Positions 1 to 38,279 of a stretch of DNA of 38,279 bases are shown here, in pieces. The stretch lies in the NCBI GenBank assembly GCA_016178625.1, contig JACOSX010000028.1, positions 1 through 38,279 of the forward strand, given 5' to 3'. A program made the translations under genes and the position numbers. Position 1 is the stretch's first letter. The number at the start of each line of letters is the position of its first letter. A model generated the notes under the pieces. That model was not told the DNA's origin and searched no databases. It saw only the letters and a list, made by a program, of their open reading frames with translations. The stretch is from Ignavibacteria bacterium. GTDB lineage: Bacteria; Bacteroidota; Ignavibacteria; UBA10030; SZUA-254.

Positions 1-132
1 CGATGTCGTTACTGGAACTCGCGCAGCTGAGGAATATCCGGGCGCTCTTGTGTCCCAATGATGAATTAACAAAATTCATATCGTACCAACTGGCAGCGTA
101 GCCTCTGAAACGTTTTACACAGAAAAAAGGAC
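1..132. other. Left-edge stretch with no assignable gene
   Basis: A short plus-strand frame runs from the left edge to a TAG at 99-101 and ends in ISYQLAA. A second frame stops at about 59-61. A minus-strand frame is also open across much of the stretch. None is long enough to recognise. The in-frame codons just before the kinase start (after a stop at 106-108) read NVLHRKKD, so the kinase frame does not extend further upstream. The stretch probably holds the tail of an upstream gene and the kinase ribosome binding region. Confidence 0.3.
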
Positions 133-1698
133 TTGACCCAGCACATCGCAAGTGCAATGGTGCGCATAAAGGCACGCGAAGCATTAGATCTTCAGAGGGC
201 ATATTTTCAACAATTATTTGAAAACTCTCCTGCCGGGATTGTGATGTTGGATGATCATGATATCGTGCTGAATGCTAACATAGCTTTTGAAAATATATTT
301 CAGTATTCCATTGATGAACTTCGTGGTCGTAATGTTAAAGACTGGATTGTTCCGGAATCTCACCTTGAAGAATCGCGTGAGTTGACAACGGCGACGTATC
401 GACGGCAAGTAGTCCAGAAAGAAACGGTGAGAAAGCGGAAGGACGGATCGCTTGTTAATGTAAGTATTACAGCATATCCTATTATTATTGAGGATAACTT
501 GGTTGGCGTGTACGGCATGTATGTTGATATTACCGGGAGAAAGAAATTGGAAGAACATCTCCGTGAGGCACAGAAAATGGAAAGTCTGGGTACGCTCGCA
601 GGAGGTATCGCTCATGACTTCAATAATATCTTGGCGATCATTCTTGGTCATGCTTCCATGGTTGAAAAAAAACAACGTGAACCAGGGAGATTAATGCAGA
701 GTGTCGAAGCGATAAACAAAGCAACGCAACGGGGCACTGGATTGGTCAAGCAGTTACTTACATTTGCTCGCAAGTCTGAAGTATTACTGGAATCAGTGCA
801 ACTGAACGAGATCGTGAATGAGATTGTGAAGCTCATGGCTGAAACATTTCCGAAAACGATTACTGTATCTGCGCAGCTCGAAAAGAATCTTCCCTCAATT
901 ATTGGAGATGCCAATCAGATCCATCAAGTCCTGCTCAATCTGTGTGTTAATGCACGTGATGCAATGCCAAGAGGAGGAACGATGCATCTTACCACAGAAC
1001 TGGTGGATGGAACTCTCGTTAGCGCGAACTTCCCTAAGGCAAGTGCCATGGAGTACGTTCGGGTTAGCGTTTCTGATACGGGTCTTGGAATGGATAACAC
1101 CACACGTAGCCGCATCTTCGAACCGTTCTTCACTACAAAAGAGCGTGGCAAAGGGACTGGCTTAGGTCTTGCAGTAGTATATGGTATCATTGAGAACCAC
1201 CGGGGTTTCATAGAAGTTGAAAGTAAGGTCGGAGAAGGAACTGCCTTTCATTTCTATCTCCCTATTCAGCATCGTGGTTTTGAAAGTGTGGAACGAGAAG
1301 ATACACTTCAAAAAGAAATTCCCGGTGGAACTGAGACGATTCTCCTTGTAGAGGATGAAGAGTTGTTGAGGGATTTGTTAAAAGGGGTTCTCATTGAAAA
1401 AGGCTATAAAGTATTGGCCGCTGTAGATGGAGTGGAAGCAGTTGATCTGTATGCCAGCTCTCATAAAAAGATTTCATTGGTTCTCTCAGATGTGGGCTTG
1501 CCGAAGCTTGGGGGTCAAGAAGTTCTTTTGCAATTGAAAGCGATTGATCCGGAAGTGAAAATCATTCTGGCAAGCGGTTACTTTGAGCCCAACATCAAAT
1601 CTCAAATGCAGGAGGCGGGGGCGAACGCTTTTGTTCAGAAACCATATATTATATCTGAAATCCTGCAAAAGATTCGCTATGTACTGGATAATGATTGA
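133..1698 (+). CDS. PAS-domain hybrid sensor histidine kinase with C-terminal receiver
   Basis: This is a cytoplasmic hybrid histidine kinase of 521 aa with no visible membrane segment. A PAS sensor fold (about 20-137, ending in the usual VDITGRKKLEE linker) precedes a HisKA dimerisation domain with phospho-acceptor His161 in AGGIAHDFNNIL. The ATPase domain shows the N-box (LCVNARDAM, Asn273), the G1 box DTGLGM and the G2 box GTGLGLA. A receiver domain (about 402-520) has acidic residues in VEDEE, phospho-acceptor Asp453 in LSDVGLP and Lys503 in VQKPY. There is no DNA-binding output, so the signal must pass to another protein or the receiver must modulate the kinase. The start used is TTG at 133 behind AAAAAAGGA; ATG at 157 is an alternative. 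The N-terminus (TQHIASAMVRIKAREAL) resembles the linker that usually follows a GAF domain, so an ancestral N-terminal sensor may have been lost. Confidence 0.9.
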   Translation: MTQHIASAMVRIKAREALDLQRAYFQQLFENSPAGIVMLDDHDIVLNANIAFENIFQYSIDELRGRNVKDWIVPESHLEESRELTTATYRRQVVQKETVRKRKDGSLVNVSITAYPIIIEDNLVGVYGMYVDITGRKKLEEHLREAQKMESLGTLAGGIAHDFNNILAIILGHASMVEKKQREPGRLMQSVEAINKATQRGTGLVKQLLTFARKSEVLLESVQLNEIVNEIVKLMAETFPKTITVSAQLEKNLPSIIGDANQIHQVLLNLCVNARDAMPRGGTMHLTTELVDGTLVSANFPKASAMEYVRVSVSDTGLGMDNTTRSRIFEPFFTTKERGKGTGLGLAVVYGIIENHRGFIEVESKVGEGTAFHFYLPIQHRGFESVEREDTLQKEIPGGTETILLVEDEELLRDLLKGVLIEKGYKVLAAVDGVEAVDLYASSHKKISLVLSDVGLPKLGGQEVLLQLKAIDPEVKIILASGYFEPNIKSQMQEAGANAFVQKPYIISEILQKIRYVLDND

Positions 1699-1702
1699 AA
1701 AA

Positions 1703-1735
1703 ATGTTCATTGCTAGAGAACATCGTCTTTTTCCT
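1703..1735 (+). terminator. Possible terminator of the hybrid kinase gene
   Basis: A 6-bp inverted repeat (ATGTTC, 9-nt loop, GAACAT at 1703-1723) lies five bases after the kinase stop codon and is followed by CGTCTTTTTCC. The stem is short and AT-rich, so this is a weak candidate for an intrinsic terminator. Confidence 0.4.
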
Positions 1736-1936
1736 CAGAAAATTCATCATTGTTCAGCGTGCGGAAGAAGAAACCATCCACCCCTCGAGGCTTGTCATAG
1801 CGGCTTCCACGATTGGAGTGCTCAGTAATAGCACGTTTCTCCTTTGATATTTATCACTCAGTGAATTTTTTATACTTTGTGATCTATCGTTTAAAGCATT
1901 TTTTGACAAATTGTAAAGATATTTTTTCATGCGCCC

Positions 1937-1965
1937 TTGACAGTCTTCGTTTTATTATGTATACT
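1937..1965 (+). promoter_or_regulatory. Sigma70-like promoter of the ilv-leu operon
   Basis: A perfect -35 box TTGACA (1937-1942) is separated by 17 bases from a -10 box TATACT (1960-1965). AT-rich sequence lies just upstream and could act as an UP element. Transcription would start near 1972 and make a leader of roughly 285 nt before ilvD. This is a strong match to the housekeeping consensus and the only good promoter seen ahead of the 15-gene operon. The -7/-33 promoter reported for Bacteroidetes (TAnnTTTG) is not apparent here. Confidence 0.75.
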
Positions 1966-2021
1966 CATAAGAACGATTAAACACTCAAGTGGAAAATAGA
2001 CAACATATCGAGAACAACAAA

Positions 2022-2135
2022 GTGGTAAGCACTTCCATTGATGTTGTGCGGCCGCTTCTCGCTATTTTCCCGCTGGGCGTTTCCCTTCTCCTTATTAACC
2101 TCCTCGTCGTTTTGGCGCTGTTTATTAACAGCTAA
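2022..2135 (+). CDS. Ile/Leu/Val-rich leader peptide of the ilv-leu attenuator
   Basis: This short frame, absent from the ORF track, encodes 37 aa starting at GTG 2022 and stopping at TAA 2133. Twenty of the 37 residues are Leu, Val or Ile, with the densest stretch GVSLLLINLLVVLALFI near the end. A longer form starting at GTG 1989 (48 aa) is also possible, and neither start has a strong Shine-Dalgarno site. The position (about 50 nt after the predicted transcription start), the composition and the stop codon six bases ahead of an antiterminator arm are the hallmarks of attenuator leader peptides such as enterobacterial IlvL. It is probably a sensor of charged Leu/Val/Ile tRNA through ribosome stalling, with no function as a protein. 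The function is inferred from composition and RNA architecture. Confidence 0.72.
   Translation: MVSTSIDVVRPLLAIFPLGVSLLLINLLVVLALFINS
2117..2132 (+). promoter_or_regulatory. Leader hairpin over the end of the leader peptide (possible 1:2 stem)
   Basis: GCTGTT and AACAGC form a perfect 6-bp stem with loop TATT inside the last codons of the leader peptide. The bases GGC before it could also pair with GCC inside the antiterminator 5' arm. A translating ribosome would melt this hairpin. It could serve as the pause or anti-antiterminator stem of the attenuator. Confidence 0.45.
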
Positions 2136-2140
2136 CTAAA

Positions 2141-2215
2141 CGCCAGAGGTTAACTAAGCCCACACCAACATATAATCCCAACAGTTTAAACGGTTAAGCA
2201 AGGTTCCCTCTGGCG
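2141..2215 (+). promoter_or_regulatory. Antiterminator stem of the ilv-leu attenuator
   Basis: CGCCAGAGG (2141-2149) is perfectly complementary to CCTCTGGCG (2207-2215). The 5' arm begins six bases after the leader-peptide stop codon. A ribosome waiting at the stop would cover it, whereas one stalled on Leu/Val/Ile codons around 2085-2126 would leave it free. The 3' arm contains the CCTCT needed for the terminator stem, so the two structures exclude each other. This is direct sequence evidence for a switch; the mechanism is inferred. Confidence 0.7.
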
Positions 2216-2233
2216 GACAAGAGGATTTTTTTT
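2207..2233 (+). terminator. Attenuator terminator before ilvD
   Basis: CCTCT (2207-2211), an 8-nt loop and AGAGG (2220-2224) form a 5-bp stem followed by A and eight consecutive T (2226-2233). It lies 22 bases before the ilvD start codon. The stem is short for an intrinsic terminator, but the uninterrupted T tract and its overlap with the antiterminator arm support the role. Confidence 0.65.
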
Positions 2234-2255
2234 GTCTGAACAAGAGTGAATCATA

Positions 2256-3965
2256 ATGAACAATGGAACAGGCGATAACCGTCGAAGCAAGCTGATCACG
2301 TATGGGGCGCAGCGCTCTCCTAATCGCGCTATGCTTCGTGCTGTTGGATTCAGCGATCAGGATTTTGAGAAGCCGATCATTGGTGTCGCAAACGGCTATA
2401 GCACCATCACACCATGCAACATGGGTCTGAACGTCCTGGCAGGATGCGCAGAGTCCGCTCTGCGACGAGCCGGCACTATGCCTCAAGTCTTTGGCACAAT
2501 CACCGTGAGCGATGGGATTTCCATGGGAACGGAAGGGATGAAGTACTCGCTTGTTTCCCGCGAAGTGATCGCCGACTCCATCGAAACGGTATGTAATGCT
2601 CAGCGCCTGGATGGACTGCTGGCGATTGGCGGGTGCGATAAGAATATGCCGGGGGCAATGATCGCTATTGCCCGAATGGACATCCCCGCGATCTTCGTGT
2701 ATGGAGGAACGATCAAAGCCGGTCACCTCGATGGGAAAGATCTCACCGTTGTCAGCGCGTTTGAAGCTGTGGGGCAGTTTGGTGCCCGAAAGATCAACCA
2801 GACCCAGTTACTGGAGGTGGAGCGCCACGCTTGTCCCGGTGCCGGCGCGTGCGGTGGCATGTTCACCGCGAATACAATGTCCTCCGCGTTCGAAGCAATG
2901 GGCATGAGTTTGATATATTCTTCGACAATGGCTGCGGAAGACGCTGAGAAAGTCGAGAGTGCGGCACTATCTGCAAAAGTCCTCGCCAACGCAGTTCACA
3001 AACAAATCCTTCCGAGTCAGATCCTCACCCGTAAAGCGTTTGAAAATGCAATTTCAGTTGTAATGGCGATTGGAGGCTCAACAAACGCCATATTACATCT
3101 GCTTGCTATCGCACACGCTATGGATGTGACGTTGTCTCTTGATGACTTCGAGGACATTCGCTCTCGTGTGCCAGTTTTGTGTGATCTGAAACCTTCCGGA
3201 AAATATGTAACAACCGATTTCCATAAGGCAGGTGGTGTGCCGCAAGTGATGAAAATGCTTCTGGAGCATGATCGTCTTCACGGGGATGCGCTCACGATTA
3301 CCGGTCAAACCATTGCTGAGGTGTTAGCGGATGTCCCATCGACGTCGCGTTCGAATCAAGAAGTTATCCGACCATGGGCTGATCCACTCTACTCACAGGG
3401 TCATCTTGCCATTTTGAAAGGTAATCTTGCAACGGAAGGGGCAGTTGCAAAAATCACTGGCGTGAAGAATCCCAAAATGACCGGCCCTGCTCGGGTTTTC
3501 GATTCTGAAGAAACTTGCCTCGAAGCAATTTTAACGGAAAGAATTAAGCCGGGGGATGTCATAGTTATTCGCTATGAAGGTCCAAAAGGGGGACCCGGCA
3601 TGCGTGAGATGCTCGCACCGACTTCGGCCCTTATTGGTGCCGGGTTAGGCGATTCAGTAGGGCTTATTACCGATGGACGATTCTCCGGTGGAACGTTTGG
3701 TATGGTCGTTGGACATGTCTCTCCGGAAGCGGCCGTCGGTGGGACGATTGCCTTGGTGCAGGAAAACGATTCAATCACCGTCGATGCCGAAGCGCGCTTA
3801 TTGCAGCTCAATGTAACAGAGGATGAACTTACGCGTCGCCGAGCCCGGTGGTGCGCACCCGAGCCACGCTATACAACAGGCGTCTTGGCGAAATACGCAA
3901 CGTTAGTTTCGAGCAGCAGTCTTGGTGCAGTTACTGATTTGAATTTGAATGGAATGCGATCATGA
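2256..3965 (+). CDS. ilvD: Dihydroxy-acid dehydratase
   Basis: IlvD dehydrates 2,3-dihydroxy-isovalerate and 2,3-dihydroxy-3-methylvalerate to the 2-keto acids that precede valine/leucine and isoleucine. The 569 aa length is normal for the IlvD/Edd family. Cysteines expected to hold the Fe-S cluster are visible in ITPCNMGLN (Cys54), [10 protein letters not shown] (Cys127) and [16 protein letters not shown] (Cys193/Cys199). The spacing 54-127-199 fits the usual pattern. ATG 2256 is the first start after the attenuator terminator. It is the first structural gene of the operon, so its transcription would be under attenuator control. Its stop codon overlaps the next start (ATGA at 3962-3965), which implies translational coupling to ilvB. 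Confidence 0.97.
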
Positions 3966-5770
3966 TTCTAAATAGAACATCCGTATCGGCTCAGGAAGAA
4001 CTGTTGATGCCGGCGAAATCAATGACCACAACTTCTGAAAAGCTCATGACCGGATCGGAAATTTTTGTTCAATGTTTGATCGCCGAAGGTGTGGACGTGG
4101 TTTTCGGTTATCCGGGTGGCGCAAACATTGGGATTTACGATGCCTTGCATGATGCTGTTGCCATTAAACACGTGCTCGTAAGACATGAACAGGGTGCAAC
4201 TCATGCGGCGGAGGGCTACGCCAAGGCTACCGGTAAACCCGGCGTAGTGCTTGTCACCTCAGGGCCCGGTGCAACAAATACTGTCACCGGTATCGCTGAT
4301 GCATTCATGGATTCCATTCCAATCGTAGTCTTCACGGGCCAAGTTCCACTCAAGCTCATCGGCAATGATGCCTTTCAGGAAGCGGATATCGTTGGCATCA
4401 CTCGACCGATCACCAAGCACAATTACTTAGTACGCGATATCAGAGAATTGGCAAAGACAATAAAAGAAGCATTTTACATTGCCACGACCGGGCGACCTGG
4501 TCCTGTGCTTGTTGATCTGCCGAAAGATATCATGGCGCAGAAGACGACGTTCGAGTATCCTCAGCACGTGGAGCTGCGAAGCTATAAGCCGATCGTTGAT
4601 GTGGATATCATGCAAATCATGAAGGCTGTTAAGCTTATCAATGAAGCGAAGCGCCCGGTTCTGTATGTCGGTGGAGGTGCGATCCAATCGAATGCTTCGG
4701 CTGAGTTGAAAGCGTTAGCAGAGAAAATGCAATGCCCTGTGACGACGACTCTTCACGGCCTCGGTTCGTTTCCTGAAGATAATCCGCTCTCCATGGGGAT
4801 GCTCGGCATGCACGGCACGTGGTACAGCAACATCGCCGTAAGTATGTGTGATGTTCTCATTGCAGTCGGGGCTCGTTTCGATGATCGTGTGACAGGCAAT
4901 GTGAACGCCTTCGCATCCAATGCAAAAAAAATTCACATCGATATTGATCCAGCGTGCATCAGTAAGAACGTTGTAGCAGATGCTCCTATTGTCGGCGATG
5001 TGAAAAACGTGTTGACGAAGTTGATGGATCTTGTTCATCGGGTCGATACCCACGATTGGCTTGCGACGATCGAGCAATGGAAAAAAGAACATCCGCTCAG
5101 GTACACACATGGGAAAGAAATTCGTTCGCAGTATGTTATTCACAAGCTTGGTGAGATTACTAAGGGTAATGCCATTCTTGTTACTGATGTCGGTCAACAC
5201 CAGATGTGGACGGCACAGTTCTTCAATTGGATCCACCCGCGCTCGCACATTACCTCTGGCGGATTAGGAACAATGGGGTTCTCACTACCGGCGGCAATGG
5301 GTGCGGCGTTTGGACGGAAGGATCTCTCCGTGATCTCGATCAGCGGCGACGGGGGCATTCAGATGAACATTCAGGAGCTTGCAACCATTGTTGAGCATAA
5401 GCTTCCGTTGAAAATCTTTGTGATCAACAATGGGTTCCTTGGGATGGTGCGGCAGTGGCAGGAACTGTTCTATGAGCGACGATACTCACAGGTAGCACTA
5501 CGCAACCCGGATTTCGTCAAGCTCGCGGAAGCCTATGGATGTCGAGCGTACAAAGTAACGGAGAGTTCTGAAGTTGAGGGTGTCGTTCGGAACGCAATGG
5601 CATATAACGACGGACCCGTTTTTGTGGAATTCGTAGTTGCGCAAGAGGATAATGTGTTCCCGATGATGCCCTCAGGCCAGACCGTCAATGAGATGATTGA
5701 TACACCCGATCCCGTGAATAAGAATGGACAACCTGACCATAAAGGGTTATCCATCCTGGAAAAAGGATAA
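3962..5770 (+). CDS. ilvB: Acetolactate synthase, large (catalytic) subunit
   Basis: This ThDP- and FAD-dependent enzyme condenses two pyruvates to acetolactate, or pyruvate with 2-oxobutanoate to acetohydroxybutyrate. The catalytic glutamate is in [14 protein letters not shown] (Glu76), and the ThDP/Mg motif is seen as [14 protein letters not shown] followed by [15 protein letters not shown]. Length is 602 aa. The ORF-track start (ATG 3962) gives about 30 extra residues compared with family members that begin near [14 protein letters not shown] 4007, behind AGGAAGAACTGTTG, is a good alternative start; the ATGA overlap with ilvD favours 3962. The regulatory subunit ilvN follows three bases after the stop, the usual pair. 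Confidence 0.96.
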
Positions 5771-5773
5771 GAG

Positions 5774-6334
5774 ATGGACAACATAGTATCACACATACAG
5801 ATATCGCACAGAGCACGGGCGCAAGCAAACGGTGAAGAACATTTTCAGAAGCACACGATTTCAATTCTCATGGAGAACAACTTCGGGGCATTCAATAGGA
5901 TCGCGGGATTGTTCGCCGCAAAAGGATACAATATCGAAAGCATCACAGTTGGTCCGACTGAAGAAAAGGATGTTTCACGGATGACCATTGTGACTCGCGG
6001 AGATAACCAGGTCATTGAACGAATAATCAAACAGCTTCATAAACTCGTTGATACCATCACCGTTGCTGATCTAACGTTCGACAGTTTCGTTGAACGGGAT
6101 CTTATCCTGGTCAAAGTTCAGTCAACTCCTGAAACACGGTCGGAGATCATGCAGATCGCCGAGATCTTCCGCGCCAAAGTTGTGGATATCAGTCCGGAGA
6201 CATTGACAGTTGAAGCGACGGGGAGTCAGCTGAAAGTTGATGCTATCATTAAAATGTTGAGGCCGTTTGGCATTAAAGAGTTAGCGCGGACAGGAAGGGT
6301 TGCATTAAAACGCGAATTCCAAGGTGAAGTCTAA
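5774..6334 (+). CDS. ilvN: Acetolactate synthase, small (regulatory) subunit
   Basis: IlvN binds the catalytic subunit and in characterised family members gives feedback control by valine. The 186 aa protein has an N-terminal ACT domain (about 27-100) starting [21 protein letters not shown] with the conserved [13 protein letters not shown] segment. A C-terminal ALS small-subunit domain follows (from about 105, ERDLILVKV onward). The family is also called IlvH, and sequence alone does not choose between the names. The start ATG 5774 lies three bases after ilvB, with GGATAAGAG before it. The stop lies inside the first codons of the next ORF when that is read from GTG 6324. Confidence 0.95.
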
Positions 6335-7430
6335 AGAACACCAAGCAGGGAATGACACTACAAATGAACAAGATGGTTTGGTATATCGTATGATCATTGT
6401 TATGAAAGCTGGGGCTTCCCAGCACCAAATTGAACATGTGTTTGAGAAAGTTCGTGAACTTGGATTTCAGGCTCATCCAATATATGGCGAGCTGAGAACC
6501 GTGATCGCCTGTGTAGGAGATGAACGAGGGAAATCGCGGTTACAAGCTCTTGATTCTCTCGATAGTGTTGAAAGCGTTGTTCCCATTCTGAAACCGTTTA
6601 AACTTGCAAGCAAGGAATGGAAAAGAGAGAAGACAGCGATTAATCTTAGGTCGGCAACATCAAACGGGGAAGCATTCGTGTCAATTGGAAACAATCAGTT
6701 TGTTGTCATGGCGGGACCGTGTTCGGTGGAAAGTCGGGAACAAATTCTCGCAAGCGCCCAGCAGGTGAAAAATGCCGGAGCGCGGATTCTCCGCGGTGGT
6801 GCCTTCAAACCAAGAACCTCCCCCTACAGTTTCCAAGGACTTGAGGAAGAAGGTCTGAAACTTCTCGCCGAGGCAAGAGAGAAGACCGGATTGTTTATTG
6901 TCACCGAAGTGATAACTCCAACTGACGTTCCGGTGGTTGCAGACTATGCTGACATCCTTCAACTTGGAGCGCGGAATATGCAAAACTTCGCCCTCTTGAA
7001 GGAAGTTGGCAAGACAAAAAAACCCGTGCTGTTAAAACGAGGGATGTCGTGTACTCTCAAAGAGCTTTTGATGTCGGCGGAATACATCATGTCGCAGGGA
7101 AATTATCAGGTGATTCTCTGTGAGCGTGGCATTCGCACATTCGAAGATTACACGCGCAATACCTGTGATTTGTCTGCTGTTCCGGCGTTAAAAGAAATGA
7201 GTCACCTTCCTGTCATCGTCGATCCAAGTCACGGCACTGGAATTCGTACTCTTGTGACACCACTAGCAAAAGCAGCGGTCGCGGTTGGCGCTGATGGATT
7301 ATTGATTGAAGTTCACCCCAATCCTGAAGAGGCATTTTCAGATGGTGCTCAGTCGTTACTTCCTAATCAATTTGAAGAGTTGATGGAGTGGGTGAAAAAG
7401 TTAGTTCAGCTTGAAGGTAGGAAACTATAG
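6324..7430 (+). CDS. aroF: 3-deoxy-7-phosphoheptulonate (DAHP) synthase, type I-beta with N-terminal regulatory domain
   Basis: This enzyme condenses phosphoenolpyruvate and erythrose 4-phosphate, the first step of the shikimate pathway. An N-terminal ferredoxin-like domain (about 23-95, [20 protein letters not shown]) precedes the catalytic TIM barrel (about 120-355). Conserved motifs include [35 protein letters not shown] and [10 protein letters not shown]. The same architecture is known in Thermotoga DAHP synthase, where the N-terminal domain mediates aromatic amino acid feedback. GTG 6324 overlaps ilvN by 11 nt. The family usually begins at MIIVM, so ATG 6390 is equally likely and lacks a visible Shine-Dalgarno. 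Its place in a branched-chain amino acid operon is unusual. The symbol is used loosely for the family. Confidence 0.93.
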
Positions 7431-7445
7431 GGAAAGATTTCAACG

Positions 7446-9125
7446 GTGGAAGAACGCATATACATTTTTGATACTACACTGCGCGACGGTGAGCAATCGC
7501 CGGGTGCAACGATGACGTCTGCTGAGAAGTTAGAAGTGGCGCGTGCGCTTGCCAGAATGGGTGTCGATATCATTGAGGCGGGGTTTCCCGCTGCATCCCC
7601 CGACGACCTCGAAGCTGTACGCCGCATCGCTGTGGAAGTTGGGTCAACGGTTGCAACTCCCAGTGGCGATCCGCCGATCATCTGTGGTCTCGCCCGGACA
7701 AACAGGAATGATATCGACAAGGCGTGGGAAGCCATACGCCATGCCGTTCGTCCACGCATTCACACATTCATTGCGACGTCCGAAATCCATATGCAATACA
7801 AATTGAAGATGACCCGCGGGCAAGTAGTTGAGCGAGTGAAAGAAATGGTCGCGTATGCGCGCACGCTGTGTGAGAATGTGGAATTCAGTTGTGAAGATGC
7901 AGGCCGGAGCGATTCTGAGTTTTTATATCTCGTGCTGGGTGAAGCAGTGAACGCTGGTGCTACAACTCTGAATATACCAGATACAGTTGGTTATACAATG
8001 CCAGATGAGTTCGGAGCGTTGATCTCAGGGATCATTCAACACACACCCGGGATAGAACAGTGCGTCGTCTCCGTCCACTGCCATAACGATCTTGGTATGG
8101 CTACTGCTAATACACTGGCGGGTCTTCGTGCCGGTGCTCGCCAGGCAGAGGTGACGATTAACGGCATCGGTGAGCGAGCGGGGAATACTTCTCTTGAAGA
8201 AGTGGTGATGTCACTTCATACCCGCAGTTCGGTGTTCAACCTCACAACAGGTATCGATACGCCGCAGATCATGCGTGTCAGCAAACTGGTGAGCAACTAT
8301 ACCGGCATCGTCGTGCAACCGAACAAAGCTATCGTTGGCGCAAATGCGTTTGCTCATGAAGCAGGCATCCATCAGGATGGAATGCTCAAGCATCAGCAGA
8401 CGTATGAGATCATGCGCCCGGAAACAGTCGGCGTCAGCCAAACACGACTTGTATTAGGAAAGCATTCTGGTCGGCATGCCTTCAAGACGCGTTTGGCAGA
8501 GTTGGGATACAGTTTCAACGAAGCTGAGCTTGTCAAGGCGTTTGCGCGTTTCAAGAATCTTGCTGACAAAAAGAAGATTATTACTGATGCTGATCTCGAG
8601 GCAATCGCATCGGATGAACTTTATCAGCCACGTGAAATTTTCACGCTTGATGGCTTGCAGGTTGCCTGTGGAACTATCGGCATGCCCACAGCAACTGTAC
8701 GTTTGCGCGGTCCGGACGGTCGGTTGTTTGTGCAAGCATCTGTGGGAACTGGTCCCGTTGACGCGAGCTACAAAGCGATTGACTGTATTGTTCAAGCACC
8801 AAATACGCTGCTTGAATTCTCTGTCCATGCTGTTACAGAGGGAATTGATGCTCTCGGCGAAGTTACCGTACGAATCGGAGGAAGAAATGGTCAGCACGTA
8901 CTCAATGCTCAGAACGAAAGTGACCTTCCCCGCACCTTTGGTGGATACGGTGCAGATACGGACATCATTGTCGCAAGCGCCAAGGCTTACCTCAGCGCGC
9001 TCAACAAATTACTCGTGACGACAGGGGGCTTCAGCGATGAACCTGAACGCGTTGCAGAACTCAGTGCGGGAACACTTTCGCAAAATCAATCTACCCATTT
9101 AATGACAACAACAGAATCACGATGA
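7446..9125 (+). CDS. leuA: 2-isopropylmalate synthase
   Basis: LeuA condenses acetyl-CoA with 2-oxoisovalerate, committing carbon to leucine. The DRE-TIM metallolyase barrel begins [19 protein letters not shown] and carries the metal-binding [12 protein letters not shown] motif and [16 protein letters not shown]-terminal LeuA dimer/allosteric domain (about 395-535) follows, which in homologues binds leucine for feedback. Length is 559 aa, somewhat longer than the common 510-520 aa, with extra residues at the C-terminus. The start is GTG 7446 behind AGGGAAAG. The other DRE-TIM gene in this operon has a citramalate-synthase signature, so this copy is the true LeuA. The stop overlaps the leuC start (ATGA at 9122-9125). 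Confidence 0.95.
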
Positions 9126-10534
9126 AACCTCAAACGCTTTTCGAGAAAGTTTGGAACGAACATATTGTTGCCCAGGAACCGGAGTCACCTGCTGTGCTCT
9201 ACATTGATCTCCACCTAATCCACGAGGTGACATCGCCGCAGGCGTTCTCAGGTCTTAGACGACGAAGACTCAAGGTCAGACGACCGGATAAAACTGTGGC
9301 GACGGTCGATCATAGTGTCCCCACGCGTGATGTATCACTTCCCATACGAGATCCACTTGCGGCAAAACAGATTGCACAGTTGGAGGAGAATGCGCGAGAG
9401 TTCGGTGTGAGATTGTACGGTATGAACAGCCCTCGCCGTGGCATCGTCCATGTGATCGGTCCTGAACTTGGCTTAACGCAGCCGGGGATGACGATCGTCT
9501 GCGGCGACAGCCATACGTCAACGCACGGTGCATTCGGAGCGTTGGCATTCGGCATCGGTACGAGTGAGGTTGAGCATGTCCTTGCCACGCAATGTTTGCT
9601 TCAACGGAAGCCTAAGACGTGCGAGGTGCGCGTTGATGGGAAGCTCTCACCGGGTGTTACAGCAAAGGACGTTATTCTCGCACTCCTTGCCAACATCGGT
9701 ATTGGAGGCGGCACAGGACATGTCTTCGAATACACCGGTTCCGCGATCCGGGCTCTCACCATGGAACAGCGAATGACGATTTGCAACATGTCGATTGAGG
9801 GCGGTGCGCGTGCTGGGATGATCGCTCCAGATGATGCAACATTTGAATTCATAGCAGGCAAGGAGTTCGCACCAAAAGACGAAGCATGGGATGCCGCTCT
9901 TCATCGATGGAAAAATCTTCCTTCTGGCGAGGGTGCATATTATGATAAAACTATCATGCTGAACGCAAGTGAGATTGCTCCAATGATTACTTATGGAACA
10001 AATCCTGGGATGGGCATTCCGGTAACCAGTAATGTGCCTGACCCTGACCGATTCACCGATGCATCACAAAAGTTGGCCCTGCGGAAGGCACTTGAATACA
10101 TGGATCTTAGGCCGGGACAGCCGCTCATTGGACATCCGATTGATGTCGTGTTCATCGGAAGCTGTACGAATTCACGGATCTCGGATTTGCGGCTTGCCGC
10201 ATCGCTTCTCAAGGATCGAAAGGTTGCGCCAAACATACGCGTCCTGATAGTCCCGGGTTCACAAGATGTGAAGATTCAATCAGAGGCAGAGGGGTTGGAT
10301 AAAATCTTCAAAGCCGCCGGCGCCGAATGGCGAGAAGCCGGCTGCTCGATGTGTATTGCAATGAATGGTGATGAACTTCAACCTGGTCAGTATGCCGTGA
10401 GCACCAGCAACCGTAATTTCGAAGGTCGGCAGGGTAAAGGCGGTCGAACGTTCCTGGCATCACCCCTCACAGCAGCGGCAGCAGCAATTACTGGAACAAT
10501 TACCGACGTTCGCACTTTGATATCGACAAACTGA
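9122..10534 (+). CDS. leuC: 3-isopropylmalate dehydratase, large subunit
   Basis: LeuC with LeuD isomerises 2-isopropylmalate to 3-isopropylmalate, and in the citramalate pathway converts citramalate to 3-methylmalate. It is an aconitase-fold 4Fe-4S enzyme. Cluster cysteines are Cys348 in IGSCTNSR and Cys408/Cys411 in GCSMCIAMN. Other conserved blocks are [32 protein letters not shown] and [12 protein letters not shown]. The 470 aa length is typical. No Shine-Dalgarno is seen before ATG 9122, and the ATGA overlap with leuA suggests translation by re-initiation. Confidence 0.97.
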
Positions 10535-10557
10535 AATTTAAAAAATCAAAAACCATT

Positions 10558-11145
10558 ATGGCATCTTTTACAACACTTACATCTCGAGTTCTGCCCCTTC
10601 TGGTGAACGATATTGATACTGACCAGATTATTCCTGCTCGCTTCCTGAAGGCAATCGATAAGCTTGGCTTGTCCGAAGGGTTATTTTACGATTGGCGGTA
10701 TAATGCAGACGGCTCGCCGAAGCGTGATTTTATCTTAAACAAGCCTGAAGCGAAAGGCGCTCAAATACTTTTGGCAGGCGATAATTTTGGATGTGGTTCA
10801 TCTCGTGAACATGCCCCGTGGGCACTCATGGGCTTTGGGTTCCGCGCTGTCATCAGTACGTCGTTTGCCGATATTTTCTGTAATAATGCGTTGAAGAATG
10901 GACTTCTTCCCATCATCGTTAGCGCACAAGGTCATAACGAATTGCGGGAGTTGGTAGAGAACACCCCAAGTGCCCAATTGACAATTGATCTTGCGGCACA
11001 GACTGTCAAGCTGCCCGATGGAACATCATTCCAGTTTCCCATTGATGGTTTTTCAAAAGCATGCTTGCTGAACGGCGTTGACGAACTTGGTTATATACTT
11101 CGTTTCGAAGACAACATTACTGCATACGAAACACTGCATCGGTAA
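10558..11145 (+). CDS. leuD: 3-isopropylmalate dehydratase, small subunit
   Basis: LeuD is the swivel-domain partner of LeuC. Key signatures are LLVNDIDTDQIIPARFLK near the N-terminus and GDNFGCGSSREHAPWAL, the substrate-recognition loop of the aconitase small-subunit fold. The 195 aa length is normal. The start ATG 10558 follows an A-rich stretch (AAATTTAAAAAATCAAAAACC) without a Shine-Dalgarno site. It sits 23 nt after leuC and 9 nt before proC. Confidence 0.96.
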   Translation: MASFTTLTSRVLPLLVNDIDTDQIIPARFLKAIDKLGLSEGLFYDWRYNADGSPKRDFILNKPEAKGAQILLAGDNFGCGSSREHAPWALMGFGFRAVISTSFADIFCNNALKNGLLPIIVSAQGHNELRELVENTPSAQLTIDLAAQTVKLPDGTSFQFPIDGFSKACLLNGVDELGYILRFEDNITAYETLHR

Positions 11146-11154
11146 GGTGACCAT

Positions 11155-12057
11155 ATGGAAAAACATCAAGTTCACGTTGTCAATCAAACAATGCACCATC
11201 ACGTTCTTAATCGTTCCATAGCAGTTGTAGGCTCTGGTAACATGGGAACGGCATTGATGAAAGGAATCATCAATGCAAAATTGACTACGCCCGAAAAAAT
11301 CGTTGCGTGTGGGATTCACCTTGGTAAACTTCAAAATCTTTCAGCTCAATGGAATATCGGACACACGCTGAATCCTCTAGAGGCCGTCGAAACATCGGAG
11401 ATTGTGTTGCTTTGTGTCAAGCCCCAGACTGTGCCGAAGGTTCTCGATCAGATCAAGGGTTCTCTGCACGAACGGCACGTATTGATTTCCATCGCCGCCG
11501 GCATGAAGATTGAGTACTTTCAGAAACGCATCGGAAAAAATTTGCCGGTGGTGCGCGCCATGCCCAACATCGCTTCCACAGTGGATGAAGGGGCAACAGC
11601 GCTTTCCTTTGGTGCATGTGTTTCCGAGGAACAGCAGCGCATTGCAATCTCCATTTTCGAGGCGGTCGGTGAAGTGGTTGTCGTCGCAGAGGAACAGCTT
11701 GATGCAGTCACCGGCCTGAGCGGCAGCGGTCCCGCATACATTTATATGGTGATCGAAGCACTGATCGATGGAGGTGTGAAGATGGGATTATCTCGAGAGA
11801 TCTCAACGAGATTGGCAGTCCAAACCGTTCTTGGCTCAGCGAAGCTTGTGAAAACATCAGGCTTACATCCAGCAATTTTGCGAGATCAAGTCACTACTCC
11901 CGCGGGAACCGCTATTAATGCAATTCATGAGCTTGAGTCACACGGATTACGTTCGATGTTAATTAACGCGGTAGCCACAGCGACACGCCGCTCTGAAGAA
12001 ATCAGTCAGTCTTTCAGCAAACCAAACTATCAGAATGACAAGGCAGGGGATTCGTAA
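11155..12057 (+). CDS. proC: Pyrroline-5-carboxylate reductase
   Basis: ProC reduces 1-pyrroline-5-carboxylate to proline with NAD(P)H. An N-terminal Rossmann motif (SIAVVGSGNMGTALMKGII) begins at about residue 21. The C-terminal dimer domain carries the family signature around VTGLSGSGPAYIYMVIEALIDGG and RDQVTTPAGTAINAIHELE. Length is 300 aa, slightly long because of about 20 extra N-terminal residues rich in His and Gln. Start ATG 11155 is preceded by TAAGGTGACCAT, which overlaps the leuD stop and provides a weak Shine-Dalgarno. Proline synthesis has no direct link with the surrounding pathway, so its presence inside the leu cluster is a curiosity. Confidence 0.93.
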   Translation: MEKHQVHVVNQTMHHHVLNRSIAVVGSGNMGTALMKGIINAKLTTPEKIVACGIHLGKLQNLSAQWNIGHTLNPLEAVETSEIVLLCVKPQTVPKVLDQIKGSLHERHVLISIAAGMKIEYFQKRIGKNLPVVRAMPNIASTVDEGATALSFGACVSEEQQRIAISIFEAVGEVVVVAEEQLDAVTGLSGSGPAYIYMVIEALIDGGVKMGLSREISTRLAVQTVLGSAKLVKTSGLHPAILRDQVTTPAGTAINAIHELESHGLRSMLINAVATATRRSEEISQSFSKPNYQNDKAGDS

Positions 12058-12061
12058 AACG

Positions 12062-13624
12062 ATGGACACGATCGTCCACATCTATGACACAACATTACGA
12101 GATGGTACTCAACGGGAGGGGATATCACTCTCGTGCGACGATAAATTGAAGATTGCCCGTAAGCTCGATGACCTCGGTGTGGATTTCATCGAAGGTGGCT
12201 GGCCCGGCTCGAATCCAAAGGATGAGGAATTTTTCAGACGAGCGCAACACCTTAAGTTACACCACGCTGTCATCACAGCATTTGGATCGACGTGTCGCGT
12301 CAACGGCAATCCAAAAGACGACCCCAATATCAAGGCGTTGCTTGATGCCAACACAAGCGTTTGTACTATTGTCGGCAAAACCTCCATGTTACATGTTACC
12401 GACGTCCTGCGCACGACGGCTGGTGAAAACTTGAGGATTATCGAACAGAGTATTGCCTATCTCGTACAGCACGGTCGCCGTGTGTTCTACGACGCCGAAC
12501 ACTACTTCGATGGTTATAAGCTCGATACGGAGTATGCTTTGGAGACGCTACGAGCCGCTCATCGTGGTGGTGCCGAAATCAGCATCTTGTGCGATACGAA
12601 CGGCGGTGCAATGCCTTGGGAGGTTGAGGAGATCGTTTGTGCCACGAGAGATGAATTGGATATGTCGTTGGGGATTCACACGCACAATGATGGTGAATGT
12701 GCGGTTGCCAATGCTCTTGCCGCAGTGAGAAAAGGGTGTGTGCAGGTTCAGGGAACGATCAATGGTTATGGAGAACGCTGCGGTAATGCAAATCTTATTT
12801 CTGTTATCTGTAATCTTCAACTGAAGATGGGATACAAATGTTTGCCCGAAACTGGTCTTCAGCATCTCACGGAATTAGCACACCTTATCGCAGAGGTGGC
12901 AAATCTCGCTCCCGATGAACACATGGCGTATGTTGGTAATTCTGCGTTTGCGCATAAAGGTGGTATCCACGTTGCAGCCATTCGGCGTAACCCGAATTCT
13001 TACCAGCATATCGATCCACACATTGTCGGTAACAAGACGCGGGTTGTTGTTTCGGAATTATCAGGCAGAGGAAATCTTCTGAGCAAAGCCGAGGAGTTTG
13101 AGTTGGAAGTCCATGCCGAAGAAGATCTCGCCCATGTGCTCGATGAGATCAAGGCGCTCGAAGCGAAAGGCGGTTCCTTCGAAGCCGCAGAAGCCTCCGT
13201 GGCGATGATGCTTAAACGGTTGCAGAAAGAGTACAAGCCACCATTTGAGCTGGTGGACCTCACGGTGAATGTTGAACACCGGCAGGGACGCGGTATCTTT
13301 GCCGAAGCTACAGTGAAGGTGAAGGTGAATGGCGAGGTAATCCACACTGTCGCAGAAGGTGTTGGTCCGGTTCACGCTCTGGACAGTGCATTGAGGAAAG
13401 CCCTCGTGCCAGTCTATCCGGCTCTCCAGGAATTCCAGCTTGCTGATTATAAGGTCCGTATTCTCGACGGGGACAATGGCACAGCAGCTACCACTCGCGT
13501 CCTTATCGACACCCAGAACGGAACAAAGCGCTGGAGTACCGTTGGCGCAAGTGCAAACATCATCGAAGCAAGTTGGTATGCACTGGCTGATAGCATAGAG
13601 TACGGATTAACGTTAACAGATTAA
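12062..13624 (+). CDS. cimA: (R)-citramalate synthase
   Basis: CimA condenses pyruvate and acetyl-CoA to citramalate, the entry to the threonine-independent route to 2-oxobutanoate and isoleucine. The DRE-TIM barrel opens IVHIYDTTLRDGTQREGISL; the sequence RDGTQREG and GGWPGSNPKDEEFF, with HTHNDGECAVANALAAV, mark the CimA subfamily and not LeuA. A C-terminal regulatory domain (from about 380) resembles that of LeuA. I chose ATG 12062, four bases after proC and behind AGGGGATT; the ORF-track start at 12035 adds nine residues overlapping proC. From 12062 the protein is 520 aa. It would work with LeuCD and LeuB encoded in the same operon. Confidence 0.93.
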   Translation: MDTIVHIYDTTLRDGTQREGISLSCDDKLKIARKLDDLGVDFIEGGWPGSNPKDEEFFRRAQHLKLHHAVITAFGSTCRVNGNPKDDPNIKALLDANTSVCTIVGKTSMLHVTDVLRTTAGENLRIIEQSIAYLVQHGRRVFYDAEHYFDGYKLDTEYALETLRAAHRGGAEISILCDTNGGAMPWEVEEIVCATRDELDMSLGIHTHNDGECAVANALAAVRKGCVQVQGTINGYGERCGNANLISVICNLQLKMGYKCLPETGLQHLTELAHLIAEVANLAPDEHMAYVGNSAFAHKGGIHVAAIRRNPNSYQHIDPHIVGNKTRVVVSELSGRGNLLSKAEEFELEVHAEEDLAHVLDEIKALEAKGGSFEAAEASVAMMLKRLQKEYKPPFELVDLTVNVEHRQGRGIFAEATVKVKVNGEVIHTVAEGVGPVHALDSALRKALVPVYPALQEFQLADYKVRILDGDNGTAATTRVLIDTQNGTKRWSTVGASANIIEASWYALADSIEYGLTLTD

Positions 13625-13651
13625 TTATTCAATACATTTTCGAAACATGAA

Positions 13652-14722
13652 ATGAAATCAACGATCGTAGTTCTTCCCGGCGATGGCATTGGTCCCGAGG
13701 TCACTGAAGAAGCAGTGCGCGTATTGCAGGATGTTGGTTCAAAGTTCGGTCACGAATTTACATTCACTGACTATCTGATTGGGGGGCGCTCCATCGATAG
13801 GTTCGGTACTGCGCTCACCGCGGAAACTCTCGCCGCATGTAAAGCCTCAGACGCGGTTCTACTCGGCGCCGTCGGTGGACCCAAGTGGGATGATCCTCAC
13901 GCGAAGGTTCGTCCGGAACAGGGGCTTCTCGCTCTCCGAAAAGAGTTAGGGTTGTATGCCAATCTCCGCCCGGTGAAACCATTCCCTGTCTTGGTGAATG
14001 TATCACCGCTAAAACCTGAGAAACTTAAATTTGTCGATCTCATCGTTGTTCGTGAGCTTACGGGAGGATTATATTTCGGCAAGCCTCGCGGGCGTGATCG
14101 TGTAAATGGCTTCGTCCGCGCAGTGGATACGATGGAATACTATGATTACGAAATCAAACGTGTTGTCGAGTTTGCTTTCAAACTTGCAAAGAGTCGCCGT
14201 AAGAAAGTGACGTCAGTTGATAAGGCAAACGTGCTCGAGACTTCGCGGCTTTGGCGGCAAACGGCCGTAGCTGTTGCTTCTGGACATGTAGACGTTCTTC
14301 TGGAACACATGCTGGTCGATACTGCGTCCGTGCGTCTGATTACCTCCCCCTCCAGCTTTGATGTGGTCGTGACAGAGAATATGTTTGGTGATATTCTTAC
14401 CGATGAAGTGTCGGTATTAACGGGATCGATGGGAATGCTTCCGTCCGCATCACTTGGTGATAACGGACCCGGCGTTTATGAACCTGTTCACGGTTCGGCG
14501 CCTGATATTGCCGGAAAAGGAATTGCTAATCCCATTGGAGCAATACTCAGTGCGGCGATGCTGTTGCGCTATTCACTGCATCTCGAGCGAGAGTCTGTTG
14601 CGATCGAAACAGCGGTTGATCAGGCGGTTACCAATACTCTGCGCCCCATGGATCTCGGCGGCAGACTGAATACTCGACAGATGACGGATAGAATTATCGC
14701 ACATATAGTATCAAATCAATGA
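13652..14722 (+). CDS. leuB: 3-isopropylmalate dehydrogenase
   Basis: LeuB is an NAD-dependent beta-decarboxylating dehydrogenase that turns 3-isopropylmalate into 2-oxoisocaproate, and 3-methylmalate into 2-oxobutanoate in the citramalate route. The protein starts STIVVLPGDGIGPEVTEEAV. It shows the substrate loop around LRKELGLYANLRPVK, RELTGGLYFGKPRG, and a nucleotide-binding tail EPVHGSAPDIAGKGIANPIG. The 356 aa length is standard. No clear Shine-Dalgarno precedes ATG 13652. The stop codon shares ATGA (14719-14722) with an upstream candidate start of the next gene. Confidence 0.97.
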   Translation: MKSTIVVLPGDGIGPEVTEEAVRVLQDVGSKFGHEFTFTDYLIGGRSIDRFGTALTAETLAACKASDAVLLGAVGGPKWDDPHAKVRPEQGLLALRKELGLYANLRPVKPFPVLVNVSPLKPEKLKFVDLIVVRELTGGLYFGKPRGRDRVNGFVRAVDTMEYYDYEIKRVVEFAFKLAKSRRKKVTSVDKANVLETSRLWRQTAVAVASGHVDVLLEHMLVDTASVRLITSPSSFDVVVTENMFGDILTDEVSVLTGSMGMLPSASLGDNGPGVYEPVHGSAPDIAGKGIANPIGAILSAAMLLRYSLHLERESVAIETAVDQAVTNTLRPMDLGGRLNTRQMTDRIIAHIVSNQ

Positions 14723-14733
14723 AGGAACCGTGT

Positions 14734-15693
14734 ATGGGAATGACATCGAAATATATCTGGATGAATGGTGAATTGGTAGAATTCGAAAAGGCTACAGTCC
14801 ATTTTTTAACCCCGGCATTACACTATGGCATTGGTGTCTTTGAGGGAATCCGCTGCTATGCCACCGATGATGGTCCGGCAGTGTTTCGGCTGGAAGATCA
14901 TGTCAATCGATTGATCAACTCTGCAAAGGTCTTGGGGTTCACCAACCTCTTGTACAGTGCGGAAGAGATTGCCGATGCAATCAAGCTTACTGTGGCAGTA
15001 AATGAATTCACCGAGTGTTATATCCGTCCCTTGATCCATTTAAGCGGTGGTGGCTGGAACCTCAATGTCGATGGAGGAAAAGCAGATGTGGGGATTGCTG
15101 TATGGGAATGGTCGAATTATTTGGGTGCCGATGCCTTGCAGTACGGCGTTCGTGCAAACATTGCCTCCTTCACGCGTCATCATCCTAACGTCATGATGAC
15201 GAAAGCGAAGATTTGTGGAAACTATGCGAACAGTTTTCTTGCAAAAACGGAATCTCTACGGTTAGGATTTGATGAAGCTATTCTTCTTGATCCTCAAGGA
15301 TACGTTGCAGAATGTACGGGTGAGAATCTTTTTATTGTGCAGAACAAGAAAATCTACACACCGAATCTTGCCCCTGTACTGGAAGGAATTACGCGCCACT
15401 CGCTTATCGCACTTGCCGGTGACCTCGGCTATGAGGTCACCGAAACGCTCATCTCACGCGATCAATTGTACACGGCTGATGAAGTGTTTGTCTGTGGTAC
15501 CGCAGCAGAATGTATTGCATTGCGGGAGATCGATTTTCGCGTGATCGGGAGCGGAAACATGGGACCGGTTACGAAGGAACTTCAGCAGGCGTTTCAATTG
15601 GCGATTCACGGCAAGCACCCTCGTTCGGCAGAGTGGCTCGACTATGTGAATGTTGCCGAGTCGCTTCCACTGCGCAGGGCAGCTTCAGCCTAA
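14734..15693 (+). CDS. ilvE: Branched-chain amino acid aminotransferase
   Basis: IlvE is a class IV PLP enzyme that transfers the amino group of glutamate onto the Val, Leu and Ile keto acids. The motif KAKICGNYANSFLAKTE contains the PLP-binding lysine of the GNY segment (Lys159 counted from 14734). EGIRCY, YIRPLIHLSGG and AECTGENLF are other family blocks. The ORF track starts at ATG 14719, which overlaps leuB. AAGGA at 14722-14726 is spaced seven bases from ATG 14734, which makes 14734 (MGMTSKYIWMNGELV) the better start. The protein is 319 aa from there. It probably uses glutamate provided by GltB, encoded at the end of this operon. Confidence 0.95.
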   Translation: MGMTSKYIWMNGELVEFEKATVHFLTPALHYGIGVFEGIRCYATDDGPAVFRLEDHVNRLINSAKVLGFTNLLYSAEEIADAIKLTVAVNEFTECYIRPLIHLSGGGWNLNVDGGKADVGIAVWEWSNYLGADALQYGVRANIASFTRHHPNVMMTKAKICGNYANSFLAKTESLRLGFDEAILLDPQGYVAECTGENLFIVQNKKIYTPNLAPVLEGITRHSLIALAGDLGYEVTETLISRDQLYTADEVFVCGTAAECIALREIDFRVIGSGNMGPVTKELQQAFQLAIHGKHPRSAEWLDYVNVAESLPLRRAASA

Positions 15694-15741
15694 GTCACTT
15701 ACACACGAACTCTCAGTTCAACAGAAAGGGAATGCACAGCT

Positions 15742-16800
15742 ATGGCACTAATCGATTTTGGCGGTATCAAAGAGGAAGTAATCACTCGAGAAGAATTTCC
15801 GCTTGTGAAGGCGCAGCGGGTTTTGGAAAACGAAATCGTCGCAATTCTTGGATACGGTCCTCAAGGGCAGGGACAATCGTTAAACCTGCGTGACAACGGA
15901 ATTAATGTGATCGTCTATCAGCGAAAAGGAGGAAAAGGATGGAGTGATGCGATTCACGATGGTTGGGTAGAAGGCAAAAATCTTTACTCAGAAATTGATG
16001 AGGTGATGCAACAAGCATCCATCGTTCAATACCTGCTTTCGGATGCCGGGCAGAAGGAGCAATGGCACACGGTGAAAAAGAATCTGAGGAAAGGTCAGGC
16101 ATTGCACTTCTCTCACGGCTTCTCGGTTGTTTTCAAAGAACAAACGGGCGTCATCCCACCGCCGGATGTTGATGTGATCCTTGTAGCGCCGAAAGGTGCA
16201 GGACGAACCGTACGATCAAACTATCTTACAGGCAGTGGTATCAATGCGAGCTACGCAGTCTATCAGGATGCTACCGGTAGAGCCCACCAGCGTGCCGTTG
16301 CACTTGGGATTGCAATAGGTTCGGGGTATCTGTTTGCGACGACCTTCGAAAGAGAAGTATATAGTGACCTTACAGGCGAGCGCGGTGTGCTCATGGGAGC
16401 GATCGCAGGGGTCATGAAGGCTCAGTATGATACGCTTCGAGCAATGGGTCATTCGCCGAGTGAAGCGTTCAACGAGACTGTTGAAGAAGCAACACAGAGT
16501 TTGTACCCCTTGATCGGTAAGAACGGTATGGATTGGATGTTCGCCTCATGCAGCACCACAGCGCAGCGAGGCGCACTTGATTGGTCCAAGCGCTTTGAAA
16601 CCGCCGTGAAGCCTCTGTTTGAATTGCTCTACCGGAATGTGCAGGAAGGATTGGAAACGAAGCGTGTCTTGGATGCCTGTGGTGTACCTGATTACCGCGC
16701 GAAACTTCAGAAAGAATTGGATGAGTGGAAAAACTCTGAAATGTGGCGCGCCGGGGCTGTCGTTCGGTCGTTGCGACCGGAGAATCAAAAAAATGACTGA
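15742..16800 (+). CDS. ilvC: Ketol-acid reductoisomerase
   Basis: IlvC rearranges and reduces acetolactate and acetohydroxybutyrate to dihydroxy acids, the substrates of IlvD. The Rossmann motif AILGYGPQGQGQSLNLRDNG is at about residues 34-53. The knotted C-terminal KARI domain includes TFEREVYSDLTGERGVLMGAIAG, with the conserved acidic metal ligands. Spacing and wording (VQYLLSDAGQKEQW, APKGAGRTVRSNY) match the form common in Bacteroidota. The 352 aa length is between class I and class II, closer to class I. AGAAAGGGA lies before ATG 15742. The 48-nt gap from ilvE holds no obvious promoter. Confidence 0.96.
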   Translation: MALIDFGGIKEEVITREEFPLVKAQRVLENEIVAILGYGPQGQGQSLNLRDNGINVIVYQRKGGKGWSDAIHDGWVEGKNLYSEIDEVMQQASIVQYLLSDAGQKEQWHTVKKNLRKGQALHFSHGFSVVFKEQTGVIPPPDVDVILVAPKGAGRTVRSNYLTGSGINASYAVYQDATGRAHQRAVALGIAIGSGYLFATTFEREVYSDLTGERGVLMGAIAGVMKAQYDTLRAMGHSPSEAFNETVEEATQSLYPLIGKNGMDWMFASCSTTAQRGALDWSKRFETAVKPLFELLYRNVQEGLETKRVLDACGVPDYRAKLQKELDEWKNSEMWRAGAVVRSLRPENQKND

Positions 16801-16869
16801 CCGTCAACAATGAACACGAAGATGTTACCTCAATTATTCTCTTAATCATTTACATAGCAAGGAGATGAT

Positions 16870-17118
16870 ATGTCGATCCAGTCTAACAATGTTCATCATG
16901 CCTCTGTCCAGGATGTTGAACTATTGCTGGAACAAGAGAAGAAAGCAGTGGAAACATATTGGCACGAGGCTGCTCACATCGAAGATCCAGCACTGAAAAC
17001 ACTTTTTAAGAGACTTGCAGAACTTCGCGCACGATGTTGCGCCGAACTCGAATCGCATATGACCGAGGCAAAATCTCAAAACGTGATCGTTGGGCAAATT
17101 AATGAGATGTTCTGGTAA
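16870..17118 (+). CDS. Small helical protein of unknown function (possible ferritin-like hairpin)
   Basis: An 82 aa protein behind a strong Shine-Dalgarno (AAGGAGATGAT before ATG 16870). It is predicted by eye to be two long amphipathic helices: DVELLLEQEKKAVETYWHE and, after the turn IEDPALK, a second helix TLFKRLAELRARCCAELES. The pattern (E..AV..Y..EA...DP.LK......AE) recalls the half-ferritin/rubrerythrin type of helical hairpin. The usual paired ExxH metal ligands are incomplete: EAAH is present in helix 1, while helix 2 has a CC pair where a histidine would be expected. I do not recognise the family with confidence. It lies between ilvC and gltB, in the same direction and probably the same transcript. 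Confidence 0.7.
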   Translation: MSIQSNNVHHASVQDVELLLEQEKKAVETYWHEAAHIEDPALKTLFKRLAELRARCCAELESHMTEAKSQNVIVGQINEMFW

Positions 17119-17145
17119 TATAAGAACGGCAAGAGAGGCTCACTG

Positions 17146-17382
17146 ATGAACGGAAATGCGTGCTCTGTAGATTTATGCCGGGGATCAAGTGTCGCCCGAG
17201 GGTTATGTTGGAAACATTACGTGCGGTGGCGTCGCCATGGCGATGCGCTTTTCACTAAACGTGGCTACAGAATGCCATATCACTGCCGCCGCTGTGGAAC
17301 AACAACGCCGAGTTCCTTTTACGCCTATTACAAAAGTATCTGCAAGGTTTGTCGAAAACTGAGAATCCTCCAGAAGGATTGA
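17146..17382 (+). CDS. Small double zinc-finger protein of unknown function
   Basis: A 78 aa basic protein with two likely zinc sites. The first is CSVDLCRGSSVARGLCWKHY followed by VRWRRHGD, a Cys-Cys-Cys-His arrangement often seen in phage HNH-type and DNA-binding proteins (CSV..C....ARGLC..HY.RWRRHGD). The second is a ribbon formed by CRRC and CKVC at about residues 47-69. Start ATG 17146 follows AAGAGAGGCTCACTG. The net positive charge suggests nucleic acid binding. It sits 27 nt after the 82 aa gene and 62 nt before gltB, so it is likely co-transcribed. It could be a regulator of the adjacent genes or a stray phage-type gene; sequence alone does not decide. Confidence 0.68.
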   Translation: MNGNACSVDLCRGSSVARGLCWKHYVRWRRHGDALFTKRGYRMPYHCRRCGTTTPSSFYAYYKSICKVCRKLRILQKD

Positions 17383-17444
17383 AGGGTTTCGAAAGGGGCA
17401 ATTGCGGAAAATTAAGGATTCGATAATAATCAGCGATGTGAAGT

Positions 17445-20400
17445 ATGGAATTCTTTGATCGCGAAGAACGATCGAGTTGCGGCGTTGGGTTTGTCGCAAA
17501 CAGAAAATGTGAATACAGTCATTCCATTTTGCAGGAAACGCTTCGGGCATTGCGCTGTATGGAGCACCGTGGTGCCTGCGGTGCTGATGGTCTCACCGGC
17601 GATGGCGCCGGGGTCATGACGGATATTCCGTTCGAGCTTTTCGGTTACAAGAAACGCGAGGTTGCCGTTGCTACGCTGTTCATGCCGCGCGATCCGTTAC
17701 GCATGAAGCAATCGCTGGATGTTTTTGAATCTACCTTCGCCCTGTACGAACTGGAGGTTGTTGACTATCGCGAAATACCTGTGAACGTGTCCGTCCTCGG
17801 CGAGGAAGCGTTGCATACCATGCCGGCGATGAGACATGCAATCATCCGCCGACCTAAACACTGTCGAACCGATGCTTCATTCGACAAAGTGTTGCATGCT
17901 GCTAAGCAGCGAGTTCGCACGAAACAATCACAGCACGGCATTAACAAAGAATTCTTCTTCACTTCTCTCTCTGCCAACACCATCGTTTACAAAGGGCTCA
18001 CGCGCGCAGAGGTGACCGATCAATTCTACCTTGATTTACAAAATCCTAACTTCAAAACTCGGTTTGCGATGTTCCATCGGCGTTACAGCACCAACACACG
18101 AACCTCGTGGGACAAAGCGCAGCCATTTCGATTAATCGGCCACAACGGTGAGATCAACACTATCGAAGGCAATCGCTCGTGGGCGCTATCAAGGGAAAAA
18201 TCACTCGGTCTCCCACCTGATCAGCTTCTCACACACACAGGCATCAGCGATTCGGGTAGTCTGAACGAGATGGTTGAAGCGCTCATGAATCGCAGCAGTA
18301 TCCCGCAGATTGAAGATATTCTTGCCATCATGATGCCGCCGGCGTTCGGGCAGAATGATTTCTACAAGTTTTGGAGCCGTGCAATGGAGCCATGGGATGG
18401 ACCGGCGATCATTTTGTATTCCGACGGGAATACTGTCGGGGCACGGCTTGACCGCAATGGCTTCCGTCCCGCTCGCTGGGCACTTACTGAAGACACGTTC
18501 TATCTTTCTTCTGAAGCTGGCGCGTTTGCAATTGACGACGCAGCAATCCTTCGAAAGGGAATTCTCCATGGAGGTACCGGTGTCAAGGTAGATTTGAAAA
18601 ATGGTAGGGTTCACTTCCGCGATCCAGGTCTCTCGCGTGAAAATAGGGATGCAAAATTTGATCCGCGGACAATTCCTATCACATCATATCCTCTTGAGGG
18701 TGAAGAGCATGTCTCTGTTTTCAGGAAGAATCTGTTCACAATCACACAGGAGGAACTTGGGCGCGTTCTCTATACCATGATCGCTGAAGGCAAGGAGCCG
18801 ATCGGATCCATGGGTGACACCGCCCGACCGAATGTGTTCTCTTCCGAACCCCGCCCGTTCTTCGATTACTTCTACCAGAACTTCGCTCAGGTCACCAACC
18901 CTCCGCTTGATTACATGCGGGAAAAAAATGTCACTGATATGCGTGTGTTTCTTGGACGGAAGCCCAACATCTTTTTTGCCAAAGATCTGATCCCGCTTGA
19001 GCCAGCCATCGAAGTTCCGAGTCCTGTCTTGAGTCTTGGGCAAATGAAATTCATTGAAGACTTGCAGACGAAGCGCCCGTCGGAATCGCACATTATCCCT
19101 AAGGTCTTCAGCATGACATTCAAGCGGTGCGAAGGCGTGATAGGATTTCGTGCGAGCATCGATCGGCTACGGGCGGATGTATTGAAAGCGGTTGAAGACG
19201 GGACCACCGTTATTATCCTCAGTGATAAACATGCTGACTACGAGAACCCGCCAATCCCGAGTTTGATTGCGTTACGGGCAGTTGTGCGGGTGCTCAATAA
19301 TTCCGGTCTGCGATTCAACGCGTCTATTGTCATATATTCGGGCGAAGTGCGTACGCCTCATCATGTTGCAGCGTTGGTAAGTTTTGGGGCTTCTGCCGTA
19401 TGCCCATACCTTGCACTTGAAATTGCACGCAACGATACGCATGAAAGCTTCAAACATCTCACACGAGACCAGAGAGAACAGAATCTTATCAATGCACTTG
19501 AAGCAGGGCTGCTCAAGATTATGTCAAAGTGTGGTATTTCTGTCGTGCAAGGTTACATGAGCTCGAAGCTGTTTACTGCTGTTGGTTTGGGAAACGAATT
19601 GATGGACGATTTCTTTCCCGGCAGGAAGACACCCCTTGGTGGCATCGGATATGAGGAATTAGCTGAAGATATTTTATGGAAAACAGGATTGGCAAAACTC
19701 CCTGAATATTCAAACAAACTCATCAACACATATCAATTCCGCGAGAATGTCAAAGGAAACGCCGGTGAGAAACACTCAATCACGAGCGAACGGGCGAGGG
19801 TTGTTCACAAGATTGTCAGAACTGAGCGCACTCCTGAAGAAACGGTCGCAACCTATAAACAATACGTGCACCTCGGTGATGAAGCGGAGCCCGTCAATAT
19901 ACGGCACCTGTTTAACCTGAAACAGGCTGAAAAGTCACTTCCGATTGAACAAGTACAGTCACGCGAGAAGATTTTGAAGCAGTTTGGTTCAGGGGCAATG
20001 TCGTTCGGAGCCATCAGTGCCGAAGCGCAACGCGACATTATTTTGGCAATGAGAGAACTTGGCGGACGAAGCAATAGCGGCGAGGGCGGCGAGAATCCAT
20101 ACTACTTCACGCATGGTATCACCGCATCGACAAAGCAGGTTGCCTCGGCGCGGTTTGGTGTAACGGCTGAGTATCTCATTTCGGGAAGAGAGCTACAAAT
20201 TAAGATTGCTCAAGGCGCAAAACCGGGTGAGGGTGGACAGCTCATGAGTGTAAAAGTAAATCCCGACATCGCGCGTGCGCGCCATTCTTACCCCCATGTA
20301 GACCTTATCTCGCCGCCGCCGCTCCACGATATTTACAGCATCGAGGATTTGAAAGAACTGATCTACGAGCTGAAGCAGGTCAATCCGGGCGCGGAGGTTA

Positions 20401-21860
20401 GCCTAAAAGTTGTCGCAGGAACAAACATTGGCACTATCGCTGTTGGCATTGCAAAAGCTGGGGCAGATATTATCCACATTGCTGGCGGTGACGGCGGGAC
20501 AGGCGCGGCTACCATTGGATCAATGAAACATGCAGGACTTCCGTGGGAATTTGGATTGTCAGAAGTGCACAATGCACTCTGTGTGAATAAGCTTCGAGGC
20601 ACTGTCCGGCTTCGTGTGGATGGAGGATTGATGACTGGCAAAGATGTAATCATTGCAGCGGTCTTGGGCGCAGAAGAATTTGATTTCGGCAAGGTGCTGG
20701 TTGTCGCTCAAGGATGTATTATGGCGCGTGTGTGCGAGAAAAACACCTGTCCGACCGGCATCGCCACGCGATCGAAGGACCACATCGTTAAGCTGCTCAC
20801 ATTGATAGCAGACGATGTGCGGCAGCAACTCGCCGGATTGGGCGCGCAATTACTTCGGGAGATTGTAGGACGCACAGACCTTCTTGTTCTCTCACCGAGG
20901 CACGAGGAGTTCGTTCGACAGCGAAAGCTTGATCTTTCGTACTTCCTCGATTCACCCTCCGCTGGCATCACACCCGGTATTCGGCAAGTTGTTGAAGGGA
21001 TAAGTACCCTCAACAAACAGATTTTTGATGATGCATATCAAGCGATCGTGACCCACAGGACTGTTGATTTCAGTTATGATGTGTCGACGAGTGACCGCGC
21101 TGTGCTTGCGTATCTCTCCGGCGAAATTGCACGCAGAGTGTACAAACAGCGTTTGAGAGGAATGGGTCAACACGTTGAAGCACCCTGTAAAGGGTCGGTC
21201 AATGTCACATTCACCGGGAGTGCGGGTCAAGGATTTTGCGTGTTCCTTGTGGATGGCATCAACGTACGTTTGTTTGGCGAGGCAAACGATTCTGTGTGCA
21301 AATCTATGTCAGGAGGCAACGTCATAATTCAGCCGCATCCACGAGCACAGTTTTCACCTGAAGACAACGTTATCATTGGTAACTGTGCCCTCTATGGTGC
21401 AACCGGCGGAAACATCTTCGTGAGAGGGCTTGCAGGTGACCGGTTCGCTGTTCGCAACAGTGGAGCAACTGCGGTTGTGGAGGGAACGGGTTTGCATGCT
21501 TGTGAGTACATGACAAAAGGCACCATTGCTATCCTCGGTAAAGTATCATACAACGTTGGGGCTGGAATGACTGGTGGAACGCTCTACTTGAATAGAGATT
21601 ATGATGAATTCGTCAACAAAAATTATCTATCATTGTGTGAGATAGACAAAACCGACGAATTAGAATTCCGAACACTCATAGAAAAGCACTTCAAAGAAAC
21701 CGGGAGCTTCACTGCTCGTGAAATCCTCACAAATTGGGAACTTGCAAAAAAACGATATGTAAAATACGTTCCTATCAATTTTCTGGAGAGATCAGCGCGG
21801 CAACCTTTCTCCTCACAGAGACTCCACGAGTCAGACCTTGAGATTACGGCACGAAGTTAA
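17445..21860 (+). CDS. gltB: Glutamate synthase, large subunit
   Basis: GltB makes glutamate from glutamine and 2-oxoglutarate. The 1471 aa protein has the full alpha-subunit layout: class II glutaminase domain with catalytic Cys12 in ERSSCGVGF (the first 11 residues are likely removed), a central domain (about 460-740), an FMN-binding synthase barrel (about 790-1160) and a C-terminal GXGXG beta-helix (about 1220-1410). The 3Fe-4S cysteines are Cys1091, Cys1097 and Cys1102 in CIMARVCEKNTCPTG. No gltD follows, so the small subunit is encoded elsewhere or the enzyme takes electrons from ferredoxin. As last gene of the ilv-leu operon it can feed glutamate to the aminotransferase IlvE. Confidence 0.96.
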   Translation: MEFFDREERSSCGVGFVANRKCEYSHSILQETLRALRCMEHRGACGADGLTGDGAGVMTDIPFELFGYKKREVAVATLFMPRDPLRMKQSLDVFESTFALYELEVVDYREIPVNVSVLGEEALHTMPAMRHAIIRRPKHCRTDASFDKVLHAAKQRVRTKQSQHGINKEFFFTSLSANTIVYKGLTRAEVTDQFYLDLQNPNFKTRFAMFHRRYSTNTRTSWDKAQPFRLIGHNGEINTIEGNRSWALSREKSLGLPPDQLLTHTGISDSGSLNEMVEALMNRSSIPQIEDILAIMMPPAFGQNDFYKFWSRAMEPWDGPAIILYSDGNTVGARLDRNGFRPARWALTEDTFYLSSEAGAFAIDDAAILRKGILHGGTGVKVDLKNGRVHFRDPGLSRENRDAKFDPRTIPITSYPLEGEEHVSVFRKNLFTITQEELGRVLYTMIAEGKEPIGSMGDTARPNVFSSEPRPFFDYFYQNFAQVTNPPLDYMREKNVTDMRVFLGRKPNIFFAKDLIPLEPAIEVPSPVLSLGQMKFIEDLQTKRPSESHIIPKVFSMTFKRCEGVIGFRASIDRLRADVLKAVEDGTTVIILSDKHADYENPPIPSLIALRAVVRVLNNSGLRFNASIVIYSGEVRTPHHVAALVSFGASAVCPYLALEIARNDTHESFKHLTRDQREQNLINALEAGLLKIMSKCGISVVQGYMSSKLFTAVGLGNELMDDFFPGRKTPLGGIGYEELAEDILWKTGLAKLPEYSNKLINTYQFRENVKGNAGEKHSITSERARVVHKIVRTERTPEETVATYKQYVHLGDEAEPVNIRHLFNLKQAEKSLPIEQVQSREKILKQFGSGAMSFGAISAEAQRDIILAMRELGGRSNSGEGGENPYYFTHGITASTKQVASARFGVTAEYLISGRELQIKIAQGAKPGEGGQLMSVKVNPDIARARHSYPHVDLISPPPLHDIYSIEDLKELIYELKQVNPGAEVSLKVVAGTNIGTIAVGIAKAGADIIHIAGGDGGTGAATIGSMKHAGLPWEFGLSEVHNALCVNKLRGTVRLRVDGGLMTGKDVIIAAVLGAEEFDFGKVLVVAQGCIMARVCEKNTCPTGIATRSKDHIVKLLTLIADDVRQQLAGLGAQLLREIVGRTDLLVLSPRHEEFVRQRKLDLSYFLDSPSAGITPGIRQVVEGISTLNKQIFDDAYQAIVTHRTVDFSYDVSTSDRAVLAYLSGEIARRVYKQRLRGMGQHVEAPCKGSVNVTFTGSAGQGFCVFLVDGINVRLFGEANDSVCKSMSGGNVIIQPHPRAQFSPEDNVIIGNCALYGATGGNIFVRGLAGDRFAVRNSGATAVVEGTGLHACEYMTKGTIAILGKVSYNVGAGMTGGTLYLNRDYDEFVNKNYLSLCEIDKTDELEFRTLIEKHFKETGSFTAREILTNWELAKKRYVKYVPINFLERSARQPFSSQRLHESDLEITARS

Positions 21861-22092
21861 CGTTTTACAGAGGGTGATCTTCTAAACGCTACGTATATCG
21901 AGATCCGCTATAGCAACGGGGGATCGACCGCTCGATAGGCAGTATAACATCCCACCTCTCCTCTCTCCCAAAGCTGGACTTGAACACCTACACGCAGCCT
22001 TGCATCTTCCTCTTCCATTCCGTAGATTTGGACGGACAATGAGTCGGCGAGCGGCTTCCTTATACGGTGGAAATACCAAAGTACTCTCTCAC

Positions 22093-25000
22093 ATGGTGGT
22101 GCCGCGGTGCGACATCGTCCGCTCATCTTGGGTTAGTGTGAAACAGGATTTCCTCTATAAGGCATTTCGTTGCGCAAGTCTGTTCAGTCTTGCCTCATTC
22201 CTTTTTCTTCCCAACATTGTCGGGGGGCAAGTGTTGCCGTTCCACAATTATTCAACACGAGACGGTCTCCCTTCGAATCGCATTACCGCGCTTTGTCAAG
22301 ACTCTAAAGGATTCCTCTGGATTGGTACTGATGAAGGTTTGAGTGTTTACGATGGCGAAGCGTTTAAGACCTACACAACGAATGACGGGCTCGTAAACAA
22401 CTTCATTACATCAATTATCGAGAGCAAACAATCACCGGGGACGATGTGGATTGGGTCGATCGCGGGAGGAATCTCGAGGTACAAAGACGGTTCGTTCACC
22501 CCCATTAAGTTCGGATCATATATTCCGAAGACGTTTATCGGCAACGTTTTGGAGGATCAACAAGGGACAATCTGGTGCATGACGACGAACGGCGTCTTCA
22601 AAGTTTCTGGGGACACACTGCAACATTTTCCAATCCATCCACCTGAGTACATAAACGGCAACGACATGGTACTTGCATCGGATGGGAAGATCTGGTTTGG
22701 AGTCAATCGTCGCGTCTACATCTATTCACCCACTGAACAAAAAACAAACGTCATTAATCTCGACCTCCAACCCGGTGCATTCATCAATCGTATGAAAGTT
22801 GATCGTGAAGGAGACATTTGGATTATTGGCAAGGACAGCACGTTGAGGATGTTTGTCGGGGATCGCTTGCACACTCTATGGCACAGCTCATCGCAAGGCA
22901 TTGTCACTGATCTCATTCTTGATCGGGATGGTGACCTCTGGATCACGAGCACCGGTGGACTCTGCCGAATTCCGAAGAAAGACTTCCCCAGGGGCCAAAT
23001 AGTCATTAACTTCGGTACACAGACAACCGCTGAAAGTTACTTGGAACAGATTCTTGAAGACCGTGAAGGAGATATTTGGTTCGGTGGATTCGTCACTGGA
23101 CTTCATAAACTTTCAGAGAAAAACGTAGTGACGTTACAGTTGTCCAATGAGGTCGTCGGATTTCCTGATCGCAAGGGGCATCTCTGGCTTATGAACTCTC
23201 AGGGAGCGTGGGAGTGTTGGAAAAACAACGACGGTGTCTGGTCGACAGTTAACCATCGGCTTCTTCGTGATAGGAAGGCAGTTCAGATTGGGAGTATCAG
23301 ATCGGATACTCGTGGAAGATTGTGGATCCAATATAGCGACTCTACTCTTGAATGTGATTCAATCATCACACGCGAGCGCGGACCCTCCCTGCTCCGAAAA
23401 TCTTACACGTTCAAGGCAGGAAAGGATTTTCCTGCCTTGATTTGGATGTTTTATGTCGATCCGCAGAATTACCTCTGGCTTAGCCTGGGGATCGGAATCG
23501 AAGTTATTGATCTTAATGCTTCGCCGCCGAAGGTCATCACGCTGCTCAGGCAAGAGGATGAATTACGGATGTCGTCGATCCGTGCGATCTACAGAGATTC
23601 CAAGAGCGACGTGTGGTTCGGCAGTTTCAGCGAAGGGCTTGTAAAGCTTGTTGGCGGAGATCTCACTCTTAGAGATCTGAGGCATTTCACGACGAATGAA
23701 GGTTTGCCGGACAACGGGGTGCGGTCCCTCGCAGAAGATGACTACGGCAGGCTGTGGATTGGAACACGCTTTGGGGGTGTGGCAATTTACGACGGTACAA
23801 AGTTTCGTACTATCTCGATCAAGGAAGGACTGCTGAGCAATGCAGTGTGGGCGATAACAAAAGACGAACAACACCACATGTGGCTTGGAACTGGCGGAGG
23901 CGCGATGTCGGTTAATATCGATAATCTCAAAGAGCTTCGGTGGTCGGAAGTGATGACGAAGGAACCGTGTGGGGTCTATTACTCAACAATGACAAAGAAT
24001 ATCTGGATTGTCAACACGAAAGAAGCTATTGGCTTAGGAGATAAGAGGACAACCGGGATCGCACCTCCAGTGCATATCACAAACATCACAATCAATGATC
24101 GACTGATCGATGTTCGCGGTGGGATGGAGTTCCCACACGATCAGAACAACGTCATTATTGACTACGTGGGGTTGAGTTTCAAGAATGAGCAAGCTGTACG
24201 TTATCAGTATCGACTGAAGGGAATTGACAGTGCTTGGGGTGCTCCGTCGCGCCAACGATTGGTCACCTATGCCGCACTAAGCCCAGGGAGCTACACGTTC
24301 GAAGTCATTGCAGTGAATGGAGACGGAATCAGTAGCTCTACCCCAGCTTCCTTCTCGTTCTCGATTGTACCACCCATCTGGCAGCGCTGGTGGTTTGTGG
24401 TATTAGTCGTTGCCAGTGTTGCTTCCGTGACTTATGGAGTATTCCGCCGCAAAGTTGTCAGTCTTGAACAACGCCGCGTTATGCAAGAAGAATTTTCTCG
24501 ACGACTTATTGAATCGCAAGAGAGCGAGCGAACCCGAATCGCCGCAGAGCTGCACGACAGTTTAGGACAGAACCTCCTCGTCATTAAAAATCATTCTCTT
24601 CTTGCGCTCGACGCATTGCCCGAAAGCTCCGAGATACGCGATCGATTAAATGACATCTCAAACATTAGTACTCAAACGATAACTGAAGTAAGGGAAATTT
24701 CCCACAACTTACGTCCCTATCATCTCGATAAGCTCGGTTTAACGACAAGTATACAGTCGATCATTCGCAGAATGTCTGAAGCAAGCGGGATCACCTTCAC
24801 ATCCGATATCGATGCGATTGATGAGTTGTTTTCGAAAGATGAAGAGGTTCATGTCTTTCGAATTATTCAGGAAGCCGTCAACAATATCGTTAAGCATTCG
24901 CAAGCGGCGGAAGCTTATGTCTCAGTCAAACAACACGACAAGCTGGTCAAGGTTATCGTCAGAGACAATGGAAAGGGCTTCACGACACCCCGTACGTCTC

Positions 25001-25155
25001 TCCCGACTCCAGATGATGAGCTGCACGGATTTGGGTTAATCGGGCTCGGGGAACGGGTGCGCATTCTCAATGGCAATATCTCCTACGGCTCGACTCCGGG
25101 ACGCGGCACGACCATGATCGTCGATATACCCTATCGGAGAAGGGATCATGCCTGA
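22093..25155 (+). CDS. Reg_prop/Y_Y_Y two-component sensor histidine kinase (NarL-type HisKA_3)
   Basis: This is a large membrane sensor kinase. A signal-like hydrophobic segment (CASLFSLASFLFLPNIVGG) is followed by a periplasmic beta-propeller made of repeats such as DSKGFLWIGTDEGLSVYDG and DDYGRLWIGTRFGGVAIYDG. A Y_Y_Y domain (YRLKGIDSAW...SPGSYTFEVIAVNGDG) comes next, then a single membrane span WWFVVLVVASVASVTYGVF near nt 24390. The cytoplasmic part has a HisKA_3 domain with the acceptor His in AAELHDSLGQ (codon at 24553) and an ATPase with RDNGKGF and HGFGLIGLGERV. The ORF track starts at TTG 22000; ATG 22093 is used here. GTG 22138 would give the cleanest signal peptide (about 30 aa) but also lacks a Shine-Dalgarno. 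It overlaps the regulator gene by 8 nt. Confidence 0.93.
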   Translation: MVVPRCDIVRSSWVSVKQDFLYKAFRCASLFSLASFLFLPNIVGGQVLPFHNYSTRDGLPSNRITALCQDSKGFLWIGTDEGLSVYDGEAFKTYTTNDGLVNNFITSIIESKQSPGTMWIGSIAGGISRYKDGSFTPIKFGSYIPKTFIGNVLEDQQGTIWCMTTNGVFKVSGDTLQHFPIHPPEYINGNDMVLASDGKIWFGVNRRVYIYSPTEQKTNVINLDLQPGAFINRMKVDREGDIWIIGKDSTLRMFVGDRLHTLWHSSSQGIVTDLILDRDGDLWITSTGGLCRIPKKDFPRGQIVINFGTQTTAESYLEQILEDREGDIWFGGFVTGLHKLSEKNVVTLQLSNEVVGFPDRKGHLWLMNSQGAWECWKNNDGVWSTVNHRLLRDRKAVQIGSIRSDTRGRLWIQYSDSTLECDSIITRERGPSLLRKSYTFKAGKDFPALIWMFYVDPQNYLWLSLGIGIEVIDLNASPPKVITLLRQEDELRMSSIRAIYRDSKSDVWFGSFSEGLVKLVGGDLTLRDLRHFTTNEGLPDNGVRSLAEDDYGRLWIGTRFGGVAIYDGTKFRTISIKEGLLSNAVWAITKDEQHHMWLGTGGGAMSVNIDNLKELRWSEVMTKEPCGVYYSTMTKNIWIVNTKEAIGLGDKRTTGIAPPVHITNITINDRLIDVRGGMEFPHDQNNVIIDYVGLSFKNEQAVRYQYRLKGIDSAWGAPSRQRLVTYAALSPGSYTFEVIAVNGDGISSSTPASFSFSIVPPIWQRWWFVVLVVASVASVTYGVFRRKVVSLEQRRVMQEEFSRRLIESQESERTRIAAELHDSLGQNLLVIKNHSLLALDALPESSEIRDRLNDISNISTQTITEVREISHNLRPYHLDKLGLTTSIQSIIRRMSEASGITFTSDIDAIDELFSKDEEVHVFRIIQEAVNNIVKHSQAAEAYVSVKQHDKLVKVIVRDNGKGFTTPRTSLPTPDDELHGFGLIGLGERVRILNGNISYGSTPGRGTTMIVDIPYRRRDHA

Positions 25156-25801
25156 GGCAATCCACATCGTTATTGCAGACGACCATCCGATCTTCCGCAG
25201 TGGTCTTCGACAGGTTCTTGCGGCGCAGGATATAGTTCACATCATCGATGAGGTCTCCGACGGCGAGAGTGCACTTCGTTCGATTGAAACATTGAATCCC
25301 GATGTTGCACTCCTCGACATCGACATGCCGAAGAAGAACGGTCTTGACGTCATCAAGGCATTGCATGAGGAGAACCTCGATATTCCAGTCATCTTCCTCA
25401 CCATGTACAATGATCGGGAAATGTTTAACAGGGCGATGGATCTTGGGGCGCGTGGTTACGTTCTCAAAGAAAGTGCTGCACGAGAGATTGTCGAATCCAT
25501 CAAACTCGTTGCTGAGGGGAAGTATTACGTCAGTCCAGCCATGTCTGCCCACCTCATTGAGAGAAATGCGCGTGCTGTTGAGATCAGGAAGACCCTCCCC
25601 GGCTTGGATGCCTTGACACCGACGGAACGAAGAATCCTCAGGCTCATCGCAGACGGGAAGACAAGCAAGGAAATCGGTTCCGTGTTAAATGTAAGTGTAC
25701 GAACTGTCGACAACCATCGTCTAAACATCTCGAACAAACTCGACATTCATGGCACACACCAGCTTCTGAAATTCGCAGTGCAGAATAAATCCTCACTCTA
25801 A
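25148..25801 (+). CDS. LuxR/NarL-family response regulator
   Basis: Response regulator of 217 aa. The receiver domain (1-120) has acidic residues ADDH, phospho-acceptor Asp57 in ALLDIDMP, and the LKES lysine. A C-terminal LuxR-type helix-turn-helix (about 148-212) reads LTPTERRILRLIADGKTSKEIGSVLNVSVRTVDNHR. Its start lies inside the end of the Reg_prop kinase gene (overlap 25148-25155), so the two are translationally linked and almost certainly form a cognate pair. Target genes are unknown. The block of exported proteins that starts 230 bp downstream is an obvious candidate, with an inverted repeat between them. Confidence 0.94.
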   Translation: MPEAIHIVIADDHPIFRSGLRQVLAAQDIVHIIDEVSDGESALRSIETLNPDVALLDIDMPKKNGLDVIKALHEENLDIPVIFLTMYNDREMFNRAMDLGARGYVLKESAAREIVESIKLVAEGKYYVSPAMSAHLIERNARAVEIRKTLPGLDALTPTERRILRLIADGKTSKEIGSVLNVSVRTVDNHRLNISNKLDIHGTHQLLKFAVQNKSSL

Positions 25802-25861
25802 TTCATCTCATTCACTCGGCACAGTTTCTTCCCAATCACGATTTTGTGACTTCTGAGTAGG

Positions 25862-25884
25862 TTTACTTAGATGGATTAAGTAAA
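25862..25884. promoter_or_regulatory. Perfect inverted repeat upstream of the exported-protein block
   Basis: TTTACTTA and TAAGTAAA form a perfect 8-bp inverted repeat around a 7-nt centre (GATGGAT). A second sequence CTCTATAGTAT follows at 25910-25920, about 110 bp before the next start codon. The repeat could be an operator for the adjacent LuxR-type regulator. A similar but not identical arrangement is found at 32743-32777. The role is inferred from position. Confidence 0.45.
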
Positions 25885-26029
25885 TAGTCAGTAAAGAGAG
25901 CGTAAACCTCTCTATAGTATTCGTCCCCCTGCCGCAGTAAATTTCCTAAAAGGTTGCTCTTCGTTGCAACCGGTGCCATGTCAAGAGCACACATCAAGTA
26001 ACTATTATAGAAAGGAGAGAATTAATCGT

Positions 26030-27760
26030 ATGAAATCCATCGCAATCTTTGCACTGGTGATGTTGATGTTCGGAATCGGAGCGGCACAAATTCCGCACAC
26101 GATATCATACCAGGGATACTACACTAATGGTGGCGGTCAGCCAATCACTGGTACGTATCCAATGACCTTCAAGCTGTACACTCAGGCAAATGGCGGCTCG
26201 CCGACGTGGTCACAGACCTTCGCGAGCGTACCGATCACTAAGGGAGTCTACAGCGTGGTGCTCGACGTCTCAACCGTTGTGTTCGATCGGCAGTATTGGC
26301 TGGAGACGGTGATCAATGGAGTGACCAGCACAAACCGAACGCAATTGACTGGCGTGCCCTACTCGCTTGCCCCGTGGGCACCGAAAGATACTAACGTCTA
26401 TCTTGCCGAAGGAAATGCAGGGATAGGGACGACGACTCCTGCTACAAAGCTGGACATCAGAGGGAACTTAACTCTTGATCCTGGAGATAGCCCTGTCCTC
26501 TTTACAGGAACCGGTTCCAGTGAACTCAATCGATACCTCAATCTCATTAACTCACCGTTATCTCCAAGCGCCTCGGGTCTCAAAGCAGGTGGTATTCTAA
26601 TTTCCGATAGCTACAGCTACGCGAATCCCGGGAAGAATGACTTAGTAGTAAGGGGCAGCGTAGCCATAGGGGGGACATCAAGCCCTAGCCACCAGTTGAC
26701 AGTTTGGGGAACCGATCTGGGAAATGGAAGCTTTGCGTCGTTCACTTCCACAAACCCCATTATCTGCTGCCCACCTCCAACGGAACTGCTCGTCGGTGCT
26801 TACGCTGGAGAAGGCATTATCTCAGCCATGGGCAGCCTTGATGATCTCGACCTGAGAGCGGGCGGAAACAACACGCGGGTGTTTATCAAATACGATGGCA
26901 ATGTAGGTATTGGCACGACTACGCCGGCCAGCAAACTGGATATCAATGCCCAAGACGGGCTGAGAATTTTTGGTTACCAACCATTTCTGACGTTGACCGA
27001 TGCGAATGCCGGAAATGCACGGGCAAGAGTGCAGTGTGCCAATGGAGACGTTAACCTCTTTACCGAGAGTTCCCTTTCCGGCGGGAATGAATATATGGTT
27101 ATGAAGTCTGGCTCCGGTAATGTCGGCATCGGAACGGCGAATCCCGCTGAGAAGTTGCACGTGGCGGGATCTTTTTTAAGGGTTGATGGCGCAGGCAATG
27201 AGCAAGCTTATCTTGGTGGTGATGGCGCTGGGGGCGATGTTCAGCTGGGTAGCTCTAACCCAGCTGTTCCCAATGTCGCATTGTATAATACCGCCACTAA
27301 TAAATACATGAATATGTATCTCGGCGTGCTCAATATCAGTGGCGGTAGTGATGTGGCTGAACCGTTTGAGACAATTGAAAGCAGTGAGTCAGAACCAGGG
27401 ACCGTCATGATCATTGATGCTGACAACCCAGGTAAGTTGAAGATGAGCGAGCATCCATATGATCCGAAGGTTGCAGGTGTTGTGAGCGGAGCAGGAGGGG
27501 TGAAAGCAGGCCTAACACTCCAGCAACATGGAGTCATGGAAGGAAACTCGCTGATTGCAATCGCCGGCCGTGTGTACTGCAAGGCTGAGGCGCTCTCGGC
27601 GTCCATTGCGCCTGGTGATTTGCTAACAACATCTGACATTTCTGGCTACGCCATGAAGGTGACCGATAAGGAACGATCAAATGGCACAGTTATCGGTAAA
27701 GCGATGTCTTCGCTGAAGAGTGGTAAAGGACTTGTGCTCGTGTTGATCAATCTTCAATAA
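26030..27760 (+). CDS. Exported GIGTTTP-repeat protein (tail-fibre-like)
   Basis: An exported protein of 576 aa when started at ATG 26030, which follows AAAGGAGAGA; the ORF-track start at 25964 adds 22 unlikely residues. A signal peptide (MKSIAIFALVMLMFGIGAAQ) precedes an N-terminal domain (PHTISYQGYYTNGGG...GVYSVVLD) shared with the protein at 30507. Three repeats of the type GNVGIGTTTPASKLDI follow, reminiscent of phage tail-fibre and surface-structure modules. The C-terminal part (from about SGGSDVAEPFETIES) is a conserved-looking domain with VAGVVSGAGGV and PGDLLTTSDISGYAMKV. I infer a cell-surface or extracellular role. There is no T9SS sorting tail, and no enzymatic motif was recognised. 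Confidence 0.8.
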   Translation: MKSIAIFALVMLMFGIGAAQIPHTISYQGYYTNGGGQPITGTYPMTFKLYTQANGGSPTWSQTFASVPITKGVYSVVLDVSTVVFDRQYWLETVINGVTSTNRTQLTGVPYSLAPWAPKDTNVYLAEGNAGIGTTTPATKLDIRGNLTLDPGDSPVLFTGTGSSELNRYLNLINSPLSPSASGLKAGGILISDSYSYANPGKNDLVVRGSVAIGGTSSPSHQLTVWGTDLGNGSFASFTSTNPIICCPPPTELLVGAYAGEGIISAMGSLDDLDLRAGGNNTRVFIKYDGNVGIGTTTPASKLDINAQDGLRIFGYQPFLTLTDANAGNARARVQCANGDVNLFTESSLSGGNEYMVMKSGSGNVGIGTANPAEKLHVAGSFLRVDGAGNEQAYLGGDGAGGDVQLGSSNPAVPNVALYNTATNKYMNMYLGVLNISGGSDVAEPFETIESSESEPGTVMIIDADNPGKLKMSEHPYDPKVAGVVSGAGGVKAGLTLQQHGVMEGNSLIAIAGRVYCKAEALSASIAPGDLLTTSDISGYAMKVTDKERSNGTVIGKAMSSLKSGKGLVLVLINLQ

Positions 27761-27863
27761 AAGGGCAGTAAGCAATATGACGACTCTTGATAGGCAGAGA
27801 AAATTTTTCCGTACTGAACATGAACTTTTGATACCCAGCTTTTTTTGAAAGAAAGGATATGCC

Positions 27864-28949
27864 ATGAAACACTTTATATACTTGATTCTCCTTGCCGTTG
27901 CAGGTGTTGTCACTGCACAGAACCAGCCTGTCGCATGGGATAAGGACATCCCTGTCCCTACTTCACCCTTTCAGCCCGATCTTACACCTGGCTACGTTCT
28001 GATCGAAGGAGACATCCAAATACCACTGGCACAGTACAATGCTATGTTCGAGGCCATCAAAGGCGCCAAAGGTGAAATCCGGCCCATGGCGACCTATGGT
28101 CCTGCCACATTGTGGCCGAATAACACCGTTCCGTATGACTTTGTTGACACTGGTAACGGAGGTGTCTCATCCGCCAACCGAACCGCCGCAATGAATGCAA
28201 TGAACAATATTGCCGCGAGGGCAGGCGTGATATTTCGCCCCGCTTTGGGTGGCGACGCAAATCGGATTCGGTTCCAGAACAGTTCCTTCAATAACTCGCC
28301 GGTTGGTGTCCAAGGCGGGGTACAAATCATCAACATCGCCAACTGGGGGAATTCTATCGTCATTTGTCATGAGGTCTTCCATTCTCTTGGATTCCAGCAC
28401 GAACAGAGTCGTCCCGACCGCAACACCTATGTGACTATCAACTCGGCAAGCGTATGCGGCACTGGAAGTAGCGGTACTTGTGCACCAGCCACCTGCCAGA
28501 TGTGTCAGAACAATCAGGGCAATTGGGTCTCATGTATGTATAACTTTGATATCGTATCCCAGAGTAACACGTACGGACCTTACGACTTTGATTCGTTCAT
28601 GCACTACGGTGCATTTTCTTTCTCATGCGATGGAAACGCCACCATCATGGTGAACTCGCCGTACACTGCCACTATCGGTCAGCGCAATCACTTTTCCTAT
28701 TTCGACGCCATCACGTGTCGTGCGCTCTACCCCTTCGGCAACGACCGCTGGTTGGACCGGGCTTATGGGGGTTCAACTGCTGGCACTTTCCAGCAGCCTT
28801 ATAACAATACGACTCTTGCCGGAGCCCTGGCTAACGTTCCCAGTGGTGGTACGCTGTTTATCAAATTCATGAACACGTACAGTGCGGTGGGCACGTATAG
28901 CACACCAGTCACCATCATCGCCCCTAACGGTGCTGTCTTAGGCAATTGA
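27864..28949 (+). CDS. Exported astacin-like (M12A) zinc metalloprotease
   Basis: A secreted protease of 361 aa. The signal peptide MKHFIYLILLAVAGVVTAQ precedes a short pro-region and the astacin catalytic domain (about 85-295). The zinc motif HEVFHSLGFQHEQSRPDR (His169, His173, His179) and the Met-turn SFMHYG (Met246, Tyr248) are intact, so it should be an active metallopeptidase. Between them lies an insertion with five cysteines (VCGTGSSGTCAPATCQMCQ and NWVSC) that standard astacins lack. The last 65 residues resemble the start of a beta-helix region but end without a T9SS tail. AAAGGATATGCC precedes ATG 27864. It probably acts outside the cytoplasmic membrane; the substrate is unknown. 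Confidence 0.88.
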   Translation: MKHFIYLILLAVAGVVTAQNQPVAWDKDIPVPTSPFQPDLTPGYVLIEGDIQIPLAQYNAMFEAIKGAKGEIRPMATYGPATLWPNNTVPYDFVDTGNGGVSSANRTAAMNAMNNIAARAGVIFRPALGGDANRIRFQNSSFNNSPVGVQGGVQIINIANWGNSIVICHEVFHSLGFQHEQSRPDRNTYVTINSASVCGTGSSGTCAPATCQMCQNNQGNWVSCMYNFDIVSQSNTYGPYDFDSFMHYGAFSFSCDGNATIMVNSPYTATIGQRNHFSYFDAITCRALYPFGNDRWLDRAYGGSTAGTFQQPYNNTTLAGALANVPSGGTLFIKFMNTYSAVGTYSTPVTIIAPNGAVLGN

Positions 28950-29024
28950 TTAAAGACCGATGTGACCTTCAATGCTAAAAGGGATTTAATGAGTCATCAA
29001 GGATTATAAGAAGGAGTAGTAACC

Positions 29025-30059
29025 ATGAATACGCTAAAAGCTCTCGGATTAATATTTATCTCGTGTGTCTCAGTCACTTTGCTGAGCGCACAGCAGTTCA
29101 ACCTCGAGTTCTCCGTCGTCGGTACGGGAGGGGGCGTTACATCGATTGGCCCAGACACACTCATCCTCACGCTTGGGCAGCCGCTTGCAGGAGAGAGTTC
29201 AGCTGATTCTAATCTTAACTCGAGCGGCTTCCTTTATCAGTACAGCGGAGGACCAATCGATGCGTATGTTGGGGTCTACTCTGTTATCGATGGATGGAAC
29301 ATGGTCTCCGTGCCTCGTACGGTGAGTGACTACAGCAAGTCAGCAGTTTTTCCGTCAGCAGTCTCAAATGCATTTGCTTACGAAGGATCATACGTGATCA
29401 AGTCCACACTCGCCAACGGCGTGGGATACTGGCTGAAGTTTAGCAACAACCAGCAGGTCTCGATGACAGGCTACACACACACTCTTGATACAGTAAATGT
29501 GCAACAAGGCTGGAACATGATCGGCTCTATTTCTCAGTCAATTCTTGTAACAACGATACCTTCTATCCCATCAGGCATTGTAACCTCGAATTTCTTCGGC
29601 TATCAAGGGAGTTATATCATTAGCAGTACGATTGAACCGGGCAAAGCATATTGGGTGAAGGTGAATCAAAACGGAAAATTGATCTTGTCCTCTTCATCGA
29701 GCAACCCAAGCTCGGTACCGATCAGGATTGTTCCCACGTCAGAATTGCCGCCACCGCCGCCTGAGCGAGAAATGGCGGAAGTGAAGGAAGTGCCAAAGGA
29801 ATTTGCGCTCAGACAGAACTACCCGAATCCATTCAATCCCACGACCGTTATCCATTTCGAGCTTCCAGTTGCGAGCCACGTCTCGCTGAAGGTCTACAAC
29901 GTGCTCGGGCAGGAAGTAGCAATGTTAGTAGATGAGATGCAGGATGCCGGTTTCAAGTCAGTGCAGTGGGATGCCAGTCATACTCCAAGTGGCGTATACT
30001 TCTATCGATTAAATGCTGGCACTTTCTATGATGTGAAGAGAATGTTATTACTGCGATGA
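29025..30059 (+). CDS. Exported protein with T9SS type A C-terminal sorting domain
   Basis: A 344 aa exported protein. Signal peptide MNTLKALGLIFISCVSVTLLSAQ, then a beta-rich region with two similar units (YSVIDGWNMVSVPRTVSDYS... and VNVQQGWNMIGSISQSI...). Each unit contains a GSY(V/I)I segment and a YWLK/YWVK segment. A proline-rich linker (ELPPPPPERE) leads to a T9SS type A sorting domain at about 263-344: ALRQNYPNPFNPTT, LKVYNVLGQEVAML, SGVYFYRLNAG and terminal KRMLLLR. The sorting domain directs passage through the outer membrane by the type IX system, followed by surface attachment or release. GAAGGAGTAGTAACC precedes ATG 29025. The function of the duplicated region is unknown. Confidence 0.88.
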   Translation: MNTLKALGLIFISCVSVTLLSAQQFNLEFSVVGTGGGVTSIGPDTLILTLGQPLAGESSADSNLNSSGFLYQYSGGPIDAYVGVYSVIDGWNMVSVPRTVSDYSKSAVFPSAVSNAFAYEGSYVIKSTLANGVGYWLKFSNNQQVSMTGYTHTLDTVNVQQGWNMIGSISQSILVTTIPSIPSGIVTSNFFGYQGSYIISSTIEPGKAYWVKVNQNGKLILSSSSSNPSSVPIRIVPTSELPPPPPEREMAEVKEVPKEFALRQNYPNPFNPTTVIHFELPVASHVSLKVYNVLGQEVAMLVDEMQDAGFKSVQWDASHTPSGVYFYRLNAGTFYDVKRMLLLR

Positions 30060-30075
30060 GGCTTACTCGCCTCAT
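30056..30075 (+). terminator. Hairpin across the stop codon of the T9SS protein gene
   Basis: ATGAGGC (30056-30062), loop TTACTC and GCCTCAT (30069-30075) make a perfect 7-bp stem that includes the TGA stop codon. Only a few T bases follow (GCTTTCC), so it may be a weak terminator or mRNA 3'-end stabiliser. Confidence 0.4.
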
Positions 30076-30103
30076 GCTTTCCATCCTCTGCGCCCGATGA
30101 CCC

Positions 30104-30445
30104 ATGATCATGATTGTCGACGATAACGCTGCGATGCGGGCAATAATGAAACAGTATATCCAGAGCATTAAAGTCAATCACGAATTTTACGAATGCGGTG
30201 ATGGCTTTGAAGCAGTTGATGCATTCCGGCGCCTTCACCCTGATTGGGTGCTCATGGATATCAAGATGCCAACGATGGATGGCTTGACTGCGACGAAAAC
30301 GATTCGTCAACAATTTCCCAGCGCGCGCGTTATCATCGTGACAAATTTTGATGATCCGGAATTGAGAGATGCTGCACAGAAAAGCGGTGCAACGGGATAT
30401 GTGTTAAAGGAGCGTCTGTTTGAGCTTCAGGGGTTGATGGCGTGA
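30104..30445 (+). CDS. Receiver-only response regulator (CheY-like)
   Basis: A 113 aa single receiver domain. Acidic residues are in VDDN (Asp6/Asp7), the phospho-acceptor is Asp52 in WVLMDIKMPTMDG, the Thr in IIVTNFDD and the Lys in YVLKER complete the active site. There is no output domain, and the C-terminal helix is short, ending LFELQGLMA. ATG 30104 has no Shine-Dalgarno; ATG 30110 is an in-frame alternative. It sits between two exported-protein genes on the same strand, so it may relay signals from one of the neighbouring kinases or act by protein contact. It could also be the remnant of a longer LuxR-type regulator, as the sequence resembles NarL-type receivers. Confidence 0.85.
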   Translation: MIMIVDDNAAMRAIMKQYIQSIKVNHEFYECGDGFEAVDAFRRLHPDWVLMDIKMPTMDGLTATKTIRQQFPSARVIIVTNFDDPELRDAAQKSGATGYVLKERLFELQGLMA

Positions 30446-30506
30446 GCCAAATGTTTATCATTAACCCATTAACCAATGTTTAACCAACATCATAAGGAGT
30501 AATATC

Positions 30507-31901
30507 GTGAAACATCTTCTTGTTACAGTTGTGATCGCTTTGATCACTTTCCCGACGTTTGCTCACGCGCAGATCCCAGGGACACCGAAGAAAATATCGT
30601 ACCAGGGCGCTTTAACGTACGTCGATTCGCACGGTAAGACCAAGGCTGTCAAGAAGGGCACGTACTCCCTCACATTCCAGTTGTTTGATGATCCGACGGC
30701 AGGAAATTCTGTAGTGAGCGAAACTCGATCGGTTACATCAGACAAAAACGGAGTATACAGTGTAACCCTTGGGGAGGATGGATCCCCTCAAGGCAACCTG
30801 AACACAAACTTCGATCAGTTGCTTTGGTTAAAGGTCACCGTCAACTCGGGACCGGAGACAAAGATTACCTACCCGTTTGCGCTTCTTCGCGTGCAGTTGA
30901 CAAGTGTACCGTACAGCCTCAATAGCTCACATGCGGACACTGCAGAGTATGTAAGAAATGTTTCTTCCGGTGGCGGCACCCTGTTGGTGGACTCTTCAAA
31001 CCACTTTGTGGGAGTAAACCGCTCCCAACTCTTCGGCGATGAATTTTTTGGTGTTTTAGCCCCGGTAGCAGATGGCAGCTACGGGGGAATGTTTATTTCC
31101 ACCGGCAACTCCGACGGCTGGCCGTATTATGGATATGAAACCCGTACCAAAAGGGCCTTTACCTATCTGAACAGTCAGACCAATAACTGGCATGTGAACT
31201 TCCCTTTTGACGGCGGAGATGTTCTCACAGTCACCTCGAATGGCAGCGTTGGCATCGGCACGACGACTCCGAATCATCTACTCCGAATTGGTTCTGGCCC
31301 GTTATGGACTTCCAGTAGTTGGGGAGGGGCTCTGGAGCTGGAAAATGGAGCGGCGATTGGTTGGCATGCGAATGGGGCGGGTAACAGATTTGGAATGGGG
31401 CACACGAACAATGGATTCTATATATTTCGCACCGCCAGCGAGCCGGGAAACGCTGGAAGCCCTGCCACATACGATTTCCTGATTAATGACAACGGAAACG
31501 TCGGCATCGGGACAACGAATCCATCATCCACATTGGACGTTGCGGGAGATTTACACGTAAGCGGTAATATCATTGGCTCCACAGCCTGGACCGATCTTCC
31601 ACTACCAGCTGGGTTCGTCGGTCCTGCTCAGTATCGCAAGATTGGTGATATAGTATATCTGAGGGGCGCAATCGGTAAGGCAGATAACTCACATTTCGAT
31701 GATTTTGCAGTAATCGGTACGCTCCCAGCGGGGTTCAGACCGCCGGGGGGACGGCCTTTCGTCAGGTATTTTGCAGCGTACTATAATGATATCGCACTTC
31801 AAATAAATGACACCGGTGACCTCGTTTCGTACAACGAGTGCTTGAATTGTGGTGGCGGCACCATGTATCTTGACGGTGTCTTTTTTTCCACCACTCCCTA
31901 A
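30507..31901 (+). CDS. Exported GIGTTTP-repeat protein, paralogue of 26030-27760
   Basis: A 464 aa exported protein starting at GTG 30507 behind ATAAGGAGTAATATC. Signal peptide MKHLLVTVVIALITFPTFAHAQ, then the N-terminal domain KKISYQGALTY...KGTYSLTFQLFDD...NGVYSVTLGED, clearly related to that of 26030-27760. Two repeats of the GIGTTTP type occur (GSVGIGTTTPNHLLRI and GNVGIGTTNPSSTLDV). The C-terminal domain (about 365-464: LPLPAGFVGPAQYRKIGDIVYLRGAIGK...GTLPAGFRP) resembles receptor-binding ends of phage tail fibres. The likely role is a surface or appendage component, perhaps adhesive; this is inferred from domain style. It is followed 17 nt later by a T9SS-sorted protein. Confidence 0.8.
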   Translation: MKHLLVTVVIALITFPTFAHAQIPGTPKKISYQGALTYVDSHGKTKAVKKGTYSLTFQLFDDPTAGNSVVSETRSVTSDKNGVYSVTLGEDGSPQGNLNTNFDQLLWLKVTVNSGPETKITYPFALLRVQLTSVPYSLNSSHADTAEYVRNVSSGGGTLLVDSSNHFVGVNRSQLFGDEFFGVLAPVADGSYGGMFISTGNSDGWPYYGYETRTKRAFTYLNSQTNNWHVNFPFDGGDVLTVTSNGSVGIGTTTPNHLLRIGSGPLWTSSSWGGALELENGAAIGWHANGAGNRFGMGHTNNGFYIFRTASEPGNAGSPATYDFLINDNGNVGIGTTNPSSTLDVAGDLHVSGNIIGSTAWTDLPLPAGFVGPAQYRKIGDIVYLRGAIGKADNSHFDDFAVIGTLPAGFRPPGGRPFVRYFAAYYNDIALQINDTGDLVSYNECLNCGGGTMYLDGVFFSTTP

Positions 31902-31918
31902 TTGAAGGAGAAGAATCT

Positions 31919-32530
31919 ATGACATGGAAAACTATAAGTAGTGTGCTCGTGATTGCAATCCTCTTGCTTTGGTCTTGCTCTATCCTTTACGGGCAGTCAT
32001 CGAGCCAGCTCGGCACTGCGACCGAGCAAGATGAGGAGGAGTTAATTCAGAGTGACTTGGAAGTTTCTGAATCAGCGAGTATACCATTCATGTACACCAT
32101 GACGAAAGGTACGTTTGAGGGGGCAGGGAGGGTACTCCTCTCCTCAAACGATGCAAGCACCGCAAGTGCGCTCGGTAGCCAAGGACAAATTGGTGTTCAA
32201 GATGAGACACCGGAGGACTACGCACTCTATTCGAACTATCCCAATCCCTTTAACCCAACGACGACCGTTCGCTTCGACTTGCCGATGAGCAGCATCGTGA
32301 CGCTGAAAGTCTATAACGTGCTCGGTCAAGAAGTTGCATCATTACTTGATCATGTGGAGATGGATGAAGGAGAACAAGAGATTGAGTTCTCCGCCGTAGG
32401 CGGATCCGCCTCAGGCGGAAATGCAAATGATCTCGCGTCAGGTGTGTACTTCTACCGTCTTGAGGCGAGGGATGTCGGTAACCGATCCAACATCTTCGTG
32501 CAAACAAAAAAAATGCTGCTTCTCAAATGA
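31919..32530 (+). CDS. Small exported protein with T9SS type A sorting domain
   Basis: A 203 aa protein behind TTGAAGGAGAAGAATCT. The signal segment KTISSVLVIAILLLWSCSILYG contains a Cys but not a standard lipobox, so a plain signal peptide is likely. Residues about 28-100 are acidic and of unknown fold. The T9SS type A domain spans about 103-203: YALYSNYPNPFNPTTT, LKVYNVLGQEVASLLD, ASGVYFYRLEA and the terminal TKKMLLLK. Inside the domain a loop reads SAVGGSASGGNAND, encoded by a tandem palindrome that looks inserted (see repeat entry). The protein may be a partner of the preceding GIGTTTP protein, given the 17-nt gap. Confidence 0.82.
   Translation: MTWKTISSVLVIAILLLWSCSILYGQSSSQLGTATEQDEEELIQSDLEVSESASIPFMYTMTKGTFEGAGRVLLSSNDASTASALGSQGQIGVQDETPEDYALYSNYPNPFNPTTTVRFDLPMSSIVTLKVYNVLGQEVASLLDHVEMDEGEQEIEFSAVGGSASGGNANDLASGVYFYRLEARDVGNRSNIFVQTKKMLLLK
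32390..32419 (+). repeat. Tandem 15-bp palindromes inside a T9SS domain gene
   Basis: TCCGCCGTAGGCGGA is followed directly by TCCGCCTCAGGCGGA. Each is a perfect 6-bp inverted repeat around three bases. The 30-bp block is a multiple of three and encodes about ten residues (AVGGSASGGN in context) in a loop of the sorting domain, where related domains have no such insertion. It looks like a small dispersed palindromic element that entered the gene in frame. I saw no other copy in this window. Confidence 0.6.
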
Positions 32531-32611
32531 CGCCCCGATGAAAAAGTAATCCCACCTCTTTCAAGTAGATGTGCACGTAAAGTAGACATACAAGGGAAGC
32601 AACAATAAGGG

Positions 32612-32646
32612 ATCCCGACATGCAGCACGCATGTCGGGATTCTTCC
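32612..32646 (+). terminator. Strong hairpin terminator of the exported-protein block
   Basis: ATCCCGACATGC (32612-32623), loop AGCAC and GCATGTCGGGAT (32629-32640) form a perfect 12-bp stem followed by TCTTCC. It lies about 80 bp after the last T9SS gene. The T tract is poor, so it may also act as an mRNA-stabilising hairpin, but it marks the end of the block well. Confidence 0.65.
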
Positions 32647-33070
32647 TCTCAGAAGACTCCCAGTGGCAGGATCCCGTGGCGCACATGGATGACCAACTTA
32701 CCAGAAGTGTTATCCTGTGAGCCCGTTTTGGAATATCTCCGGTTACTTTTATTAAGTAAGTCTCCCTCTAGTAGTATGTAGCATATGCCGATAACCGAGA
32801 CCTTTTGTAGGAAGAACTGTTCGTAAAGCGAAGAAAGATCCTAAAATGTTGGAATCCTTTAAGATTGTTACCCTTTGCTCACACTGGAATTAAATAAGTA
32901 TTGTCTTTATCATTTCTGTACGTTACATTATATAATAAAAAGATTTTATCAATTATAGTGGTTATTTCTGTGGTAAAAGTATAGGGTTTCCATTGCTGTA
33001 AGATCTTTCGGGCCAAGGCAAGATTCGATTGATGTATCAGTCCGGTATTTCAATATAGGGGTACAAAGCA
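32647..33070. other. Non-coding gap before the multi-PAS kinase
   Basis: No gene is seen in these 424 bp. The stretch contains an inverted repeat TTACTT-N5-AAGTAA (32743-32759) followed by CTCTAGTAGTAT (32766-32777), similar to the arrangement upstream of 26030. Further on is an AT-rich part with a TATAAT box at 32931-32936, without a well-spaced -35. A promoter for the kinase gene is likely within this gap but cannot be fixed from sequence. Confidence 0.5.
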
Positions 33071-36000
33071 ATGAACTCTGTTCGCGAAGATGTGTTTGAG
33101 GAACCCCGTGGGCATGGGCAGGCATTATTTGATAATGCGTTAGATGCTATCTTGATCGTCGATAATGAAGCACACTGTGTGGATGCGAATCCTGCAGCAT
33201 GTGCTTTCTTAGGTTACAGCCGAGAAGAATTATTACAAATGAATGTCTGGGATATTGTTCAGATATCAAATCAAGACGCGGGGAAAAGTTGGTGGCAATC
33301 ATTTATTCAATCTGCCAGGCGAACCGGAGAATACACGGTTCTGTGTAAGAACAAAACTCCTCGTGAAGTCGAATATCGGGTGGTGGCTAATTTTGTGTCG
33401 GGTTATCATCTTTCGATACTTCACGATATCACAGAGCACAAGCAAGCCGAACGTGAGCTACGGTTGCTTGCTCAAGCGGTAGCGTCTACGAGAGATTGTT
33501 TCTGTCTGACGGATTTGAACAATAATATTCTCTTCGTGAACAAAGCTTTTTACGAAACATATGGATACACTGAAGAAGAACTCTTTGGAAAGAACGTTTC
33601 GTTTCTCCAATCGCAGAACACAAGACCGGAAGTCATTGATCAAATGATAACATCAACCATCGCCGGAGGCTGGAACGGTGAATTAATCAATTGCCGCAAG
33701 GACGGCAGCGAATTTCCTATCGAACTCTGGACATCCGTTGTGAGAGATGATTCTGGAAATCCGGTTGGGCTTGTGGGTGTTGCGCGCGACATCACCGAGC
33801 GCAAGCGCGCAGAAGAATCTTTACGTGAAAGTGAGGAACGCTACCGGGCAGTGATGCAATCTGCGAACGATGCGATTATTTCTGCCGACGACAATGGGAA
33901 GATTATTTCTTGGAATAGGGGTGCACACGTTATCTTTGGCTACACAGAAGATGAAGCGTTAGGGCAACCTCTCACCGTTCTGATGCAAGAACGCTACCAT
34001 GCTCACTATCAACAAGGGTTAGCGCGAGTGAAGTCCGGTGGCGAAGGACACGTTATTGGGAAAACGACTGAATTGTATGGTATCAGAAAAAACGGGAATG
34101 AATTCCCTCTTGATCTTTCCTTGGCGATGTGGGAGACAAAACATGGAAGGTTTTATACCGGTATTGTTCGCGACATCACCGAGCGCAAGCGTGCGGAGGA
34201 GGCATTGCGAGCATCAAAAGAGAAATACCAAACCCTTGTGGAAAACCTCAATGATGTAATCTTTACTCAAAATCTCCAGGGCATAATGACGTATATTAGT
34301 CCTGTCGTGAAACGGATTTCTCAATACACCATCGACGAGATCGTCGGACAAATGTTCACTCGATTTGTCCATCCTGACGATCTTCCTGCCGTGATCGCGA
34401 GTCGAGAGCGAACCCTCGCTGGTAAGTTAGAGCCTTTCGAGTTTCGACTGTTAGACAGAGATGGTTCTGTTCGCTGGGTTAGAACATCGAGTTGGGTAAT
34501 CCTCGAAAATAATCATCCGGTAGGTTTAATTGGAGTAATGACTGACATAACAGATCGCAAGCGGGCTGAGGAGGCATTGCAAGAAAGCGAACAACGTTTC
34601 CGGCAGTTGTCCGACGCCGCGTTTGAAGCGTTGGCCATCCACGACAAGGGAACGATCTTGGAGGTGAATGACGCGTTCTGTCGGATGTTTGGTTATGAAC
34701 GCGGGGAAGTCGTCGGCAAGTTTGCATTAGAAATGACGGCACCCGGGTATCGCGAACTGGTAAAGCAAAAGATCCTGTCGGGAGATACACGTCCTTATGA
34801 AGCTATGGCGTTGCGAAAGGATGGTACAGCTTTCTTCGTGGAAGTGGCAGGAAAACCGATTCAGTATCAGGGGCGTCTTCTCCGAGTAACAGCAATCAGC
34901 GACATCACCGATCGCAAACGGACGGAACGTCATCATGCCGCTCAGTACGATGTCACCCGTGTGTTGGCGGAATCTGCTACACTGGCCGAGGCCACGCCGT
35001 ACCTCCTTCAGGTTATCTGCGAAAATCTCAACTGGGAAATGGGCGAGCTTTGGGAGGTAGATCACAGCGCAAACGTGTTACGCTACGTCGAAACGTGGCA
35101 GGTTCCCTCACTCGACGCCAGCGAGTTCATCGCCTCTGGTCGCCAAACCACCTTCGCTCCGGGCATGGGCTTGCCTGGTCGTGTCTGGAAAACCGTCCAG
35201 CCCGTCTGGATTACCAATGGCTTAAAGGACCCGACCTTCCTCCGCGCTGCTGCTGCTGAACACGTTGGGCTTCATGCGGCTTTTGGGTTCCCCATCCTTC
35301 TGGGTGATCAAGTTCTGGGCGCGATGACGTTCTTCAGCCACGAGGTTCGCTTGCCGGACGATGATCTGCTCAAAATGATGTCGGTCATTGGCAACCAGAT
35401 CGGCCAATTTGTTGAGCGCAAGCAAGCGGAGTCCAATCTCCAGCAAGCTCACAAGCGGATGCAAGTCCTTTCAAAGCGGCTGCTGGAAGTTCAAGAGAAC
35501 GAGCGGCGTAACCTTTCCCGCGAGCTTCATGATGAGATCGGTCAAGTTCTGACGGCAATCAAGATCAACCTGACGACACTGGAGCGGTCATCGGATAAAT
35601 CTGTAATTGCAGATCGCCTGAAAGACAATGTTGATCTTATCGAGCGTGCTATTAATCAAACTCGTTCCATGTCGCTCTTATTAAGACCATCCGCCCTTGA
35701 TGATCTTGGACTTGTTGCAGCCTTGCGCTGGACTCTTAAAAATATGTCGCAATTGGCAGGTATCCAACCAAAGTTTCTCGGAAGCGACGTTACGAGGCGC
35801 TTCGACTCCAACCTTGAAACTGCGTGCTTTCGTGTCGCGCAAGAGGCCCTAACAAATGTTATACGACATGCTCATGCACGAATAGTCACACTTGAATTGA
35901 GCATTCACGACGATAAACTACATTTAATTGTACGCGACGATGGAGTGGGATTTGATGTTCAAAGGGCGCGGGCTGGAGTGTTGCATAGTCAGAATTTAGG

Positions 36001-36121
36001 TTTGATTGGAATGCAAGAGCGTGCTGTGCTAATCGGTGGTATACTTGAAATCAAATCCACCCCTGGGCACGGAACGGAAATCCATGCCCAGTTCCCCGTT
36101 GCCGGGGACAAGCACGAATAA
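33071..36121 (+). CDS. Multi-PAS/GAF sensor histidine kinase (NarL-type HisKA_3)
   Basis: A 1016 aa kinase with no membrane span, so probably cytoplasmic. Five PAS units (roughly 15-130, 132-250, 252-375, 377-500 and 502-620) are separated by the usual DITERKRAEE-type linkers. A GAF domain (about 630-780: GELWEVDHSANVLRYVETW...GMGLPGRVWKT...GAMTFFSHEV) precedes a HisKA_3 domain with acceptor His820 in SRELHDEIGQVLTAIK. The ATPase shows VRDDGVGFDVQRAR and LGLIGMQERAVLIGG. GAF-coding DNA is visibly richer in GC than the first PAS part (63% against 43% in two 60-base samples I counted), which suggests domain swapping. The LuxR-type regulator 18 nt downstream is the probable partner. ATG 33071 follows AGGGGTACAAAGCA. 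Confidence 0.94.
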   Translation: MNSVREDVFEEPRGHGQALFDNALDAILIVDNEAHCVDANPAACAFLGYSREELLQMNVWDIVQISNQDAGKSWWQSFIQSARRTGEYTVLCKNKTPREVEYRVVANFVSGYHLSILHDITEHKQAERELRLLAQAVASTRDCFCLTDLNNNILFVNKAFYETYGYTEEELFGKNVSFLQSQNTRPEVIDQMITSTIAGGWNGELINCRKDGSEFPIELWTSVVRDDSGNPVGLVGVARDITERKRAEESLRESEERYRAVMQSANDAIISADDNGKIISWNRGAHVIFGYTEDEALGQPLTVLMQERYHAHYQQGLARVKSGGEGHVIGKTTELYGIRKNGNEFPLDLSLAMWETKHGRFYTGIVRDITERKRAEEALRASKEKYQTLVENLNDVIFTQNLQGIMTYISPVVKRISQYTIDEIVGQMFTRFVHPDDLPAVIASRERTLAGKLEPFEFRLLDRDGSVRWVRTSSWVILENNHPVGLIGVMTDITDRKRAEEALQESEQRFRQLSDAAFEALAIHDKGTILEVNDAFCRMFGYERGEVVGKFALEMTAPGYRELVKQKILSGDTRPYEAMALRKDGTAFFVEVAGKPIQYQGRLLRVTAISDITDRKRTERHHAAQYDVTRVLAESATLAEATPYLLQVICENLNWEMGELWEVDHSANVLRYVETWQVPSLDASEFIASGRQTTFAPGMGLPGRVWKTVQPVWITNGLKDPTFLRAAAAEHVGLHAAFGFPILLGDQVLGAMTFFSHEVRLPDDDLLKMMSVIGNQIGQFVERKQAESNLQQAHKRMQVLSKRLLEVQENERRNLSRELHDEIGQVLTAIKINLTTLERSSDKSVIADRLKDNVDLIERAINQTRSMSLLLRPSALDDLGLVAALRWTLKNMSQLAGIQPKFLGSDVTRRFDSNLETACFRVAQEALTNVIRHAHARIVTLELSIHDDKLHLIVRDDGVGFDVQRARAGVLHSQNLGLIGMQERAVLIGGILEIKSTPGHGTEIHAQFPVAGDKHE

Positions 36122-36139
36122 GACAACACGATTATACTA

Positions 36140-36793
36140 ATGACGACTGTTCGTATTCTTCTTGCCGATGATCACGTGCTTGTCCGAGCAGGAATTCGTT
36201 CGCTATTACAACAAATCTCGGGGGTGGAGGTAGTTGCCGAAGCAAACAACGGTCGAGAGGCATTACATCTGGTAAAAGAGCAAAGACCAAACGTCGTCTT
36301 GATGGACATTGCGATGAAGGATTTGAACGGGATAGAAACGACCTCGCGAATTACAAAAGAATTTCAGGATGTTCACGTGATCATTCTTTCGATGCACGCA
36401 AACGAAGAATATGTTTTGCAAGCATTACGAGCTGGTGCCAAAGGATACTTGTTGAAGGACGCTGTATTTCCAGAACTTGAATTTGCAATTAAAGCTGTTT
36501 CTCGTGGTGAAACATATCTCAGCCCCCCAGTCTCGCAACACGTCATTGACGCGTACAGACAACACGGTTTCGATGGAAAAGGTCCCGTGGAACAATTATC
36601 GTCACGCCAGCGCGAAGTTTTACAGCTTATAGCCGAGGGCCACACGACGAAAGAGATTGCTCTTCTGTTAAATGTAAAAACCAAAACAGTTGAATCTCAC
36701 CGCACGCAATTGATGGAACGGCTAGGAATCCACGACGTTGCCGGTCTTGTTCGGTTCGCCATCCGTATGGGGATTGTTTCACCAGAAAATTAA
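36140..36793 (+). CDS. LuxR/NarL-family response regulator
   Basis: A 217 aa response regulator with receiver (LLADDHVLVRAG, phospho-acceptor Asp56 in VVLMDIAM, lysine in YLLKDA) and LuxR-type DNA-binding domain (about 150-212, LSSRQREVLQLIAEGHTTKEIALLLNVKTKTVESH). It lies 18 nt after the multi-PAS kinase gene and is almost surely its partner. It differs clearly from the regulator at 25148, so the two systems are separate. Confidence 0.94.
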   Translation: MTTVRILLADDHVLVRAGIRSLLQQISGVEVVAEANNGREALHLVKEQRPNVVLMDIAMKDLNGIETTSRITKEFQDVHVIILSMHANEEYVLQALRAGAKGYLLKDAVFPELEFAIKAVSRGETYLSPPVSQHVIDAYRQHGFDGKGPVEQLSSRQREVLQLIAEGHTTKEIALLLNVKTKTVESHRTQLMERLGIHDVAGLVRFAIRMGIVSPEN

Positions 36794-37049
36794 GTTGACA
36801 TTAGTGCGCGTGATGTGACTTTAACGATGGGGCAATCTCACCCCACCCAGCTCTGGGCAGGGAAAAGTCATCTTCTTATGCCCTGATCACACCTCGAAAT
36901 TCCCTCAAACGTACTTGAAACTCGGAATCACGAAAACACCCTAAGGTATTTTCCTTTCCATTTTCGGGAATTTTCCTATTGCAAATTTCTAATTTTTATC
37001 GTAATTTATCAATAGAAAATTACAGTGGATGGTTCAAGAAAATCTATTG
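36794..37049. other. Non-coding gap after the second two-component pair
   Basis: No gene is seen. A weak 5-bp hairpin (TGGGG, 8-nt loop, CCCCA at 36828-36845) without a T tract lies soon after the regulator stop. The right half is AT-rich and contains three ATTTTC-like repeats near 36952-36977. A promoter for the next gene may lie here but no good box pair was found. Confidence 0.35.
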
Positions 37050-37177
37050 CTAGAGACTTCTGAATTATTATTAACTGTCATGTTGAGCGAAGCGAAACAT
37101 CTCATTTTTCATCTGTTTGAGACCCTTCGCTTTGCTCAGGGTGACAAAGAAAAGAATTTTTCAGAAGTCTCTGCTAG
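37050..37177. repeat. Nested palindromic element (REP/MITE-like)
   Basis: An outer inverted repeat GAGACTTCTGAA / TTCAGAAGTCTC encloses an inner imperfect 28-bp inverted repeat. The inner left arm (37076-37103) begins TGTCATGTTGAGCGAAGCGAA. The inner right arm (37119-37146) is GAGACCCTTCGCTTTGCTCA and ends GGGTGACA. The inner core TGAGCGAAGCGAA resembles, from memory, a palindromic repeat scattered through many environmental bacterial genomes. The element has no coding capacity of its own, yet the ORF track starts a protein within it. Confidence 0.65.
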
Positions 37178-37192
37178 GGCATAAATTCAAGG

Positions 37193-37199
37193 AAGGAGG
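37193..37199 (+). promoter_or_regulatory. Shine-Dalgarno that sets the receiver gene start
   Basis: GAAGGAGG lies four bases before GTG 37204 and seven before TTG 37207. It shows that translation starts here, downstream of the palindromic element, and not at 37117 as in the ORF track. Confidence 0.7.
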
Positions 37200-37203
37200 T
37201 ATA

Positions 37204-37635
37204 GTGTTGATCAATAATTCTCAGGTCGCTTATGAGCCAGGACTCGGTCGAAGCCCCATACGCGTTTTGTTGGTAGATGATAGTACGGTACTTCTACAAT
37301 CTATTGACAAGTTTCTATCTACATTCCCATGGATTAATGTTGTTGGACATGCTCTTTCTGGAGAAGAAGCGATTAACATGGTTCAGGAAACTCAAATTGA
37401 TCTTGTGCTTATCGATATCAAAATGCCAGGAATTGGCGGGCTCGAGGCGACAAGCGTCATTAAAGCTCGGGCAAGCCCACCGCGGGTTCTTATCCTGACA
37501 CTATATAATAACCCTTCGTACCGCGAGGCAGCTCATGATGCAGGAGCAGATGGCTTCATCTTAAAGAGTTATTTTGTATCGGATTTGATTCCAATGGTGA
37601 GGGAGCTTTTTAGCATAAATGAGCATAGTGTGTAA
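37204..37635 (+). CDS. Receiver-only response regulator
   Basis: A receiver domain protein of about 143 aa when started at GTG 37204 (or TTG 37207), just after a near-perfect Shine-Dalgarno. The ORF-track start (37117) adds 29 residues (MRPFALLRVTKKR...) that are translated from the palindromic repeat and are not expected to be real. Active-site residues are in LLVDDSTV, the phospho-acceptor Asp71 is in LVLIDIKMPGIGG, and the lysine in FILKSY. No output domain follows. It precedes the TonB-receptor remnant on the same strand; no kinase is adjacent apart from the multi-PAS pair upstream, which is a plausible source of phosphate. Confidence 0.85.
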   Translation: MLINNSQVAYEPGLGRSPIRVLLVDDSTVLLQSIDKFLSTFPWINVVGHALSGEEAINMVQETQIDLVLIDIKMPGIGGLEATSVIKARASPPRVLILTLYNNPSYREAAHDAGADGFILKSYFVSDLIPMVRELFSINEHSV

Positions 37636-37700
37636 TGTTGATATCATCAATGGATATAAACGTTTTGTAAAAGACAAGGTAGAGTAAAGGAGCACATCAA

Positions 37701-38099
37701 ATGGTTCCTAATGGTAGGTCATCTCGAACCGTGAAGGGGGATTTCATCTGCTGGCTGACGGTCATCCTTGTGGTGGGTTGCTTGCCTCAATCGCTCGCAA
37801 ATGCACAAGGTTCTCCGGCGGACACTCTAACAACCTCACTGCTTAAAAGCCGCTCTCTCGAAGAGTTAATGGAAATGGACATTACCTCTGTCTCGAAACG
37901 GGAAGAAAAACTTTTTACAGCAGCAGCAGCCATACACGTTATCACCCAGGAGGAAATTCGGCGATCGGGAGCAACAACACTTCCCGAAGCTTTACGACTG
38001 GCACCGAACCTTAATGTTGCCCAGGTTGATTCACGTCAATGGGCAATCAACGCACGGGGATTTAATGGAGTGACCCCATTAAACCGGACAGGCAGTTAG
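37701..38099 (+). pseudogene. 5' fragment of a TonB-dependent receptor, disrupted by an IS3-family element
   Basis: The first 123 residues or so are a normal start of an outer-membrane TonB-dependent receptor: signal segment FICWLTVILVVGCLPQSLANAQ, a short linker SLEELMEMDITSVSKREEK, then the plug domain AIHVITQEEIRRSGATTLPEALRLAPNL and WAINARGFNG. Homologues continue here with the rest of the plug and a 22-strand barrel. In this window the reading frame runs into IS sequence at about 38070-38071, reads VTPLNRTGS and stops at 38097-38099. The receptor is therefore broken in this genome copy, unless the rest resumes after the IS. AAAGGAGCACATCAA precedes ATG 37701. Confidence 0.85.
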
Positions 38100-38279
38100 G
38101 CTGCTCTGTGTGAATGAAATTTATCTTCGAACTCAACCGGTGAGCAGTAGCCCAGCGATGAGTGAAGACGTTTTTTGTTGTAGATTGTTTCAATGATCTG
38201 TCCGAAGTGTCGTTGTGCGTCCTGTTCAGTTTCGTATTCGTTAAGATACACTTCCTCGGTTTTGAGAGTTTTCATGAAG
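38071..38279 (-). mobile_element. IS3-family insertion sequence, partial (one end)
   Basis: The receptor homology stops exactly at TGACCCCATTAAACCGGACA, which has the TGA-rich look of an IS3-family terminal repeat. From there to the window edge the minus strand encodes the end of an IS3-type transposase. The other end lies outside the window, so element length and target duplication cannot be seen. Confidence 0.8.
38096..38279 (-). CDS. IS3-family transposase OrfB, C-terminal part
   Basis: Partial minus-strand gene, absent from the ORF track because its start is outside the window. It encodes about 60 residues to a TAA at 38098-38096. The segments FMKTLKTEEVYLNEYET, IETIYNKKRLHSSLGY and SPVEFEDKF match the end of the DDE integrase domain typical of IS3/IS150-group OrfB. 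In that family the catalytic glutamate lies just upstream of FMKTLK, outside the window. Confidence 0.88.
   Translation of the reverse strand, partial: FMKTLKTEEVYLNEYETEQDAQRHFGQIIETIYNKKRLHSSLGYCSPVEFEDKFHSHRAA

Follow-up and report, generated by a model that had tools for sequence, protein, structure and literature searches.

Why should two small genes, here called P1 and P2, separate ilvC from gltB in an operon for branched-chain amino acid (BCAA) synthesis? The locus lies in a stretch of 38,279 nucleotides from an Ignavibacteria bacterium (the window), whose genome is labelled G000; the other genomes, loci and families compared carry G, L and f labels. All genes of the operon are on the forward strand, in the order ilvD, ilvB, ilvN, DAHP synthase, leuA, leuC, leuD, proC, cimA, leuB, ilvE, ilvC, P1, P2 and gltB. 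The ten from ilvD to ilvE other than leuD were assigned by NCBIfam, among them the citramalate synthase gene cimA at 12035..13624 (TIGR00977, 704.8 bits against a cut-off of 450), and leuD, ilvC and gltB were identified by reading the sequence and by matches in the operons of relatives. P1 (82 aa) extends from its ATG at 16870 to its stop at 17118, and P2 (78 aa) from its ATG at 17146 to its stop at 17382, both as intact open reading frames. Read directly from the letters, P1 has the Shine-Dalgarno sequence AAGGAG at 16859..16864, 5 nt 5' of the ATG, and P2 a Shine-Dalgarno-like GAGAGG at 17133..17138. Intergenic distances are 69 nt between ilvC (ketol-acid reductoisomerase, 15742..16800) and P1, 27 nt between P1 and P2, and 62 nt between P2 and gltB (glutamate synthase large subunit, 17445..21860). 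The sequence-only reading had placed both genes here and noted the strong Shine-Dalgarno of P1, and the coordinates, the homologues and the purifying selection described below bear it out. Promoter-like and terminator-like matches between 16600 and 17600, from ilvC to gltB, were not above shuffle counts, and no Rfam family matched in the window. Elsewhere in the window, ORFs of 598 and 464 aa (25964-27760 and 30507-31901) had no Pfam match at E 1e-5, and 27864-32530 holds genes for a peptidase of the astacin type and for two proteins that carry a Por secretion tail.

P1 is predicted to be a two-helix hairpin of the EncFtn/rubrerythrin type. The AF2 model (pLDDT 83) is a hairpin of helices 13-36 and 40-81, a profile built from 15 homologues finds ferritin-like structures, EncB and EncFtn included, and Foldseek with the model ranked EncB, EncC and EncFtn first (EncB at TMq 0.66-0.70), with E-values above 0.05 of the kind that is usual for so small a hairpin. 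Model and Foldseek together place P1 in the EncFtn-type fold. In sequence it carries R53 and C56 at the ExxH sites, a CC pair (C56-C57) and the C-terminal tail INEMFW, and as such the ferritin-like hairpin with incomplete ligands and a CC pair that had been proposed from sequence has been upheld. Family models align in part: Pfam DUF2383 (PF09537) matches at 29.4 bits and E 9.5e-7 over 52 of 111 positions, short of its gathering cut-off of 30.8, and the PA2169 family (TIGR02284) at E 5.6e-4, also below cut-off. In both the first hairpin aligns with P1, but the second half of these 111- and 139-position models is missing. Rubrerythrin (PF02915) gave no match to the P1 of the window at E up to 10, and P1 has no second hairpin.

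The best fold matches, EncB and EncFtn (PDB 7s5c, 7s5k, 5n5e, 5da5), share with P1 two antiparallel helices of similar length, but P1 differs from them in its INxMF tail, in its amino-acid operon context, and in lacking both the ExxH motif and an encapsulin in its genomes. EncFtn is defined by an ExxH motif that forms a ferroxidase centre at the dimer interface (PMC11202242), a motif that P1 does not have. These fold matches would suit a role for P1 as encapsulin cargo with INxMF as a targeting peptide, a reading that the missing ExxH and the distribution of shell proteins make extremely unlikely: Linocin_M18 (PF04454) was found in 0/23 P1 genomes, while control genomes were positive, and for shells covered by PF04454 cargo status is ruled out.

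The distribution of P1 is patchy. Pairwise searches found homologues at E 1e-16 and weaker in at most 8 of 150 relatives, and across P1 and P2 profile matches extend to E 1e-32. In a profile search of 391 genomes of the class, strict P1 (E <1e-13) was present in 23, all with an [IM]NxMF tail. Among genomes that carry this type of IlvC, only 12 of 70 have strict P1, which is thus dispensable for BCAA synthesis as such. Of the wider family 94 members were examined, around the approximately 70 best matches, nearly in E-value order: 59 lie behind genes for a 2-oxoacid:ferredoxin oxidoreductase (KOR), 23 in BCAA operons and 6 in a multihaem-cytochrome operon, and 6 were unplaced. The 59 KOR-side genes are on the same strand as the KOR genes, which Pfam recognised as such through POR_N, PFOR_II, TPP_enzyme_C and POR, and mostly within 110 nt of them (1.6-2.3 kb in f7 and G197). 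A phylum-wide search with the KOR-side profile returned no members outside the class. G000 itself gave no KorC match, and its P1 is therefore independent of KOR. Several of these relatives have features of their own. Many on the KOR side (L139:4834-5094, L177:3446-3730 and others) carry an N-terminal C-x3-C-x3-C (CRNTC or CKNTC) before the hairpin and end in DGIxSSF, tandem P1-like genes stand behind korC in L135, L166 and L180 (f5), one with the ExxH pair and one without, and the multihaem-cytochrome operon of L133, L144 and L192-L195 (f20) includes a P1-like gene whose ligands are intact.

The 23 BCAA-operon members form one clade with support 98/97, which needs 1 change where shuffles average 20.9; in this tree, with its few columns and long branches, neither the finer branching nor the direction of transfer is safe. 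The clade is confined to BCAA operons, whose gene order and IlvC type vary, and its genes lie 3' of cimA, ilvC or ilvE. The commonest neighbour in other genomes is cimA, and in f12, f6 and f4 the P1 homologues are flanked by cimA on one side and by leuA or DAHP synthase on the other; P1 follows ilvC in G000, G058, G011 and G095, and ilvE in G049. Of the 15 genomes in the window's own family f1, only G000 and G011 have this ilvC, and in both it is followed by P1 and P2. Two ilvC-P1'-P2 copies, L041 and L044, are present in G011 (81% complete); contamination or strain mixing may explain this duplication. Conserved position had been expected to be informative, and so it was for P1 with cimA or ilvC and for P2 with cysG and cysM; the expectation failed for gltB as a conserved neighbour.

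Within the family E23 is kept in 93/94 members, and many on the KOR side also keep the ExxH pair. In the BCAA clade the ExxH glutamate is kept in 0/21 members having the column, with K, R or H in its place. What the clade has conserved is the INxMF-type tail: I77 and N78 in 23/23, F81 in 22/23 and M80 in 21/23. Even the P1' copies of G011, from which 12 residues of helix 2 have gone, retain INEMF. The P1 of the window has this tail, stands in a BCAA operon and falls within the single clade. Both genes are under purifying selection. Among pairs with a measurable dS (many values were saturated), dN/dS for P1 was mostly 0.01-0.07, rising to 0.22 in the pair of G011 copies, and for P2 it was 0.07-0.27.

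P2 contains two zinc fingers, C6-C11-C21-H24 and C47-C50-C66-C69, together with ARGLCWKHY..RWRRHGD, and the eight ligands are invariant in 14 sequences. It is strongly basic (17 K/R against 3 D/E, pI 10.1), and its structure model is poor (pLDDT 53). No Pfam family matched above cut-off, and in PHROGs P2 matches the front part of the phage HNH endonuclease family phrog_5351 (E 1.7e-7, model positions 5-66 of 171). Both fingers are shared with that family, but its approximately 105 remaining model positions have no counterpart in P2, in which nothing follows the fingers and there is no HNH catalytic domain. The earlier description of P2 as a double zinc finger with an HNH-linked motif therefore stands. 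Pairwise homologues (E 1e-22 to 1e-28) were found in at most 11 of 150 relatives; the class-wide search found P2 in 12/391 genomes, all at E <1e-33 and followed by no weaker match up to 1e-8, and GTDB r220 gave 13 clear loci, all in the Ignavibacteria-type group.

Nearly all copies of P2 lie between the siroheme synthase gene cysG and cysM, in an operon that also has JAMM and ThiS-ThiF-rhodanese genes. In L042/G094 a rhodanese gene separates P2 from CysM, and in L052/G018 P2 lies outside any such operon. This usual home, with CysG, P2, CysM, JAMM and ThiS-ThiF-rhodanese, resembles the cysteine operons of CysO/JAMM/CysM type, which occur in mycobacteria and for which we found no zinc-finger member described in the open-access literature. 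P2 is found behind ilvC-P1 only in G000 and one relative, G011. G000 carries two copies, that of the window and one 61% identical to it in a cysteine operon (C113; L025:2711-7313) with a CysO-like ThiS-ThiF-rhodanese fusion, JAMM, CysM and CysG. In G103, a member of a genus that includes several P2 genomes, cysG and cysM form an empty site with no P2 between them, and P2 is thus an optional insert there. The P2 tree neither supports nor excludes a common origin of the three BCAA-located copies.

P1 and P2 are best read as operon-resident accessory genes, not as debris. An origin as insertion leftovers had been considered. Remnants of this kind between ilvC and gltB, whether neutral or selfish, would fit the patchy distribution of the two genes, the empty site in G103 and the resemblance of P2 to the N-terminal part of phage HNH nucleases. 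Even with P2 as an optional insert, we consider this very unlikely: dN/dS is well below 1, the zinc ligands are invariant, the same operon placement recurs in several families and the BCAA-operon P1 genes are a single clade. Scans of viral contigs with P1 and P2 gave no relatives, and the two phage matches of P2 are both partial, so that neither gene appears to belong to a present-day phage. Both are conserved beside related neighbours, and neither belongs to a phage family with unrelated neighbours. A rubrerythrin-like iron or redox function for P1, protecting or maturing the Fe-S enzymes IlvD, LeuCD and GltB, has more in its favour, namely the ferritin-like fold, the many KOR-side relatives that keep an E...ExxH half-site (two tested reach the Pfam Rubrerythrin cut-off) and the Fe-S nature of KOR. 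It is nonetheless improbable, given the K, R or H at the ExxH glutamate in every BCAA-clade member that has the column and a nearest gene that is usually cimA or ilvC; CimA and IlvC are not Fe-S enzymes. The earlier suggestion of a chaperone for Fe-S enzymes accordingly found no support in a P1 without ExxH ligands.

A regulatory role is possible for P2, acting on transcription or RNA of its operons in response to zinc, cysteine or nitrogen status. Its basic double finger, related to those of HNH proteins, and the location of all copies but one within a biosynthetic operon would be consistent with such a function, which is a narrower version of what the explanation favoured below proposes for P2 and, taken by itself, rather unlikely. 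By eye, the short intergenic stretches of P2 operons show no common operator, and the BCAA operon appears to have its own control. Positions 2022..2233 of the forward strand, before ilvD, read as a textbook leader-peptide attenuator, with a leader of 37 aa from a GTG start, 21 of them I, L or V (MVSTSIDVVRPLLAIFPLGVSLLLINLLVVLALFINS), and a T-run terminator from 2207 whose arm at 2207-2215 is perfectly complementary to an antiterminator arm at 2141-2149. Such an attenuator would suffice for BCAA control, so neither small gene is needed to explain regulation of the operon, and a regulatory P2 is unnecessary for it.

The explanation that we favour, while giving it as a whole slightly less than an even chance, is that P1 and P2 are unrelated, selected accessory genes, P1 docking on an enzyme and P2 binding nucleic acid. 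The P1 family would be two-helix half-ferritins encoded mainly behind KOR genes, of which one member apparently entered a BCAA operon once, giving the branch without ExxH and with an INxMF-type tail. P1 most likely dimerises into a four-helix bundle. A hairpin that lacks a metal site, with a tail kept even where helix 2 has been shortened, argues for a binding role, and the tail and gene context make docking on a BCAA enzyme our best guess, held with moderate confidence. The tail may dock on CimA in the first place, or on IlvC in the second, stabilising or modulating the enzyme without iron; the gene upstream of P1 varies (cimA, ilvC or ilvE), which leaves the partner ambiguous. The basic double finger of P2 suggests nucleic-acid binding, and P2 may be a domesticated finger pair of HNH-nuclease type, without the nuclease, that most likely binds DNA or RNA of its operon and would act mainly in the CysG-CysM cysteine operon and secondarily in this BCAA operon. 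It is conceivable, though doubtful, that half-ferritins across the class are tail-attached docking subunits of 2-oxo-acid enzymes, iron-binding on some KORs and iron-free on the BCAA enzyme.

Small extra proteins of KOR operons are known to us by description from Aq_1163, which co-migrates with the Aquifex OGOR, and from Kor2E of Bacteroides fragilis; in the open-access literature we found no described association of ferritin-like proteins or DUF2383 with KOR or BCAA operons. If P1 is an adaptor, a reading that its conserved tail makes directly testable, amino-acid synthesis would have put the ferritin fold to new use as a subunit free of metal, and the P1 family would offer an unrecognised extra component of KORs, enzymes central to anaerobic carbon metabolism. 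In P2, zinc fingers of nuclease type would have been domesticated for use in sulfur and BCAA metabolism.
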